DNA from: Planktothricoides sp. SR001 | Lineage (GTDB): Bacteria; Cyanobacteriota; Cyanobacteriia; Cyanobacteriales; Laspinemataceae | Length of the DNA: 64,000 nucleotides | Direction: 5' to 3' | NCBI RefSeq assembly: GCF_001276715.1 | Contig: NZ_LIUQ01000022.1 | Span: 1 to 64,000, forward strand | In this document: positions 1 to 64,000 of the stretch, piece by piece | Layout of the letters: each line of letters starts with the position of its first letter | Numbering within the stretch: position 1 is the first letter of the stretch | Made by a program: the position numbers and the translations under genes | The notes under the pieces: generated by a model | The model's input: the letters and a program-made list of their open reading frames with translations, nothing else | Databases searched by the model: none | What the model was told of the DNA's origin: nothing

Positions 1-184
1 GGTAAAATCGTCAATTTTTATCCGCGAATGCTTCGCCCAAATATTTGCCGATTGATTCCGAAATTTTCTGCCCGGTTTACCCATTGTAGGGGCAAAGCAT
101 TCGCGCCCAAATTTCTCGGTAAAATCGTCAATTTTTATCCGCGAATGCTTCGCCCAAATATTTGCCGATTGATTCCGAAATTTT
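1..184. repeat. 67-bp perfect direct repeat (two copies)
   Basis: Positions 1-67 and 118-184 are identical over 67 bp. The spacer holds a related piece with 'taggggcaaagcattcgcgccc'-like text in shorter form. The repeat contains the string GAATGCTTCGCCC, which recurs in the neighbouring inverted-repeat element, so this is the edge of a cluster of dispersed cyanobacterial repeats. Small open frames here are translations of the repeat and are not genes. Confidence 0.85.
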
Positions 185-198
185 ATTTATGGGTTACA

Positions 199-265
199 GG
201 GCGAAGCATTCGGGTAGATAAATTGTCGGTTTTTCCCGGATATTTTTAGCCCGAATGCTTCGCCC
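199..265. repeat. MITE-like inverted repeat element
   Basis: GGGCGAAGCATTCGGG at 199-214 is the exact reverse complement of 250-265, giving a perfect 16-bp inverted repeat around 35 bp. It belongs to the same GAATGCTTCGCCC family as the direct repeat to its left. No coding frame is seen. Confidence 0.75.
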
Positions 266-269
266 CTAC

Positions 270-340
270 CCAAACAACAAACAACCAACAACAAACAACC
301 AACAACCAACAACAACCAACAACCAACAACCAACAACCAA
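270..340. repeat. CAACAAC/CAACCAA short tandem repeat
   Basis: About 70 bp built only of AACAAC, AACCAAC and AAACAAC units, directly downstream of the stop codon of the HlyD-family gene. Similar heptad arrays recur at 14.3 kb and 40.8-41.1 kb. Confidence 0.85.
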
Positions 341-2293
341 CTAATCAACCACATCCACTGGGGCATTATTGACCAGGAGGTTTTTGCCGTCGGTGACAAG
401 ACGATCGCCCGGTTTTATTCCCTCCAGAATTTCTTGTTGAGAAATGCCTTTAATACCAATAGTAACTGGGCGCTGTTCGACAAATTGTTTGCCGTCTTTT
501 TCTTGGACAACAAAGACGAATGGTTTTTGATCCCGGTAAACGATGACATTTGCAGGAATCACGGTGGTATTTGCCGCTTCTTTTACGGCAATCCAGGCGG
601 AAACACGGGCGCCGTTGCGGAGGCGAGATTGCATCCGCAACGCTCCGCGATCGCGTTTTTCTGGGTTAATACGGTTAATTCTGACTTTAACATTCACCGC
701 CCGACCCCCAGGAGTCACCGAAGGACTAACAGAAAACACCTCGCCTTCAGCACTGGCAACACTAATCAGAGTTTCGTTATTCAAAGAATCGCGATATGCG
801 CTATTTAAGTCCTCATCCAAGACCACAAAAGCGGTTTGACCGGGGCTGACCTGGGTGCCGTCAAAAGCGGGCAGTTCGATTTGGACTTCAAACTCGTTGG
901 GGTCAATCAAAATAATTGGCACCGTTTCCACCACATTTTGCGCCGTCTGGCTGCTTAACTGTTGCGGCGACCAATAATCCCCTTCCCGAATATTCAAAAA
1001 AGCCACCATGCCGTCAAAGGGCGCTCTAATTTCCGTATCTTCTAAGGTGACATTAGCGCGATTTGACTGCGCCCGGGCTGATTCAATTCCCGCGCTGGTG
1101 GCATCAACTTGGGCAGCAGCGGCGGCAATACTGCCCTGCACGGCTTCCACCTGGCTTTCCGCTGCCCGCACCTGGCTTTCCGCTGCCCGCACTTGGCTTT
1201 CCGCTGCGGCGATATCTTGTTCGGTGGCTTGAATGTTACTCTCCGCTGCGGTTACTTCCTCTTCAGCGGCTTGAATGCGGCTTTGGGTGGCATTGACCGC
1301 AGATTTAGCGTTGTCGAGTTTGTTTTGGTAAACGTCGCGATCGCTGGCGGAAATCACCCCTTCATCATAAAGTTCTTGTCGTCGCCGCAGTTCCACCTCT
1401 GCTAAGTCGCGATCGGCCATTCTCGCTTCCAGATTAGCTTTCGCTTCCCGAACATTGGCGATGCTGGCTTGTTTTCTGGCCTCTGCTTGAGCCAAACCCG
1501 CCCGAACTTGCCCTAATTTTGCCTTTGCTTGAGCCACATTCGCTTGTAGTTGTTCCACCGTGGCTTGGGCTTGGCCTAAATTAGCCTTCGTTTGAGCTAA
1601 ATTTGCCATCGCCACGCTTTGTTGTTCTTGGGCTTGCCAGATAGCAGCATTGGACTGAACCAAATCCGCTTGGAGTTTGCGATCGTCGATTTGGGCCAAG
1701 AGTTCGCCCTCATAAACATAATCTCCCTCCCGCAAATCCCGGCCATCGACCTTTTTAATATAAGTAATCGTTCCTGGCACTTCAAAGCGCAAATGTTTGC
1801 CCCGGACAGCAGACACAGACCCATCACTATGCACCCATTCCTGAATCGCCCCTGACTTAGCTTGCACCACCCGCACAGGTAGGGGCGATCCGTTGCCGTT
1901 GCTTGCCCCTGCGGGAATGGTGACTGGGGTGGGTTCTGGGACTGCCACTGGGTCGGAAATGCGCCGAGACGCAAACACGCCAATACCCAGGGCGATCGCT
2001 AATAATGGCAAAGCCCAGAGCATTATTTTGAATACAGAAAACTTTTTAGCCGCTGGTTTTTCTGATACTTCAAAGGGGCGATCGTCAACAGTAAAAGTCT
2101 CTTCTATATTGACTGGATCGTCGGTTAAATCTGTAGGAAATTCGCTACTTTTTGTAATCAATTCAGTGGGATAAGTCGCAATTTTACCCGAACCATTTCT
2201 CTCATGGCGGGCTTCATCCACCATCAGATAATTATGGATATTTTTGCTGGAACCATTCGATGATAATTTTGGGGGTGATTTGTGGTTGTTCAT
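341..2293 (-). CDS. RND/HlyD-type efflux periplasmic adaptor
   Basis: A 650-residue membrane fusion protein. A cytoplasmic N-terminal arm of about 85 residues is followed by one transmembrane helix (about 86-108) and a Gly/Pro-rich linker. Next comes the first half of a biotinyl-lipoyl-like domain (about 165-205, including REGDYVYEGELLAQIDD). A very long Ala/Gln-rich coiled coil runs from about 205 to 415, and the beta-barrel and membrane-proximal parts follow. Such adaptors join an inner-membrane pump to an outer-membrane channel. No pump or channel gene is in the window, and only repeats lie downstream. The gene is divergent from a tetR gene with operator-like palindromes between, so local repression is likely. 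The coil contains AAESQVR heptads encoded by a 21-bp tandem repeat near 1148-1210. The substrate is unknown. Confidence 0.88.
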   Translation of the reverse strand: MNNHKSPPKLSSNGSSKNIHNYLMVDEARHERNGSGKIATYPTELITKSSEFPTDLTDDPVNIEETFTVDDRPFEVSEKPAAKKFSVFKIMLWALPLLAIALGIGVFASRRISDPVAVPEPTPVTIPAGASNGNGSPLPVRVVQAKSGAIQEWVHSDGSVSAVRGKHLRFEVPGTITYIKKVDGRDLREGDYVYEGELLAQIDDRKLQADLVQSNAAIWQAQEQQSVAMANLAQTKANLGQAQATVEQLQANVAQAKAKLGQVRAGLAQAEARKQASIANVREAKANLEARMADRDLAEVELRRRQELYDEGVISASDRDVYQNKLDNAKSAVNATQSRIQAAEEEVTAAESNIQATEQDIAAAESQVRAAESQVRAAESQVEAVQGSIAAAAAQVDATSAGIESARAQSNRANVTLEDTEIRAPFDGMVAFLNIREGDYWSPQQLSSQTAQNVVETVPIILIDPNEFEVQIELPAFDGTQVSPGQTAFVVLDEDLNSAYRDSLNNETLISVASAEGEVFSVSPSVTPGGRAVNVKVRINRINPEKRDRGALRMQSRLRNGARVSAWIAVKEAANTTVIPANVIVYRDQKPFVFVVQEKDGKQFVEQRPVTIGIKGISQQEILEGIKPGDRLVTDGKNLLVNNAPVDVVD

Positions 2294-2321
2294 AGTTTTG
2301 ATGATTGTTCACTTTAGTCTA

Positions 2322-2366
2322 TTGATAATTGATAATTGATAATTGATAATTAATAATTAATAATTG
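2322..2366. repeat. Heptanucleotide tandem repeat (TTGATAA/TTAATAA)
   Basis: Six consecutive 7-bp units of TTGATAA, drifting to TTAATAA, form a typical cyanobacterial short tandemly repeated repetitive sequence. It lies in the 5' region of the HlyD-family gene. Confidence 0.85.
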
Positions 2367-2392
2367 TTTTGCCTGCTCGATTGGCGGCCCCT

Positions 2393-2465
2393 CCGCTCCT
2401 CTGCTCCTCTGCCGACGGCGGGTCCCTCTGCCCCCCCGCTCCTCTGCTCCTCTGCCGACGGCGGG
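2393..2465. repeat. 30-bp direct repeat, GC-rich
   Basis: Positions 2393-2422 and 2436-2465 are the same 30-bp unit, beginning CCGCTCCTCTGCTCC and ending GACGGCGGG, separated by 13 bp. It lies in the divergent hlyD/tetR intergenic region next to the heptad array. Confidence 0.8.
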
Positions 2466-2490
2466 CTCCCTGTTGCCTCGTTGCCAAAAA

Positions 2491-2509
2491 TGACCGAACC
2501 GTTCAGTCA
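2491..2509. promoter_or_regulatory. Operator-like palindrome for the TetR regulator
   Basis: TGACCGAACCGTTCAGTCA is a 19-bp palindrome. The two arms match at all positions except two (C/A at the outer variable base) and the central base. It lies about 90 bp upstream of the tetR start and about 200 bp from the divergent hlyD start. TetR-family proteins normally bind such dyads in the divergent promoter and repress both genes; the assignment here is inferred from position and symmetry. Confidence 0.6.
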
Positions 2510-2551
2510 TTTTTTTAATCATAAGCGAAAAACTGGGTACTGTCAAGATTT

Positions 2552-2566
2552 CCCGAACCGTTTAGT
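2552..2566. promoter_or_regulatory. Second, degenerate operator copy
   Basis: CCCGAACCGTTTAGT repeats the core CCGAACCGTT of the 2491-2509 palindrome, and its central AAC-C-GTT is still symmetric. Centre-to-centre spacing is 59 bp. It ends 30 bp before the tetR start, where a bound repressor would block autogenous transcription. Confidence 0.5.
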
Positions 2567-2596
2567 ATAGGAAATGACAAGAGTCAGAGAAAAAAC

Positions 2597-3214
2597 ATGG
2601 AAAGTTTACAATCACTCGATTTAACCAGCCCCAAGGCTTGTCAAATTCTGGAAGGGGCAAGAAGCGCCTTCTTGGAACTCGGCTATGAGGGCACAAGCGT
2701 CGAAGAAATTGCTCGCCGCGCCCAAGTCTCTAAAGGCACAATCTATAATTATTTCCCAGATAAGCAGACGTTGTTTATCGCCGTGGTACATGGGGAATGC
2801 CAAAAGCAAACCCAACGGATTTTTAAGGTAGATCAAGATACGGAAGACATAGAAACTTTATTGCGTGATATTGCCCTTCATTTTGTGGAATTACTCCTGT
2901 CTCCTTTTGCCCAAAATATATTTAGAATTGCGATCGCGGAAACCCCGCGATTTCCTGAACTCGGTCGGGCATTTTATAATTCTGGTTCAGAGGTGGGCAG
3001 AAAGCGTTTAATGGATGTGATGGCAGGGGCAATGGCCAAGGGAGAATTGGCGATCGCGGATTTAGAATTAGCCGCTGACCAATTTATTGAACTCTGTAAA
3101 GCCGACCTCTTTTATAAACAATTGCTGGGCATCAAAACCAATCCGACAACAGCGGAAATTCAGCGAGTTGCGGACGGGGCGGTAACAACTTTTCTTAAAG
3201 CCTTTGGCAAATAA
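2597..3214 (+). CDS. TetR/AcrR family transcriptional regulator
   Basis: A 205-residue protein with a TetR_N helix-turn-helix at about 15-65, including GTSVEEIARRAQVSKGTIYN followed by YFPDKQTLF, the signature of the family. The rest is an all-helical ligand/dimer domain of the AcrR kind. It is divergent from the HlyD-type adaptor and separated from it by 303 bp with two operator-like dyads, so it most likely represses that gene and itself. The ATG is the first in frame and follows the dyads; only a weak purine tract precedes it. The inducer cannot be read from the sequence. Confidence 0.9.
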   Translation: MESLQSLDLTSPKACQILEGARSAFLELGYEGTSVEEIARRAQVSKGTIYNYFPDKQTLFIAVVHGECQKQTQRIFKVDQDTEDIETLLRDIALHFVELLLSPFAQNIFRIAIAETPRFPELGRAFYNSGSEVGRKRLMDVMAGAMAKGELAIADLELAADQFIELCKADLFYKQLLGIKTNPTTAEIQRVADGAVTTFLKAFGK

Positions 3215-3348
3215 AAATCCATATATCACCAAGCAAGCGCTGTAATGGCGAATTTGGGTTTACACCGTTGTCAAAATTACCAAAATTACGGCTATTTTCG
3301 ATTAAATTGAATAAATTACAGATATTGGTCGTTTTTAACGCAGCAGAT

Positions 3349-3430
3349 TGTAGGGGCGATAGCCGTCTCGCTTTCAGATAATTTATGAGTTAGAAACGTA
3401 AATTTTTTACGGAAAAGCTTCGCCCCTACA
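3349..3430. repeat. Small inverted-repeat element (TGTAGGGGCGA ends)
   Basis: TGTAGGGGCGA at 3349-3359 is the exact reverse complement of 3420-3430. The element is 82 bp long, non-coding and lies between the convergent tetR and cydA genes, where cydB would be expected. Its ends match the TAGGGGCGAA palindrome family seen at 50.6, 60.4 and 61.8 kb. Confidence 0.7.
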
Positions 3431-3497
3431 AAACCCTACAAATATTTGTGGTTTTCTAATCAGAAAAAGGCTGCTAAAAACCAGTCTTTACTTTTAT

Positions 3498-4901
3498 TTA
3501 AGTGGTTTTAAGACTGGTTTCTGCTGTTTCTGCTTCTCCGGGAACTGGTAGGTCTAAATTTGGGCCTTTGCGAATAATTCGGCTACCAAAAAATAAGGCG
3601 CAAACAAACAAAATCGAATAGACCACCGCAAAGAGAGTTAAAGAGGTTAAAACATTCGTTGGGGGCAAATTGCTGGCCGCATCTACGGTGCGGATTTGCT
3701 CGTAAAGTGTCCAAGGTTGGCGTCCCACACAGCGAACAATCCAGCCAGATTCTACGGCAATATATCCTAAAGGTGCGGCAAAAATCCAGGTTGCCATTAA
3801 CCAACGTTGTTGACCAATTTTATCTTCAGCTAATTGACCGCGTATCCACTGCACTACAGTCCAAAACATTAACCCGACTAAGAAAAAACCGATCGCCACC
3901 ATAATCCGAAAAGAATAATAGATTAATCCCACCATGTGCGGGCGATCTTCCGGCGGCCATTCTTTCAAACCCCTTACAGGTTCTGAGAGGGTTGGTTTCA
4001 GTTCCAAAATATAGCCCAAAGCGTTAGGAATGGCGATTTCCCAATCATTTTTTTCAGCGGTTTCATTGGGGAGAGAAATCATACTCCAAGGGGCAGCATT
4101 GCCAGCGGGAATTGTTTCCCATTGGGCTTCCATTGCGGCGAGTTTTGCCGGTTGATGTTGATAGACTTGTTCGGCACTTAAATGGCCAATATAAATTTGC
4201 AATGGGGCAACAGCGATCGCGGCAGCTAAAACAATTTTGAAAGACTTACTGAAAAACCCTTGATGGCGACCTTTGAGAATATACCAAGCGCTAATTCCGC
4301 CAATCACAAATAACGAAGTCTCCAAGGTGGCAAAAAACATATGGAGGACGCTATTCAGCATAAAAGGATTAAAAATTGCTTGAAAATAATCGCTAACCAC
4401 AAATTTGCCATTCACCAGTTCGCCACCAGCGGGAGTTTGTAGCCAAGAATTCGCCGCAATAATCCAAAATGTTGAGAGATTAGCGCCAAAAGCTACCATA
4501 ATTGTAGCAAAATAATGAATCGCTGGATTGACTTTTTCCCAGCCAAATAGCATAATGCCTAGAAAGCCCGCTTCTAGCATAAATGCCATAGAAGCTTCAA
4601 AGCCCAAAACACTGCCAAAAAAGTCCCCAACTGCTTCAGAAAACGGCGCCCAATTCGTGCCAAATTGAAATTCCATCGGGACTCCAGAAGCTACCCCAAT
4701 GCCAAAGTTGAGCACATATAGTTTTGCCCAAAAACGGGCATGATGATAGTAGTCAGGATTCCGAGTTTTTAACCAGAGTCCTTCGACAATTACCAAATAA
4801 ATGGCCATACCTGTAGTCAATACAGGCCATAGCATATGAAAGATAGCCGTGAGTGCAAATTGCATCCGCGAAAGCACTACGGTGTCTGAGAGAAAGTCCA
4901 T
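3498..4901 (-). CDS. cydA: Cytochrome bd quinol oxidase subunit I
   Basis: A 467-residue integral membrane protein with about nine helices. The N-terminus has the heme b595 axial His in ALTAIFHMLW, the paired Glu of GFEASMAFMLEAG, and the b558 ligands His (in LNSVLHMF) and Met (in FRIMVAIGF). A short quinol-binding loop keeps the Lys and Glu of AKLAAMEAQWE. It oxidises quinol and reduces oxygen in the thylakoid or plasma membrane. In the GRQPW motif the residue matching E. coli Glu445 is Cys (GWIVRCVGRQPW); this may be a subfamily trait. The partner gene cydB is not next to it: downstream lie only 283 non-coding bases and tetR. Confidence 0.93.
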   Translation of the reverse strand: MDFLSDTVVLSRMQFALTAIFHMLWPVLTTGMAIYLVIVEGLWLKTRNPDYYHHARFWAKLYVLNFGIGVASGVPMEFQFGTNWAPFSEAVGDFFGSVLGFEASMAFMLEAGFLGIMLFGWEKVNPAIHYFATIMVAFGANLSTFWIIAANSWLQTPAGGELVNGKFVVSDYFQAIFNPFMLNSVLHMFFATLETSLFVIGGISAWYILKGRHQGFFSKSFKIVLAAAIAVAPLQIYIGHLSAEQVYQHQPAKLAAMEAQWETIPAGNAAPWSMISLPNETAEKNDWEIAIPNALGYILELKPTLSEPVRGLKEWPPEDRPHMVGLIYYSFRIMVAIGFFLVGLMFWTVVQWIRGQLAEDKIGQQRWLMATWIFAAPLGYIAVESGWIVRCVGRQPWTLYEQIRTVDAASNLPPTNVLTSLTLFAVVYSILFVCALFFGSRIIRKGPNLDLPVPGEAETAETSLKTT

Positions 4902-5254
4902 AATTGCCTTGATGATTTAGATCAACATTTATGGATTATACTACATATATAAGGAAATGGGAAATTAACAGAAAATTTGTCTGACCGAATTTGTGGGCAA
5001 TGGGGTTTAGGTTCGCCATTTTCTGCCCAAAGCTTTGGGTAAAGGGAAAGGGGACAGGCTATAAATAATAATAGATAATATATAGATATACTAGAGATAT
5101 ATTTTGTTAGCCATGTAATTTTCTGGGATATTTTTTATAGGCTTTGAATTTATTTTTTTGATTTAAATAAATTTAATATTTTTTTAATGATTTAATAAAT
5201 CGCAAATTGCTAGAATTATTATAGCATTCACGACTAAATACGCGATCGCCCACC
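4902..5254. other. AT-rich intergenic region, divergent promoters
   Basis: This 353-bp spacer lies between the divergent cydA and restriction-modification genes. It becomes very AT-rich from 5065 onward, with many ATATAGATA and TTTAATA stretches. No gene, RNA or clear promoter pair was recognised; promoters for both genes must lie here. A HIP1 octamer sits directly before the 5255 ATG. Confidence 0.5.
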
Positions 5255-8200
5255 ATGCAGACATTCACAAACTACATCAAAGCCATTGAAACTTCACTTC
5301 AGTCAGGAAACGCCACTGAACATACTTATCGCCCTGGGTTGAAAACTTTACTGGAGTCTTTTAATTCGGGGATTATAGCGGTTAATGAACCGAAGCGGAT
5401 TAAATGCGGTGCCCCGGATTTTGTCATTACCGCTGGACAAATTACCCAAGGACATATCGAAGCCAAAGATATTGGGGTGTCGTTGACTAAAGAAGCGAAA
5501 AGTCAGCAACTTAAGCGCTATTTTAACGCCTTACCTAACCTAATTTTAACCGACTATTTAGAATTTCGCTGGTATGTGAACGGAGAATTGAGGTTAACGG
5601 CAAAAATTGCTGAAGTTGGCAAAAAAAATCAACTGCAACCCAACCCAGCAGAAATCAATAAATTGGCGCAACTTTTGACCCAATTTTTGCAAATCACTAC
5701 GCCTCAAGTTAGCAGTCCCAAAGAGTTAGCCAAACGGATGGCTAGTTTAGCCCAACTAATTCGCGATGCGATTAATACCGCATTGGCAGAAACAGAGAAA
5801 GGGGGAATGTTGCGGGATCAATTAGAGTCTTTTCAGAAAGTTTTGATTAAAGATTTAACTTCGAGTCAGTTTGCGGATATGTACGCGCAGACCATTTGTT
5901 ATGGGCTATTTGCCGCACGGTGTAATATTGATAATCCGGCAACTTTTTCGCGAGAGACTGCCGCGTTTCAGCTACCGAAAACTAATCCTTTTCTGCGGAG
6001 TATTTTTGGCCAAATTGCCGGACCAGATTTAGATGACAGAATTGTTTGGGCGGTGGATGATTTGGCGACGATTTTGCGATTAACGGATATGGCGGAAATT
6101 CTGAAAAATTTTGGTCAGCGAACTCGGCAAGAAGACCCGGTGGTGCATTTTTATGAGACGTTTCTGGCAGAATACGACCCAACAATGCGGGAGTCACGCG
6201 GGGTTTATTATACTCCTGAACCTGTGGTGTCTTATATTATTCGTAGTGTTGACTATGTTCTGAAACAAAAGTTTGGCATTAGTCGGGGATTAGCAGATGC
6301 GCGGAAAATTAAAGTATCTAATGCTAATGGAGAAAATCCTACAGAAATCCATCAAGTATTAATTCTGGATCCGGCAGTGGGAACGGGGACATTTTTACAT
6401 GGGGCGATCGACCATATTTATGAGAGTTTTAAACAGCAAAAGGGGATGTGGTCGAGTTATGTGAGTCAGCATTTATTACCTCGGTTATTTGGGTTTGAGT
6501 TGTTGATGGCACCCTATACGGTTGCTCACATGAAATTGGGGTTGCAGTTGCAGGATTTGGGTTATGATTTTAGTTCTGATGAACGGTTAAGAATTTATTT
6601 GACCAATACTCTGCAAGAAGCGTTTCAATTATCAGACCAGGTAATTAATTTTGGTTCCCGCATCAAAGAGGAAGCTGAAGCGGCGAAAGAAGTTAAACAA
6701 GAGCATCCCGTGATGGTGATTATCGGTAATCCTCCTTATTCGGGACATTCGGTGAATAAGGGAGAATGGATTAAACAGCTTTTGAGAGGAAAAGATATTA
6801 CCTCTAATACACCGACCGAGAATTATTTTGAAGTTGATGGCGAACCTTTAAAAGAACACAATCCAAAATTTTTGAATGATGATTATGTGAAATTTATTCG
6901 GTTTAGTCAATGGCGGATTGAGCAAACTGGTTATGGAGTGTTAGCATTCATTACCAATCATAGTTATTTAGATAATCCTACATTTAAAGGAATGCGTCAA
7001 AGTTTGATGCAAACCTTTGATGAGATTTATCTGTTAGACCTACATGGAAATAGTAAGAAGAAAGAAGTTTGTCCCGATGGTTCCCCCGACCAGAATGTGT
7101 TTGATATTCAGCAAGGGGTGGCAATTGGTATTTTTATTAAATCTGCCAATAACCCCGAAAAACTGGCAAAGGTTTATCATGCTGATTTATGGGGAACGCG
7201 AGAAATTTATCGAGAAATAGAGGAAGGGAAAGAACCGATCGGGGGAAAATACCACTGGTTAGCGGAAAATGATATTAGTTCCACAGCATGGAAAACAATA
7301 AAACCCAAATCACCCTTTTATCTCTTTAAAGTGCAAAATGCTGAATTATTACCAGAATATGAAACCGGATGGAAAATAAATGAAGTGATGTCAATTCACT
7401 CTAATGGATTTAAAACTCATCGCGATAATTTTGCTATTGAATTTGATGCAAAAGTGATTTATCAAAGATTTCTGGAAATGCGTGATTATAATCTTAATGA
7501 TAGAGAGTATGCAGAAAAATACCAAATTAAAGATACTAATAGTTGGAAATTAAATACGGCACGCACAAGCATTCGTAATGATGAGGATTGGGACTCAAAA
7601 ATCATATCTTGTTTATATCGACCATTTGATACTCGTTATTGCTACTTTAGTACAGTAGCAATGGATAGACCTAGACGAGAGTTGCTCGATCATGTCGCAG
7701 GAAAAGACAATTTATGTTTATTACTGATTCGGCAAATGCAAGATGCTACCCCATACTCTCATGTGTTAGCTTGTACATCTCCTGCAATTGATCGGGCTTT
7801 TGCTTGTTCAAGAGGTGCATCTACTTCTTTCCCTCTCTATTTATATCCGACAAATCAAACCACCCTTTTCGACCTAGAAACCTCTAATGCACCAGGGCGA
7901 CGCTATCCTAACTTGGCAGAGAACTTTACCCAAGACTTCGCAACTCGCTTAGGATTAGCATTTATCCCTGATGGTAAAGGAGACAAGCTAAAAACTTTTG
8001 GGCCTGAAGATATTTTTCACTATATTTATGGGGTGTTTCACTCTCCAACTTACCGCGAACGTTACGCCGAATTCCTGAAAATAGACTTTCCTCGCGTTCC
8101 ATTAACTTCCCAAATTGGTCTATTTCAAGGACTATGTGAAAAAGGTGATCGCTTAGTCAATTTGCATTTAATGAAAGCAACGGGTTCTTTACGGGTGACA

Positions 8201-8506
8201 TATCCCGAACCGGGAGATAATCAAGTAGAAAAAGTCTTTTATACTGACCCGAAAAACAATCAGCCCGGACGAGTTTACCTTAACAAAACTCAATACTTTG
8301 AGGGAATACCCCCAGCAGTTTGGCATTTCTATATCGGTGGCTACCAAGTTTGTCAGAAATGGCTGAAAGACCGCCAAGGCAAAATCTTAGATTATGACGA
8401 TTTAACCCATTATCAAAATATCGTCGCGGCTTTGGCAGAAACCATAACTTTGATGCAAGAAATTGATGCGCTAATTAACGAATATGGCGGTTTTCCGATT
8501 AATTAA
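5255..8506 (+). CDS. Single-chain restriction-modification enzyme, type ISP/IIG-like
   Basis: A 1083-residue enzyme. The N-terminus looks like a Mrr/PD-(D/E)xK nuclease, with Asp55 in GAPDFVI and Glu69-x-Lys71 in HIEAKD. A central gamma-class N6-adenine methyltransferase follows, with SAM motif DPAVGTGTF near residue 370 and catalytic NPPY near residue 492. The C-terminal third should be the target-recognition domain, as in the LlaBIII family. Classical type ISP enzymes (LlaBIII, LlaGI) carry an SF2 helicase between nuclease and methylase; no helicase motifs are seen here, so cleavage should be close to the site, as in type IIG enzymes. It stands alone, with no separate specificity or regulatory gene. 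Base use is more AT-rich than in the core genes, consistent with transfer. Confidence 0.88.
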   Translation: MQTFTNYIKAIETSLQSGNATEHTYRPGLKTLLESFNSGIIAVNEPKRIKCGAPDFVITAGQITQGHIEAKDIGVSLTKEAKSQQLKRYFNALPNLILTDYLEFRWYVNGELRLTAKIAEVGKKNQLQPNPAEINKLAQLLTQFLQITTPQVSSPKELAKRMASLAQLIRDAINTALAETEKGGMLRDQLESFQKVLIKDLTSSQFADMYAQTICYGLFAARCNIDNPATFSRETAAFQLPKTNPFLRSIFGQIAGPDLDDRIVWAVDDLATILRLTDMAEILKNFGQRTRQEDPVVHFYETFLAEYDPTMRESRGVYYTPEPVVSYIIRSVDYVLKQKFGISRGLADARKIKVSNANGENPTEIHQVLILDPAVGTGTFLHGAIDHIYESFKQQKGMWSSYVSQHLLPRLFGFELLMAPYTVAHMKLGLQLQDLGYDFSSDERLRIYLTNTLQEAFQLSDQVINFGSRIKEEAEAAKEVKQEHPVMVIIGNPPYSGHSVNKGEWIKQLLRGKDITSNTPTENYFEVDGEPLKEHNPKFLNDDYVKFIRFSQWRIEQTGYGVLAFITNHSYLDNPTFKGMRQSLMQTFDEIYLLDLHGNSKKKEVCPDGSPDQNVFDIQQGVAIGIFIKSANNPEKLAKVYHADLWGTREIYREIEEGKEPIGGKYHWLAENDISSTAWKTIKPKSPFYLFKVQNAELLPEYETGWKINEVMSIHSNGFKTHRDNFAIEFDAKVIYQRFLEMRDYNLNDREYAEKYQIKDTNSWKLNTARTSIRNDEDWDSKIISCLYRPFDTRYCYFSTVAMDRPRRELLDHVAGKDNLCLLLIRQMQDATPYSHVLACTSPAIDRAFACSRGASTSFPLYLYPTNQTTLFDLETSNAPGRRYPNLAENFTQDFATRLGLAFIPDGKGDKLKTFGPEDIFHYIYGVFHSPTYRERYAEFLKIDFPRVPLTSQIGLFQGLCEKGDRLVNLHLMKATGSLRVTYPEPGDNQVEKVFYTDPKNNQPGRVYLNKTQYFEGIPPAVWHFYIGGYQVCQKWLKDRQGKILDYDDLTHYQNIVAALAETITLMQEIDALINEYGGFPIN

Positions 8507-8659
8507 TAATATAGTCATTTCAATTTAACGTGCTTGATACAAAACATTAGGGGCGCTTGGACGTAGCCAGGGGCGCAAGCATTGCCACGAAAAAGCCCCT
8601 AAGATCGCCCCTGATGCTTTCTCTCAAGTATTATTGAAATAGCTATATCAGGGGAAAAA

Positions 8660-11600
8660 TTAATCGGCTTGAATGGGTAATATAATCGTAAATTCAGCCC
8701 CATTTCCAGGGGAGGAATGACAAATTAGTTGCCCGTGGTGTTTTTCTACGATAATTTGGTGGCTAATTGATAAACCTAATCCTTTGCCGCTGCCCACAGG
8801 TTTGGTAGTAAAAAATGGTTCAAAAATTTTCTCACATAAGGCTTGTGGGATGCCCGGGCCATTATCCCGAATTTTGATGGAAATCGAGTCTCGATCGATT
8901 TGTTCAGTGGCGACCAAAATTGTTGGCATGGTTACTGTCTGGTTTTCGGAGTTAATCTTCTGGTTATTGGTTGGAGATGCGGCTAAACTTAAAGCATAGA
9001 TAGAATTGTCTAGAATATTGAAAAATACTTGATTTAAGTCTCCAGCGTAACACTGGACTAAAGGCAGTTTGCCATATTGCTTAATTAAGTTAATATTATT
9101 TAATCGATGCTGTAAAATCATCAAGGTGCTGTCTAGACCTGTGTGAATGTCAATCCGTTTTATTTCCGCTTCGTCTAACCGAGAAAATGTGCGTAGCCCC
9201 AGGACTACATCACGAATGCGATCGCTCCCGTTTTTCATAGAAGACAAAATTTTGGTCAAGTCTTCACTTAAATATTCCAGGTCAATATCTTCGATTTTTG
9301 CTTCAATTTCCGGTGGAACTTTGGGGAACTTGGTTTGATAAAGGTCTAAAAGTTCTAACAAGTCTTGGATGTAATCATTGGCTGGGTCTAAATTAGCGGC
9401 AATGAAATTAATGGGATTATTAATTTCGTGAGCAATTCCGGCCACCATTTGACCGAGAGAAGACATTTTTTCTGTCTGAATGAGTTGAGCTTCAGTTTTT
9501 TGCAGTTGCTTCAAAGTGGCTTGTAACTCCTGGGTTCTCTGCTCGACTTTTTGTTCTAAGTTATTGTTATAATCTTCTAACTGCTGATTGGCATTGGCTA
9601 AATTGCTATAGAGGCGAGCATTTTCTAAGGAAATCGCGGCTTGAGATGATAACAATTGTAAAACTTCTAGGCGATCGCTGGTAAAAGCCCCGGTGGTTAG
9701 GTTGTTTTCTAAGTAAAGTAAACCGATCGCCTGTCCTCTGGCACTAATCGGAATACATAATACAGACTTGGGTTGGTGCTTGAGAATATAGGTATCATTG
9801 GCAAGTATTTCTTCATCAATGGCATTATTGACCACCAAACTTTGCTGCGTTCTTTGCACATAATTTAAGGCTGACATTGGTACAGTGTCACTCATTTCTT
9901 TTGGGCAAGACTGCAACACCCTGATGCGATCGCCATCCACTTCCCCCATAACGGCGATCGTCAAGTTATTGTTGTCATTGAGCATGAGAACCCCTTTTTG
10001 AGCGCCACTATTTTGTAAAAGAATTGTCATCAATTTTTCCAGCAAATTACTCAGGACAATTTCACTGGATATCGCCTGGGCTGCTTTCATCACCGTGGGT
10101 AAATCTAGCAGATTTAAACCTGTAGGCGCTGTGGTTCTGGTGCGAGTGATTTCAGCGCTTTGACTGGGGGAGATAGCAATTTGTCCCAGTATTTCTGGAT
10201 ATTGAGTTTCCAGTTGTTTAACTTTGGCGATCGCCCCCCAGCGAAGATAACCTTGATGGGCTTCGGTTATATAAAAACGTCCCATATTTTCCCGACCGCG
10301 AGACAGATGAAATTCCCCGGCTAGTTCATTAGCGAGGGCTTCTTCTTGGACATAACCTTGCTGACGGGCTCCAGCGATCGCCTTTTCATAATGAGCGATC
10401 GCCTGAGTATCTCTCCCCCGGAATTTAGCCCTTTCTGCCTCCACTAAATCATACTTATGCTGAAAATTTTCCGGGCAATGTGCAGCCCACAACTTCATTT
10501 GTTTTTGATTGGCTGATATGGTTTTCAAATAGCGTTGTTTGCTCGGTACATCAATCCGCTTTAAATTAGCCAACAGTGCCAAAGAATAGTAAAAATTGTG
10601 AGCATAGTATTGAAACAATCCTACCCCACCTTTTTTATATTTATCGGTTAATTCGCCAAATTTAGCCGCTGGCTCATAAATTTTAAATAAATAAGCCAGT
10701 ATGGTTTTATAATGATTAAATATTAGCAATAAACTAATGTTATTTTCTCGCTCAAATACCTGAACAATTTCGGCTTCTTTATGGCTTGATTCGCCTAAAC
10801 AAAACGGTGATTCTGAAGCATGAATTAAATTAAACACCATTTGATAAGATAACTGGCCATAAGAACCATGAAACTCTAGCTTATATTTTTTAATTAATTC
10901 TAAGTAATGCTTTTGTTGGATGATTAATAAATTGAGCGTATGGCCGCTAAAAAACATATAATTTGTGTGATGGACAATGCAATAAAAGCCATATTCTAAA
11001 TCTCCGTCATTCATGCCAATTTCCCAGGCTTTAAACAACGGTGCTATAGTTTCTTTAAGATGCACATGAACGGGAAGTATCAAGGCATAAATAATGTCCA
11101 TCACTTTACAGCGAATTTTCGACTGAGAATCCTGGTATCGCTCCATCACAGCGAGGGATACCCGAGCAAATTCATAAGCTTTTTCCAGTTGCCCGTAAAA
11201 TCCCGACAATATCATGGCATAACCGACATAAGCATAAGTCGCTAATGGTGAATTACCGTTAACAACACAAAGCTTAACCATTGTCAAAATCGCTAACTCT
11301 AAGAGCAAAGAATTCACATGAAAAGCTGCTCCAGTAACACTTTGGAGAATTCTTATGGCTGCTAACTGATAAGGATCGGTCATTTCTGGCAAGTTGATTA
11401 AATCAGAAGTTGCCGGAAGTCTACTGGATAATTCTTGCTTTAGCGACCGAATCTCTTTTAAAATCTGTGATTTACTATTGGGAAATTGAATTTTTAATTG
11501 AGCCAAAATATCCTCAGCAGTTTCTAGGGCTTTTTGTTCCTGAGACTGATTCACATAGAACTGCATTTTTACTTCATAAATCGGAATGATATCTAAAATT

Positions 11601-14173
11601 GACTTAGCTTCCGCGATCGCTACTGCCGCTAAAAAATTTCCTCGCTCTGGATTCGCACTTAAGTATTCGATTTCCCCCGCTTGCACATAAAGATTTAAAG
11701 TTAAATCGTAATACCGATCCCAGCTATCTGCTTCTAATAAATTTAAGCCAATATTTAAATAGTTCAAAGCCGCTTTATATGCCGTGGCTGACTTAGCCTT
11801 TTTAGCCGCCATGATATTTAAAGCAGCTAACTCGTATTTTTCTGATGAATTTTCTATTAAGTCAATGGCCAAATTTAGTTGAGTGACTAAAAGAAAAATC
11901 TGATTTTTTTGCGTCTCAGGAGGTAAATTTTCCAGCAGCAAACGACCGATTTTTAAATGAGTGAGTTGTTTTTCCGATTCAGGAATCAGAGAATAAGCGG
12001 CTTGCTGTACTCGGTCATGTAAAAATTTGTAATCAATGTTTAAGCTATTTTGGCGATCGCCCAGGATTGTTTCTCGATAATTTTCTGCCCACTGGTGCTC
12101 TGGAATTAACGGACTATCACTGTCTAAAAGCATGGTAATTTTATATGCATCACTCAAAGGCAGGACTAGCCCCAACTCCAGCGCATTCCACAGCTTTAAA
12201 GCGGTTTCAGTGGTTGATTGCTCATTGACAATGGCCAGAATATCTAAATTAAACTGGTTGCCAATACAAGCCGCAAACTTTAAAACTTTTTGGGTATCTT
12301 CGGGCAGTTTACTTAAGTTACGGGCAATCAGTTGGACGACATTATAATCGGTAATGCCAATCCCTTGAATTTTCGCAATATCCCACTGCCATTTGGCTAA
12401 GGTTAAGTCATAATTTAATAATTTTTCTGTCGCGAGAGTTTTCAATATTTGAGTTAAAAAGAAAGGATTTCCTTGGGTTTTATTCTCAATCAGTAATGCC
12501 AACTGACAAATATGGTGATTTTCTGGATCGGCCTTGAGGGTATCCGCAATCAATTCGCGAATATGCTGATGAGATAAGGGTTTTAATTCAATATTATGAA
12601 TGAATGTTCCAGAAGCCTTGATGGTTTCCAAGGTTTGCATAGTTAAATGCGTGGGACTGACTTCATTTTCTCGATAAGCCCCAATCACAAATAGATATTG
12701 ATGGTCTGGGTCAGTCATCAAAAATTCGAGTAATTTTAAAGTAGCGGGGTCTGCCCATTGTAAATCATCTAAAAAAATCACCAAAGGGTGTTCGGATTGA
12801 CAAAATACATTAATAAATTCTCGAAAAACCCGATGAAATCGATTTTGCGCTTCATAAATACCCAATTGAGGGACGGGAGGTTGTTCCCCTAAAATGAGTT
12901 CGAGTTCGGGAATGACATCAATAATGACTTGAGCATTTTGCTTGAGACTACCTAAGATTTTTTGTTGCCAATTCTTCAGATTTTGCGAAGGTTCCGTTAA
13001 CAGTTGTCGAATTAATTTTTGAAAAGCTTGAATAATTGCTGCATAAGGAATGTTGCTGTCGTATTGATCGAATTTACCGGCGATAAAATAGCCTCTGGTT
13101 TTGACGATGGGTTTATGAATTTCATAAACTACTGAGGTTTTACCGACCCCAGAATACCCACTCACAAGCATTATTTCGCTGGTCCGTTTGCTGACTCGTT
13201 CAAATGCATCTAATAGAGTCTGAACTTCTGCTTCTCTTCCGTATAGTTTTTGCGGGATGAGGAGGACGCTGGCTCGATCGCGCATTCCTGGGGGGAACGA
13301 ATTAATCATCCCGGTAGTTTGTAACTCAGATAAACAAGTTTCTAAATCCGCTTGCAGTCCCGCTGCGGTTTGATATCTATCTTCTGCGGTTTTACTTAAA
13401 AGTTTCAGTATAATCGCCGCAATAGTGGCATCAAGTTCGGGTCGATGTTGCTGTGGAGAAATCGCTTCAACGGCTAAATGGCAGTGAACCATTTCCATCG
13501 GATCCGTGGTGTTAAAAGGCAATTTACCTGTGAATAGTTGATAAAATGTCACCCCCAAAGAATAGAAATCCGTGCGATAATCTAAAAAACGATTCATTCT
13601 GCCCGTTTGTTCTGGGGACATATACGCCAGAGTGCCTTCTAATAAATTGCCATTAGTCAAGTCAGTGTTTTCTCGATCTAGGCGTGAGGCTATACTAAAG
13701 TCTGTGAGTTTGACTTCTTTATTGTCCGGGTTAATAATAATGTTAGACGGGTTAATATCTTTATGAATAATCCGGGCTTGATGTAGCTGTCCGACAATTT
13801 TAACCAGGGCGATCGCAATTTCTAACCCTTGCTGAATTGTCACCGATTGATTAGCGATCCATTCTTGCAAGGATTGTCCGCCAAAATCCTCTAAAATTAA
13901 CGCATAACTATTTTGGTAGCGTTTCAGTTCATAGGCTTGAACAATTCCGGGAATATTCACGGAATGCATCAAGGTATATTCTTGTTTGAGTCGGGTAATT
14001 TCTTCTAAAGTGGGATTGCTAGAGGCTAATGTTTTAATAATCACCGGGATTTGACTGCTTTGTTCACTGCTTTGTTGACTGATTTGTTGAATTCCTCGAT
14101 AAATGAGATTTTTTTCGTTGGCGCTAATGGCCTCGGTAATCTGATATCCACTTAAAGAAATCATCATCGTCAA
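8660..14173 (-). CDS. Trifunctional Ser/Thr kinase, AAA ATPase and sensor histidine kinase
   Basis: An 1837-residue cytoplasmic sensor. Residues 7-285 are a protein kinase fold with the catalytic loop [11 protein letters not shown] (137 on) and DFS at 158-160 in place of DFG. From about 300 to 600 there is an AAA_16-type ATPase with Walker [10 protein letters not shown] (339-347) and Walker [14 protein letters not shown] long helical, TPR-like region follows to about 1300. Then come a GAF domain (about 1350-1510), a coiled coil, a phospho-acceptor helix with the H-box [10 protein letters not shown] near residue 1580, and a HATPase domain with DNGPGIP and [10 protein letters not shown]. Proteins of this build are common in filamentous cyanobacteria. 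No response regulator is adjacent. It is divergent from the tandem Ser/Thr kinases at 14.4-18.3 kb. Ligand and targets are unknown. Confidence 0.93.
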
Positions 14174-14331
14174 CTCCTGTGAATTGGGGCTAATATTGAG
14201 GCTAAGAATTTGTCATCAGGGTAATTTTAGGTTAAATTATGAAATCCAACCACTTTCAGGCAGTTACTAAGTTATAATACCTTGTATCCTTAAACCATGT
14301 TCCATTAGTAAAAAATCTTAATAATTGATCC

Positions 14332-14418
14332 AATCAACAATCAACAATCAAAGAATCCCTACCCAACAATCAAAGAATCCCTACCCAACAATCAACAATC
14401 AACAATCAACCAACAATA
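14332..14418. repeat. AACAATC heptad repeat with AAAGAATCCCTACCC insert
   Basis: A short tandem repeat of AACAATC units with two copies of CAAAGAATCCCTACCCAACA. The same composite string occurs in both orientations at 40.87-40.98 kb. It forms the 5' leader of the kinase gene at 14424 and happens to stay open in frame, which gives a false N-terminal extension rich in NNQ. Confidence 0.85.
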
Positions 14419-14423
14419 AAATT

Positions 14424-16256
14424 ATGGCAGAATTTCCTGATTTTAGCAAATACGGCTATCAAATAAAGCGCGAATTGGGTCGGAATGTGGCCGGAGGGCG
14501 GATTACCTATTTGGCCAACCAGATTTTAACCCAGAATTTATCAACTATTCAAGACAATTCAGAAAACTGGGTAGTGATTAAGCAATTTCAGTTTGCCACA
14601 ACGAGCGCCAATTGGTCAGATTTTAAAGCCCATGAGCGAGAAATTAAAGTTTTGCAAAGCCTCGATCATCCAGGAATTCCTAAATATTTGGATTCTTTCG
14701 AGACGCCCACGGGTTTTTGTATGGTGCAGGAATATAAAGAAGCAAATTCTCTGGGGATATTACGCAGTTTTGAGCCAGAACAGATTAAACAAATTGCCCT
14801 AGACTTGTTAGTAATTTTAGTTTATTTACAAAGTTTAAACCCGTTGGTGATTCATCGGGATATCAAACCAGAAAATATTTTAGTGGCGGAAGATGCGGCA
14901 GGTTCATTAAAGGTTTATCTGGTTGATTTTGGCTTTGCTCAAATGGGCGGAGGCGAAGTGGCGATGAGTAGTATGGTGAAAGGTACTCTGGGCTTTATGG
15001 CACCGGAACAGTTGTTTAATCGCACCTTAACTCCCGCATCGGATCTTTATGGTTTGGGGGCGTCTTTAATTTGTTTGCTGACGGCAACTAAATCGATGGA
15101 AGTGGGTAAGTTATTGGATGAAAACTATCATTTTGAATTTAGAGAATTGCTGCCTAAATTGAGTCGGCGTTGGATTTCTTGGCTGGAAAAAATGGTCGAG
15201 CCAGATCCGAAAAATCGCTATGGAAATGCGGCGGAAGCTTTGGCGGCATTGCAACCAATTTATGTTAACCGAACCCCAGAGGTTAAGCTGAGTCCGTCTC
15301 CCATTGAGTTAGCCGCGTCCAAGGTTGGGGAAATGTTGCGGGTGCAGGTGCTAATAAAAAATTATGTGCCAGAAACCTTGCTGACGGGATGCTGGGAGGT
15401 GGCACCGCATCCGAACGATCCCCCCCAGCCCCCCTTATTAAAGGGGGAGAATGATCCCCCCCAGCCCCCCTTAAAAAAGGGGGAGAATGATCTCCCCCAG
15501 CCCCCTTTATTAAGTCATTCTTGGATTAGTTTTAGTCCGTCAAAATTTGCAGATAATCGCGTGGTTTGTGAGATTTTGATTAATACGCGCAAGCTGAGAA
15601 CGGGTCAGGTTTACGATCGCCAATTGTTGTTACATACGAATGGGGTGCCGGAAACTCAGACGGTCAGCTTGACGGTGCAGACGGCGCCAGTGCCGATCGC
15701 GGTGCGAAAATTGCCTCGTCGGTTTTTGGGATTACTGTTTTTGGTGGCTGCCGGTGGTTCTGTGGTGGCTTTGGAGTCCATGATGACTTTGGTGACGGTG
15801 GCGATCGCGGGTTTTGTGACTTGGGCGGGTCTTTCGCGGATTTTGGGCAGTCGAAACCATTGGCTGAAAGTGCTTGTAGCTTTTTTGACTACAATGGTGG
15901 TGGCGGGAATTGCCGGATTTGGGATTGGGGTTGCACTTGGGGCGACTGCGACCGGGTTGTGGACAACGGCGATCGCTGCTGCGGTGACGGTGGCAACAGC
16001 GGCAACCTTGCTGGCAACTGCCACGGGAGTGCGAAAAAATTTCGGTACTGGGTGGGCGATCGCCCTTTGTTTGCTCACAGCAATTTGCGGCATTACTTTC
16101 GGTCTGGGTTTAAAATTACAATTACTAGCCTCTCCCTGGCTGTTAGCACTTGCCACCACTGCCCCGGTGCTCGCTTTAATTCTAATTTTGCCCGCGAGCG
16201 ATCGGCGACGCCTTGCCAAATATCGGCAATCGGAGCAACATTTAATTGAATCTTAG
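14424..16256 (+). CDS. Membrane-anchored Ser/Thr protein kinase
   Basis: About 610 residues starting at MAEFPDFSKYGY. This start was chosen because everything upstream in frame is translated heptad repeat, and because the tandem paralogue starts at the same point (MNFPDFSQKGY). The N-terminal kinase domain has a Lys in VVIKQFQF, the catalytic loop HRDIKPENIL, DFGFAQ and the APE-like MAPEQLF. A beta-rich linker of about 150 residues follows, then four or more hydrophobic segments at the C-terminus, so the kinase faces the cytoplasm. The linker contains three units of the 36-bp hairpin repeat translated as NDPPQPPLLKGE. It probably forms a transcription unit with the paralogue 89 bp downstream. 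Substrate unknown. Confidence 0.92.
   Translation: MAEFPDFSKYGYQIKRELGRNVAGGRITYLANQILTQNLSTIQDNSENWVVIKQFQFATTSANWSDFKAHEREIKVLQSLDHPGIPKYLDSFETPTGFCMVQEYKEANSLGILRSFEPEQIKQIALDLLVILVYLQSLNPLVIHRDIKPENILVAEDAAGSLKVYLVDFGFAQMGGGEVAMSSMVKGTLGFMAPEQLFNRTLTPASDLYGLGASLICLLTATKSMEVGKLLDENYHFEFRELLPKLSRRWISWLEKMVEPDPKNRYGNAAEALAALQPIYVNRTPEVKLSPSPIELAASKVGEMLRVQVLIKNYVPETLLTGCWEVAPHPNDPPQPPLLKGENDPPQPPLKKGENDLPQPPLLSHSWISFSPSKFADNRVVCEILINTRKLRTGQVYDRQLLLHTNGVPETQTVSLTVQTAPVPIAVRKLPRRFLGLLFLVAAGGSVVALESMMTLVTVAIAGFVTWAGLSRILGSRNHWLKVLVAFLTTMVVAGIAGFGIGVALGATATGLWTTAIAAAVTVATAATLLATATGVRKNFGTGWAIALCLLTAICGITFGLGLKLQLLASPWLLALATTAPVLALILILPASDRRRLAKYRQSEQHLIES
15417..15513 (+). repeat. 36-bp hairpin repeat inside the kinase coding sequence
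   Basis: Three units start at 15417, 15453 and 15489, with an exact 36-bp period. Each has complementary CCCCCC and GGGGGAG arms around TTATTAA or TTAAAAA. They read in frame as NDPPQPPLLKGE repeats. The paralogue at 16346 has only six residues at this point, so about 75 bp are extra here. The same C-run/G-run hairpin also occurs at 56094-56126 in an intergenic region. Confidence 0.85.
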
Positions 16257-16345
16257 TTATTTGTTATTTCTTATTTATTATGCATTTATTATGCAAATCT
16301 GCAAATAACAAATAAAGAATAACCCAAATATACAAGCTATTCATA

Positions 16346-18295
16346 ATGAACTTCCCTGATTTTTCCCAAAAAGGCTACCACATTATCGAAGAACTAGGCC
16401 ATAATCATGCCGGTGGTCGAGTCACCTATTTAGCATCAACTTTAGCATCAACTGATACTGAAGAAAAAGTCGTCATCAAAGAATTTCAATTTGCTAAAAA
16501 TGCTGTAAATTCTTGGGCTGACTATGACGCTTACCAAAGAGAAATAGAAGTATTGCAGGGATTAAATCATCCGGGTATTCCTCGGTATTTAGACTCTTTT
16601 GAAACCGCCCAAGGTTTTTGTTTAGTGCAAGAATATAAGAATGCCCAACCTTTATCGCTTGAGAATGCTTGGGTAGCCAAAGATATTAAAAAAATTGCGA
16701 TCGCTATCTTAGAAATATTAGCCTATTTGCAAAATAGAATACCTCCGGTATTTCATCGGGATATCAAGCCAGAAAATATCCTAGTAGATGGGGAACTAAA
16801 TGTTTATTTAGTCGATTTTGGGTTTGCCCATATTGGTCAGGGAGAAGTGGCCATGAGTAGCATGGTTAAGGGCACCTTGGGCTTTATGCCACCGGAACAG
16901 TTATTTAACCAAGAATTGACCCTGGGGTCAGACCTTTATGGAGTCGGGGCAACCCTGATTTGTTTGTTAACTAAGACCAAATCTGTGGATATTGGCAATT
17001 TAATTGATGCTTACTATCGGATTAATTTTAAATCTAAAATTAAATCTAAAATTCGGCGGATTAATCCAGATTTAATTAACTGGCTAGAAAAAATGGTGGA
17101 TCCGAAACCGAAAGAGCGTTTTCCTGATGCTAATACTGCCTTAGAAGCCCTGAAGCCCCTAGAAGTGCGGCCAACGCCAAAAGTTAATTGTAGTGTTCAA
17201 ATTGTTGAAGTCACCGCTCGTGAATTTTCAGAGCAATTGAACTCTCAGATCGTGATTCAGAATCCGATTCGGGGGACGATGCTCACGGGTCGATTACAAA
17301 TCGCGCCCCATCCTAACGACCCAAAAGTAAAGCCCCCCGGTCATGCTTGGATTCACATCAGTCCTCGTCATTTTAAACAGAATCAAGTTGAGTGTAATCT
17401 TACCATATCTACGAAAAAATTACAAGCAGATTCAACTTATGAACGAGAAATTTTATTAATCACTAATGCTAGTAATGAACCATACCGAATTCCCCTGAGA
17501 GTGAATACGGCGTCATTGCCCAAACAAAGTCAGCTACCCTACGGCCATATCGCCACATTATTTGGCTTGAGTTTTCTTTTCTGTGGGCGAAGTTTCTTGG
17601 ATCTGTTCGGGGCTATGATATTTTATGGAATTTTTCGTACTTCTGGCTTTTTATTGGTATTAATTATGATGGTATGGCTGACCCTGGAACAAAGATTAAG
17701 TCAAGAAAGACAGGGGAGAAAAATTGGTGCATTGACCGGATTAGTAATGGCCGCCGCGATCGCCTTGGTGACAGGTAATCTTGCTTTGAATAACCTTAAT
17801 CAAGGTATGGTAATGATGGTATTGGCAGGTTATTTGGGTGCTAATTCCGGGGCAATTACAGAAATAGTTAGTTGGCGGTTTAACCAAACTCCAGCCCCGA
17901 AAATCGCCAAGGTATTAGCTGGGGCGATCGCCGGTACAATGGCGGCACTTACTGTGTTTTTCTCTGACATAAAACATGACACATATTACATTCCAGTAGA
18001 TATCGGAATTCCACTCTGGTTAATTCTGGGAATGTTGGTGAGCGCGTTTGCGGGGATAGTGGTGTGTGATTTGCTCCTAGACGACTTTACTCCTCCCTGG
18101 TCTGTGATTTTTTCTTTGTTAACTATTGGTCTGGGAATAACACTGGGTATGGTCTTCCTCTGGGGCTGGTGGTCGATGTTATTTTCGGCAATCATTATCG
18201 CCGTTTGTTTGGGTAAAATGATTTCTCCCACCACTAAGCGATCGCGCTTAATTAGAACCTATCAAAAAAATATATTGCAGTTGATTAAACCCTAG
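16346..18295 (+). CDS. Membrane-anchored Ser/Thr protein kinase (tandem paralogue)
   Basis: A 649-residue protein closely related throughout to the kinase just upstream. It has the catalytic loop HRDIKPENIL, DFGFAHIGQGEVAMSSMVKG activation segment and MPPEQLF. A beta-rich linker with GRLQIAPHPNDP is followed by about six hydrophobic segments over the last 230 residues. It starts at an ATG 89 bp after the paralogue's stop. The pair looks like a recent tandem duplication: motifs and linker match, while the membrane domains have diverged more. Its linker lacks the hairpin repeat insertion. It probably phosphorylates proteins in response to a membrane signal; nothing adjacent names a target. Confidence 0.92.
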   Translation: MNFPDFSQKGYHIIEELGHNHAGGRVTYLASTLASTDTEEKVVIKEFQFAKNAVNSWADYDAYQREIEVLQGLNHPGIPRYLDSFETAQGFCLVQEYKNAQPLSLENAWVAKDIKKIAIAILEILAYLQNRIPPVFHRDIKPENILVDGELNVYLVDFGFAHIGQGEVAMSSMVKGTLGFMPPEQLFNQELTLGSDLYGVGATLICLLTKTKSVDIGNLIDAYYRINFKSKIKSKIRRINPDLINWLEKMVDPKPKERFPDANTALEALKPLEVRPTPKVNCSVQIVEVTAREFSEQLNSQIVIQNPIRGTMLTGRLQIAPHPNDPKVKPPGHAWIHISPRHFKQNQVECNLTISTKKLQADSTYEREILLITNASNEPYRIPLRVNTASLPKQSQLPYGHIATLFGLSFLFCGRSFLDLFGAMIFYGIFRTSGFLLVLIMMVWLTLEQRLSQERQGRKIGALTGLVMAAAIALVTGNLALNNLNQGMVMMVLAGYLGANSGAITEIVSWRFNQTPAPKIAKVLAGAIAGTMAALTVFFSDIKHDTYYIPVDIGIPLWLILGMLVSAFAGIVVCDLLLDDFTPPWSVIFSLLTIGLGITLGMVFLWGWWSMLFSAIIIAVCLGKMISPTTKRSRLIRTYQKNILQLIKP

Positions 18296-18382
18296 GGTAA
18301 AACCTGATATAATCAATAGTCATTCAAATCTGCCGTCCATAAGTTTATTTCAAATAAAACCCTAGAAGGAGAATTTTGATCT

Positions 18383-19096
18383 ATGAAAAACCGCGCAACT
18401 TTTTGGCTTGTTTTTCCCTTAATGCTTGGCTTATTTGCCTGTTCAAATTCCGGGGAAAGCGATCGCACGGATGCATCAACTTCGCCCCCTCCAGCCGCAG
18501 AAAATCCGGTCAGTAACCCATTACCCGTTCCCACAACTCCCCCGGCAGATATGGCCAATCAGCGATCGGCAACTTCCGGAGCAACTTCCGGGGAATCCGC
18601 AGCAGTGTCCCCGGAAATTCGCCAGCAAATTTTAACGGAACTTTATAGTCAGCAAAAGGCATTAAATCTCTGCGATGGTTTCTTGGATCAAAACTATTCC
18701 CAAACCGAATCACAAGTCTTTGCTTTAGACGCAGAAACTTATTTAGTGCATTTACAATGTAGTTTAGCCGCTTATCAAGCTAGTTTTGAATTTTTGACCT
18801 ATCAGAAAAAAGCATCGGGGGGTGAATTTAAGCCAATGACTCTGACTGTATTTAACGAAAACCCATCGGGAAAACCGACTCAAGAGAATGTGAGAACTGT
18901 AGGGGGAATGCCGACCTATAATCCAGAAACGCGATCGCTGACTATTTTTACCAAATTTAGAGGAGTGGGTGACTGTGGATCTTTGGCCAACTATCAACTA
19001 AAAGACGGTGAATTTCAACTGGTAAAATATCAAGCGAAATTTGCCTGTGATGGCAATGCGATCGACCCAGAAAAATATCCGCAAATTTTTCCGTAA
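18383..19096 (+). CDS. Putative lipoprotein, DUF1176-like
   Basis: A 237-residue exported protein. The signal peptide ends in the lipobox LGLFAC, so Cys20 should be lipidated. A low-complexity Ser/Pro/Ala linker (about 25-75) follows, then a globular domain with Cys pairs and the motif RGVGDCGS and a late ACDG. This pattern resembles DUF1176 proteins, whose function is not known. The start is supported by AAGGAGA 10-16 bases upstream. A repeat element follows the stop. Confidence 0.75.
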   Translation: MKNRATFWLVFPLMLGLFACSNSGESDRTDASTSPPPAAENPVSNPLPVPTTPPADMANQRSATSGATSGESAAVSPEIRQQILTELYSQQKALNLCDGFLDQNYSQTESQVFALDAETYLVHLQCSLAAYQASFEFLTYQKKASGGEFKPMTLTVFNENPSGKPTQENVRTVGGMPTYNPETRSLTIFTKFRGVGDCGSLANYQLKDGEFQLVKYQAKFACDGNAIDPEKYPQIFP

Positions 19097-19142
19097 ATTT
19101 TTCCGTAAAGGCAGATAGTCACGGGATATTTTCGGAAATCAA

Positions 19143-19218
19143 GGGCGGCGTTGCATTCCGGCATATGAATTATTGCGAGAAACCCGGAATTTATTGCGGT
19201 CATGCAACGCCCCTACAA
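19143..19218. repeat. Inverted-repeat element (GGCGTTGCAT ends)
   Basis: GGCGTTGCAT at 19147-19156 is the reverse complement of 19202-19211, and the right end continues into CCCCTACAAAA, as in other TAGGGGCG elements. An AGAAACCCGG fragment lies inside. It is non-coding and sits between two convergent genes. Confidence 0.6.
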
Positions 19219-19290
19219 AATTCGGATAGAAAACGGGGCAAAAATTATCGCCCAAACCCGGTTTCTGGCGTAGCAATTTAAATATCCCAT

Positions 19291-20931
19291 TTAAATATCA
19301 ATTTTCACTTCAACCTGTGAATTGGTTAACCCAGAAACCTTTTCGCTATCTTCTGGATCTAAGCGAATTTTTACCTCGACCACGCGCACATCCACATCAG
19401 CGGTGGGGTCTGTATCTAAAATATCTCGTTTGCCAATTTTCCAGCCAATTTCAGCTACAGTTCCCTCCAATTCAGAGGCGATCGCACCACTGGTAATTGT
19501 CCCCCGTTGACCCAGACGTACTTGGGAAATATCTGTCTCATAAATTTCCGCCACCACATACATTTGATCGGTTTCCCCAATCTCAACAATCCCATCATTA
19601 CTAATTAACTCACCGGGACGAGTAAAAATATCCAAAACCCGGCCATTAATCGGGGATTTAATATAGGTTTGATCCAGGTCTACTTGCGCTTGGGAAACAG
19701 CGGCGATCGCTCGATCCACTTCCGCTTGCGCCACGGTGACATCCACGGGGCGAACTTCCATTAAACTATTCAAAATCGAACTAGCCTGATTAACTTGCTG
19801 ATTGCCGGTTTCTAAAATTCGTTTAAAGTTGGTTTGGGCTTGAGCGATTTCGGCGTTAGACGTGGTTTTAATTCGTTCTAAATTTGCTTTAGCTTCTTCG
19901 ATTTGTTTATTACCCGTTTGCATAATCCGGGTTAAGGTAACTTGTGCTTCATTAATTTTTTCCCGACCTGTGGTGAGCATTTCCTGGAGTACGGCATCAG
20001 CTTCTTTTAGTCTTTCCTCACCCGTTTGGACTGCTAGTCGTTTCGTATCAAATAATGACTGACTAATAGCCCCTTCTCGATACAGTTGTTCGTGACGCCA
20101 ATATTCGGTTTGAGCATTTTCTAATTCAGCATTTAAGCGGTCTAGGGTCGCTTGTTGGGCCTGAACATTTCCCTCTAGTTCCGCTTCTAAACGTTGAATT
20201 GTCGCTTCTTGGGCGGCGATATCGCCTTTGAGTTGGGCTTCTAAGCGAGCGATCGCCGCTTCCTGGGTCAGATCATCTCCTCGTCGTTGGGCTTGGAGAC
20301 GAGCGATCGCCGCTTGTTGCGCTTCCAACTCCCTGGGAATTTGAGCTTTCAGTCGGGCAATTTCTGCTTGTTGGGCATCAATGTCACCAGTTCTTGTCCC
20401 CGCTTTTACTTTGTCTAAATTTGCTTGGGCAATTTTTACTTGCTGTTTGGCTACTTCCAAAGCTTGTAAAAGGCGATCGCGACTATCCAAAATAGCGATT
20501 ACTTGCCCTTCTCGGACGCGATCGCCCACTTCCACAAATAATTCTTGTAACTTATCGGAAGGTTGACCCATTCCTTGACCCCCTCGCGCTGACAATTTGA
20601 TCGTTTCTCCCTTGGGTTCAATTCGCCCCAAACCAGAAACGGATTTGTCAGAGATTAAAGGAGGTAAAGTTTCTGGGGTGGAAAAGAACTTTTCTCCCAG
20701 AGTTGATCGGGAATTGATCAGAATATAAAGAGAAAAAGCGCCAGTGGCGATCGCACCCAAGACCACCAATACAATCAGCCAGGTGGGGATTAAACTTCTG
20801 CGCTTTGTTCCGTTAAACAAAACTCCTAAAGTTTTACCAGCATCGGATTGGCTGGATGACCAAGCAGTTGAACTCGGCTGTTCCTGAGTTTCTGGTGTTT
20901 CTGGCCGATTGCTATTAAATCCCTCACCCAT
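19291..20931 (-). CDS. HlyD/DevB-family ABC exporter membrane fusion protein
   Basis: A 546-residue adaptor. A cytoplasmic N-terminus of about 50 residues is followed by one transmembrane helix (WLIVLVVLGAIATGAFSLYI) and the DevB-type start of the periplasmic part (SGLGRIEPKGE). A lipoyl half (LFVEVGDRVREGQVIAILDS) comes next, then an unusually long coiled coil of roughly 270 residues, the second lipoyl half and a beta-barrel. DevB proteins work with DevC permease and DevA ATPase to export glycolipids or other envelope material; neither partner is adjacent, so this may be an orphan or a paralogue with other partners. It is co-directional with the DAHP synthase gene, 25 bp downstream of it. 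Confidence 0.87.
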   Translation of the reverse strand: MGEGFNSNRPETPETQEQPSSTAWSSSQSDAGKTLGVLFNGTKRRSLIPTWLIVLVVLGAIATGAFSLYILINSRSTLGEKFFSTPETLPPLISDKSVSGLGRIEPKGETIKLSARGGQGMGQPSDKLQELFVEVGDRVREGQVIAILDSRDRLLQALEVAKQQVKIAQANLDKVKAGTRTGDIDAQQAEIARLKAQIPRELEAQQAAIARLQAQRRGDDLTQEAAIARLEAQLKGDIAAQEATIQRLEAELEGNVQAQQATLDRLNAELENAQTEYWRHEQLYREGAISQSLFDTKRLAVQTGEERLKEADAVLQEMLTTGREKINEAQVTLTRIMQTGNKQIEEAKANLERIKTTSNAEIAQAQTNFKRILETGNQQVNQASSILNSLMEVRPVDVTVAQAEVDRAIAAVSQAQVDLDQTYIKSPINGRVLDIFTRPGELISNDGIVEIGETDQMYVVAEIYETDISQVRLGQRGTITSGAIASELEGTVAEIGWKIGKRDILDTDPTADVDVRVVEVKIRLDPEDSEKVSGLTNSQVEVKIDI

Positions 20932-20956
20932 AAAATCTTAAATATGATTGAATTTA

Positions 20957-22003
20957 TTACTTTAGTTTGTCATAGGCGGCCATAATCAGTTTTTCCGTTT
21001 CCTCCCAGCCAATACATTTATCCGTCACCGACACCCCATATTTTAAATCCTTCAAATCCTTGGGAATACTTTGATTGCCTTCAAACAAATTTGATTCTAA
21101 CATCATGCCCACAATTGAATCATGGCCATCTAAAATTTGCTCGATCGCATTCTCAAACACGGCTGTTTGTTTCCGGTGGTCTTTATTAGAATTGCCGTGG
21201 CTACAATCAATCACAATTCTTTGCGGTAAATCCGCCGCTTTTAAGCGTTCTTCCGCAAACTTGACCCAAGCCGCATCATAATTAGGCTTGCCACCGCCGC
21301 CCCGTAAAATAATATGACAGTAAGGATTACCCTTAGTTTTAAACAAGCTAACTTGTCCTTGTTGATTAATCCCTAAAAAACTGTGGGGTTCTTTAGCAGA
21401 TTGCATCGCATTAATCGCCACTTCAATGCTGCCATCGGTGCTATTTTTTAAGCCTACCGGCATGGAAAGTCCGCTAGTCATTTCCCGGTGAGTTTGTGAT
21501 TCAATGGTACGAGCGCCAATGGCCGCCCAAGAAATCAGTTCACCAATATATTGTGGCACAATCGGATCCAGGGCTTCCGTGCCAGCGGGTAATCCTAACT
21601 CAGCAATTTTTAGCAACAATGTCCGCGCCAGAATCAAGCCTTTATCAATATGGAAAGAATCGTCCATATCTGGGTCATTAATTAATCCTTTCCAGCCCAC
21701 GGTTGTCCGAGGTTTTTCAAAGTAAACCCGCATAATTAGCAGCATTTTATCCCGGACGTGATCGGCTAATACTTTGAGTTTTTGCGCGTAGGTTTCTGCC
21801 GCATCAATATCGTGAATAGAACAAGGGCCAACTACAATAAATTTGCGGTAATCTTGGCCGGAAATAATTTTTTTCAGTTCCGAACGATAGGCTAAGACTG
21901 TTTTTTCCGCCGCCAGAGTTAACGGTAACTTTTCTTTAATTTGTTGGGGAGTGAGTAAAACTCGTGAACTTTCAATATGTGTGTTGAATATTTCTTTAAG
22001 CAT
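20957..22003 (-). CDS. aroF: 3-deoxy-7-phosphoheptulonate synthase (DAHP synthase, class I)
   Basis: A 348-residue enzyme of the AroFGH type. It condenses phosphoenolpyruvate with erythrose 4-phosphate in the first step of the shikimate pathway. Diagnostic blocks are VVGPCSIHD, MRVYFEKPRTTVGWKG, GARTIESQTHREM, GLKNSTDG, ILRGGGGKPNYD and DCSHGNSNKDH, which together supply the metal and substrate ligands. Length and N-terminus are normal for the family. Whether it is the Tyr- or Phe-sensitive isozyme cannot be told from the sequence, so the symbol is generic. The next gene, a membrane fusion protein, lies 25 bp downstream on the same strand, but no functional link is evident. Confidence 0.93.
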   Translation of the reverse strand: MLKEIFNTHIESSRVLLTPQQIKEKLPLTLAAEKTVLAYRSELKKIISGQDYRKFIVVGPCSIHDIDAAETYAQKLKVLADHVRDKMLLIMRVYFEKPRTTVGWKGLINDPDMDDSFHIDKGLILARTLLLKIAELGLPAGTEALDPIVPQYIGELISWAAIGARTIESQTHREMTSGLSMPVGLKNSTDGSIEVAINAMQSAKEPHSFLGINQQGQVSLFKTKGNPYCHIILRGGGGKPNYDAAWVKFAEERLKAADLPQRIVIDCSHGNSNKDHRKQTAVFENAIEQILDGHDSIVGMMLESNLFEGNQSIPKDLKDLKYGVSVTDKCIGWEETEKLIMAAYDKLK

Positions 22004-22675
22004 AACATAAGGCGTTTTTGTACTTCGGTCAACTTATCATTATATCGTCTATGGGCTAGTATGGGCTAATATGAGCTAAATTTTGGCCGGATAGCCGATC
22101 GCTTTCTGGTTCCGGTTCGCTTCTCCGCGATCGCCCACCACTGAAGACCGAGAGTTGAACATACTTTCAATTGCCTGTGGATCTACCCCCCGGTGGGCGA
22201 TCGCTTATCCTGCCAAAATTTTAGCCACCTTTTCGTTAAGGTTTCTTGACAATTTCCCAGAGGACGAGGGGCTGATGCCTAGGGAATCGCTATTGAATCA
22301 ATATTGCATCAAGTGACCACAAAATAAATCCGCCTCTGTCCGCCTCTGACTGAATTTTTCTGATTAAATTTTTCCGACTTTTTCTTTTCTTTTCAATTGA
22401 TTTTTTCAATGATATCTCGGTTATTTTTATATCCTACGGACTCGATATGAAAATGTTATATTAACTTTACCATTATATAGTTATTATTTTGCATAAAAAA
22501 TCCAAATTTTTAAATATTAATTTTAAAAAATTTTGCTAGAATTACGAATTTAATTTAGTCGCAATTTTTGCGAACAAAAAGCATGGCAAAAAAATTAAAA
22601 TCAAGATATAAAATAAGGATTTTTACCACAAAAAAACTCACGACAAAATTAGCTTTTTTAGGGGGTTTTGTGGGA
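22004..22675. other. Intergenic region with HIP1-containing inverted repeat
   Basis: These 672 bases hold no recognisable gene. GCGATCGCCCACC at 22127-22139 is the exact reverse complement of 22192-22204, an inverted repeat of 13 bp built on two HIP1 octamers. From 22370 onward the sequence is very AT-rich up to the stop of the restriction-modification gene. It forms the left boundary of the defence-like island. Confidence 0.6.
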
Positions 22676-25369
22676 TCAAAACGGAGCCATTAGGCCAACC
22701 ACCGCTTCACCTTGCTTTTCTTTTTCAGCTAGTTCTTGATTCAGGTTTAATAATTTCTCTAAAATATTATCCTCGGCAGTAAAGCGGTATGCTTCCATGA
22801 CTAAGTTATCCAGGTTTTGGTGCAGTTTATAAAGTTGACTGGCGGGTTCATTAAAATAGGTGTTGTAAAGTTTGGTAATCCCCCATTGTTTTTGCTCCAT
22901 AATTTGACGGCGATATTCATGGAGGCTGACGGCAGCAGCGCGGATTTTTTCTACCAGTTTAAGTTTAGGGGATGGTGTTTGCGGAAAGGGAAAGGTTTCA
23001 AAGCAAGTATTATGGGTGTAGCGAGTTGTTTCTCCTAAAGTAGAACTTTGCGCTTTTACCCAAAGTCTGTGAACTTGAGATGTGAGAATCCCTAGTATAT
23101 AAAAGTCATCGGAGGCACAAACAATATTTAAATCACCCGGTAGCCAGTCGATCGGGGCAGGAATAAATATTGCCCATTTGGAAACTCTGGGAACGGTGAA
23201 ATAATGAGAAAGAGGGGCGATCGCTTTTCTCATTGAGGGTCGTTCTTCTCCATATTTCCACCAGTTTAATTGAGTAACTTTTCGCCGATTTTTATCTCGT
23301 TCTGGCTTAACATAAGTTTTTACCCATGCAAAGGGTAAAGTATAATCACTAGCATCCTCAAGACTCATCTCATTAAAATCTATAATCCAACGATCTGGTA
23401 ATCCGTGAGGATATTGGGCTAAATTTGCCCCCATTGAAAATAACTTTAAAACTTCCTGATTTTTCGGGTCAGCCTCAATCCATTTTTCTACCTGTTCTGC
23501 GGTGATAATAAAATCTTTGCCTACCGGAATCACTCCCTGAAAACACTTATTCTGATTTGCCAATAGTCTCACTGCCTTAGAAACATCTGTTAAAGAAGTT
23601 AATGCAGAATTAATCTGTTTCACGGGTTTATTATCTAAATAATAAGCCGTCGGTTCCTGATAAATCCAATTGACAATACTCACATGAACTTTTGCTTCCC
23701 CAGACCAAGGCTGAGTGGAGATGGCTTCGTGAATATATCCGCCATTTTGGGTAATATAATCTAAACTGGCGATTCTACTTTTCCCTTGGCTAATGGAATT
23801 TGTGCCGACTAAACCAGCCCGACCTTTTTGTTGAATGTGATCGTGGGCTTTTCTAAACCAATAAGTACAAAAATCTACGGAATCTTTTACTTCTGGATAT
23901 TGCTGAAAAATGCGATCGACGTAATCATCGCCGAGGTTTAATCGGATATGCTTGCCTCCCAAAAATGGCGGATTGCCAATAATCGCATCGGCTTCTGGCC
24001 ATTCGGTGAATAATGCATCTTTACAGACAATATTTTGATCTAATATATCCAATGGTAACGCCGGGTCTTTTAACCCTAAGCGGTCGATCGCTACTTTGCG
24101 GGCAATCATTAATGTTACTCGCGCTAATTCCACCGCAAAAGGATTACTATCAATTCCATAAAATTGTAACGGTGTGACAAATCCGATCTGCATTTGTTCC
24201 CGAGGCGATCGCCGCCGTTCGGCTATTTTATCCAGCAGTTTTTGTTCAATTTGCTTTAACTCTTGATAGGCGATATAAAGAAAATTACCGGAACCACAAG
24301 CGGGATCTAAAACTCGATAATTTTGTAATTCTAGGGTTAGCGAATTTAGTTCAGCAATGGTATTTGCCGCCTCAATTCGTTCTTCCCAATACCGAGAAAT
24401 GGTCGGGCGAACGATTTTCATAATATCCGCTTCTGAGGTGTAGTGTATGCCATAACTATGCCGTTCCTTAGATGCGATCGCTGCCTCAAAAATATTGCCA
24501 AAAATTGCGGGGCGAATCTGACTCCAGTCTAGTAATGCCGAAGTTTCCAGAATTTTCAACTCTTCTTTATTCAGTTCCAACGAATCGACCGTAGCAAACA
24601 ATCCCCCATTAAAATATTCCACCACTTTAAATCGTCCGGATTGGGTCTGACCGTGACGATTCATTTCTTGAAACAAACCCCGCCCAATTACATCATAAGA
24701 ACTTTCCCCATTTAAACAATCTTGGACACAGCGAATAAATAAACTATCGGGCAAAAGTCCCCGGTCTTCGGCAAACATTGCCAGAACACATTGCAACACA
24801 AACCGTTGCGCCACCAAATCATCAATCTTGCGTTTTTTTAGGGATAGCAAAAGTTCACCCATGCGCCGCGCTGCTTTCTCAGTGACTTCCACTTGATTAT
24901 TCTGGAAAATCGGGTTTTGCTGCCGCTTTTCCATAAACCCAAACGCACTAACTTGATCGGGCAAATTTTTCAGTAAAATTGTAGCGATCGGGGTATCAAT
25001 TTGGGTATCAAAATCGTAAATCCAAAACTGGTCAAAATTGCATAGCAACACATAGCGGGGACGGTTGGGGACAGCCCGTTGCCAATAGTCAAAAGCTTGA
25101 GAATAATGCTTACTGAGATCCGTTCCGCGCTTTTTCATTTCAATTAATACGCGAGGTTTCCACACCAGATCCGCAAATCCGGTTTTTCCTTTTTTACTGC
25201 CTTTTTGAATCCTTTCTTCAAAAGTTGCCCCAGCTTCTAATACTCCTTCGTGACCAAATGCCCGAAAAAAGCGATCTAAAAATGTCTGGGTCTCTCCTTT
25301 TTCATCCCCTTTAATATGTTGCTGACAAAACTGGACAAAAATTTGCAGGCTTTCTGAGGTGGAGGACAT
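22676..25369 (-). CDS. MmeI-like type IIL restriction-modification enzyme
   Basis: An 897-residue protein with the MmeI layout and close to MmeI's usual length. An N-terminal PD-(D/E)xK nuclease has Asp67 in GFADLVW and Glu77-x-Lys79 in LIEMKKRG. A helical connector leads to a gamma-class N6-adenine methyltransferase with DPACGSGNFL near residue 355 and IIGNPPFLGG near residue 465. A target-recognition domain and a short C-terminal helix bundle follow. One polypeptide should methylate one strand and cut at a fixed distance; the recognition sequence cannot be deduced. It is the first gene of a defence-like cluster that continues with the ATPase-PIN pair and a Fic gene. No frameshift or stop interrupts it, and the catalytic residues are intact. 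Confidence 0.9.
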   Translation of the reverse strand: MSSTSESLQIFVQFCQQHIKGDEKGETQTFLDRFFRAFGHEGVLEAGATFEERIQKGSKKGKTGFADLVWKPRVLIEMKKRGTDLSKHYSQAFDYWQRAVPNRPRYVLLCNFDQFWIYDFDTQIDTPIATILLKNLPDQVSAFGFMEKRQQNPIFQNNQVEVTEKAARRMGELLLSLKKRKIDDLVAQRFVLQCVLAMFAEDRGLLPDSLFIRCVQDCLNGESSYDVIGRGLFQEMNRHGQTQSGRFKVVEYFNGGLFATVDSLELNKEELKILETSALLDWSQIRPAIFGNIFEAAIASKERHSYGIHYTSEADIMKIVRPTISRYWEERIEAANTIAELNSLTLELQNYRVLDPACGSGNFLYIAYQELKQIEQKLLDKIAERRRSPREQMQIGFVTPLQFYGIDSNPFAVELARVTLMIARKVAIDRLGLKDPALPLDILDQNIVCKDALFTEWPEADAIIGNPPFLGGKHIRLNLGDDYVDRIFQQYPEVKDSVDFCTYWFRKAHDHIQQKGRAGLVGTNSISQGKSRIASLDYITQNGGYIHEAISTQPWSGEAKVHVSIVNWIYQEPTAYYLDNKPVKQINSALTSLTDVSKAVRLLANQNKCFQGVIPVGKDFIITAEQVEKWIEADPKNQEVLKLFSMGANLAQYPHGLPDRWIIDFNEMSLEDASDYTLPFAWVKTYVKPERDKNRRKVTQLNWWKYGEERPSMRKAIAPLSHYFTVPRVSKWAIFIPAPIDWLPGDLNIVCASDDFYILGILTSQVHRLWVKAQSSTLGETTRYTHNTCFETFPFPQTPSPKLKLVEKIRAAAVSLHEYRRQIMEQKQWGITKLYNTYFNEPASQLYKLHQNLDNLVMEAYRFTAEDNILEKLLNLNQELAEKEKQGEAVVGLMAPF

Positions 25370-25397
25370 AGATCGAAACCTTGGTTGAAACTTTCTC

Positions 25398-25540
25398 AGA
25401 AACCCGGTTTCTTGGAGAAACCCGGTTTCTTGAGCACAGACTTAATTTTCTCATATTTTTGGCTTGTTAACGACAGAAACCGGGTTATTCGGCGAAACCG
25501 GGTTTTTAGTAATTTCTTCGCCAAATAAACCCGGTTTCTG
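25398..25540. repeat. Cluster of AAACCCGGTTTCT palindromic repeats
   Basis: Five copies of AAACCCGGTTTCT or its complement (25398-25413, about 25415-25431, near 25475, near 25494 and 25528-25540) lie between the restriction-modification gene and the ATPase-PIN pair. The motif is itself near-palindromic and recurs at 27.66, 28.92, 35.95, 36.35, 58.25 and 63.2 kb. Confidence 0.85.
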
Positions 25541-25574
25541 ATTGCTTCTCAGCCTTCATTAGGACTATATGAAA

Positions 25575-25601
25575 CGCGATCGCTCTTTTTCTCATCCCCA
25601 A
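25575..25601. repeat. 27-bp direct repeat A, left copy
   Basis: A 27-bp stretch starting CGCGATCGCTCTTTTTC and ending ATCCCCAA, identical to 27590-27616. The two copies bracket the ATPase-PIN operon. Flanks share further imperfect identity (AGGACT before, GCA...AGCA after). Confidence 0.85.
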
Positions 25602-25648
25602 TGCATCTTAGCAACCTCGCTCTTATTACTGCCTTACTCTTAAACCTT

Positions 25649-26100
25649 TTATGGATGGGAATCATACCCCTGAAGGTGAATATCTAAATACCAGATAAAC
25701 ACCCGCCGATTGGGAAACAAGCGCCTCGATTTTTCCCATTCCTGAATAATTGATAAATCTGCCATACCCTTCCCTTGGGTTGCTGAATTTGGGAAATCAG
25801 TCAACCTTTTACTTCATCCAATGTGGGAACCTGCATCACCGTCCAAGGGGTTTCCCCAGCGATCGCCATTTTAACTTGCTTGACAAAAGATTCAGCACAT
25901 TGTCGGCGAGAACGACCATCACTGATATGAGCAATATGATTTCCGGTTTCATAAACAACAGCCATTGGTAACAGCAAATGGGTTCCTTTTTCCAAAAAAT
26001 CCCTAAGTTGTTCCATGACTACTCCTCGCTCATCATTCAATTTAGGAATATTCAGAACATTACAGAAAACCGAAGTATCGACAATCGAAACATCCGCCAT
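25649..26100 (-). pseudogene. PIN-like nuclease partner of the ATPase, frameshifted
   Basis: The intact frame starts at 26100 and stops at 25801 after 99 residues (ending LDEVKG). Shifting frame at that point, the strand continues as LTDFPNSATQGKGMADLSII and then EWEKSRRLFPNRRVFIW, and ends at 25649, for about 150 residues in all. PIN-like acidic positions are spread over both parts: Asp in SIVDTSVF, Glu in VVYETGNH, Asp in GMADLS and LDIHL. Adding one A to the AAAA run near 25805-25808 would restore the frame. The ATG overlaps the ATPase stop by one base (TAATG), indicating translational coupling. PIN domains are usually RNases. It may be a true pseudogene, a sequencing error or a programmed shift. 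Confidence 0.72.
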
Positions 26101-27407
26101 TACTGAGCCCCCACCATCGAATTAAGCGAAGTCAACCAGTCTAGGGCCTGTTGTTTTTTGATCTCCGATCCTGGATGCTGTTTGACAAAACGTTCTAACA
26201 GTCCACGAGTCATTAAATGACCCACTGAACCCTGAGCAATTAGTTCCGGGTAATCGGGAATATCTTGCAAACGAATTAACTGACTTGACCCATCATCAGG
26301 GCTGCGATAACAAAATTCAGTCTCAGGAATTGCCTCATCAGGAAGCGCATCTAATAAAGCAGGATTATGACTACTAATCAGAATACGGAGGTTACGTTTT
26401 CGAGCAATTTCAGCCATCCGAGACAGTAAAGCACTCGCACGACTGGGGTGGACACCATTATCGATTTCTTCAATAACTACTAAACTTTCTTGGGGTGCAG
26501 AAAGTAATACCGCTGCAATGGATAAAACTCGAAGAGTTCCATCAGACAATCGTGCGGCATCATAAGGAGTCGCTAACCCGCCAAAAGTTTCAGTGAGTTG
26601 TAACATCACCTCACCACGAGGTGTTTCTAGGAAACTAATATCCTCAATATTCTGTTCTGGGAGACTACAAACAAAGTCTAAAACCGCCTGCTTAGAGGTC
26701 TTGGATTGGCATAAATTATAAATAACTCCCGATAATTTTTGCCCTTTCTCTCGCAAAATAAAATCAGTTTTGTAACCATACTCTCTCATCAAGCTGGGTT
26801 CTGGCTCTAAGAACACAATTCCACTTAACCACCGCACATATTTATCGCAAACTTTGGGGATAATTTCTCGACTTTTGGTATTTTCTGGTCTAAATCTAAT
26901 TTCACTTAAAATTTGGGTAAAAACTGCCATGTGACTACTACAAACCCGGCTCGTTTTTTTGCCGCCTCTAGCAAAATTATTATAACTCACAAAAATATCA
27001 CTTCCTGCCCCTTGCGGTTCACTGGTGATTTCATACAACGGAACTTTAGAAGTTGAACTGGTAATCCGTTCTTGTGTGACCTGCAAATGGTTGGATGAAC
27101 TGAGTACGAGTTGAATCTCAAAACGTTCCCAATCTGGATGATTTGTCAAGCAAGCTAGTTGAAAATTCTGCTTTCCTCGGTATCCCAAATGTTCGACATT
27201 ACCTCGAAAGAAATTATCTCCTTTTTTTTGCGGATTTCTGAGCAATACAAGTCTTTCCCCAGTGGCGATTCGAGATAAAATCCTCAAGGCTTCAATGACA
27301 TTACTTTTACCGGAGGCATTGGCTCCAATTAATACGGTGAGTCGCCCTAAGTGCAATGTCGCCGATTTATAACTTTTGAAATCTTTTAACTCTATTTCTG
27401 TAATCAT
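26100..27407 (-). CDS. AAA family ATPase (AAA_21/RecF-like), partner of PIN gene
   Basis: A 435-residue ATPase. Walker A is IGANASGKSN at about 26-35, the ABC-like signature is ARLSDGTLRVLS, Walker B is LVVIEEIDNGVHPS and the switch His is in SSHNPALLD. The insert between the Walker motifs is short, so it is RecF/OLD-like without a long coiled coil and without a Toprim domain. The ATG at 27407 is preferred over the in-frame ATG at 27428 because GGAG lies nine bases upstream and MITEIELKDFKSY is the usual start of this family. It is first in an operon with the PIN-like gene (one-base overlap). Pairs of such ATPases with a nuclease are frequent in anti-phage systems; that role is inferred. Confidence 0.85.
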   Translation of the reverse strand: MITEIELKDFKSYKSATLHLGRLTVLIGANASGKSNVIEALRILSRIATGERLVLLRNPQKKGDNFFRGNVEHLGYRGKQNFQLACLTNHPDWERFEIQLVLSSSNHLQVTQERITSSTSKVPLYEITSEPQGAGSDIFVSYNNFARGGKKTSRVCSSHMAVFTQILSEIRFRPENTKSREIIPKVCDKYVRWLSGIVFLEPEPSLMREYGYKTDFILREKGQKLSGVIYNLCQSKTSKQAVLDFVCSLPEQNIEDISFLETPRGEVMLQLTETFGGLATPYDAARLSDGTLRVLSIAAVLLSAPQESLVVIEEIDNGVHPSRASALLSRMAEIARKRNLRILISSHNPALLDALPDEAIPETEFCYRSPDDGSSQLIRLQDIPDYPELIAQGSVGHLMTRGLLERFVKQHPGSEIKKQQALDWLTSLNSMVGAQ

Positions 27408-27589
27408 CGTATTTGACTCCGTTGGCAATCTAAAATATTGACTAATTGACTAAAGGTGGCAGGTCAATAATAGCTAATTTTTGCCAATTATATGATAAAT
27501 TTTCGATATGTTTCCACAGCATAAAATGTCCAGTCACATTCCAGTCACATACTGACAATATTGTAACAAAATATAGGACTTTTGCTAGG

Positions 27590-27616
27590 CGCGATCGCTC
27601 TTTTTCTCATCCCCAA
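27590..27616. repeat. 27-bp direct repeat A, right copy
   Basis: Identical to 25575-25601 over 27 bp and in the same orientation. It lies just outside the start of the ATPase gene, so the ATPase-PIN pair sits exactly between the two copies. Confidence 0.85.
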
Positions 27617-27674
27617 GGCACCCCAGCACCGAAAGCCACCCCCCTCGCGAGATTAAGAAACCCGGTTTCTTCAA

Positions 27675-27721
27675 GAAACCGGGTTTCTGGTGAGGACGGG
27701 TCTGGTATGCTGAATGTTGAT
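27675..27721. repeat. 47-bp direct repeat B, left copy
   Basis: Matches 28924-28970 at 43 of 47 positions, including the unbroken string TCTGGTATGCTGAATGTTGA. The two copies flank the Fic gene in direct orientation. Confidence 0.85.
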
Positions 27722-27772
27722 ATTAATCTAAATAGCGATCGTCACTTAAATTGGTGACAAGGTAGAGTAAAA

Positions 27773-28819
27773 ATGAACTCATTTGACGCAAATTTTATTG
27801 AGCGGCAGCCAATCACACAAACGTTGCTGCAAACCATTCGTTTACTTGGTGAATATAAAGGTAAGCAAGAGTTATTCAAACAACAATCCCCGCAATCCTT
27901 AGCAACTCTCCGTCAATTGGCAATCGTCCAGAGTACCGAATCATCAAACCGAATTGAGGGGATTACTGCGTCATTAGAACGAATTAGAAAACTGGTGGCA
28001 TAAAAGACTATTCCCCGCGATCGCTCCGAACAATAAATTGCCGGATATCGGGATGTATTAAATACAATTCATAACAGTTCAATGCACATTCCGTTCACTC
28101 CGAATATTGTGCTACAACTGCACCGGGATCTGTATCAATTTTCTGTAGGACAAGGGGGACGCTGGAAAACCCTTGATAATGAAATTACTGAAACTCGGCC
28201 TGACGGCACCCAATTTATTCGGTTTAAACCCGTAAGTGCGTCGGCTACTCCCGATGCTATGGCTCATTTGCATCAGCGGTTTAATTATCTCTGGGAATCG
28301 GGTCAAGTCGAACCTTTGTTACTAATTCCTAGCTATGTTTTGGATTTTTTATGCATTCATCCTTTTTTAGATGGAAATGGGCGGATGGCGAGGTTAATAA
28401 CGCTGCTATTACTTTATCAAGCAGGTTATGAAGTGGGTCGGTTTATCAGTTTGGAAAAAATTGTAGAAAACACCAAAGAAAGTTACTACGATACTCTCTA
28501 CCAGTCCTCACAAAATTGGCACCAAAAACAGCATAGTTTATTACCTTGGTACTCATATTTTCTCGGAGTAGTCTTGTTGTCGGCTTATCGGGAGTTTGAA
28601 CAGCGTGTCGGATTGGTGGCTTCATCCAAAGGCGCAAAAACGGCAATGGTGTTAGAAGTGATTAACCATCTGTCTGGAGACTTCTCGATTCGCGATATCC
28701 AGGACAAATGTCCTACCGTGGGCATTGACCTGATTCGGCGAATTCTTCGCCTGGAAAAGGATGCAGATCGATTGGTATCTCTGGGGCGTGGGCCTAATGC
28801 TCGTTGGCAAAAGAAATAG
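27773..28819 (+). pseudogene. Fic-domain AMP-transferase gene with two in-frame stops
   Basis: One reading frame runs from 27773 to 28819, but TAA codons at 28001-28003 and 28034-28036 split it. Between and after them the frame continues without a shift (KTIPRDRSEQ, then IAGYRDVLNTIHNSSMH). Both stops stand where GAA (Glu) would fit. The first part carries the class II inhibitory motif SSNRIEG; the second carries the perfect Fic motif HPFLDGNGR (near residue 196) and a C-terminal winged-helix-like region. Fic proteins transfer AMP to targets, and the Glu of the inhibitory motif blocks ATP binding. It is probably a decaying gene. Alternatively the two parts may be made separately, from 27773 and from the ATG at 28082, as antitoxin and toxin. 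It is flanked by direct repeat B. Confidence 0.82.
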
Positions 28820-28864
28820 GTACTATGCCGATTATATAGGTACTGAACCCCCCATAGTACCTAT
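28816..28864. terminator. Inverted repeat after the Fic gene
   Basis: ATAGGTACTATG at 28816-28827 is the exact complement of 28853-28864, with a further ATAGGTACT copy in the loop. It overlaps the Fic stop codon and could form a hairpin. There is no T-run, so a terminator role is uncertain; it could instead be an operator or a recombination mark. Confidence 0.4.
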
Positions 28865-28923
28865 ATAAGAATTACTAATATATTGTTAGCGCCCGGTTTG
28901 GCAGCGATCGCCTTTGGAACAAA

Positions 28924-28970
28924 GAAACCCGGTTTCTGGTGATAACTGGTCTGGTATGCTGAATGTTGAT
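28924..28970. repeat. 47-bp direct repeat B, right copy
   Basis: The right-hand copy of the repeat at 27675-27721 (43 of 47 identical), ending 18 bp before the chlD start. It begins with the dispersed GAAACCCGGTTTCT motif. Confidence 0.85.
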
Positions 28971-28988
28971 TCAACATAACTACTAACC

Positions 28989-31055
28989 ATGTCTGCGATA
29001 TTGCCCCGCAACGCTACCGCGAACGCACCTAGCACTACAATCACCACGTTTCCCCTGGCAGCCGTTGTCGGTCAGGAAGCCATCAAACTAGCGCTATTAT
29101 TGGCAGCGGTGGATCCGGGTTTGGGAGGGGTGGCGATCGCTGGGCGGCGGGGAACCGCCAAATCCGTGATGGCCCGTGCTCTCCATGCCCTCCTGCCCCC
29201 CATAGAAGTGGTCAAAGGTTCTATTAGCAACTGCGACCCCGAACGCCCCCAAGAGTGGGACGATCGCCTCTTAATGGAATTGGGACTAAATGGCCAAAAT
29301 GGTCAGACTATCGGCGAAGTCCCCACCGCAGTCATTCCCAGCCCTTTCGTACAAATTCCCCTAGGCACCACCGAAGACCGGCTAATTGGTTCCGTAGACG
29401 TAGAACAGTCCGTAAAACTCGGTGACAGCGTATTTCAGCCCGGTTTACTTGCCCAAGCCCACCGAGGCGTCCTTTATGTAGATGAAATTAACCTGCTGGA
29501 TGACAACATCAGCAACTTACTCCTAACGGTACTCACCGAAGGTCGCAACCAAATTGAACGGGAGGGGATTAGTTTCCAGCATCCCTGCCGACCGATTTTT
29601 ATTGCCACCTACAACCCGGAGGAAGGGCCGTTAAGAGAACATTTGCTCGATCGCATTGCCATTAGCCTCTCTGCGGACGGGGTTTTGGGCATCGATCAAC
29701 GAGTCCAAGCCGTAGACCAAGCCTTGTCTTACAGTTCCTCCCCCCAAGACTTTCTCGAACAATATGCGGAAGATATCGAAAGTCTGAAAACCCAGATTAT
29801 TTTGGCGCGGGAATGGCTGAAAGATGTAGAAATTACCAAAGACCAGATTAGCTACCTGGTACAAGAAGCCCTACGGGGCGGGGTTCAAGGCCATCGCGCC
29901 GAACTTTTTGCCGTCCGAGTGGCCAAAGCTTCCGCCGCCCTGGAAGGTCGCACCACGGTGAACGCCGATGATTTACGCAATGCGGTGCAACTGGTAATTG
30001 TGCCTCGCGCCACAGTGATTCAGACGCCGCCCGAAGAACAACAGCCGCCACCGCCACCCCCACCGCCGCCACCGCCCCCAGAGGACAACTCCGACCAAGA
30101 CCAGGAAGAACCGGAAGACGAACCCCCGGAACAACAAGAGGAAGAAGAAGCCACCATCCCAGAGGAGTTTATTTTCGACCCGGAAGGGGTGATTATGGAT
30201 CCGGAAATCCTCTATTTTGCCCAACGCGCCCAACGGCAAGGGAAGTCTGGCAGCCGGACGGTAATTTTTTCCGACGATCGCGGACGGTATGTGAAGCCCA
30301 TGTTACCCAAAGGCAAGGTAATGCGGGTGGCGGTCGATGCGACTTTACGGGCGGCGGCGCCTTATCAGAAAGCCCGCCGAGAACGGCAACCCAACCGCAA
30401 GGTAATTGTGGAACGGGGAGATTTGCGATCGAAGCGTTTAGCCCGAAAAGCCGGTGCCCTGGTGGTGTTTGTGGTTGATGCGTCGGGTTCAATGGCCCTT
30501 AACCGGATGCAGTCCGCCAAAGGTGCGGTGATGCGGTTACTCACCGAAGCCTATCAAAACCGCGACCAAGTGTGCGTGATTCCCTTCCGAGGGGAACAAG
30601 CGGAGGTCTTATTGCCCCCCACTCGTTCCATTACTACGGCGCGGCGACGGTTAGAACGCTTGCCCTGTGGCGGCGGTTCCCCCCTAGCCCACGGGCTGAC
30701 TACAGCGGTACGGGTGGGACTCAATGCCATGCAGTCCGGGGATATTGGTCAGGTGGTAGTTGTGGCTATCACCGACGGTCGGGGGAATATTCCCTTATCC
30801 CGTTCCCTGGGTGAACCGGATATTGATGGGGAAAAGCCCAATATTAAGGAAGAATTGCTGGAAGTTTGCGGCAAAATTAGAATGTTAGGCATCCAGCTTT
30901 TAGTAATTGATACGGAGAATAAGTTTGTTTCCACCGGATTTGCCAAAGAAATGGCGAAAAATGCGGGCGGTACTTATTATCATTTACCCAAAGCGACGGA
31001 TCAGGCGATCGCGGCTATGGCCCAAAGTGCGATCGCGGATATCAAATCTCGGTAA
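28989..31055 (+). CDS. chlD: Magnesium chelatase subunit D
   Basis: A 688-residue protein. It combines an N-terminal AAA+ domain ([11 protein letters not shown] Walker A region, [13 protein letters not shown] Walker B) with a Pro-run and acidic linker (about 340-385) and a C-terminal von Willebrand A domain with the MIDAS motif [12 protein letters not shown]. With ChlI and ChlH it inserts Mg2+ into protoporphyrin IX, the first committed step of chlorophyll synthesis. Length and layout are normal for cyanobacterial ChlD. The ATG lies 18 bp after direct repeat B, so its upstream region has been remodelled by the Fic cassette. A CACAAAGACAC hairpin follows the stop. Confidence 0.96.
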
Positions 31056-31451
31056 TTAATTCGGGAAACTCACCACAAAGACACGAAGAACACAAAGTTA
31101 TCTCTTCTTTGTGGTCTTTGTGTCTTTGTGGTTTTAATATGCCCTGAAAATAACCATGAAAATTTAATTAGGCCATTCTCACGGCGGATTCCCGCCTTTA
31201 CCCCCGCGAAGGCCGCCATCGGCGGGAATGACAGTTTTTTTTGTAATTCATAACTATGAAAATTGCTATAACAATGAGCCTAGTTTTTTGACACAATGAC
31301 CCAAAAGAGCAAAATAAACCTAGTTAGCCATTAATTGAATGGTTATCTTTATATCCTTTGTGTTCTTTGTGTCTTTGTGGTTTTTTTAATCCGCCTTTGA
31401 TTAGGATTAAAAGTATCCTAAACTAAACAGAAAAACGGTCAATTTATTCTA
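31056..31451. other. Intergenic region with CACAAAGACAC repeats
   Basis: Two arms of ACCACAAAGACAC-type sequence at about 31073-31097 and 31107-31132 form a long imperfect hairpin just after chlD and could act as a terminator. A third copy is at 31354-31387. Between them lies a CGGCGGATTCCCGCC/GGCGGGAATGAC repeat (about 31180-31231) related to the 61.2-kb array. No gene is seen. Confidence 0.65.
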
Positions 31452-32180
31452 ATGAGTCAGATGACGAAACAGCAGTTGAAAACTCAAACAAGCGCGCTCG
31501 CTAAGACTAAAGCCAAAAGCGAGCGCCCATCCAGTCTGGTGCTCCTTTTCCCCATAGCTTTGTGTCTAGGCTTAATCGTCTATGCATGGCGCTGGTTAAT
31601 TGTATTTGGGGTTTTATCCGCCCTGGGAGGACTGTGGAAATATTATGAACAAAAACAGCAGGAACGCCAAGAGTGGTTAAATGTAATTTTCTATCAAACC
31701 TTACAAAAACATCAGGGTAAAATTACTACCTTAGATTTGGCGATCGCGGCGAATATTACGGGAGTGGAAGCCCAAGAATTTTTGCAACAAAGGGCGAAAG
31801 AATTTGGGGCAGAATTTGATATCACCGACGCTGGGGGAATTCTCTATTGTTTTACTTCGATTACTATGTCCCAGTCTCAGTCCCAAGCGGAAAACAATCA
31901 TTCTGGGAATAATGAATCGTGGGGATTTCGTGAAAGCGGATCGTTCCGCGAACCCCTTCAAAACACCCCCAAACAACTCCCTGCCCAAAGTTCCGCCTCC
32001 AGACTTTCACCCGTGAACCAATCCCAACTCGCGGAAAGGTTAGGAGTGCATAGTACCACCATCAGCAAAAACAAAACCAAACCAGATTTTATCTCCTGGA
32101 CTCGGAAAAAGGATCCCGCTGGAGTTGCCTGGACTTACTCCCCAGAAACCAAAGAGTTTTTTCCTCTAATGAGCAAATAA
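31452..32180 (+). CDS. Membrane protein with C-terminal helix-turn-helix
   Basis: A 242-residue protein of unknown function. A charged N-terminus is followed by two close hydrophobic helices (about 27-62, including LLFPIALCLGLIVYAW). A winged-helix-like part (about 70-135) comes next, then a Gln/Ser/Asn-rich linker and a C-terminal helix-turn-helix (QSQLAERLGVHSTTISKNK) ending with a WTRKKDPAGVAWTY block. It could be a membrane-tethered DNA-binding protein. It stands alone after chlD and before the Asp-rich protein gene, and no target is suggested by context. Confidence 0.65.
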   Translation: MSQMTKQQLKTQTSALAKTKAKSERPSSLVLLFPIALCLGLIVYAWRWLIVFGVLSALGGLWKYYEQKQQERQEWLNVIFYQTLQKHQGKITTLDLAIAANITGVEAQEFLQQRAKEFGAEFDITDAGGILYCFTSITMSQSQSQAENNHSGNNESWGFRESGSFREPLQNTPKQLPAQSSASRLSPVNQSQLAERLGVHSTTISKNKTKPDFISWTRKKDPAGVAWTYSPETKEFFPLMSK

Positions 32181-32370
32181 ACTATCAATCAAGCCGGTGG
32201 GCAAATGCCCACCGGAAAAGTATTTTCTAACGGTTAATTGGCCTCAACGCATCGCCTATATATTTCGATGTATTATCCTAAGTATTATCCTAATTGACTG
32301 GCAAAAAAAATCTGTGCTACATTCAGTCAGGGCAATTAATTGTTTCATTTCAGGAGATTTGATCATAAAA

Positions 32371-32856
32371 ATGTTTTCAGCAATACAAAAGTTATTTCCT
32401 CATCAAATCATTGGCACAGTTTTATTTGTGGCGGTACTGTTGGTGCTAAAAACTGAGGCTCCCGCGAATGCTGCTGCCGATCGCAATGGAATTGAAGCAA
32501 CTGGTCAAGTGGAAAATATCCAGGCTGAGGAAAATACTCAAGCCTATATTCCAACTCCAGGTAAACATCGGATTTCATTACCCATTCTCAGGGAAACCGA
32601 TCCGATCATGGCGCAAGATGACGCTGATGATGACGCGGGTGATGACGCTGACGCGGGTGATGACGCTGACGCGGGTGATGATGATGACGCTGATGATGAC
32701 GCTGACGCTGGTGATGACGCTGATGATGACGCTGACGCTGGTGATGACGCTGATGATGACGCTGACGCGGGTGATGACGCGGGTGATGACGCTGACGCGG
32801 GTGATGACGCGGGTGATGACGCTGACGCTGGTGATGATGATGAAACTGCGGAGTAG
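32371..32856 (+). CDS. Exported Asp-rich low-complexity protein
   Basis: A 161-residue protein. The start at 32371 was chosen over an in-frame ATG at 32197 because an AGGAG lies about 14 bases upstream and a clean signal peptide follows (FPHQIIGTVLFVAVLLVLK then PANAAAD, with cleavage expected near ANA-A). A linker of about 45 residues leads to a C-terminal tract of about 80 residues made almost only of Asp, Ala and Gly (DDADAGDD units). The tract is coded by tandem 6- and 18-bp units. The protein would be extremely acidic and outside the plasma membrane, so cation binding is a reasonable guess; no family was recognised. A strong terminator follows 78 bp later. Confidence 0.72.
   Translation: MFSAIQKLFPHQIIGTVLFVAVLLVLKTEAPANAAADRNGIEATGQVENIQAEENTQAYIPTPGKHRISLPILRETDPIMAQDDADDDAGDDADAGDDADAGDDDDADDDADAGDDADDDADAGDDADDDADAGDDAGDDADAGDDAGDDADAGDDDETAE
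32608..32844 (+). repeat. GATGACGCTGACGCGGGT-type coding tandem repeat
   Basis: About 237 bp of GATGAC-GCTGAC-GCGGGT units and shorter variants encode the Asp/Ala/Gly tract of the exported protein. Unit borders vary (GCTGAT, GCGGGT, GATGATGAT), as expected from slippage and unequal exchange that keep the frame. Confidence 0.9.
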
Positions 32857-32933
32857 TAGTTAGCTAAATCATCCTTTATACGATATATAGCGTTTTGACT
32901 GGAAATGTAAAATGCTTGGGGTGAGAACCTCAT

Positions 32934-32971
32934 CCAACCCTCCCGGCTCCAGCAGGGAGGGTTGGCTTTTT
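32934..32971 (+). terminator. Rho-independent terminator of the Asp-rich gene
   Basis: CCAACCCTCCC at 32934-32944 pairs perfectly with 32955-32965 (11-bp stem, 10-base loop) and is followed by CTTTTTCTT. Confidence 0.9.
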
Positions 32972-33017
32972 CTTGCGTATTTTTTTCAGGGTATGTATTA
33001 CTAGGGCGTGTGCTGTA

Positions 33018-33242
33018 ATACCAAATCCGGTTGTCAAAACCCGTTTATAAGGTCATCTGTCCCGAACCGCTGATGGCTGCCCCCCGCCTTCCCCCCCTAA
33101 GCGCACTTCCCGCAGACTTCGCGCCTTCGCGGGGGGAGGCTGCATGGGGGCAGGCTTCGCGGGGGTTTACTTCCTGCGGGAATCCACAAGCGTTTTAGGT
33201 GATGATCATAGTCAGTCTATCTATGACAACCGTATTTGGTAT
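33018..33242. mobile_element. MITE-like element with 19-bp terminal inverted repeats
   Basis: ATACCAAATCCGGTTGTCA at 33018-33036 is matched by the complement of 33224-33242 with one mismatch. The element is 225 bp and has no coding frame; its interior holds CTTCGCGGGGG-type repeats. The size, terminal inverted repeats and lack of a transposase fit a miniature inverted-repeat transposable element. A TA duplication at the ends is possible but cannot be proven here. Confidence 0.65.
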
Positions 33243-33342
33243 AAATAGTGAGTTTTATTTAAGTTTTATTTAATTTTGCAACAATCATCCATCCTTTATC
33301 TCACATAAGTTTAAAATTACTTGAGTGAGTTTTTAAAAATGC

Positions 33343-33391
33343 AAAAAGCCGGGGTTATGTTCACTTAAGTGAGCATAACCCCGGCTTTTTT
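33343..33391. terminator. Strong bidirectional hairpin terminator
   Basis: AAAAAGCCGGGGTTATG at 33343-33359 is the complement of the segment ending in CCCCGGCTTTTT at 33391, and the loop TTCACTTAAGTGAG is itself nearly palindromic. Runs of A on one side and T on the other allow function in both directions. It probably terminates the cyAbrB transcript from the right. Confidence 0.8.
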
Positions 33392-33560
33392 AGGTAATTC
33401 TGGTTTAGTTCAAAAGGTTGTACTTTGGCCCAAGAGATCCAAGAGATCGTGGGCCAACTAGACAACCATAAAGGAAAGAGAAAATGAGGATAAGCTTGAG
33501 TGGTGCCCATTTTTAAAGGCAATTTTAAAAATCCACAAAAAGTTTGCTTTCAGGGGCAAA

Positions 33561-33977
33561 CTAATCCTCATTATCATCCCCTTCGTCAAAATCTCCACCT
33601 AGTTTTTTATCTTCATCCACTTGGATTAAGTGAATATGCTTGTAGCCCAGTTTAATTTCAAACTCATCACCGGGCTTCAAGTTCATCGCGGCGGTATAGG
33701 TTGAGCCAATCACAATTTGACCATTCTTGTGAACGCTGACCCGATATGTGGGTTCACGCCCGCGACCATCTTTGGCTCCTTCTGGGTCTAAAGCAACGCC
33801 CTTCGCTCCTAAGACCGCATCATAAAAATCGGTCAGGTTGACGCGAGTTTGGCCGCCTTTTGTGGTGGTGTAGTAGCCGCAGCGCTTTGCTGTTTCACGC
33901 CGTGGTAAATGTGATAGTTCTTTTACTTTTTGAAGCAGTGCTTTACCCGTTAGGGGTTGAGTTGTAGTTTCAGTCAT
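33561..33977 (-). CDS. cyAbrB-family transcriptional regulator
   Basis: A 138-residue member of the cyanobacterial AbrB-like family. It has the conserved N-terminal LTGKALLQKVKELSHLPRRE and AKRCGYYT blocks, the basic KDGRGREPTYRVSVH segment and the C-terminal AbrB-type DNA-binding fold (GQIVIGSTYT...LKPGDEFEIKLGYKHIHL), ending in an acidic tail. These regulators act on carbon/nitrogen balance, hydrogenase and other genes. The NLTDFYDAVL block looks more like the cyAbrB2 branch than cyAbrB1, but that is a judgement by eye. It is monocistronic, with a terminator about 170 bp downstream. Confidence 0.92.
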   Translation of the reverse strand: MTETTTQPLTGKALLQKVKELSHLPRRETAKRCGYYTTTKGGQTRVNLTDFYDAVLGAKGVALDPEGAKDGRGREPTYRVSVHKNGQIVIGSTYTAAMNLKPGDEFEIKLGYKHIHLIQVDEDKKLGGDFDEGDDNED

Positions 33978-34783
33978 TGTCTTAGTGAAGTTACTTCACT
34001 CTATAGTAATGTAATTTGAGTCCGATATTCATTTTCGGCCTTGTAAAAAATATACCCTTAAATTTGTCAATTTGAACAAATTTTTTGAATATTTTTAGAT
34101 CGAAGGCTGACATGAGTTAATTTTATTGGTCTAAGGTCGGGGTATCTGCCTGACAAAAGTCCCTAAAATCAGCCCTTTTTGGCATATCTCCGTATAAAAG
34201 ACCCCAAATAGATTGATGGACATCTGCGGAAAGAAAGCCGATCGCCTATCCGGGGAAAAAGAAAATTTCTCCGGTCTGAGCATTGGAGAATGTCCGAGGA
34301 GGAAAATCTCACTGCTCAGAAAAGAACTGCGATCGCCAACGGAGGGGTTTTATTGCCGGGAAAATTGCCGGGAAAATTGCCGGGGAAAATTGCCGGGGAA
34401 AATTGCCGGGAAAAATTGCCGGGAAAAAATAGGCGGAATTGTTGCAGTCAGAATCCAACGGATCCGGGTCAAAATTTTCCGCCTCTCCCGTGGGCTTGGG
34501 AAAATTGCTGACGAATCGGCGGAAGAAATCTGTGTAATTATCTCCCTTCAAATTGGCTCAAGCCGGAATGATTATGGTTTACCTAGGATTTTTTGGGACT
34601 TTGCATAGAGGCGGACAATTTTCCGAACGATCGCCCAATATGCCCAAGATTATGCCCAATGTATAGATTAATCATGGGATATCTAGTTTGGGTGATTTAT
34701 GTTTGGCACTGAGGGGGTGAAAGACTGGGGTGAATACTGGTGAACGCTCGAAAAGTTAACCCCCAAAACCCAAGGGAAAGGAT
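33978..34783. other. Intergenic region without a convincing gene
   Basis: These 806 bases separate the divergently placed cyAbrB start and the lpxD stop. Open frames at 34213-34608 (131 codons) and elsewhere are largely translations of the GCCGGGAAAATT tandem repeat and match no recognised family. The cyAbrB promoter should lie just right of 33977. An unannotated small RNA cannot be excluded. Confidence 0.5.
34351..34430. repeat. ATTGCCGGGAAA tandem repeat
   Basis: Six consecutive units of ATTGCCGGG followed by three to five A residues, 12-14 bp each, running from 34351 to 34430 in non-coding DNA. Confidence 0.85.
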
Positions 34784-35833
34784 TTAGGTGCGATCGCTAA
34801 AGTGGCGTTTCAGTTGCTTAAAGGCTTGATAAATTTCCGGCAACCGATTGGAGATTGCCACAGTTTTCAGCCAAACTTTATTGGGAATTGCCGGATATCC
34901 TGAGACGATCGCCCCAGAGGGAACATCGCTATGAATTCCTGACTTGGCGGTAGCGATCGCCCCTGAGCCGATTGTGACTCGATTAGCCACACCAACTTGA
35001 CCCGCGAGGATAACATTATCTTCGATTTTAACTCCCCCGGCTAACCCAACATGAGCGGCCAAAGCACAGTTTTTGCCAATCTGACAACCGTGACCAACTT
35101 GGACTAAATTATCAATTTTTGTATTGGCACCGATCCGAGTTTGTCCGACAGCAGGACGGTCAATTGTACTATTACAACCCACCTCTACACCATCTTCTAA
35201 AATTGTGTGACCCGATTGTTCCATTTTGATCCAACCTGTTGGGGAAGGAACAAATCCAAATCCTTCGGCACCAATCACCGCCCCACTATGAATCACACAA
35301 TTTGAACCAATCGAAGAGCGTTCATGGATCGTGCAGTTGGCGTGCAAAATTGTGCGATCGCCAATGGATACCTGGGGATAAATTACCACATTGGGGTAAA
35401 TCTGTACCCCTTGTCCAATGGTGACTCCAGGGGCGATCGACACATTTGCACCAATATAAACATCTGCACCAATTTGGGCTGATGGATCGATCGCTGCGGT
35501 GGGATCAATTCCTGGTTTTGGTCGCCAAGGTTGATATAAAAGACTAATCACCTTAGCAAATAATAATCTAGGTTCTTCACTAGCAATCCAAGCCATTCCT
35601 CTGGCACTGGCTTGTGTTTGCAGTTCTGGAAGCATCGGCAATATTAAAGCACTCGCATCCGTGGTAGCAACAAAGGGAACAAATTTGTCACCTTCGATGT
35701 AACTAAATGTTCCATTTGTGGCATCATCAATGGGAGCCACTCCAGTAATTTCTGGATTGACAGCCGGATCATTCCTCAAGCTATTACAGTTGGCCGCATC
35801 GCCTAATTTTTGTAAAATTTCGTTAAATTTCAT
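34784..35833 (-). CDS. lpxD: UDP-3-O-(3-hydroxyacyl)glucosamine N-acyltransferase
   Basis: A 349-residue acyltransferase of lipid A synthesis. The N-terminal uridine-binding domain (about 1-105) is followed by a left-handed beta-helix built of hexapeptide repeats (IGADVYIGANVSIAPG and so on). The catalytic His lies in AAHVGLAGGVKI, and a C-terminal helical tail contains RLPEIYQAFKQLKRHF. It transfers a 3-hydroxyacyl chain from acyl carrier protein to the glucosamine 2-amine. It stands alone, away from lpxA, lpxC and fabZ. Many cyanobacteria carry two LpxD-like genes, so another copy may exist elsewhere. Confidence 0.93.
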   Translation of the reverse strand: MKFNEILQKLGDAANCNSLRNDPAVNPEITGVAPIDDATNGTFSYIEGDKFVPFVATTDASALILPMLPELQTQASARGMAWIASEEPRLLFAKVISLLYQPWRPKPGIDPTAAIDPSAQIGADVYIGANVSIAPGVTIGQGVQIYPNVVIYPQVSIGDRTILHANCTIHERSSIGSNCVIHSGAVIGAEGFGFVPSPTGWIKMEQSGHTILEDGVEVGCNSTIDRPAVGQTRIGANTKIDNLVQVGHGCQIGKNCALAAHVGLAGGVKIEDNVILAGQVGVANRVTIGSGAIATAKSGIHSDVPSGAIVSGYPAIPNKVWLKTVAISNRLPEIYQAFKQLKRHFSDRT

Positions 35834-36406
35834 TATCTAAGTCTTTTTTCATAGGATCCTTCGACCAAAAAAACCTCTAGATCCAGGAATTTGACCTAAA
35901 AATTCTGATTTTTTTCAGCAGAAGGGGGGCATGAGGTGGGCATCACAGAAACCAGCTTTCTCTAAGAAACCGGGTTTCTCGGGAAATTGGCAAAAAGTCA
36001 CCAATGGTCTTACTTGAAAAGAAAATAAGCCCTTGGTGGACGATCAGCAAGATGATGGCAGTCAATACTTACTTAAAATACCACTTTTATTAAAATAAGA
36101 AAAGATCGTTAAGATTTGACTCGGATAAATTTTCTGGGTTTACTCCCAGGGGATTGGGGTGATAGGCTGGGGGCTAACTCTTGTGGTGACACTATTAATA
36201 TATAGAGTCAGCAGCGATAAATTTTTTACTTCTATACAAGCCTGCGACTACGGTAGCAACCATTGAGGGGTTCTGGTTTCCATCCGCTCTCTCCTTTAGA
36301 GGGGTTCTGATTTCAATCCGATCCAACTTTTCCGGGGACTCTTGATGCAGAAACCCGGTTTCTTGAAGAAACCGGGTTTCTAGATCGGCAGGATTTGGCC
36401 TTTGAA
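35834..36406. other. Intergenic region with AAACCCGGTTTCT and GAGGGGTTCTG repeats
   Basis: No gene is seen. It contains an AAACCGGGTTTCT element near 35945-35979. Two 22-bp copies starting GAGGGGTTCTG lie at 36265-36286 and 36299-36320 (two mismatches). A perfect 16-bp inverted repeat at 36349-36364/36366-36381 made of two AAACCCGGTTTCT motifs may serve as terminator for the DUF1232 gene. Confidence 0.6.
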
Positions 36407-36727
36407 CTATTCTATGGGAGTGGTTTCCACATCGACGGTAGGATTGGTGGTGGGATTTTCTGATTCATGGACACCAGGAACTTTATTGTTCCCCAGGGGA
36501 CTCTGACGGGATTTAAAGTATTCGATCGCCATCTGGGATAGTTCAGAAATCAGTAAAGTCGCCAAGGCAATATCATCAATTTGTCCCACAATTGGCAGGA
36601 AATCGGGGGAAATGTCAAAGGGACTTAACAAATAAACTACGGTAGCTAGGACAACCCACCAACGGTATTTAGGATTGCGGACTGTGTTGCGATACCAATT
36701 GTAAAGAGACTGGATAGAAAAGCTCAT
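36407..36727 (-). CDS. DUF1232 (YkvA-like) membrane protein
   Basis: A 106-residue protein starting MSFSIQSLYNWYRNT. This start is supported by GAGG eight bases upstream; the frame itself opens earlier at 36772. The DUF1232 core is clear: RWWVVLATVVYLLSPFDISP then DFLPIVGQIDDIALAT, with one or two membrane helices. A polar C-terminal tail is rich in Asn/Thr/Pro. The family's function is not established. It lies 109 bp downstream of rlmD on the same strand and could share its transcript. Confidence 0.85.
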   Translation of the reverse strand: MSFSIQSLYNWYRNTVRNPKYRWWVVLATVVYLLSPFDISPDFLPIVGQIDDIALATLLISELSQMAIEYFKSRQSPLGNNKVPGVHESENPTTNPTVDVETTPIE

Positions 36728-36836
36728 CAGTATTACCTCGACTTTTTCTAATCGTGGCAAATTTTCCGCCAAGTTGTCAGGGGAGATATCCTCCCTAAAT
36801 TAGTCGGGAGAATGCTACTGGGGAGTTTCGGTAAAA

Positions 36837-38282
36837 TTAATTGCTGCCGGTGGATCGCTGCAAAAAAGCCACGGATTCCACATGGGAGGTTTGGGGGAAA
36901 AAGTCCGCAGGTTGTACGCGAATTAACTGATAGCCACCAGTACAGAGAGTTTTCAAGTCTCGGGCTAAGGTTGAAGGTTTACAACTTACATAGACAATGC
37001 GTTCTGGTTGAGTTTTTAACAGGGTTTCTATTACGGCGCGATCGCACCCTTTTCGGGGCGGATCCAGCAAAACCACATCGGGGTTAAGCTGCAATTCCGG
37101 CAACAATGTCTCGACTTTACCTTGATAAAACTTAACGTTACTCACCTGATTTAACTGAGCATTTTTCTCCGCTTGTTCCACCGCTGCGGATTGCCATTCT
37201 ATACCAATGGCTAACTGCACTTGTGAAGCCAAAGGCAGGGTAAATGTGCCAATTCCACAGTAGGCATCAACCAACAGTTCATGGCCTTGTAAATTTAATT
37301 CTCTGCGGATAATTGGCAATAGGGCTTCGGCGGCTTCCGTATGGATTTGAAAGAAGGTATCGGCCTTTAAGTGAAGCTCTAAACCGGCATATTTCTCTTT
37401 TAAGTAAGGCAATCCGGCCAAACAACGAGTTTCCGGGCCAAAAATGACATTGGTACGACTAGAATTCAGATTCAGACAAACTCCGACTAATTGGGGATAG
37501 CGTTGCAACCAGGTTTCCGCTTGGGCTTTGATTCCGGGCAATTTCTCACTGTTACTAACTAAAGTGAGCAGTTGTTCCCCGGTACGTCGCCCAATGCGGA
37601 TACATAAGTGACGCAGTAAGCCGGTGTGACGGGCTTCGTTATAAATAGACCAGCCTTGTTGCTGAATGTCTTGTTTGATTTCTGCCAAGAGGGGATTGAG
37701 GCGATCGTCTTGTACCGGGCAACGATTCAGATTAATCAAGGAGTGGCTGCCTTTTTGGTAGTAGCCCGCTTGTACCTGACCTTGAGCGGAAATACTCAGG
37801 GGATAACTGGCTTTATTGCGATAACCCAGAGATGCCAAGGGGGAACCATCGATCGCTTCCGTGAGGACGGGATCGACTGGGGGTTCCGCAATGCCGCCAA
37901 TGCGTTGCAGCGCTTGAATCACCAGGTTTTGTTTGGCTTGCCGTTGATAAGCCGCGTCGATATGCTGCCACTGACAGCCGCCACATTTGTCCGCCACAAT
38001 GCAATGGGGACGGCAACGGTGGGGGGAAGCTTCAATGAGTTCGTGCAATTTGCCGTCGCCATAATTCGCTTTGACTCGCAGCAGTCTGACCCAAGCGCGA
38101 TCGCCGGGGACTGTATCCGGGACAAAGACCACTCGTTCCCCGACTCGACCCACTCCCTCACCGCGATCGGTCAGATCCGTGACCGTCACTTCCACCAAAG
38201 CACCCTGTTGCCAATCTGCTTGCCCAGATGCTTGCCCAGATGCTTGCCCAGATGCTTGCCAATCTTGATTTTTACTGTTCAT
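36837..38282 (-). CDS. rlmD: 23S rRNA (uracil-5-)-methyltransferase RlmD/RumA family
   Basis: A 481-residue SAM-dependent RNA methyltransferase. A TRAM domain (about 25-85) precedes the iron-sulfur cluster cysteines of CIVADKCGGCQW and a later Cys. The C-terminal methylase has DAYCGIGTFTLPLA, LLDPPRKGCDR and the catalytic Cys in VYVSCKPSTLARD. It converts a uridine of 23S rRNA (U1939 in E. coli) to 5-methyluridine; the exact site in cyanobacteria is inferred. The N-terminal QASGQASGQASGQ stretch is coded by a 12-bp tandem repeat and is probably dispensable. Confidence 0.92.
   Translation of the reverse strand: MNSKNQDWQASGQASGQASGQADWQQGALVEVTVTDLTDRGEGVGRVGERVVFVPDTVPGDRAWVRLLRVKANYGDGKLHELIEASPHRCRPHCIVADKCGGCQWQHIDAAYQRQAKQNLVIQALQRIGGIAEPPVDPVLTEAIDGSPLASLGYRNKASYPLSISAQGQVQAGYYQKGSHSLINLNRCPVQDDRLNPLLAEIKQDIQQQGWSIYNEARHTGLLRHLCIRIGRRTGEQLLTLVSNSEKLPGIKAQAETWLQRYPQLVGVCLNLNSSRTNVIFGPETRCLAGLPYLKEKYAGLELHLKADTFFQIHTEAAEALLPIIRRELNLQGHELLVDAYCGIGTFTLPLASQVQLAIGIEWQSAAVEQAEKNAQLNQVSNVKFYQGKVETLLPELQLNPDVVLLDPPRKGCDRAVIETLLKTQPERIVYVSCKPSTLARDLKTLCTGGYQLIRVQPADFFPQTSHVESVAFLQRSTGSN
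38217..38260 (-). repeat. 12-bp coding tandem repeat in rlmD
   Basis: Nearly four units of GATGCTTGCCCA encode QASG repeats at the RlmD N-terminus. As 12 is a multiple of three, the copy number can change without breaking the frame. Confidence 0.85.
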
Positions 38283-38483
38283 TTGTGTTGATTCGTGATT
38301 TATTGTTCGTTATTTGTCATTAATTATACGTTATTTAATTTAGTTTAAGTAACAAACAACAAATAACAAGCAACAAATAACCAATAAATAAAAAAAATCT
38401 CAGATTCTCTGATTTACTCTTTCTTTATGTTCCCTAGAATCGGTAAACTACATAAGATATCTTTTAGACCTCATCGATAAATT

Positions 38484-38969
38484 ATGACTGTAGTTAGCCA
38501 AGTTATTCTCAAAGCAGATGATGATCTGCGTTACCCCAGCAGTGGGGAACTCCAAAGCATCAAAGACTTTTTTAATACCGGCGAAATGCGGCTAGAGATT
38601 GCCATGATGCTTGCGGAAAACGAAAAAAAGATTGTCGATCGCGCCAGTAAGAGTCTGTGGAAAAAACGCCCTGACTTCATTGCTCCTGGGGGAAATGCCT
38701 ACGGGCAAAAGCAGCGCAACCAATGTCTGCGGGACTTTGGCTGGTATTTGCGTCTGGTGACTTACGGTCTAATTGCCGGTGATACCGATCCCATTGAAAA
38801 AATTGGTTTAATTGGCGCACGGGAAATGTACAATGCCCTTGGCGTCCCCATGCCCGGAATGGTGGAATCAATCCGCTGTTTAAAAGACGCATCCTTACAA
38901 CTACTGAATGAATCCCAAGCCGCGATCGCAGGCCCTTATTTTGACTATATTGCTCAGTACATGTCTTAA
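38484..38969 (+). CDS. apcD: Allophycocyanin alpha-B subunit
   Basis: A 161-residue phycobiliprotein. [13 protein letters not shown], the block [20 protein letters not shown] and the bilin-binding Cys in [13 protein letters not shown] identify ApcD, the terminal emitter in the phycobilisome core that passes energy to photosystem I and, under some conditions, photosystem II. Asn in GGNAYGQKQ and the C-terminal [10 protein letters not shown] are typical. The gene is monocistronic with its own terminator. Confidence 0.95.
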
Positions 38970-38994
38970 CATTTTGTAACGACATGACCCGCAG

Positions 38995-39030
38995 CCCCCC
39001 TGGGAATTTCCTGGGGGGTATTTTTTTCCG
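38995..39030 (+). terminator. Terminator after apcD
   Basis: A C-run and a G-run (CCCCCCTGG and CCTGGGGGG) form a stem with one mismatch around GAATTT, followed by TATTTTTTT, 26 bases after the apcD stop. Confidence 0.8.
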
Positions 39031-39360
39031 CTGACTTATTAAGTATATTTGCTTATGGTGCTTTTTGAGCAGTTAGGAGGCGATTACTGAATATATTTCA
39101 AAATGTCATTAATCTTTACAAAACTTAAAATTTTGAGCCAGTTTATTTTAATTTCTGCTACGGAAAGCTCACTGCTTTTTTTGTCATGCGATCGCCGAGA
39201 AATGCCCAGAAATGCCCAGAAATTCTGATGAATTGATAGCATAATTAATATCTTTTCCAGGCAAAAAATCCTGATCGGGAAAAAACTGCCAGTTAATGTA
39301 GGCAAAAGATTTAATTAAATTGCTATTAAATCATTTAGCCATAGTCAGGAGATCGTTTCA
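39031..39360. other. Intergenic region upstream of the first beta-helix gene
   Basis: These 330 bases hold no recognised gene. A short direct duplication AGAAATGCCC occurs at about 39198-39220. AGGAG at 39347-39351 is the ribosome binding site of the next gene. Confidence 0.5.
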
Positions 39361-40830
39361 ATGAAACAATACTTATATGGACTCCTTGGAACCAGCTTTG
39401 CTCTGATCAATATAGCCGCTTTCCAGATTCAACAGAGTCAATCCGGGGCAGTTCCCCCTGTCCAAAATTCCGAAAACTTGTCCTCAATTCAGCTAGTCGC
39501 CCAGCAAACCATTCTCTATGTCGATCCGAAGCGGGGGATTGACTCAGCCAGCAGCGGAAAAGACCAGAATAATCCTTTAAAAACGATTACCGCTGCTTTG
39601 GAACAAGCCCAACCGGGGACAGTAATTCAACTAGCCCCCGGACGCTATAGTGCTGGAGAAATGTTTCCTTTAAACCTCAAACCTGGGGTGATACTTCGCG
39701 GCGAGGAAACCAATCACGGAGAAGGCGTGGTGATTACGGGAGGTGGGCAACATATTAGCCGGTCTTGGGCTGCCCAAAATGTGACGATTTTAGCCGATGA
39801 AAATACAGAAATTCGCGGCATTACTGTCACCAACCCTAACACCAGAGGCACGGGAATTTGGGTGGAAAATACCAATCCGCTGATTCGGAATAATACTTTT
39901 GTCAATAATAATCGCGAAGGAGTTTTTGTTTCAGGAACCGGGGCGCCGGTAATTGAAAATAATCAGTTTATGTACAATGGCGGCAATGGCATCTCCGTCA
40001 CTCGTCAAGCCAGTGGAGAAATTAAAGGCAATATTTTTATCGATACTGGGTTTGCTCTGGCAATTGGCCATGATTCTACCCCACTAATTTTAAATAACCA
40101 AATTCGGCAAAACCGCATTGGTTTGGTAATTACGCAAAATGCTCGGCCAACTTTGCAGGGTAATTTGATTGAAAATAATAGCGAATATGGTATGGCAGTA
40201 ATTGCCCAAGCGGAACCAGAAGTAGCCGCTAATAACATTTTTCGCAATAATGAACGGGAAAATTGGCTAGTGTCTCGGCAACCACAAGGAATGCCCCCGT
40301 TACCAGAAGCAAACGGCAGCACAAACGGCACCACAAACAGTTGGAACGGCACTACAATGACCACCGCTGCGACTTTTTTTTCTTGTCAGCCTTATGGGGA
40401 TGGATTTGCTACCATCGCTCAAGGGTCAATGGCATCAATTCCTCAGCCAATGATCATCTGGAAAACCTATGAATTTGATGCTCCAGAAAATCGCTGCATC
40501 CAAAGTACGGAAAAATTAAATCAGTTAGTGGTTGCTAATGGCGGAAAATTAGACAAGATGATGTTTGCCACCGGACGAGTGAATAATGATAAAGCGGTGT
40601 GTTTGGTGACAGATGTTTATGAAAGTTGTCAGCCGAAAAATATGGTGTTTAAACTGAGTCAGCAAAATGCCGATAATTCTGCCGAAGTTTTGAGACGTTT
40701 GATTGGTTTTACTATTCAAGGAGGTGGGAATCCGGTGCAGGAGGTTGGCCCAGAAGCGATCGCCCCTCTGCGTCCAGTCAGTGAAAATTTACAGCCAGAA
40801 TTAGGTTTATGGTTTGTTGAATTACCGTAA
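39361..40830 (+). CDS. Exported beta-helix (DUF1565) protein with COP23 domain
   Basis: A 489-residue secreted protein with AGGAG nine bases before the ATG. A signal peptide-like N-terminus is followed by DUF1565 (LYVDPKRGIDSASSGKDQNN then PLKTITAALEQAQPGTVI) and a right-handed parallel beta-helix of NN-rich rungs (NPLIRNNTFVNNNREGVFV type, about 140-310). A short Thr/Asn linker precedes a C-terminal COP23 domain (FFSCQPYGDGFATIA, PQPMIIWKT, NRCIQSTEKLNQLV, ATGRVNNDKAVC). COP23 was first described as a circadian-oscillating membrane protein; its biochemical role is not known to me. The next gene is a longer paralogue with a protease domain. Confidence 0.85.
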   Translation: MKQYLYGLLGTSFALINIAAFQIQQSQSGAVPPVQNSENLSSIQLVAQQTILYVDPKRGIDSASSGKDQNNPLKTITAALEQAQPGTVIQLAPGRYSAGEMFPLNLKPGVILRGEETNHGEGVVITGGGQHISRSWAAQNVTILADENTEIRGITVTNPNTRGTGIWVENTNPLIRNNTFVNNNREGVFVSGTGAPVIENNQFMYNGGNGISVTRQASGEIKGNIFIDTGFALAIGHDSTPLILNNQIRQNRIGLVITQNARPTLQGNLIENNSEYGMAVIAQAEPEVAANNIFRNNERENWLVSRQPQGMPPLPEANGSTNGTTNSWNGTTMTTAATFFSCQPYGDGFATIAQGSMASIPQPMIIWKTYEFDAPENRCIQSTEKLNQLVVANGGKLDKMMFATGRVNNDKAVCLVTDVYESCQPKNMVFKLSQQNADNSAEVLRRLIGFTIQGGGNPVQEVGPEAIAPLRPVSENLQPELGLWFVELP

Positions 40831-40831
40831 T

Positions 40832-41130
40832 TTTTGTTGATTGTTGATTGTTGATTGTTGATTGTTGGTTGTTGGGTAGGGATTCTTTGATTGTTGGTTG
40901 TTGATTGTTGATTGTTGATTGTTGATTGTTGATTGTTGTTGGTTGTTTGTTCAACAACCAAAGAATCCCTACCCAACAACTAACAACCACCGACCACCAA
41001 AAGAATCCCTCCCCACCAACAACCACCAACTAAAAACTAACAACTAACAACTAACAACTAACAATCATCAACTAACAACTACCAACTAACAACCACCAAC
41101 CACCAACCAATAACCAACAACCACCAACCA
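40832..41130. repeat. Long heptad repeat array between the beta-helix genes
   Basis: About 300 bp of TTGATTG/TTGTTGG units turn near 40950 into the complementary CAACCAA/CAACTAA units, so the array could fold on itself. It contains AAAGAATCCCTACCC and its complement, as at 14.35 kb. Open frames through it are repeat translations. It fills the whole spacer between the two paralogous genes. Confidence 0.9.
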
Positions 41131-41146
41131 ACAACTAATCACAAAA

Positions 41147-43513
41147 ATGCTTCAATCGCTTTTACGTTTTTTACTGAGTACCACGGCGGTATTAGTGATT
41201 ACTTTACCGCCGATTAAAACTATCGCTTTGACTGCGACAGAAGTAGAAGCGATCGCGTGGCAAGTTTCCGTATTAATTAGTCCGAATTTGACCGCGAAAG
41301 GAGATCGATTGTTAATTCCGGGTAGCAAAACAGGCAGTGGGGTGATTATTGGTCGAGAACGGAATTTAAATGGCGATAATTATAGCAATACTTATTATGT
41401 ATTGACCGCATTGCACGTCGTAGCCAAAAAAGGGGGATTTCATGCGATCGCGATGCCCGATGGGGCGGTGTATTATGTAGAGGCAAATCCCATGAGTGAT
41501 CGGATTATTCCCTTGGGAAAATTTGTTGGTGAGTTGGGTCAAACTATTGAGGGTTTAGATTTAGCCATTCTCAAATTTGTCAGCGATCGCGATTATGCGG
41601 TTGCCCCCATTGCCACAACTCCACCCAACCCCGGAGAACCAATTTTTATTAATGGTTGGCCAAACCCATTAAACTTAGGTAATATTCAGCGCGATCGCCT
41701 GTTCAATTCTGGCAATTTGCGTCAAATTGTTAATCCGCCTCAAGCTGATGGCGGTTACAGTTTTTTATATACCAATGAAACCGAATCCGGCATGAGTGGC
41801 GGGCCAATTTTTAACGGCGATGGAGAATTAATTGGCATTCATGGCAGAGGACGCGGCATTGAAAATCGTTGCAGCAGTCCAGAAATGAATTTAAACCACA
41901 GTTGTGGAATGCCAATTTTCCCCTTATTGCCGCAAATTGCTGCCCAAAAAATCTCTTTACCATTAAATCAAAATCCTGTAAGTATTGAAATAATTCAATA
42001 TGGTTTACGGTATCGCGGGCAGAGCGATCGCATCCAGGGCGATCGATGGCCATTAACAGTTTTAGGAACCGTAATTAACCCAAATTTTGATGCAACCTTA
42101 GCATTGCCTAATCCCGAAACCAGCATCAATTCTACCTCGGTTAATGCGGCAAATAATGACAGCGGCAATCCGATGAACGCAGCAGCGAATGCCCAGAAAT
42201 CCTCGCCTGTTTATTATGTCAATCCCCAGACCGGAACCAATCATGCCACGGCGGGGAAAACTCCAGAAACTCCGGTTAAAAGTATTAGCTATCTGCTGCA
42301 AAGTTCATTGCTACCGGGTACAGTAATTAACTTAGCCCCAGGGATTTATAATAGTAGTAATGAAACCTTTCCCCTCAAGCTACCCACAGGGGTGATTTTG
42401 CAAGGCAATATGCCAGAATCCGGGAATCAAAATCAAGATAATCGAGAAGCTATCCGAGAAGTTTTAATTGTTGGGGGTGACTTTACTACGACTCGGAGTT
42501 GGGGTCAGCAAAATGTGACCATTGTCGCCAGCGATCGCAGTCAAATTAGTGGCGTGACGGTGAGTAATCCTCTGAGAAATGGCACAGGTATCTGGGTGGA
42601 AACAGGCAATCCCATAATTCGTGATAATATTTTCAGTAAAAATAATCGCGAAGGAATTTTTATTGGAGATAACGCCAGTCCAGCGATCGCCAATAATCAA
42701 TTTATTGACAATATCAGCAATGGAATTTCTATCAGCAATGAAGCCGGTGGAGAAATTCATGGCAATATATTTAAAAATAGTGAATTTGGGGTGGTGATCG
42801 CGGGCAATGCGGCACCATTTTTCACCCAAAACCAGTTTGACGGCCATCGCATTGGCTTGATTTTGACGGAACAAGCTCATCCTAAATTAAACAGTAATAT
42901 CATTGAAAATAATCGAGAATATGGCGTACTTAGTTTGTCTGCTGCTGACCCAGAAATTGCCAGTAATAATCAAATTCGGGGCAACCCCCTAAGTAATAAA
43001 TTAGCCGTGAAAAACCATGAATGGGGTTTACCATTACCAGCGGAATTATCCCCATCTTTAGTCTTTGGTTGTTTAGAATATGACGCGGGTTTAGCCACTT
43101 GGGTAAGCAATGGCAACACCTCCATTCCGCAACCGATGATTCTGTGGCCACCGGAATTACTCCAACCCACGAACCGTTGCCAAAGTGTAGCGGGTAAGTT
43201 AAATGGAATTGTTGCCCAGGTGGAAAATCCTTTAGACAATTTATTCTTAAAAACTGGTCGAGTCAATAATTCCCTAGTGGTTTGTTGGGTGTCCGACTGG
43301 CAGTCTAATTGTCAAGCGAATAATATGCTATTTCCCCTGCAAATAAATCAGGAGAGAATTAATCGGATTCAGCGACTCCGGGATTTACTGGTTTTTCCCA
43401 TAGCCCAACAAGGAAATCCGGTGCAACAATTAGAAGAAGAGGCGATCGCGCCTTTGCAATTTCTCAGTGAACGGTTACAATCACCCCCAGGGTTGTGGTT
43501 TGTCAAACCATAA
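41147..43513 (+). CDS. Exported trypsin-like protease fused to beta-helix and COP23 domains
   Basis: A 788-residue secreted protein. A signal peptide (LLSTTAVLVITLPPIKTIAL) is followed by a serine protease domain with the triad His in VLTALHVVA, Asp in GLDLAILKF and Ser in ESGMSGGPIF (about 30-260). DUF1565 (VYYVNPQTGTNHATAGKTPE) and a beta-helix of NNxF/NNxI rungs come next, then a COP23 domain (FGCLEYDAGLATWV, PQPMILWPP, NRCQSVAGKLNGIV, KTGRVNNSLVVC). From DUF1565 to the end it parallels the upstream gene, down to the final GLWFV. The pair therefore arose by duplication plus gain or loss of the protease module. Likely extracellular or periplasmic; substrate unknown. Confidence 0.87.
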   Translation: MLQSLLRFLLSTTAVLVITLPPIKTIALTATEVEAIAWQVSVLISPNLTAKGDRLLIPGSKTGSGVIIGRERNLNGDNYSNTYYVLTALHVVAKKGGFHAIAMPDGAVYYVEANPMSDRIIPLGKFVGELGQTIEGLDLAILKFVSDRDYAVAPIATTPPNPGEPIFINGWPNPLNLGNIQRDRLFNSGNLRQIVNPPQADGGYSFLYTNETESGMSGGPIFNGDGELIGIHGRGRGIENRCSSPEMNLNHSCGMPIFPLLPQIAAQKISLPLNQNPVSIEIIQYGLRYRGQSDRIQGDRWPLTVLGTVINPNFDATLALPNPETSINSTSVNAANNDSGNPMNAAANAQKSSPVYYVNPQTGTNHATAGKTPETPVKSISYLLQSSLLPGTVINLAPGIYNSSNETFPLKLPTGVILQGNMPESGNQNQDNREAIREVLIVGGDFTTTRSWGQQNVTIVASDRSQISGVTVSNPLRNGTGIWVETGNPIIRDNIFSKNNREGIFIGDNASPAIANNQFIDNISNGISISNEAGGEIHGNIFKNSEFGVVIAGNAAPFFTQNQFDGHRIGLILTEQAHPKLNSNIIENNREYGVLSLSAADPEIASNNQIRGNPLSNKLAVKNHEWGLPLPAELSPSLVFGCLEYDAGLATWVSNGNTSIPQPMILWPPELLQPTNRCQSVAGKLNGIVAQVENPLDNLFLKTGRVNNSLVVCWVSDWQSNCQANNMLFPLQINQERINRIQRLRDLLVFPIAQQGNPVQQLEEEAIAPLQFLSERLQSPPGLWFVKP

Positions 43514-43580
43514 TTTATCTTAACTATGATTTTTATATGCCTGTTTTATTACTCAAAAAGCATTTACAAAGCATAATCAT

Positions 43581-44783
43581 TTATCCCCGAATTAGAGGTA
43601 AGCTGACCGTAAATGTCGTACCCAATCCTACTTCACTTTGAACGCTAATCTTTCCGCCTTGCAATTCCACTGCTTTTTTCACAATCGAGAGTCCCAAACC
43701 ATTCCCCTTAATTTGCTGCACATTACTGCATCGATGGAAGGGTTCAAATAATCGCTCAATGTCTGCTTCTGGAATGCCGATACCACTATCCTGAACTTGG
43801 ATAATTAGTTGTTCATAAATGCTATTTTTATGAGAATCATCAGGATTAATTAAACTGGAAAAATCTGCGGTTGTAGCCACTTTTTCCAGATAAAATACTA
43901 AGGAGATATTACCTCCATCAGGAGAATATTTAATGGCATTGGAGAGCAAGTTGGTGAGAATGCGATCGAGTAATTGCTTATCTAATAATAGATGAGAAGA
44001 AATATCCGGGGCGATCGCCAAAATAATCTGAGACTCTTGAGCGGGACTTTGATCAGGGCTAATTTGCAGTTGCTTGATGAGGTTTTGGCAGAAAATTTCT
44101 AGATTAATAATTTGCCGTTTTACCTGAAAATGTCCACTTTCTGAACGACCTAGAAAGAGCATATCCCGCACCATTTCTTCCATGTTCTCAGCGGCATTTT
44201 GAATAAACTGAAGGTATTGAGCTTTTTTGCGATCGTCAAATTTTTCGTGGCTTAACTCTAAGGTTTCTGCGGACAGCAGAATTTGGGAAATGGGTTGGCG
44301 CAACTCGTGAGAAATCATAGAAATGTACTGATTCTTAAGTTCGACGATTTCTTCCGCCAGTTTACGGGCGGATTCTGAATCAGCCAAAGATTTACGAATT
44401 TTATCTTCTGCTTGATATTTATTTAAAGCAATTTCAATGGTGGTATTTAACTGTTGTTCGTCAAAAGGTTTAACAACATAGCCATAAGGATCGGTGGTTT
44501 TAGAACGATTTAAGGTTTTTTTATCCCCATAAGCAGTGAGATATACAATCGGGATTTGTTTATGTTGGCGAATGGTTTCCGCCGTCTCGATCCCATCCAT
44601 ATCCCCAGCTAAGACAATATCCATTAGCACTAAGTCCGGGGGATTATTTAACACAGAGAGAATCGCTTCTTCTCCCGATTCAACGATATCCGTGACTTCA
44701 TATCCTAAACGTCTTAATCGTCCCGCAATATCTTCTGCTACCAACATTTCATCTTCAACAACTAAAATTTTTGAATTAATCAT
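43581..44783 (-). CDS. Receiver-histidine kinase hybrid
   Basis: A 400-residue protein. The N-terminal receiver domain has Asp55 as phospho-acceptor (LVLMDIVLAG) and Lys in VVKPFDEQQ. A coiled coil leads to a HisKA domain with His159 in MISHELRQP and a HATPase domain with NAIKYSPDGG, DSGIGIP and GNGLGLSIVKK. It lies 35 bp downstream of the large PAS kinase on the same strand, so the PAS kinase may phosphorylate its receiver and thereby tune its own kinase activity. No output (DNA-binding) domain is present. Confidence 0.93.
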   Translation of the reverse strand: MINSKILVVEDEMLVAEDIAGRLRRLGYEVTDIVESGEEAILSVLNNPPDLVLMDIVLAGDMDGIETAETIRQHKQIPIVYLTAYGDKKTLNRSKTTDPYGYVVKPFDEQQLNTTIEIALNKYQAEDKIRKSLADSESARKLAEEIVELKNQYISMISHELRQPISQILLSAETLELSHEKFDDRKKAQYLQFIQNAAENMEEMVRDMLFLGRSESGHFQVKRQIINLEIFCQNLIKQLQISPDQSPAQESQIILAIAPDISSHLLLDKQLLDRILTNLLSNAIKYSPDGGNISLVFYLEKVATTADFSSLINPDDSHKNSIYEQLIIQVQDSGIGIPEADIERLFEPFHRCSNVQQIKGNGLGLSIVKKAVELQGGKISVQSEVGLGTTFTVSLPLIRG

Positions 44784-44818
44784 TTTTAGAGATTCCTAAG
44801 AGATAAGTTAGACTGAGG

Positions 44819-47539
44819 TTAAGAAATACTTTTGGCGGATCTTTGTTGAACTTTTGAAAAGTTTAAAATAATTTTTGTTCCTTTTTCTGATACAATTCTT
44901 AGCTCTCCTTTCAGTTTTCGAGCCAAAGCACGGATTACCTGCCACCCTAATGTTTGAGTATTTTCAACATTAAAACTTCCCGGTAATCCGATGCCATTAT
45001 CTTCAACAACTAACAACATTTTACCAGAATCTAAAAGATAAAGTTCTATTTTAATTTTAGCAGATTGTTTTTCAATAAATGCATATTTAAAAGCATTTGT
45101 TAATAATTCGTTCAGAATCAAGCCGCATTGAATCGCCGTGTCAAGATTAATAAAAATTGTCTCTGGGTGAGACTGAATCTGCAAATTTTTTGAACTATAG
45201 CCGTAAGAAATACATAAATTTAGAGAAATTTCTCGGATATATTCACTAAAATTTAAATTTCCCAGGTCATTAGACTGGTAAAGAATTTCGTGAACCAGAG
45301 ACATGGAACGAATGCGTGCCTGACTTTCTTTGAACATGGCAATCATTTGTGCATCCCGACTAAACTGAGACTGGAGTTCTAGCAAAGAGCAAACAATTTG
45401 TAAGTTATTTTTGACTCGATGGTGAATTTCTTTCAGTAGCACTTCTTTTTCTTCTAAAGATGCTTGAATTTGCGCTGCTACTTTTTTTTGCTCCGTAATA
45501 TCCCGACCGACAGCATAGACTAAACCTTCTTCGGGAAAGGGAACCGTACTCCAAGCGATCCATTTACAAGATCCATCTTTACATAAATAACGATTTTCAA
45601 AGTAAGCGCTGCTAATTCCTTGTTTTAATTTTTCAAATTCAGCCAATTTCGCAGCCCGATCGTCGGGATGAAAAAATTCAACAAAAGGTTTGGCTAAAAG
45701 CTCTTCAATGCTGTAGCCTAGGGTAGTCGTCCAAGCGGGATTGAGCCGCTTAAAATAGCCATCAAAACTGGCAATACATAGCAAATCTAAAGATAAACTA
45801 AAAAACCGATCGCGTTCGGCTTCCGCTTGCACGCGATCGCTAATATCTCGTCCGACTCCTTGGAATTCCAGCAGGTCTCCCTCTGGACTGAAAAAACCGC
45901 GAATATTCCACTGTTGCCAACAAACTTTACCGTTCGGGTGATTCAGGGAATATTCCAGAGTTTTAATCGGATTTTCGGGGGTAATTTCCGCTAAACTTTG
46001 TTGATGAAGTTGCAGTTCGGCATCGGGAAGTAAAGAAAAATAACTGGTGCCGATTAGTTCATTATAAGACTGATGAAAATAATTGGCATAAGCATCATTC
46101 ACAAATATTAAGGTGCCATCGAGGAAAAAGCGACAGACCAGTTCTGTTTGGTCTTCCACGATCGCCCGATAACGACTTTCGCTATATTCCAGGGCAAATT
46201 CCGCTTTGCGGCGATCGCTAATATCTTGGACGACTTGAATAAAATATTTCGGTTGCCCAGAAACGTCCCGGACGATAGACACCGTAATATTTGTCCAAAC
46301 CACCTGACGATTTCGATGGAGATAACGTTGCTCAAACGAGTAAGTAGAAATCTCTCCCCTGACCATTGCCTTGATTTGATGTTTTCCTTTTTCTACATCT
46401 TCATTATAAACAAACTTTAAGAAACTTTGCCCTAACAATTGCTCCTCGGAATAGCCTAAAATTTCGCATAACTTTTGGTTAACCTGCAAATATTGTCCAT
46501 TTAAACTAACTTGGGCAATGCCAATAGCGGCTTGGTTAAAAATGCTGCGAAATCGTTGATCGCTTTCAGACAAAGCTTCTTCAATCGCTTTGCGATCGGT
46601 AATATCCGTATTACTTCCAATCAGGCGATCGGGCAAAAGTTTGTCCCGCTTAATCGCGCTGCCCCTCGATAAAAACCAACGAATTGTGCCATTTTTGTGA
46701 AACATTCGATATTCCACTTCAAACTGGTCAGTTTCACCCAAGCCATAGTCAGATAAAGCACCATAGAGGCGATCGACATCTTCCGGATGAATTTTTGCTT
46801 GCCAATCATCCCAATTATTGCCGATTTCCTCATCCCGATAACCCAGCAAAGACTTTAATATCGGATCCATGTAAATTATATTTTCCTTTAAGTCCCAATC
46901 CCACAAACCTACTCGATCTTTATAACTACTCAGATTGAATTGCTCTGCTTGAATATCCAAAGCAATTTGAGCTTTTTGTAGTTCAAAAATTGTTTCCCAT
47001 AGTTGTTCATTAGCAAGGCGCAATGCATAAGTACGGTCAGAGAGAGCCTTTTCTAAATCTTGGTTATTTTGTTGGATTTTTTTAATTGCTTGCTGTTGTT
47101 CTGTAATATTAGATATGAAGGCAATCACATAGTCTTTGCCACCGGTGTTGAGTGCTGAAGGATGTTCAGTTGTATTCAAATTCACCCATTCTGACAATTC
47201 ACTGCCCATACCGGGAATTAATCTCACTTCATAGTTTTGTGGTGTGGGGTCAAAACCATGTAATCTATTTAAAGAATATCGCAGTATTCTTAATTGCTGA
47301 TTTTGACTCATCAGGAATATCTCTTTTAAAAGTTCTTGCCAAATGCTTTCGGGAAATAAATGCGAAATCGATAACCCCAAAAAATCCCTGGGTGATATGG
47401 GCAGATCCGCCTCATTTTCTAGATAACAGCCAATAATTTTGCCATCCAGGTTGAGTTGGAAGCAGAGATTGGAAATTTGGGAAAAAAGTTTTTGCGCGAT
47501 CGCTTTCTTCGCTGAGATTTCTGACTGTTGTTTGATCAT
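44819..47539 (-). CDS. Multi-PAS sensor histidine kinase (HisKA_2 type)
   Basis: A 906-residue soluble sensor with about five PAS/PAC units (for example NIIYMDPILKSLLGYRDEE, GQYLQVNQKLCEILGYSEE, GYFKRLNPAWTTTLGYS). The C-terminal histidine kinase is of the HisKA_2/HWE-like kind, with phospho-acceptor in LLKEIHHRVKNNLQI and a HATPase domain with NELLTNAFKYAF and EDNGIGLPG. Phytochrome-like Cys/His chromophore motifs are not seen. It is the first gene of a two-gene operon with the receiver-kinase hybrid. The signal (redox, light or small molecule) is not clear from the sequence. Confidence 0.92.
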   Translation of the reverse strand: MIKQQSEISAKKAIAQKLFSQISNLCFQLNLDGKIIGCYLENEADLPISPRDFLGLSISHLFPESIWQELLKEIFLMSQNQQLRILRYSLNRLHGFDPTPQNYEVRLIPGMGSELSEWVNLNTTEHPSALNTGGKDYVIAFISNITEQQQAIKKIQQNNQDLEKALSDRTYALRLANEQLWETIFELQKAQIALDIQAEQFNLSSYKDRVGLWDWDLKENIIYMDPILKSLLGYRDEEIGNNWDDWQAKIHPEDVDRLYGALSDYGLGETDQFEVEYRMFHKNGTIRWFLSRGSAIKRDKLLPDRLIGSNTDITDRKAIEEALSESDQRFRSIFNQAAIGIAQVSLNGQYLQVNQKLCEILGYSEEQLLGQSFLKFVYNEDVEKGKHQIKAMVRGEISTYSFEQRYLHRNRQVVWTNITVSIVRDVSGQPKYFIQVVQDISDRRKAEFALEYSESRYRAIVEDQTELVCRFFLDGTLIFVNDAYANYFHQSYNELIGTSYFSLLPDAELQLHQQSLAEITPENPIKTLEYSLNHPNGKVCWQQWNIRGFFSPEGDLLEFQGVGRDISDRVQAEAERDRFFSLSLDLLCIASFDGYFKRLNPAWTTTLGYSIEELLAKPFVEFFHPDDRAAKLAEFEKLKQGISSAYFENRYLCKDGSCKWIAWSTVPFPEEGLVYAVGRDITEQKKVAAQIQASLEEKEVLLKEIHHRVKNNLQIVCSLLELQSQFSRDAQMIAMFKESQARIRSMSLVHEILYQSNDLGNLNFSEYIREISLNLCISYGYSSKNLQIQSHPETIFINLDTAIQCGLILNELLTNAFKYAFIEKQSAKIKIELYLLDSGKMLLVVEDNGIGLPGSFNVENTQTLGWQVIRALARKLKGELRIVSEKGTKIILNFSKVQQRSAKSIS

Positions 47540-48563
47540 GTCTGAACCTGTTTATGGGTTGTTTTGGGTGATCGCTGTTTTTTGGACTAACCGTGTGAAT
47601 AACCGTGTGAATATTTTCTGCAATTGAATGCTGAACCTTAGTCAAAGCCAAGATTTTTTAATTTGATTGGTTATGCTTCCGTAAGTGGTTGATATAACCA
47701 TCCAGCCAATCCAGATTTTTCCGGGAAGGTTTAAGCGATCGCCTGAGAATTGCTTGCTTGAATTATTAGTTTAGATTATACTTAATTTTTTTCTGAGCAA
47801 ATTTTATTGAATAGCGGTAGTTATTTTCTGTGAATCCTTGTTTTTACAAGAGTGCGGCAATTTTCCCAACGGCACTGATCTGACTTGGGTTGTTTGTACT
47901 CTAATAGCCTCGAAACTTAAGCTCGAAACTTAAGCTCGAAACTGTTGATAATTGGCTAATTTCACTCAGCTTAACCTAATTTTAAGCATAACGAGTTAGA
48001 TTAACGGGTAGACTGATCGCCATTTTCTAGCATCTTAGCAAATTTGAAGCAGATGACTTAACTGCCTGAGATCGACAACGACTTTCACAGACCCATGACC
48101 AGTTCCAGGGATCCACTGATATTCTTACTCATATTGGTAAAAAGACTCTCTTAAGGAAAAACGATCGCGCTACGGGCGCCGGGAGGTGGCTTTTATTCTT
48201 GATCGCGGCTAAATTGCTCCGGGCGACATTATGACCGTGACCGCATCAGGTTTCTGGTCTAGCTATTAATTAACCAGAGAATGTTTGATATTTGATTGAA
48301 TCTATAAATTAATCAATAAATTCCAGGAGTAAAAATGATTTTTTTTATTTATTCTGCCAATAATATGGTATAATAAAGAGGCTGACAATAGATTATTTCG
48401 GTAAAAATAGCGGTTATTTATAGATTGCCCCAGGGTCATAAATTAGGGAAATTTTAACAAACAATCTAGGGGTTCAGGTGAAAATACTAGATCATCGGTA
48501 AAGCCAGCCTAATTAAAACGGTGTATATCGGTCAAATCATGTAAATATTAAACCATTCGCTTA
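47540..48563. other. 1-kb intergenic region, no gene recognised
   Basis: No frame here looks coding. A 14-bp unit, TCGAAACTTAAGC, is repeated about three times near 47917-47952. The segment around 48090-48260 is less AT-rich and could be a decayed gene or an RNA, but no family was recognised. From 48290 onward it is AT-rich, leading to the CHAD gene. Confidence 0.5.
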
Positions 48564-49658
48564 ATGAATATGAAAAACGTCACCCAAAACAACGCAAAAA
48601 CATTAGGAGACTGGGCTTATTTAGCCATTGAAAAACATTTTTACAAAACCATCAAATATGAAAACGATGTCCTTAAAGACCAAGATCCAGAAAATTTGCA
48701 TCAAATGCGTGTGGGAATGCGCCGTTTGCGTTCCGCTGCCACCGGGTTTGCCCCAGCTTTAGAATTGCCAAAACCGGCTCAAGAAAAAAAGATTGGTCAA
48801 ATTGCCCGAACTTTAGGAGAACTGAGAGACCTGGATGTGCTGATGGCAGCATTAACCGACCAATATGCACCCATATCGCCGAAAAAAGAACGCGCCACCC
48901 TTGAGGCGGCTTTGACAACTTTGGCAAAACATCGTAGTACCATCTTTAAAAAAATCAAGAAAACCCTAAAAAGCGATCGCTATTTTCACTTTAAAGAAAG
49001 CTTAAACCAGTGGTTGAAAGAACCCACATATAAACCAATGGCGGTAATGGATATATATCATGTGTTGCCAGATTTACTCTTACCAGAAGTGAATCGGTTT
49101 TTCTTGCAACCAGGTTGGATGGTGGGAGCAACGGTGACTCCTGGAGACGGTGGTTTTCATGTAGAACTCGATCAGCAAAAAGTCGAACAAGCGTTAACCG
49201 CTGAAGGCAGAAATCTGCATAATTTACGCAAGCAAGCGAAACGAGTTCGCTACCAAATGAGCCTATTTACGGAGTTTTACGATCCAGATTATCAGGCATA
49301 TTTGGCAGATATGAAAATGATTCAAGATACTTTGGGATATATTCAAGATACGGAAGTTTTAGGGGCAACTTTGACCAATGTGTTAGGAGAAAAATTTGAC
49401 CTGGTTCTGCCCAGTTTAGCGGCACAATTGGCCGCTACTCGTTATCAGTTATGGCAAGATTGGGCACCGTTGCGCGATCGCTATCTTCAGCCGGAAACTC
49501 GTCAAGGATTTCGGCTAACTTTGCTTCATCCTAACTCAGCGATCGCCAACCATCAGCAGAATCATACTGCTGTCGAAAATACGACCCCAGAGGAATCTCT
49601 GGAAGGCAAAACAGAGAATGCCGATGAAAGCGATCGCCCATCGGAAACCCCCGATTAA
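48564..49658 (+). CDS. CHAD domain protein
   Basis: A 364-residue helical protein. The CHAD motif is clear: HQMRVGMRRLRSA near the N-terminus and HNLRKQAKRVRYQMSLF near residue 220, with regularly spaced His, Arg and Lys. These basic helices bind polyphosphate in characterised members. A polar, low-complexity C-terminal tail of about 50 residues follows. It probably associates with polyphosphate granules; no CYTH domain is fused. The Crp-like gene follows 148 bp later on the same strand, with a hairpin between. Confidence 0.87.
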   Translation: MNMKNVTQNNAKTLGDWAYLAIEKHFYKTIKYENDVLKDQDPENLHQMRVGMRRLRSAATGFAPALELPKPAQEKKIGQIARTLGELRDLDVLMAALTDQYAPISPKKERATLEAALTTLAKHRSTIFKKIKKTLKSDRYFHFKESLNQWLKEPTYKPMAVMDIYHVLPDLLLPEVNRFFLQPGWMVGATVTPGDGGFHVELDQQKVEQALTAEGRNLHNLRKQAKRVRYQMSLFTEFYDPDYQAYLADMKMIQDTLGYIQDTEVLGATLTNVLGEKFDLVLPSLAAQLAATRYQLWQDWAPLRDRYLQPETRQGFRLTLLHPNSAIANHQQNHTAVENTTPEESLEGKTENADESDRPSETPD

Positions 49659-49711
49659 AAATAGCCCCAGGAAAATTAATTGGTAATTTCCGAAAAATTG
49701 CTCAATTTTAG

Positions 49712-49739
49712 CCCAAGGGTAATCGAAAGATTACCTGGG
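49712..49739. promoter_or_regulatory. Hairpin/dyad in the leader of the Crp-like gene
   Basis: GGTAATC at 49718-49724 pairs with GATTACC at 49729-49735 around GAAA, extended by CCCA and TGGG with a two-base bulge. There is no T-run, so an operator or leader structure is more likely than a terminator. The dyad GTA-N10-TAC resembles NtcA sites (GTA-N8-TAC) but has the wrong spacing. Confidence 0.45.
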
Positions 49740-49805
49740 CTTTACCTTGGGCGGTTAGATATAAGTCAAGTTTGCTTGACCTTATCTAGATCGACAACCA
49801 AAACT

Positions 49806-50465
49806 ATGACTCCTAGTTTAACCACACTGATCCCTCACACTCACTTGAATCGTGAAGAACGCCGATTACATTTTTATGCAAAAGGCGAAAATATTCCCAC
49901 CGGATCTCAAGGAGTTTGGCGCGTTTGTCAGGGAATTGTACAATTAAGTACCTTGTATCCCAATGGGGAAGAAGGTTTGCTAGGGTGGGTCGGTTCTGGG
50001 ATGTGTTTTAGTCTCTGGTTAACGAGTTTGGAGACTTATCAAGCCAAAGCTCTCTCCGATGTTTATTTAATCTGGTATTCTATCGGGGAAATTGAAAATT
50101 CGCCTACTTTGGCCAAAGAAATATTGCCTCAGTTGACCCGAAGACTCCGACAAGTAGAAGGAATGTTGGCGATCGCGGGATACCGAAGAGTCGAAGAACG
50201 TTTGCGGCAACTTTTATTATTATTGCAGCAAGAAATCGGCCAAAATGTTGCCGAAGGGACTCGGATAATTGTGCGTTTAACCCATCAAGATATTGCCAAC
50301 GCGATTAACACCAGTCGCGTCACCGTCACCCGACTTTTGGGACAATTCAAGAAAAAAGGTGTGATTAGTTTTGACAGTCAACGTCATCTGATTATTCGAC
50401 ATGGAAAGTTAAGCCTTTGTATCCCATCTTCTGATTTTGACCCATTCCAATCCAATGCGAGTTAA
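49806..50465 (+). CDS. Crp/Fnr-family regulator, NtcA-like
   Basis: A 219-residue regulator from the ATG at 49806 (MTPSLTTLIPHTHLNREERR). The frame can be read from a TTG at 49680, but that part crosses the upstream hairpin and has no family similarity. An N-terminal cyclic-nucleotide-fold domain is followed by a winged helix with LTHQDIANAINTSRVTVTRL, close to the recognition helix of NtcA. This suggests binding to an NtcA-like sequence. It is shorter at the N-terminus than NtcA, so it is more likely a paralogue than NtcA itself. Confidence 0.85.
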   Translation: MTPSLTTLIPHTHLNREERRLHFYAKGENIPTGSQGVWRVCQGIVQLSTLYPNGEEGLLGWVGSGMCFSLWLTSLETYQAKALSDVYLIWYSIGEIENSPTLAKEILPQLTRRLRQVEGMLAIAGYRRVEERLRQLLLLLQQEIGQNVAEGTRIIVRLTHQDIANAINTSRVTVTRLLGQFKKKGVISFDSQRHLIIRHGKLSLCIPSSDFDPFQSNAS

Positions 50466-50609
50466 GTCAACCATTATTTGTCAGCGATCGGCGGGTCAGG
50501 AATAGGCTTTTATTTACTTGTAGGAAATATACCAATGTCGGGGCAATTTACAGCAATTTTCTCCGCGAGTAAACCACAAATACCTGTAGGGGCGTGATCT
50601 TTCCGGCAG

Positions 50610-50639
50610 TGTAGGGGCGAATGGCCATTCGCCCCTACA
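50610..50639. repeat. 30-bp perfect palindrome (TAGGGGCGAATGG family)
   Basis: TGTAGGGGCGAATGG is followed directly by its reverse complement. A partial copy (CTGTAGGGGCG) precedes it near 50584. The family also appears at 60447-60474, at 60481-60510 (diverged) and inside the HdrB-like gene at 61758-61787. Confidence 0.85.
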
Positions 50640-50759
50640 ATACTGAAAATATTAAATTAAATACCGCTTGGACTTCGCCCTAGGGTGGTTTAGTAATCTG
50701 AAAACCGCTGTAATAATTGCCCCGATCGCCCATACGGGAAAAACTAATTAAAAAACTAA

Positions 50760-51929
50760 TTAATTCCTCACAGCGGGCTGTTGTTGGGTAATACAATGAA
50801 ACGCACCGCCCCCGGTTAAAATTGCTTTGGCAGAGAGTCCAATTGTATGACGAGTGGGGAAATATTCCGCAATTAATTGAACAGCTTTGCGATCATGGGG
50901 AGAACCGTAAATCGGCACAATTACCGTAGTATTGCTAATGTAAAAATTCAGATAGCTGGCGGGCATAATTTCCCCGTATCTGTTCAAAATTTTCCCAGGA
51001 GAAGGAATCCGGTGTACCACTAAAGACCGTTCTTTGGCATCGGTAAAACTGGCTAAATCTTTGGCAATTTCTTCCAGCACATCTCGGTTAGGATCGTCCG
51101 GATCAACTGCCTGCATACAAAGCACCACCCCAGGGGCGACAAATCGAGCAATGGTGTCAATATGTCCGTCGGTATGATCGTTAAGTAACCCTTGATTTAA
51201 CCAGAGAACTTTGCTAACTCCAAAAGCGGATTCTAAGGTGGTTTCTATCTCCTCTTGACTCACCCCCGGATTCCGATTTTCGTTCAGTAAACATTGTCGA
51301 GTGGTTAAACAAGTGCCTTGACCATCTACTTCGATCGCCCCTCCTTCCAAGTAAATAGGAAAATACATTTCGGGGAAATTTAACTCTTCGATAATATTGC
51401 GGGCAACTCCATCATCTCCCTGCATAATATATTTGCCACCCCAGCCATTAAAATTAAACCGTAAAGCGGCTAATTTTTTTTGCTTAGTTTTGACAAAAAT
51501 TGGGGCAATATCCCGCAGCCAAATATCCCCAAATGGCATCAGATGTAATTTGGCGTTAATTCCTTTTAAGGCTTTTTCGGCGGTATTTTTCACCGCTTCA
51601 TTCAAGACCAGAATTTCTAATCGTTCACTTTGGTAATTGTTTTGCATGGTCGCGGGATAAAAAATCAGATTTTTCTGTTCAACAGGTTGACCAGCGATCG
51701 CACAACATAAATTGATAAATTCCTGTTGCGCTGGTTCCAAATCATTAAGCCATTCTTTTTCGTGACTTGGCCATGCCAACCAACAAGCATCATGGCGTTC
51801 CCATTCCGCCGGTTGATGCCAATGATTTCCTGTTAATTTTTCACTGATTTGATGGTTTGGGGTAGTCAATGATTTCCTCCTTTTTTGAGCGATCAATAAT
51901 CCGTAATAACGTAATAAATAGAGAAGCAA
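50760..51929 (-). CDS. aguA: Agmatine deiminase
   Basis: A 389-residue enzyme of the PPAD family that converts agmatine to N-carbamoylputrescine in arginine breakdown and putrescine synthesis. Conserved blocks are WERHDACWLAWPS, GDIWLRDIAPIFV, FNGWGGKY, LEGGAIEVDGQGTCLTT, NDHTDGHIDTIARF and the catalytic Cys in GGGAFHCITQQQP. The first 30 or so residues are poorly conserved and include a hydrophobic stretch (LLYLLRYYGLL), so the true start may be an internal non-ATG codon nearer TTPNHQ. No other polyamine gene is adjacent. Confidence 0.93.
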   Translation of the reverse strand: MLLYLLRYYGLLIAQKRRKSLTTPNHQISEKLTGNHWHQPAEWERHDACWLAWPSHEKEWLNDLEPAQQEFINLCCAIAGQPVEQKNLIFYPATMQNNYQSERLEILVLNEAVKNTAEKALKGINAKLHLMPFGDIWLRDIAPIFVKTKQKKLAALRFNFNGWGGKYIMQGDDGVARNIIEELNFPEMYFPIYLEGGAIEVDGQGTCLTTRQCLLNENRNPGVSQEEIETTLESAFGVSKVLWLNQGLLNDHTDGHIDTIARFVAPGVVLCMQAVDPDDPNRDVLEEIAKDLASFTDAKERSLVVHRIPSPGKILNRYGEIMPASYLNFYISNTTVIVPIYGSPHDRKAVQLIAEYFPTRHTIGLSAKAILTGGGAFHCITQQQPAVRN

Positions 51930-52037
51930 CCCGTTAATTGTGCGGATTGCTCTCTGCCGATCTTGGTTTTCCCTAACTAAAAAATTGTTGGGTTCGGGAT
52001 GAGATTGGGGATGAGATTGGGGATGAGATATTTAAGT

Positions 52038-54071
52038 TTACTGCTGCCACTGTTCCACCGCTTTTTGTACTTCAGGATAAACTGCGCTATCTTCAGGGAC
52101 TAAACGTGCAGTTTGAATGGCTAAATTGATTTGTCCATTACGAGCGCGATCGCTGGCAATTTCCCAAATCCGCTGACTCCACCATTCAATCCGCGCCCGA
52201 GATTCAGAGTAAAGGGGTTGTCCTGCTTTGATTTGACGAAGACTGGCGATCGCCTGAACGTAAGAAGACGCATCTCCTAACCTGACACTATTATCCGCTT
52301 GATCCAACAGTTTTTGATAATTATTTTTCAAAGCTAATTGCTCAGTCAAATAACCCTGCAATTCTTGGGCTTGGGCATAAACATCCGAGGCATCATTGGG
52401 AACCATTTTCACAGCGGCGATCGCCTCCGCAAAATTCCCCTTAACTGCCCGCACTTTAGCAATCTCTAAAATCACCTGACTCCAACCCTTAATTTGATCT
52501 TGTGCTTGTGAATAGTTCGGATCGCTGGGACGAATTTGCCGCGCTTGCTGAATAGCGGCCAAAAATGTTGAGGCTTGAGCATTAGAAATCGCCACCATCC
52601 GATTATTATCTGGCTGTTTCACCTCAGTCACCGATGGCGTCAAGTTTACCCCATTTGCCACCAGCGATGTCTCACTCTCACTATCACTCTGTTCGGTGGC
52701 TATTGCCGCCCCTGTTGCCTCGATCTTTCCTGGTGTAGGCTGAGTCGCGGCAGAACCCCCCGATCCAGACGCCTCCGACACTAACTGATTCGCGGGTTCC
52801 GTGGTATTGTTCCCAGACGGAGCCGTTTGGGGGTCTTTTTCGTCCAAATATTGATTCAACTTGGCTAAACCAATTCCCGCCGCCAAAATAATCACCACCC
52901 CCACAACCACCATCGGCAGCCATAATTTGCTTTCATCATCCCAAAGACTCTGTGACTTCTTCCCACGGGGAACCGTATCAGAAGTGCTTGGGGAACTGAC
53001 TATTTCATTCTTGGCTTCCCGCGTGGTTGTTTCGTCTCTTGTTTCTGCTTCTGAGGCTGGTTCTAAGGCTGGTTCTAAGGTTGGTTCTAAGGCTGGTTCT
53101 GAAGCTGCTTCTAAGATTACTTCTGAGATTGCTTCTGAGGTTTGACTGTCTGGTATTTGCGCCTCGGTTTCACGGGTTTCATCGGGTTGACTCGGTTGAT
53201 TGGGGGCGATCGCCTCTGACATATCTGCTGACATCTCTGGGTTAAATGCTTCAACAAAAGGAATTTCTGCCGGTATTTCTGCCGGAATTTCTGCCGGAAT
53301 TTCTGCCGGAATTTCTGCCGGAATTTCTGCCGGAATTTCTGCCGGCAAAACCGCTTGGGCTAACTTCCCTGGCGGATACACCACCCATAAAGGATTTTGT
53401 CGCGGTCGAAAATTTTGTTCACTTAATTGAGGAAGATAATTAGTTAAATACTGTTCTAAACTTTCCAGAGTCTTAGATCCGGTTTGCAATGCATCCAAAA
53501 GAGCTCTAGTAAAAAATCCCAATTTCAAAGCAGCGGTTTCGCGGGAAAATTGGTCAATTTGACAAGAAAGCACCGTGGGAATTTGCAACTCCTTGGCTAA
53601 CTCAATAGTTCGTTGACCCATTCCTTCCCCATTCACACAGCCCGGAGCCCGGTTAACATCCAAAAGCACAAACACTTCTGCCCCGGATTTTTTTAACGTT
53701 TCTAAAAGCGATCGCATCCCATACCCAGTCTCTCGAATATCATTGGGATTGCCATCGATCAGCATTAAATAGTCTTCACCTTCCCAGGTCACACCATAAC
53801 CACTGAAAAAAAACCACAACACATCACCGGGTTGCAACTGATGCCGACAAACATGATCGATGATCCAACCAAGATTCGCTTTCGTGGGATAGGTGGAGCG
53901 ATCGACCAAATTTGGTGAAGTTTCCGTCATTTCTACACATAAATCCGACGAAAAACCCCCCTCCTCAACCAAAAATCGATGTAATTCCTGGGCATCTTGT
54001 TGTGCAAAACTTAAAGGTTGTAAAAATTGATAATGATTAATCCCAATAATTATCCCTGCGTGATGTTTCAT
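52038..54071 (-). CDS. Caspase-fold (peptidase C14) protein with inactive dyad
   Basis: A 677-residue protein. The N-terminal p20-like caspase fold (about 1-225) is recognisable (AGIIIGINHY, GDVLWFFFSGYG, AEVFVLLDVN). The catalytic His is Tyr92 (SGYG instead of SGHG) and the catalytic Cys is Asn140 (LLDVN instead of LLDxC), so it should be a pseudoprotease. A seven-fold AEIP repeat (near residue 245-275) and a Glu/Ala/Pro-rich tract lead to one transmembrane helix (WLPMVVVGVVIILAAGIGLA). The C-terminal helical repeats of about 200 residues may bind partners. Catalytically dead caspase homologues are known in cyanobacteria; the function is unknown. Confidence 0.85.
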   Translation of the reverse strand: MKHHAGIIIGINHYQFLQPLSFAQQDAQELHRFLVEEGGFSSDLCVEMTETSPNLVDRSTYPTKANLGWIIDHVCRHQLQPGDVLWFFFSGYGVTWEGEDYLMLIDGNPNDIRETGYGMRSLLETLKKSGAEVFVLLDVNRAPGCVNGEGMGQRTIELAKELQIPTVLSCQIDQFSRETAALKLGFFTRALLDALQTGSKTLESLEQYLTNYLPQLSEQNFRPRQNPLWVVYPPGKLAQAVLPAEIPAEIPAEIPAEIPAEIPAEIPAEIPFVEAFNPEMSADMSEAIAPNQPSQPDETRETEAQIPDSQTSEAISEVILEAASEPALEPTLEPALEPASEAETRDETTTREAKNEIVSSPSTSDTVPRGKKSQSLWDDESKLWLPMVVVGVVIILAAGIGLAKLNQYLDEKDPQTAPSGNNTTEPANQLVSEASGSGGSAATQPTPGKIEATGAAIATEQSDSESETSLVANGVNLTPSVTEVKQPDNNRMVAISNAQASTFLAAIQQARQIRPSDPNYSQAQDQIKGWSQVILEIAKVRAVKGNFAEAIAAVKMVPNDASDVYAQAQELQGYLTEQLALKNNYQKLLDQADNSVRLGDASSYVQAIASLRQIKAGQPLYSESRARIEWWSQRIWEIASDRARNGQINLAIQTARLVPEDSAVYPEVQKAVEQWQQ
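53260..53345 (-). repeat. 12-bp coding tandem repeat (AEIP)
   Basis: Seven units of GGAATTTCTGCC (+ strand) encode the AEIP repeats of the caspase-fold protein. A second 12-bp repeat set (GCTGGTTCTAAG type) lies at about 53045-53120. Both keep the reading frame. Confidence 0.9.
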
Positions 54072-54297
54072 TGCCCCTCCCTAAACCAGACGGATGTGTT
54101 TTCCAAAGATAATCACACATAATATAAACTGATTGGGGACAGTCGAGGATTTTTATCATTATTTATCATAAGTCATAAGTTACTTGTGATTTGGAGGGCG
54201 GGCAAAATCTTGTCCGCCCTCCAAACCTGTTGGTTACACTGATTGATGATTAATACTTCCCAAATTCCAGGAATCACCAATCACTCATCAACATAAA

Positions 54298-54858
54298 CTA
54301 CCACAGAGCCCGAACTGGCTGAGGCGCGGGAGCCGGTCGCGCTGGCTCCACTCTCACAGGTTCGCGCATGGGAATCGGCGTCGTAGCGGGGGCAGTCTGG
54401 ACGGGCTGAGTTCGCATCTGCTCCATTCGCATTTGTTCTAGCTCCCGTGCGGCGGCTTCACGACGTGCTGCCTCTTCCTGTTCCAAACGGCGGAAAGTCT
54501 CAGCGATGCGATCGCGCAAGCCTCCATCATCACCCATCGCTTCCATGTTTTCCACAGGAACCGTCACCGTCCCATCTTCACAAACCACCAACTCATTCCC
54601 TAGGGCCACTCCCAGCAATGCTTGTTGGGTACGGGGAACATTCAGCAGTCTTCTTTCCCCATTGGGCATTTTGATCGCCACCCGGTCATTATTAATCCGA
54701 ACCACGTTCCCTCGGTAGGCTTCTGAGCAATTTGCTCGATTCATCGGCGGTCTTTGAGCCAACTGCATTTCTTGAGCCATGCTCGCAGGGGAGCCGATCG
54801 CGCAGAGCAGCAGAAACAAACTGCTTCCCGTAAAAACTTTCAGTGTTCCAAACCGCAT
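54298..54858 (-). CDS. Exported protein of unknown function
   Basis: A 186-residue protein starting MRFGTLKVFTGSSLF. GAGG five bases upstream supports this start over the in-frame ATG at 54873. The signal peptide should be cleaved after SMA (SPASMAQEM). A small beta-rich domain with two Cys (NCSEAYRGNVVRI and LVVCEDG) follows, then a charged helix (RIAETFRRLEQEEAARREAA) and a Pro/Ala/Val-rich tail. No family was recognised. It is monocistronic, between the caspase-fold and L,D-transpeptidase genes. Confidence 0.72.
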   Translation of the reverse strand: MRFGTLKVFTGSSLFLLLCAIGSPASMAQEMQLAQRPPMNRANCSEAYRGNVVRINNDRVAIKMPNGERRLLNVPRTQQALLGVALGNELVVCEDGTVTVPVENMEAMGDDGGLRDRIAETFRRLEQEEAARREAAARELEQMRMEQMRTQPVQTAPATTPIPMREPVRVEPARPAPAPQPVRALW

Positions 54859-54873
54859 ATTTACCTCACACAT

Positions 54874-55317
54874 ATTTTGATTGAAAAATAGACGAAGACA
54901 CTGATTTCACGTTGTTATAGAATTGTTCTAGCAAAAACCGAGTGTCTCTTGAACCGGATGCACTGACAAGACTCTTCACAAAATAGCATAAAGAGTTTCG
55001 GCTTGGTGTTTAGAAGTCCAAAGAATTACTAGAGAATTACTCATATCTCCTTGCCTCTCTACCAGAAACCATCATTGAGTCCCATCCGCGATCGGTTCTG
55101 GAACCACAAAAAAACAGCCTAAGCGTATATACTATATAATCCAGCAAAATCCGCCGAAAATAGGCATCATCTTAACATTCAACATTTCTTAACAAATTTT
55201 AAATCAGGAAAAGTATTTGACGAAAAATTAAACTGATTGGCTTGACGATCCCAAATCTGCACATAACCCCGCTCGACCCGCTATAATATTCCATATCTAA
55301 TCCTTTGTACAATTACG
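54874..55317. other. Intergenic region upstream of the L,D-transpeptidase
   Basis: These 444 bases lie between divergent genes and contain no recognised gene. TATAAT at 55282-55287, 30 bases before the GTG start, is a good -10 candidate for the transpeptidase, but no matching -35 lies at 16-18 bp. Confidence 0.45.
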
Positions 55318-55980
55318 GTGGCCAAGAATCTTCCCATGATGCGGCAACTCAAAACGAAATCGCAATCGCTTACTAAACGCCTCATGCTGGCGACCTCTAG
55401 TATTTTGATGTTTTTGTTGTCGGTCCAGCAACTCTCTCAAGCATCGAGTCCTCAGCCGGTCAATCCCATCATACCGATCAAAGTCTCAGCAGACAACGCA
55501 GTCCGACTACCTCCCCTAGGCAGTTTAGAAAACTATATTCCTCTGCATCAAGTTGAACCAGCACCGATTACTCAGAGCAAATATTTGGTCATTTCTTTAA
55601 GCGATCGCCAAGTTCATCTCTATGAAAATGAAGAATTAAAAATCAGTTATCCAATTGCGATCGGTAAAGAAGGCTGGGAAACCCCCACAGGTCAATTTAA
55701 TGTTTTACAAATGCTGGCAAATCCTTATTGGGAACATCCCTGGACGGGAGAAATTGTGCCCCCCGGAGAAGATAATCCCTTGGGAACTCGTTGGATAGGT
55801 TTTTGGACTGATGGCACCAATTTTATTGGCTTTCATGGCACCCCCAATGAAGACCTAGTTGGGCAAGCTGTATCCCACGGCTGTATCCGCATGAAAAATG
55901 ACGATGTAGTGGCCTTATTTGAACAAGTCGAAATCGGCACTACTGTGATTGTGAAAAATGAGCCAATAGCAGAAAAATAA
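55318..55980 (+). CDS. L,D-transpeptidase (YkuD domain)
   Basis: A 220-residue exported enzyme. The N-terminus has a signal peptide or anchor (LMLATSSILMFLLSVQQLSQ). The YkuD domain (about 85-218) has the conserved His in GFHGTP and the catalytic Cys in SHGCIRMKNDD. It makes 3-3 cross-links in peptidoglycan or attaches proteins to it. The open frame starts with GTG at 55318; an ATG seven codons later (MMRQLKTKSQS) is an equally good start. It is convergent with the TPR gene, with a hairpin between them. Confidence 0.9.
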   Translation: MAKNLPMMRQLKTKSQSLTKRLMLATSSILMFLLSVQQLSQASSPQPVNPIIPIKVSADNAVRLPPLGSLENYIPLHQVEPAPITQSKYLVISLSDRQVHLYENEELKISYPIAIGKEGWETPTGQFNVLQMLANPYWEHPWTGEIVPPGEDNPLGTRWIGFWTDGTNFIGFHGTPNEDLVGQAVSHGCIRMKNDDVVALFEQVEIGTTVIVKNEPIAEK

Positions 55981-56093
55981 AAGCATCAGCGAATGTTTCA
56001 TCTGCTTAGGAGGCTAATGAAAATTTACCACAGAGGCACAAAGTAACACAGAGAGGAAAATTTGTCCTAATTTTCCCAGGTTAGAGCTACAAA

Positions 56094-56126
56094 GCCCCCC
56101 CTTTTTAAGGGGGTTTGGGGGTATCT
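56094..56126. terminator. C-run/G-run hairpin between convergent genes
   Basis: CCCCCCCTTTTTAAGGGGG followed by TTTGGGGG lies between the L,D-transpeptidase and TPR genes. It belongs to the same repeat family as the three units inside the kinase at 15.4 kb. An ACCACAGAGGCACAAAG repeat precedes it at about 56027-56053. It could terminate transcription, but it is primarily a dispersed repeat. Confidence 0.55.
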
Positions 56127-56196
56127 CTAAGGTAGGAAAGCTTTCTTTTCTAATCGATTAAATCCGGGTATTTCTGGTGACATAGGGAGACTAAAA

Positions 56197-58095
56197 TTAC
56201 AGCGATCGCTGATACTTTTCTAACAATACCCCAAGATGATCGAAACCATCTACGCCAATCACCGAAATAAAGTTTTTCCGATGTTCTTGCAAAAAATCAT
56301 TAAAAGCATTTGCTCCAGATTGACCTTGTAAAATTGTCAGCAAAGCAGCCGGTTGTCGCCACTCATTAGAGCCAATTTGTTCTAACATATACATCCCTAA
56401 AAATCCCGTCACCATCGCCGGTTCAAACTGGTTCAAACTCCAATAAGTTTGAGCCAAATAAGCGTAATTTAAACCCTGTAAATATAAATCTCCTGAAAAT
56501 TCAGCCGCTTTAAATCCGACTACTAAGTTTGGCAGCGCCTTTTGGGGTTTATCTAATAATACATAAGCAATGCCTAAACTACTGGCACAAAGTGCCTCGG
56601 TCTGCCGATAAGTAAAAGCGTCTGCCGGTAAATCCGCCAAATTTGTAGATAATTGTAACCCTTGTTCTAAATACCCGATCGCCGTTTCATAAGTTTCATA
56701 AATATCCGCATCCACTTGTGTCATTTCTCGCGCTTGAAACACTTGGCTATAACCAAGATTGGCCAAAGCATTCGCCTGTCCCAAGCGATCGCCTCCTTGT
56801 CGAGCCAGAATTAAAGCCCGCTGACTCGCATTAATCGCCTCCTCATAATTTTTCTGCCCTAAATAAGACCGACTCAAATGATTTAAATTAGCAATTTCAC
56901 ACAGAGAATCCCCGGCTTTTTGGGCAATTTCCAACGCTTCTTGGTGCAACTGAATCGCCCGGTTATATTCACCAAACGAGCGCAGGGAATAGCCTAACAT
57001 AGTCAAAATTCGGGCTTTTTCTTCAGTGCCTTCTACTCGGCTTAATGGCTCATCTAAATAGGACAAAGCATTGCGTAAATATTCGCCCCCAAACAACGCA
57101 AAAATTCCGCCATATAAAGGAAAATATGACTGCTGAGAAAAAGTCCGCAAAATTTGTAACGTCCCTTGAAAACAAGCATCGCTAAATAAGCGTCCTTCTG
57201 AAGATTGATTAAACCCATTCGCCAATTGCGACCAAATCACCGCAAAAGTTAAAAACGTAGAAATTGATAACTTAGCCCCCACTTTGGCATCATAAATTAG
57301 TCGGTCAAACCAAGTGACTAAACCCCGCTGTAAACACTGTAAAATCACAGTAACTTCTAGTAAATCACTGATTTGAATCGCCGATGTTTGTCGAGTCAAA
57401 TCAATCACTGATTGATTGTTTGCAATCGTTTGAAACAAAGTTTTTGCCCAAGACGGATCTAATTGTTTTGCCCAAACCCCCCAAGGGCCTCCCTGTGCTG
57501 AAGTCCCTTCAAATCCCAGTGGCGATCGCCCTTGGTCATAAATCCAACTAACTAAATCAGGTGCCAATTTTTCCCAGGATTTTAAACCCCTTTGAATCCC
57601 TTCTACCAGTTGGGCAATTTCTGGATCCGTTTCCGTCTGATTAATCTTGGTATCCGCCAAATTTTTCCCCAGTTGTTGTAATTGTTCCAGGGTTAAAGGT
57701 TGTGGTTGGTTGGGATCGATCGCTCGCAACAAAACCCCTAAACGCTCTCCTGGTTCAGCGGTGATAATTTGTTGACTGGTTTGGGCGATCACCTCCGTTA
57801 CCCGATTTTCTTGCTGCCAACGTTCCCATTCTCCGGCGATCGTTTGCAAAGCTCGCAAAATGCGATTCACTTTCGCTTGCTTCAACTCATCAATTTCCTG
57901 ATTCAATTGCTCTTGAGTCGTTGTCAGTCTTTCGCTCAGACAGCGTTCAAAAATTTCCCCCGTCCCTGGGGTCACGTCTCGGACTAACATCCGATAAACC
58001 TGTTCTTTTGAGCGAATATTTCCCTTCAGGGTTGTCTCGACAATCTTCTCAATTAACCCCAAATAGCGATCGCGCATAGAAGTAGCTTCAGCCAT
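56197..58095 (-). CDS. Tetratricopeptide repeat protein
   Basis: A 632-residue cytoplasmic protein. The N-terminal third is helical and unrecognised (RDRYLGLIEKIVETTLKGN onward). From about 360 to 560 there are TPR units of the NB-ARC/tetratrico type (ILTMLGYSLRSFGEYNRAI, IANLNHLSRSYLGQKNYEEA, ANALANLGYSQVF). It probably acts as a scaffold; the partner is unknown. It starts at the ATG at 58095 (MAEATSMRDRYLG) and is alone between convergent ldt and co-directional glmS. Confidence 0.8.
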   Translation of the reverse strand: MAEATSMRDRYLGLIEKIVETTLKGNIRSKEQVYRMLVRDVTPGTGEIFERCLSERLTTTQEQLNQEIDELKQAKVNRILRALQTIAGEWERWQQENRVTEVIAQTSQQIITAEPGERLGVLLRAIDPNQPQPLTLEQLQQLGKNLADTKINQTETDPEIAQLVEGIQRGLKSWEKLAPDLVSWIYDQGRSPLGFEGTSAQGGPWGVWAKQLDPSWAKTLFQTIANNQSVIDLTRQTSAIQISDLLEVTVILQCLQRGLVTWFDRLIYDAKVGAKLSISTFLTFAVIWSQLANGFNQSSEGRLFSDACFQGTLQILRTFSQQSYFPLYGGIFALFGGEYLRNALSYLDEPLSRVEGTEEKARILTMLGYSLRSFGEYNRAIQLHQEALEIAQKAGDSLCEIANLNHLSRSYLGQKNYEEAINASQRALILARQGGDRLGQANALANLGYSQVFQAREMTQVDADIYETYETAIGYLEQGLQLSTNLADLPADAFTYRQTEALCASSLGIAYVLLDKPQKALPNLVVGFKAAEFSGDLYLQGLNYAYLAQTYWSLNQFEPAMVTGFLGMYMLEQIGSNEWRQPAALLTILQGQSGANAFNDFLQEHRKNFISVIGVDGFDHLGVLLEKYQRSL

Positions 58096-58234
58096 ACAAC
58101 TTAAATGATTGCTCCCATCTAATTGTTTTTATCTTGTCTATTGTACTTCTATATTCATCCTTTATACTAAAAAATTAACTTATCTTCAAATAATTTTTAT
58201 TTAATTGTAATAATTATTCTGGCTACAATAAACA

Positions 58235-58265
58235 AAAATCCCGGATTTGAAGAAACCGGGATTTT
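58235..58265 (-). terminator. Terminator-like hairpin after glmS
   Basis: AAAATCCCGG at 58235-58244 pairs with CCGGGATTTT at 58256-58265. On the minus strand, downstream of the glmS stop, it gives a GC-rich core followed by T residues. It overlaps a dispersed GAAACCGGG motif. Confidence 0.7.
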
Positions 58266-58324
58266 AATCAAAAACCGTTCTTTATTATTAAATAAAATTG
58301 GTTTTTTATTAATCAAACATGGAA

Positions 58325-60238
58325 CTATTCCACCGTCACAGACTTAGCTAAATTTCGGGGTTGATCCACATCCAAACCGCGTCGGGCGGCAATATGATAA
58401 GACAACAATTGTAACGGCAAAACCGCCAAAGGTGGAGAAATCAACTCATCGACTGCTGGCACGGAAAAAATAATCTTAAAAATGTCCCCAGCTTCCCCAT
58501 CACTAGATGATGTCACCCCAATTAATTGAGCATCACGGGCTTTCGCTTCTTGAGCATTAGAAATCACCTTTTCATACACAGAACCTGGCATAGCGATCGC
58601 CAGCACCGGCACCTTATTATCCAAAAGCGCGATCGGGCCATGCTTCATTTCCCCTGCGGGATATCCTTCTGCATGAATATAGCTGATTTCCTTCAGTTTC
58701 AGCGCCCCTTCCAAAGCAATAGGGAAATTAATTCCCCGACCAATAAAGATAAAATCTTGAGTATCCACAAACTGATGGGCTAACTCATCAATTTTTCCTT
58801 CTTGATTGGTCAAAACTAATTCCATTTGTCCCGGTAATTGATGCAGACTTTTCACCAATTCTTTCAGCTTTTCTACCGGCACACTTTGCCGGTAATAAGC
58901 TAACTCAATGGTCAGGGCATAAAAAGCAATCAACTGAGCCATAAACGACTTCGTAGCCGCCACGCCAATTTCAATGCCCGCCAAGGTATTAATAATATTT
59001 GGCACCAAATGACCTAACGATGACTCAGGGCGATTAGTAATCCCCAAAAGTCGCGGCTGAAATTCCGCCGACAAACCAAATCGGCGCTGTTGTTCCATTG
59101 CCAAAGCCGCCAGAGTATCCGCAGTTTCTCCTGACTGACTAATCCCAATAGTTAAAGTATTTGGCGTAATCGGTGAAGGAGCATAACGAAATTCTGAAGC
59201 ATAATGGACTGATGTGGGAATTCCGGCTACCTGTTCAATTAAATATTTCCCCACTAAACCAGCGTGCCAACTGGTGCCACAAGCCAAAATTTCCACTTGT
59301 TGCAAATTTTGATAAAGTTCTGGGGCTATTCCCAGATTCACTGGTTTTGACCCTTCCGTTCCTGGTTGCCAATCATGGTTAAAATACTGTTCCAAAAATG
59401 AGCGGACAACGGACGGTTGCTCATAGATTTCTTTAAGCATAAAATGCTTAAACCCTTGTTTTTCCACCAGGGTGGGACTCAAGTCTAGCAGGTGGGGCAA
59501 TTTTTTCAGGCGATCGCCCGCAAAATTATACATCTCCACCCCCAACGGAGTCAGGCGGCCGATTTCTCCATTCTCCAGCGGCAACACCGCACGAGTATGA
59601 GCCACGATCGCCGGAGTATCCGAAGCGCAGAAAAACTCCCCTTGGCCAAAACCAATCACCAGGGGCGCCTGTTGTCTCGCCACAATAAGCTCATCGGGAT
59701 AATCCGCACAAATCACCGCGATCGCAAACGCCCCATGTAACTCATTCACCACCTTTCGGACTGCCTCCAAAAACTCAGACGCAAAACCAGCCGCCGTCTT
59801 GGGTGTAGTTTCTTTCTTCTCCTCAGCCAAAAAATCAGCAATCAAATGGGGAATCACCTCCGTATCCGTATCGGAGCGAAACTCATACCCTTTACTTTTG
59901 AGCAGTTCTCGCAACTCACGATAATTTTCCACAATCCCATTTTGCACCACCGCCACCCGCTGCGCCATATCCAAATGGGGATGGGCATTGCGTTCTTCTG
60001 GCTTCCCGTGGGTTGCCCAGCGGGTATGTCCAATCCCAATTTGGCTAGGGTTTTCCAACAGCTTCAGCTTTTCTTTCAGATGGCGTAATTTCCCCTGAGC
60101 CCGAACGCAACTCACCTCTCCTTCCCAAATCGTCGCCACCCCCGCAGAATCATAACCCCGATATTCCAGTTGTTCCAATCCGGCGATTAAAATATCACTC
60201 GCGGTTTGAGTGCCGATATAACCAACAATCCCACACAT
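58325..60238 (-). CDS. glmS: Glutamine--fructose-6-phosphate aminotransferase (isomerizing)
   Basis: A 637-residue enzyme that makes glucosamine 6-phosphate, the entry to peptidoglycan and LPS amino sugars. Class II glutaminase with the N-terminal Cys2 nucleophile (MCGIVGYIG), GIGHTRWATHG and the GHSYSD-type loop. Two SIS domains follow (LACGTSWHAGLVGKY, GISQSGETADT, IGRGINFPIALEGALKLKEI), ending in the conserved LAKSVTVE. Length is typical for cyanobacteria. No glmS ribozyme is seen upstream. Confidence 0.96.
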   Translation of the reverse strand: MCGIVGYIGTQTASDILIAGLEQLEYRGYDSAGVATIWEGEVSCVRAQGKLRHLKEKLKLLENPSQIGIGHTRWATHGKPEERNAHPHLDMAQRVAVVQNGIVENYRELRELLKSKGYEFRSDTDTEVIPHLIADFLAEEKKETTPKTAAGFASEFLEAVRKVVNELHGAFAIAVICADYPDELIVARQQAPLVIGFGQGEFFCASDTPAIVAHTRAVLPLENGEIGRLTPLGVEMYNFAGDRLKKLPHLLDLSPTLVEKQGFKHFMLKEIYEQPSVVRSFLEQYFNHDWQPGTEGSKPVNLGIAPELYQNLQQVEILACGTSWHAGLVGKYLIEQVAGIPTSVHYASEFRYAPSPITPNTLTIGISQSGETADTLAALAMEQQRRFGLSAEFQPRLLGITNRPESSLGHLVPNIINTLAGIEIGVAATKSFMAQLIAFYALTIELAYYRQSVPVEKLKELVKSLHQLPGQMELVLTNQEGKIDELAHQFVDTQDFIFIGRGINFPIALEGALKLKEISYIHAEGYPAGEMKHGPIALLDNKVPVLAIAMPGSVYEKVISNAQEAKARDAQLIGVTSSSDGEAGDIFKIIFSVPAVDELISPPLAVLPLQLLSYHIAARRGLDVDQPRNLAKSVTVE

Positions 60239-60339
60239 TTTTTCATCACTCCTTATTTAACAGGGTTGATCTAATTTTTACTCGTTTAAAAAAACTATTC
60301 AATTATTAGGATAGCGCTCAGTATTTTTTACAGGTTATC

Positions 60340-60631
60340 GGTCTAGGGTGTGGGGCCGCCATCGGTGCAGGGTGTGGGGGAAAGAAAGGGTGTGGGGCTG
60401 CCATCGGTGCAGGGTGTGGGGGGGGGAAAGTGAAAAGTGAAAAGTGGTAGGGGCGAATGGCCATTCGCCCGTACAAAAGTCGTAGGGGCGACGAGCGCAT
60501 TCGCCCGTACAAAAGAAATATCACTATTCACAATTCACTATTCAACATTCACTATTCACTCTTCACTATTCACTCTTCACTCTTCCCTACACCCTACACC
60601 CTACACCGATGGCGGCCCTACACCCTAGACC
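60340..60631. mobile_element. MITE-like element with 41-bp inverted ends
   Basis: The 41 bases at 60340-60380 (GGTCTAGGGTGTGGGG...) are matched, with a few mismatches, by the complement of 60591-60631. Inside are a second GGTGTGGGGCTGCCATCGG copy, two TAGGGGCGA palindromes (60447-60474 and 60481-60510) and a TTCACTA heptad array (60523-60585). At 292 bp with no transposase, it is a composite of dispersed repeats between glmS and psaC. Confidence 0.6.
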
Positions 60632-60641
60632 CCACACCCAA

Positions 60642-60672
60642 CAAAAAAATAAGGGGGTTGATTCAACCCCCT
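60642..60672 (-). terminator. Rho-independent terminator of psaC
   Basis: On the minus strand AGGGGGTTG pairs with CAACCCCCT (60652-60672, 9-bp stem, 3-base loop), followed by TATTTTTTT. It lies 65 bases after the psaC stop. Confidence 0.88.
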
Positions 60673-60736
60673 CAATCCCAAAAAATATCAAAATGCCATG
60701 AGCGACAAAACTGACAGTACAATGTCAGTTATGATA

Positions 60737-61318
<582 letters not shown>

Positions 61319-62242
61319 CTAGAAGCCTAGCTTGTCCAAAACTGACCGGGTGGAAACCACATGACGGTCTAAGCCTAATTGTTTTGGTTCAATTCCTACC
61401 GCCAGTCCGACCAATTGCGGCAAATGTAATACGGGCAAATCTAAGGTCTGTCCGATCGCCTTAGCCACTTCTGGTTGACGGGAGTCTAGGTTGAGATGAC
61501 ACAAAGGACAAGGAGTGACGATACAATCAGCGCCTTTTTCCAAGGCTTCTAGCAGATGAGTCCCGGCCATTTTAAAAGATTTTTCCGGGGCATAGCTGGA
61601 AATTGGCCAGCCACAGCATTGAATTCGGCCTCGGTAATAAATAGGTTCAGCCCCGATCGCTCGAAACACATTTTCCATAGATTCCGGTGCATAAGGATCG
61701 TCATAGGGCAGGGTTTTTTGTGCCCGCAGGAGATAGCAGCCGTAGAAAGCGGCACATCGTAGGGGCGAACGGCCGTTCGCCCCTACGAGCGATCGCTTGA
61801 CTCGTTTTTGTAATTCTTCGAGTCCGTAATCTGTGACTAAAGCCCAGAGTAGATGCTTGACTTCTGTAGTGCCTTGATAGGGGGCACAGCCTTCCTTAGC
61901 TAGTAAACCGTTAATTTTTTCTACATAAGCGGGGTCTGTACTCTGAAATTCTTTCAGTCGTTCGTCTACATGACCGATTACCCCTTGACAAGTGCTGCAA
62001 TGAGTCAATAGGGGCAGTTTAAGTTGCTCGGCTAAAGCGATGTTGCGGGCATTGACCGTATCTTCGAGCAACCGAGAATCTTCTTTAAAGGTGCCAGAAC
62101 CGCAGCAAGAAGCTTTTTTTAATTCAATTAGTTCAATACCGAGGGCTTCGGTCAGTGCGGCAGTAGACTGATAAAGCTCTCGGGCTGCCCCTTGGGAAAC
62201 GCAGCCGGGAAAATAGGCATATTTCAAGGTTGGAGATGGCAT
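61319..62242 (-). CDS. HdrB-like CCG-domain iron-sulfur protein
   Basis: A 307-residue protein of the heterodisulfide reductase subunit B/GlpC CCG family. Two Cys-rich CCG domains are seen: the first with PGC and ASCCGSGTF plus CSTCQGV, the second with [19 protein letters not shown] and CPLCHLN. Such subunits bind [4Fe-4S] clusters and act in redox complexes; in cyanobacteria the partner is uncertain (succinate dehydrogenase or another oxidoreductase). A 30-bp perfect palindrome is inserted in frame between the domains and adds the residues [11 protein letters not shown]. The frame is not broken. Confidence 0.85.
61758..61787 (-). repeat. In-frame 30-bp palindrome inside the HdrB-like gene
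   Basis: CGTAGGGGCGAACGG is followed directly by its exact reverse complement. On the coding strand it reads [10 protein letters not shown], just before the CAAFYG strand of the second CCG domain. The same palindrome, with AT for CG at the centre, is intergenic at 50610-50639. Confidence 0.9.
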
Positions 62243-62657
62243 AGCAGCTTTATTTACAGAGCGTTTGCATTAGAATGAGCCATCATCGCGATTCAAGCAG
62301 CGCTTTGGGGCGCAAGCTTCACGCACAAACTCATTCATGGCAATATCATCTCTTATCACACCCCCCCAAGACCGAATTTGTTGTATTTACTTAATAGTTA
62401 TAGTTGCTGACTTGCTGCCACTTTCGCGAACCCTCTACAGAAACCCATTGAGACGTAGCAACTGAAAATAATTGAATCCTGGGTCAGCAGCGATCCAGAA
62501 GAACTCGCAACACAAGCCCGTGACCAACGCAACTGGAGAAAAAACCAGGCACATTGCTAAATCTGTCACCCCTATCAGATAAGATAAAACAGTCCTAAAA
62601 ATATCACTTACCTCGCAGGTATTTTCCCGAATCCCTCTCTAAAAGCGAAAACATATG
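62243..62657. other. Intergenic region, no gene recognised
   Basis: No convincing gene. A frame at about 62473-62559 reads ESWVSSDPEELATQARDQRN and is soon closed by stops on both sides; it may be a remnant but matches nothing recognised. Confidence 0.4.
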
Positions 62658-62724
62658 CCACTTGGCGCCAGTTGACGCCACTTGACGCCACTTGACGCCA
62701 CTTGACGCCACTTGACGCCACTTG
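62658..62724. repeat. 10-bp tandem repeat (TTGACGCCAC)
   Basis: About six and a half units of CACTTGACGC, the first slightly diverged (CACTTGGCGC, CAGTTGACGC), leading directly into the 35-bp array. Confidence 0.88.
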
Positions 62725-62725
62725 C

Positions 62726-62992
62726 TCTACTTGGGGAGACCCCAAGACCGCAGTGGCTTCTTCACTTGGGGAGACCCCAAGACCGCAGTGGCTTCTCTAC
62801 TTGGGGAGACCCCAAGACCGCACTGGCTTCTTCACTTGGGGAGACCCCAAGACCCGTTCATGGTTCGCCAGTTGTTCATGGGGGAAACCCCCAAGACCAC
62901 ACTGGCTCACCGCAGTGCCTTCTCTACTTGGGGAGACCCCAAGACCGCAGTGGCTTCTCTACTTGGGGAGACCCCAAGACTGCAGTGGCTTC
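62726..62992. repeat. 35-bp hairpin-containing tandem array
   Basis: Units of 35 bp start at 62726, 62761, 62796, 62831 (incomplete), 62923 and 62958. Each has the perfect stem CTTGGGGAGACCCCAAG and the tail ACCGCAGTGGCTTC. The break at 62856-62922 holds a divergent hairpin TGGGGGAAACCCCCA. There are no variable spacers, so it is not a CRISPR array. It lies about 460 bp upstream of acpP. Confidence 0.9.
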
Positions 62993-63453
62993 TGAGGATC
63001 ATCTAATAGGGCTGACGAGAGTGAGTCTGTGAAATTTTTTCCCTATTTGAGAAAGGGCATTGGGACAGTGTGTCCGCAATGCTAAAATCTCAAAGCCTTG
63101 ATTTGTAAATGCCTCAGTCAGTCCTAGTCGGGAACAGTCATGCCGGTGCTGCCACCGGACACTTACTTATAAATGCGGGTACAGCAACCCAAGACAGACT
63201 TCGGCGGGATAGAAACCGGGTTTCTACCCTTGATTTCTCGTCATCGAGCCGAGATTTTTCCAAGAAACCCGGTTTCTGACCGAAGCGGTCATCACCCTAA
63301 CTTTTTGGGTGAATGAAGCGTTGGTGAGTAAATTTATGGCCGATATGAGCGATTGGTTAAGGCAAAATCCTTTGCGACTTGATGAAAATGAATCAATGCA
63401 AAGGTACGGATTTAATTTATTATAACTGCGGCACGCAAAGAGGAACCCAGCTA
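62993..63453. other. Upstream region of acpP
   Basis: No gene is seen. Two AAACCGGGTTTCT motifs lie at about 63209-63223 and 63264-63278, the last of the dispersed family. The acpP promoter should be within 63290-63440; AGAGGAA at 63438-63444 is its ribosome binding site. Confidence 0.55.
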
Positions 63454-63708
63454 ATGAGTCAAGATGACATTTTTGCAAAAGTAAAAGAAATCGTCGCCGA
63501 TCAACTGTCAATTGAAGATTCTGACAAGATCAAGCCAGAATCTAATTTCGCTAACGATCTCGGCGCCGACTCCCTGGATGTGGTTGAGTTGGTGATGGCC
63601 TTAGAAGAAGAGTTTGACATCGAAATCCCCGACGAAGCAGCGGAAGGAATTGCCACGGTGCAAGCAGCAGTTGACTACATCAAAGAACAAGTGGCAGCCA
63701 AAGCATAA
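63454..63708 (+). CDS. acpP: Acyl carrier protein
   Basis: An 84-residue protein starting [18 protein letters not shown], supported by AGAGGAA about ten bases upstream; the frame opens earlier at 63379 but that part is not conserved. The 4'-phosphopantetheine serine is in [12 protein letters not shown], and the acidic helix II ([13 protein letters not shown]) is typical. It carries acyl chains in fatty acid synthesis. fabF follows 60 bp later on the same strand, the usual cyanobacterial order. Confidence 0.97.
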
Positions 63709-63768
63709 TTCTGTCCCTCCGACACCTATGTTCTGCGTTTTTGGTATGAAAGCTCTTGAATCTGAATT

Positions 63769-64000
63769 ATGACCAATTTTGAACGGAAACGTGTTGTTGT
63801 TACGGGTCTCGGTGCGATTACGCCCATTGGGAATACCCTGGAAGAGTATTGGCAAGGGTTACTGACAGGGCGTAATGGTATTGACCGAATTACCTTGTTC
63901 GATCCATCTAATCATGCCTGCCGCATTGCCGGTGAGGTGAAGGGATTTGATCCAGGTGAATATTTGGATCGCAAGGAAATTAAACGGATGGACAGATTTG
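63769..64000 (+). CDS. fabF: 3-oxoacyl-ACP synthase II, 5' part
   Basis: The first 77 residues are present; the gene runs off the right edge. MTNFERKRVVVTGLGAITPI and YWQGLLTGRNGIDRI are the conserved FabF N-terminus. It elongates acyl-ACP with malonyl-ACP and is co-transcribed with acpP in most cyanobacteria. The catalytic Cys lies beyond the window. Confidence 0.95.
   Translation, partial: MTNFERKRVVVTGLGAITPIGNTLEEYWQGLLTGRNGIDRITLFDPSNHACRIAGEVKGFDPGEYLDRKEIKRMDRF

What the first reader, a model, noticed from the sequence alone, without database searches (positions are those of the whole stretch)
39361..43513. Tandem exported beta-helix/COP23 proteins, one with a fused serine protease
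Both genes share DUF1565, an Asn-rich beta-helix and a C-terminal COP23 domain ending in GLWFV. The second adds an N-terminal protease with an intact His-Asp-Ser triad. A secreted protease tethered to a beta-helix and COP23, beside a protease-free twin, looks like an enzyme and decoy/regulator or adhesin pair of unknown purpose.
Basis: partly seen in the sequence, partly recalled or inferred. Interest (0 to 1): 0.65.

Follow-up and report, generated by a model that had tools for sequence, protein, structure and literature searches.

The report
Cyanobacterial protease–COP23 partner pair
Two neighbouring cyanobacterial genes make exported proteins, one of them a protease on a stalk, and comparison across genomes suggests that their shared, unexplained COP23 domain is a standing partner of secreted trypsin-like proteases.

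Summary
ORF A (39361-40830) is beta-helix + COP23. ORF B (41147-43513) is trypsin-like protease (H90, D138, S217) + beta-helix + COP23. The tandem is conserved in 10 of 12 family genomes listed, under purifying selection.

The larger result lies outside the coordinates: COP23 and trypsin-like proteases recur together across cyanobacteria. In this genome 7 of 11 stand-alone COP23 genes are followed on the same strand by such a protease gene. In a sample of 81 COP23 genes, 40 have one within 1.3 kb or fused; 62 of 66 protease genes in those regions lie within 2.2 kb, all on the same strand. Proteases retrieved by protease sequence alone also sit beside COP23 (21 of 27 cyanobacterial loci, 0 of 8 others).

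The commonest order is COP23, protease with an HtrA-like pocket, protease with a V8-like (Thr/His) pocket (27 of 38 clusters). Window gene B is a fused form, and a second, direct protease-COP23 fusion exists. A published Arthrospira RNA-seq table shows COP23 and two serine proteases with consecutive tags falling together, undiscussed.

Best reading: COP23 is the non-catalytic partner of a secreted protease. What the partner does (target, inhibit, fold) is unknown.

The parts
39361..40830 (+). Gene A: exported right-handed beta-helix + COP23 protein, 489 aa, no protease domain
   Evidence: ORF; Pfam; orthologs in family f1; dN/dS 0.07
39538..40242 (+). A: DUF1565 / beta-helix match, aa 60-294
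   Evidence: Pfam PF07602 5e-31, PF13229 6e-27
40378..40752 (+). A: COP23 domain, Pfam match aa 340-464; Cys 342, 379, 414, 423
   Evidence: PF14218 2e-16; AlphaFold model pLDDT 87, pTM 0.83; Cys list
40831..41146 (+). A-B spacer: heptamer TTGATTG repeats followed by partly complementary sequence, predicted long hairpin
   Evidence: inverted repeats; RNA fold -88.2 kcal/mol, z -6.3; heptamer matches
41147..43513 (+). Gene B: exported trypsin-like protease + beta-helix + COP23, 788 aa
   Evidence: ORF; Pfam; 10 B proteins aligned; model pLDDT 84, pTM 0.62
41333..41839 (+). B: Trypsin_2 match aa 63-231; H90 (codon at 41414), D138 (41558), S217 (41795); T212 and H232 as in glutamyl-endopeptidase-like pockets
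   Evidence: PF13365 1e-16; invariant residues; DegS/HtrA fold match E 7e-9 and Z about 21; SplB / glutamyl endopeptidase sequence matches
42038..42166 (+). B: disordered linker between protease and helix, aa 298-340
   Evidence: pLDDT below 50
42236..42997 (+). B: DUF1565 / beta-helix match, aa 364-617
   Evidence: PF07602 2e-22; VIA-align Z 24.6 to an alginate epimerase/lyase
43064..43441 (+). B: COP23 domain, Pfam match aa 640-765; Cys 642, 678, 713, 722
   Evidence: PF14218 9e-14; Cys list
43490..43504 (+). B: C-terminal GLWFV (aa 782-786); GLWF invariant in 10 of 10 B proteins

Best explanation
COP23 is the dedicated, non-catalytic partner domain of a family of exported trypsin-like serine proteases of cyanobacteria. 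Usually the two are separate neighbouring genes. In this lineage COP23 was joined to a right-handed beta-helix (gene A), that gene duplicated, and the second copy was joined to a protease with a Thr/His V8-like pocket (gene B). The likely working form is a protease held on a beta-helix stalk with COP23 at the far end, in the periplasm or at the surface, accompanied by A as a protease-free subunit with the same helix and COP23. Shown: domains, triad, conservation, the gene association, two independent protease-COP23 fusions. Inferred: export, binding between COP23 and protease, preference for Glu, and assembly of A with B. The mode (targeting, inhibition or folding aid) is not resolved; targeting/tethering is my first guess, because COP23 persists as a permanent C-terminal domain of an enzyme with an intact triad.
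For: Own genome: 13 COP23 matches; 7 of the 11 outside A and B are followed on the same strand by a trypsin-like gene. Sample of 81 COP23 genes in 78 regions: 40 have one within 1.3 kb or fused; 62 of 66 trypsin-like genes lie within 2.2 kb, all on the same strand. Six chromosomes: 16 of 27 COP23 have a Trypsin_2 match within 4 kb, against a mean of 0.41 and maximum of 5 in 20,000 random placings. Reciprocal: 11 of 11 fetched stand-alone relatives of B's protease (11 of 27 listed) have COP23 upstream on the same strand; in a scan by protease patterns, 21 of 27 other cyanobacterial loci, 0 of 8 non-cyanobacterial. Fusions: B, and a direct Trypsin_2-COP23 protein in another family (L127). A/B COP23 domains group with two stand-alone COP23 of this genome that precede proteases (97/88). 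Triad complete in 90 of 94 domains, the other four being cut matches. Arthrospira RNA-seq: COP23 -1.97, two serine proteases -2.08 and -2.10, tags RS07465/07460/07455 (PMC13114239 Table 1).
Against: 41 of 81 sampled COP23 genes have no protease nearby; 23 of these form one clade of long COP23 (100/100), so the rule cannot hold for the whole family. The models give no usable information on contact between protease and COP23 (pTM 0.62, no pair errors or coordinates returned). G079 has A and B on different contigs and G183 (same genus) shows neither at the threshold used. A long predicted hairpin lies between A and B, so co-transcription in the window is not certain. No biochemical data.
Confidence: 0.6

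Rival explanations
1. COP23 is a substrate of the neighbouring protease: an exported protein that is cut to become active or is cleared, so gene adjacency reflects enzyme and target.
For: Same strand and proximity fit enzyme-substrate pairs too; a protease follows COP23 in nearly every cluster.
Against: COP23 is kept as a domain fused to the protease twice, and the model shows one compact domain with low confidence only at its ends.
Confidence: 0.15
2. COP23 and the proteases do not touch; they are exported envelope proteins kept in one transcription unit because they answer the same condition, and A and B are surface adhesins of which one carries a protease.
For: Co-regulation in Arthrospira; kinase genes near 15 of 38 regions with proteases against 4 of 42 others; beta-helix fold shared with many polysaccharide-binding proteins.
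Against: Shared regulation alone does not predict protein fusions, of which there are two independent ones; A-B stay together in G008 and G156 although the flanking genes differ.
Confidence: 0.17
3. The beta-helix is the working part: a polysaccharide lyase or epimerase acting on sheath polysaccharide, with protease and COP23 as accessories.
For: Best structural matches of B's helix are an alginate epimerase/lyase, pectate lyase Pel9A and AlgE modules, Z about 24.
Against: Sequence identity 12-18% in the helix rows; invariant residues of the helix in 10 B proteins are mostly Gly, Asn and hydrophobic. Active sites were not superposed. Most COP23-protease clusters have no helix.
Confidence: 0.08

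Closest known systems
Stand-alone COP23 + trypsin-like protease gene pairs of cyanobacteria (found here; no report found in the searches)
   Same: Same two domains, same strand, adjacent; stand-alone members are the closest relatives of B's protease outside its orthologs
   Different: In the window both are fused through a beta-helix and the COP23-bearing gene is duplicated
Autotransporter serine proteases (SPATE / IgA1 protease type; recalled)
   Same: Chymotrypsin-fold protease followed by a right-handed beta-helix stalk
   Different: No autotransporter beta-barrel was reported by Pfam in B; the C-terminal position is held by COP23
HtrA/Deg proteases
   Same: Best Foldseek matches of the protease domain are DegS structures
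   Different: No PDZ domain match in B; pocket His232 where the HtrA-like members here have Asn
V8-like glutamyl endopeptidases and Spl proteases
   Same: Best sequence matches in the PDB; the catalytic region with the Thr before and the His after it aligns with SplB
   Different: Low similarity (E about 1e-4 at best); cleavage preference untested; fused to helix and COP23
Trypsin-co-occurring domains Trypco1/2 (Kaur et al. 2020, eLife, PMC7159879; passages read)
   Same: Idea of an accessory protein encoded next to trypsin-like peptidases
   Different: Different families; the paper does not mention COP23; those peptidases belong to conflict systems, whereas COP23 proteins carry export-type N-termini

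Membership tests
COP23 (PF14218) | Match above Pfam's cut-off | tested here: met
   60.4 and 51.8 bits against 27
COP23 (PF14218) | Circadian expression, as in the founding protein of Synechococcus RF-1 | not testable with these tools
   No expression data for this genome; founding paper known only through citing passages
Chymotrypsin-fold (S1) serine protease | His-Asp-Ser triad and fold | tested here: met
   H90, D138, S217 invariant in 10 of 10; DegS match E 7e-9
HtrA/Deg protease | PDZ domain after the protease domain | tested here: not met
   No PDZ match up to E 1 in B
Glutamyl endopeptidase (V8-like) | S1-pocket His plus Thr five before the catalytic Ser | tested here: met
   T212 and H232 invariant in 10 of 10 B proteins; same region aligned with SplB. 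That these residues set Glu preference is recalled
Glutamyl endopeptidase (V8-like) | Cleavage after Glu | not testable with these tools
   Needs an assay
Autotransporter serine protease | C-terminal autotransporter beta-barrel | tested here: not met
   No such Pfam match up to E 1 in B; COP23 at the C-terminus
Right-handed beta-helix, DUF1565 | Match above Pfam's cut-off | tested here: met
   108.3 and 80 bits against 20.3
Polysaccharide lyase / mannuronan epimerase | Catalytic residues in the helix groove | tested here: inconclusive
   Fold match Z about 24; invariant residues read, active sites not superposed
Trypco-type conflict system | Trypco1/2 domain and NTPase conflict core nearby | not tested
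   Defence libraries were not run; no match of this kind in Pfam of A or B

The most novel reading that the evidence does not exclude
COP23 is the shared control subunit of a cyanobacterial two-protease relay: an HtrA-pocket protease and a V8-pocket protease, encoded in that order after COP23 as separate genes or as one chain with TPR scaffolds, work in series in the periplasm or outside the cell, and the window's A-B pair is a stalk-mounted version that keeps only the second protease.
Probability: 0.25. Interest if true: 0.82.

Novelty: new variant of a known kind. Interest (0 to 1): 0.62.

Why it matters
COP23 has been known as a strongly cycling cyanobacterial membrane protein since 1996 (Chen et al., cited in PMC6315102 and PMC11131595, passages read), and the 2024 paper still calls its function unknown. 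A strong, reciprocal link to trypsin-like proteases, with two fusions, gives most of the family's short subtype a concrete, testable partner. The repeated order of an HtrA-pocket and a V8-pocket protease suggests a proteolytic relay outside the cytoplasm of cyanobacteria, with several copies in some genomes, which none of the papers returned by the named searches describes.

Tried and rejected
A decoy reading of A: not supported; A is the slower-evolving, better conserved member (dN/dS 0.07 against 0.15), and HEL-COP23 genes also occur without B, three of them followed by a trypsin-like gene (L165, L166, L170).

A known fold for COP23: Foldseek found no match at E <= 0.001 (best 0.056); VIA-align best Z 4.5 over 56 residues, which may mean only a common arrangement; a profile search of PDB sequences gave nothing convincing. 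This does not show a new fold.

Named-organism scan with B alone found nothing; the alignment of ten B proteins found 42 loci. Anabaena exoproteome paper (PMC4390845, term search only): no mention of COP23 or trypsin-like proteases. Literature: COP23 + cyanobacteri 4 papers, COP23 + trypsin 0, 'COP23 domain' 1, PF14218 0; 'glutamyl endopeptidase' + cyanobacteri 9 listed, none on this by title and abstract start. Only open-licence papers are held.

Limits of the counts: of 69 fetched regions outside this genome, two (L143, L152) gave no COP23 ORF of 80 aa or more and dropped out; two COP23 matches below the cut-off (G221, G216) were not fetched. In one search only the main chromosome (C1) of each of six genomes was used; G168's C4 matches were left out. 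11 of 27 stand-alone B-like proteases were fetched. Some loci come from the same genomes, so these tests overlap. The A-clade and B-clade are each 100/99, but their sister relation is 92/86. Protease pocket types rest on alignment columns or, on a regular expression. The first COP23 tree was a quick one; supports quoted are from the finished one.
Full report
WHAT IS THERE. Pfam finds DUF1565/Beta_helix and COP23 in both and Trypsin_2 in B only. B has H90, D138 and S217; these, and T212 and H232 of the presumed S1 pocket, are identical in all ten B proteins aligned. AlphaFold with an alignment of 44 window and locus proteins gives three confident domains in B (about 30-270, 355-621, 639-780) and a disordered linker at 298-340 (pLDDT 84, pTM 0.62). 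The protease part matches DegS/HtrA structures (Foldseek E 7e-9; Z about 21); by sequence the best PDB matches are SplB and glutamyl endopeptidases. The helix matches polysaccharide lyases and epimerases in fold (Z up to 24.6 with 233 residues at 2.4 A). COP23 of A, modelled alone, is confident (pLDDT 87, pTM 0.83) and had no clear structural match.

IS IT UNIQUE OR DECAYING? Neither. In a survey of 194 genomes of the order, 12 genomes of this family are listed with a match; A and B are tandem in 10, on separate contigs in G079, and absent at the threshold used in G183. Seven named loci with B were found, in Laspinema palackyanum, L. olomoucense, another Laspinema, three Oscillatoria records and an Oscillatoriaceae record; six of the seven also hold A. 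A and B fall in two clades of ten (each 100/99), consistent with one duplication before the genera split. Mean dN/dS among six close genomes is 0.07 (A) and 0.15 (B; protease part 0.13, COP23 part 0.13). In four of the six Laspinema-type loci (the other two contigs are too short to tell) the pair sits beside the same phycobilisome gene as in the window, but in G008 and G156 the flanks differ and the pair is intact, so the two genes stay together when their surroundings change.

THE WIDER PATTERN. The genome has 13 COP23 matches. Of the 11 outside A and B, 7 are followed on the same strand, within 1.2 kb, by a gene for a trypsin-like protease. I then fetched up to about 19 kb around the COP23 matches above the cut-off in a 69-genome survey of the phylum. 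With the own-genome regions, 78 regions gave 81 COP23 ORFs: 40 have a trypsin-like gene on the same strand within 1.3 kb or in the same chain. Seen from the other side, 62 of the 66 trypsin-like genes in these regions lie within 2.2 kb of COP23 on the same strand; the other four lie 2.7-9.2 kb away. In six chromosomes, 16 of 27 COP23 have a Trypsin_2 match within 4 kb, against a mean of 0.41 and a maximum of 5 in 20,000 random placings; all 32 such protease matches (of 81) are on the same strand. The 41 COP23 without a protease include a clade of 23 long proteins (100/100), none of which has one; leaving these out, 40 of 58 do.

RECIPROCAL TESTS. Stand-alone proteases most like B's were found by B's sequence, not by COP23. 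All 11 that I fetched, of 27 listed, have COP23 upstream on the same strand. A scan of named genomes with two protease motifs gave 42 loci: seven are B itself; of the 27 other cyanobacterial loci 21 have COP23 upstream on the same strand and 6 do not; none of the 8 non-cyanobacterial loci has COP23.

TWO KINDS OF PROTEASE. The triad is complete in 90 of 94 protease domains; the other four are cut matches. By two pocket positions they split into Thr/His (40) and Ile/Asn (31), with smaller variants. In 27 of 38 clusters outside the A-B family, an Asn-type protease precedes a His-type one, as two genes or as one chain (my count); of the long chains examined, most carry TPR and one (a single-protease chain) WD40 repeats. 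B is of the His type. Further arrangements: a direct protease(His)-COP23 fusion with no helix (L127), and separate adjacent genes in the order helix, COP23, COP23, protease, protease (L124). The window thus shows modules fused that elsewhere are neighbours.

EXPRESSION. A published RNA-seq table for Arthrospira platensis exposed to polyethylene lists GDL46_RS07465 (COP23, -1.97), RS07460 (serine protease, -2.08) and RS07455 (serine protease, -2.10) as down-regulated, among 25 genes shown of 238 changed (PMC13114239, table and passages read). Consecutive tags imply neighbouring genes; Arthrospira sp. PCC 9108 has COP23-protease-protease in that order (L205). The paper's text names COP23 only in the table.

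HOW IT MOST LIKELY WORKS. The best reading is a partner: COP23 binds and directs (or restrains) an exported protease, and in this lineage both are mounted on a beta-helix, with A as a protease-free subunit. Shown are domains, conservation, association and fusion. Inferred are export (hydrophobic N-termini in 91 of 92 COP23 and 81 of 83 protease ORFs by a simple, lenient score), binding, Glu preference and A-B assembly. The alternatives (substrate, mere co-regulation, polysaccharide enzyme) are set out with refuting results.

NOVELTY. The domains are known; the fused architecture and the COP23-protease association are in none of the papers that the named searches returned, which cover only open-licence texts. 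I call it a new variant of a known kind: an exported protease with an encoded accessory protein.

Noticed in passing
window 40831-41146: A-B spacer made of TTGATTG-type heptamer repeats that fold into a long predicted hairpin (z -6.3); two more heptamer runs at 14331-14407.
   Followed up: partly
L040, L041, L044, L045, L091 and others: Ser/Thr kinase genes lie within 7 kb of COP23 in 15 of 38 regions with proteases and 4 of 42 without; one carries a PPC domain that is also on an HtrA-like protease of another cluster, another a PsbP-like domain.
   Followed up: partly
L207 and L208 (Laspinema): COP23 followed by three or four consecutive His-type protease genes on one strand, a local expansion.
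   Followed up: no
C-terminus of A, B and other helix-COP23 proteins: LWF motif in 31 of 31 helix-COP23 rows and 0 of 81 stand-alone COP23 ORFs; perhaps an anchoring or export signal.
   Followed up: partly
L043, L097, L101 and 20 more: A single clade of long COP23 proteins (about 230-335 aa) never found near a protease; possibly a separate function under the same Pfam name.
   Followed up: partly
L213, L216: Trypsin-like proteases without COP23 nearby in two records titled Prochlorococcus.
   Followed up: no

Follow-up and report, generated by a model that had tools for sequence, protein, structure and literature searches.

An HdrB-like gene contains a 28-bp palindromic unit

The window analysed here, a stretch of 64,000 nucleotides, comes from the draft genome of Planktothricoides sp. 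SR001 (G000; 7.07 Mb in 165 contigs) and carries a gene for an HdrB-like iron-sulfur protein (hdrB; Table 1), beside genes that we take to be psaC and glmS; together with the many HIP1 sites given below, these neighbours mark the DNA as cyanobacterial. Its product matches the NCBIfam HdrB and MFR_anch_SdhE profiles below cut-off, and a structure model (built from 20 sequences; pLDDT 86, pTM 0.87) compares with solved HdrB chains, such as 5odc_B of the methanogen heterodisulfide reductase at a TM of 0.85. Other repeats occur on both sides of the gene. A 20-bp unit, CTATTCCCCATTCCCGCGAA, is found four times in tandem between hdrB and psaC (61217-61292), and upstream of hdrB (62660-63000) a tandem array of ACTTGACGCC units gives way to repeated CTTGGGGAGACCCCAAGACCGCAGTGGCTT units.

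The initial annotation placed a perfect 30-bp palindrome at 61758-61787, in frame between the two CCG domains of the protein. The palindrome is indeed there, in an open reading frame that is intact, and pairing reaches even 32 bp, though the unit that is repeated elsewhere is 28 bp long. This boundary was drawn from 82 places in a 774-kb sample of copy contexts, skewed towards copy-bearing regions: the outer G/C of the unit is kept on 146 of 164 sides, and conservation decays beyond it. The extra base pairs outside the unit in hdrB pair by chance. A HIP1 site at 61789 adjoins the unit but lies outside it; HIP1, whose unit is the octamer GCGATCGC (89 in the window), is thus a neighbour of the element and not its identity.

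In the structure model, the inserted residues fall in a coil (148-161) ahead of strand 162-165, the first strand of the second CCG domain. All residues that are invariant in 19 relatives, the CCG cysteines among them, are kept in the HdrB-like protein, and the longer protein probably still works.

Table 1. Positions of the features discussed (window coordinates unless a contig is given)
Feature	Position	Strand	Basis or remark
HdrB-like / CCG-domain iron-sulfur protein gene, 307 aa	61319..62242	-	ORF; two Pfam CCG stretches
Ten codons in place of four ancestral ones (SGLK-like; S-G-L-K/R)	61757..61786	-	Net +18 bp, +6 aa
28-bp double-foot REP unit, GTAGGGGCGAACGGCCGTTCGCCCCTAC	61759..61786	.	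Boundaries from 82 sampled copies
Full perfect palindrome, 32 bp	61757..61788	.	Unit plus two flanking base pairs
Intergenic copy, TGGCCA-centred sub-type	50611..50638	.	Palindrome reading
Intergenic copy, one outer position unpaired, GTAGGGGCGAATGGCCATTCGCCCGTAC	60447..60474	.	Imperfect copy of the palindrome family
RAYT gene L263	G000:C5:19557-20147	-	Exact 28-mer in frame in linker

The unit belongs to a dispersed family of hairpins

The unit begins with GTAG, which pairs with CTAC at its 3' end. As single-stranded DNA it folds at -13.4 kcal/mol (z=-5.1) into a hairpin with a stem of 12 bp and a loop of 4 nt. Its arms covary among copies: 46 position pairs have changed on both sides and are still complementary, 33 have changed on one side only and 7 are non-complementary, counts that take in shared ancestry and are not independent events. 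One reading frame of the unit contains TAG, and the other two encode VGANGRSPL and RGERPFAPT. Perfect 28-bp palindromes occur twice in the window, where the base composition would give about 0.0003, one centred in the HdrB-like gene and the other at 50.6 kb. The latter had been taken for the identical element. It is intergenic and of the same family, but it belongs to a different sub-type, with a TGGCCA rather than a CGGCCG centre.

Throughout G000, 142 places lie within 3 mismatches of TAGGGGCGAACGGCCGTTCGCCCCTA (a reversed control gave 0), and 162 lie within 2 mismatches when either centre is allowed. The inner 26 bp of the unit in hdrB recur without change at 8 further places in G000. TGGCCA-centred units make up 47 of the 82 sampled copies and CGGCCG-centred units 15. 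The TGGCCA sub-type, the majority of copies in G000, often sits within larger composite repeats, and in these it may spread by other means. The family is present in 23 of the 79 genomes searched, G000 included. A literature search with the letters of the palindrome returned no relevant paper among the matches listed.

Several copies lie within other genes. In G000 the unit is in frame in dnaG (VEANGLSPLL), rsmE (RGEQPFAPT frame), a DnaJ-TPR gene, a DUF2887 gene and a RAYT gene, and it truncates a tnpB gene. The sister genome G001 also has the copies in dnaG, rsmE and the DnaJ-TPR gene, the first two with point changes; between the two genomes the DnaG proteins are 95% and the RsmE proteins 92% identical. 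In two relatives, G045 and G067, the 28-mer is in frame in several genes, one of which we read as mutS2-like, the other names likewise being our own reading of the sequence. In this gene (L338:1999 in G067, L363:1999 in G045) the 28-mer stands immediately ahead of the LVLLDEVGAGTDP motif, a position at which an insertion should be harmful. A 317-aa open reading frame of unknown family in G000 (L055:4607-5406) holds four copies, and the states of G001 differ at the same sites. The proposal that the repeat family enters coding DNA and creates peptide segments is thus borne out by in-frame copies in several unrelated genes of G000 and its relatives.

The palindrome is associated with one group of RAYT genes

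The Y1_Tnp genes first found in G000 by Pfam have no REP within 1.5 kb. The cognate RAYT, missed in that search, was recognised among the intragenic matches of the palindrome. In this gene (L263) and in the RAYT genes of G051 and G073 (L313, L314), the linker that follows the HuH motif includes the exact 28-mer in frame. The G000 gene therefore holds the unit internally rather than as close flanks, whereas the RAYT of G067 (L316) has exact copies on both sides, at -111 and +20. Among the 37 RAYTs of a tree, these four alone carry this palindrome, and they form one group (the fork of all four has support 91/51, that of the three with an inner copy 100/99). Other RAYT clades go with different GTAG..CTAC palindromes of 28-29 bp, which have a TTCGCGAA core or GTAGAGACG arms. 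A GTAG palindrome lies within 300 bp of 9 of 29 RAYT genes, compared with 3 of 109 HdrB genes (Fisher p=4e-5).

The motifs of the G000 RAYT read NHFH, WQ and YVQNNH; the published set is NH[IFV]H, WQ and YIxNNP, from which the Y motif here departs. L263 is 84-86% identical to the RAYTs of G051 and G073, although these genomes belong to different families, which suggests horizontal transfer. Copy number does not simply track the presence of a palindrome-bearing RAYT. For example, G001 and G056 hold 24 and 29 copies and neither matches the RAYT query, while G051 has the RAYT, yet only 4 copies. In G073, the 26 sampled copies lie mostly within composite repeats. We infer that the RAYT cuts and moves the 28-bp element; the copy numbers, the Y motif of the G000 gene and the predominance of the TGGCCA sub-type in G000 speak against this.

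The empty site in relatives reveals replacement of target DNA

The initial annotation suggested looking for the empty site in relatives and held that GANGRSPL-type residues had been added to the protein. The 109 other HdrB orthologs all have a spacing of 26 residues from DYG to FYGC, against 32 here, and none of them has an equivalent segment (with the gene studied here, the set comprises 30 loci from a genome search and 80 named loci of GTDB contigs; DYG reads DFG in one). In G001, of the same genus (assembly 95% complete), we found distant paralogs only and no HdrB ortholog. The extra segment is thus real, but the net gain is 6 residues, not the 8-10 that had been proposed. With both flanks aligned, the net gain at the DNA level is 18 bp, and a clean insertion of 30 bp and 10 residues is rejected. 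As the unit is 28 bp long, about 10 bp of ancestral hdrB must be gone. Had the 28 bp, a length not divisible by 3, been inserted cleanly, the frame would be broken; the loss of about 10 bp leaves a gain of 18, and hence an intact frame with six additional residues.

Other sites resolved against relatives behave similarly. In tnpB, the 28-bp unit stands in place of exactly 14 bp: three intact tnpB copies of G001 read AAAGCCCAAG[GT]AAA at the site of the unit, and the flanks match on both sides. The net gain of 14 bp causes a frameshift and a truncated open reading frame, so selection for the frame did not shape this site. The other net gains are 14 bp (L059:9819), 15 bp (L055:4607) and 21 bp (L087:17053), and an in-frame site in G067 has a net gain of 21 bp relative to G045. 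None of the sites resolved against relatives gained 28 bp. Two further sites in the open reading frame of unknown family, L055:4871 and L055:5379, were not counted, as they show larger differences, with a second repeat or other changes. G045 and G067 agree at most comparable sites, and apart from the one in-frame site those that they do not share differ over longer stretches. Target-site duplication is 0 bp in 40 of 48 contexts. The direction of change is well supported for hdrB and tnpB, so that two of the replacements are polarised; at the remaining resolved sites the change was presumably also a gain of the unit.

We consider it highly probable that a double-foot REP, likely mobilised by a RAYT, integrated into hdrB, replacing about 10 bp, with the frame kept and six residues added. 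The element would be a non-autonomous 28-bp double-foot REP that folds into a hairpin bounded by GTAG (5') and CTAC (3'), and its likely mobiliser a RAYT of TnpAREP subclass 2.4, an IS200-like HuH nuclease. One copy would have integrated at the coil that separates the two CCG domains, taking the place of about 10 bp of target, with integration and target loss presumably a single event; the frame would thereby survive and the protein grow by 6 residues.

The most serious alternative needs no transposase: the palindrome would have been taken over from another member of the family by template switching or gene conversion as the DNA was replicated. This would account for replacement rather than insertion. 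At four places (L052:9779, L055:5028, L058:9512 and L087:11321), G001 agrees in flanks and outer arms and differs in the core, as if cores had been exchanged at occupied sites, and at the first three of these the difference in core between the sister species speaks for such copying. We nevertheless regard it as unlikely, since the tnpB site has no homology between flanks and element and since the type of palindrome goes with the RAYT clade. Taken together, the data fit either hairpin replacement or template switching between copies, and not simple cut-and-join insertion.

A two-step history, in which a clean 28-bp insertion broke the frame of hdrB and an adjacent 10-bp deletion then restored it under selection, draws some plausibility from the conserved length of HdrB. 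However, the sequence missing from tnpB is exactly 14 bp and adjoins the element at both ends, with no restoration of the frame, and the other resolved sites likewise gained less than 28 bp, which makes this history distinctly improbable. It is also very improbable that the segment is functional in HdrB, as a selected peptide or an mRNA hairpin, instead of a neutral passenger: the frame is kept and the hairpin is stable, but the segment is present only in G000 among 110 orthologs and the same peptide occurs in unrelated proteins. An assembly artefact, conceivable in a draft of 165 contigs, can practically be dismissed, as the dnaG, rsmE and DnaJ-TPR copies recur in the independent assembly of G001, two of them with single-base differences.

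Relation to known palindromic elements

The small dispersed repeats of Nostoc, which Elhai et al. (2008; cited in PMC3116915) reportedly treated, are said to be very small mobile repeats of cyanobacteria. According to Quentin et al. 2018 (PMC6006769), the double-foot REPs of TnpAREP subclass 2.4 form hairpins that start with GT[AG]G (5') and finish with C[TC]AC (3'), are abundant in Cyanobacteria, and flank tnpAREP genes or sit inside them, between the HuH and Y motifs, with the frame unbroken. The G000 unit resembles them in its paired GTAG/CTAC ends and its many dispersed copies (142); likewise, it flanks the RAYT in G067 and is in frame inside L263, L313 and L314. The hdrB copy differs from these cases in that its host is an unrelated redox gene, and comparison with relatives shows a target loss of 7-14 bp, for which we found no description in the text consulted.

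The GTAG REPs of Di Nocera et al. 2013 (PMC3733652) are dispersed 20-40 bp palindromes linked to RAYTs. Those that lie within genes often fall in genes of DNA replication and repair, and the family described here likewise has copies in such genes (dnaG, mutS2). A canonical GTAG REP is nevertheless ruled out, since its tag is unpaired and at one end only, whereas here GTAG pairs with CTAC. Rickettsia palindromic elements (RPE), as cited in PMC3733652, are in-frame palindromic insertions that add peptide segments, and RPE-4 and RPE-6 are CGTC repeats without association to a transposase gene. RPEs, from a different phylum, share with the G000 palindrome the in-frame addition of peptide. Thus, the class of mobiliser and the in-frame habit are known, in-frame REP insertions in genes (PMC3733652) and REPs inside RAYT genes (PMC6006769) having been published already.

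Implications for REP transposition and protein evolution

The least explained point is the target loss. Such loss would not be expected of single-strand transposition of the IS200/IS605 type. In the literature we searched, with most subscription papers outside its reach, we found no description of a 7-14 bp target loss, and its occurrence at each resolved site, in a few cases, is possibly the new part. We suggest tentatively, as an idea that is plausible but short of probable, that RAYT-driven integration of double-foot REPs could be replacement rather than insertion, in which a 28-bp hairpin takes the place of a target of about 7-14 bp, with no duplication and with a core that can be exchanged while the arms stay. 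If true, this mode would explain how a 28-bp unit enters genes in frame.

To our knowledge, there is hardly any direct observation of REP transposition, and little is known of what it requires of its target. With well over 100 double-foot copies in a genome that also has a cognate RAYT, and with a sister species at about 95% identity, sites before and after integration can be read here base by base. A mobile palindrome of 28 bases, whose kind is tied to a known bacterial transposase family, lengthened a cyanobacterial iron-sulfur protein by six residues. This shows a mobile element adding peptide segments to housekeeping proteins, namely HdrB, DnaG and RsmE in this organism and MutS2 in its relatives.
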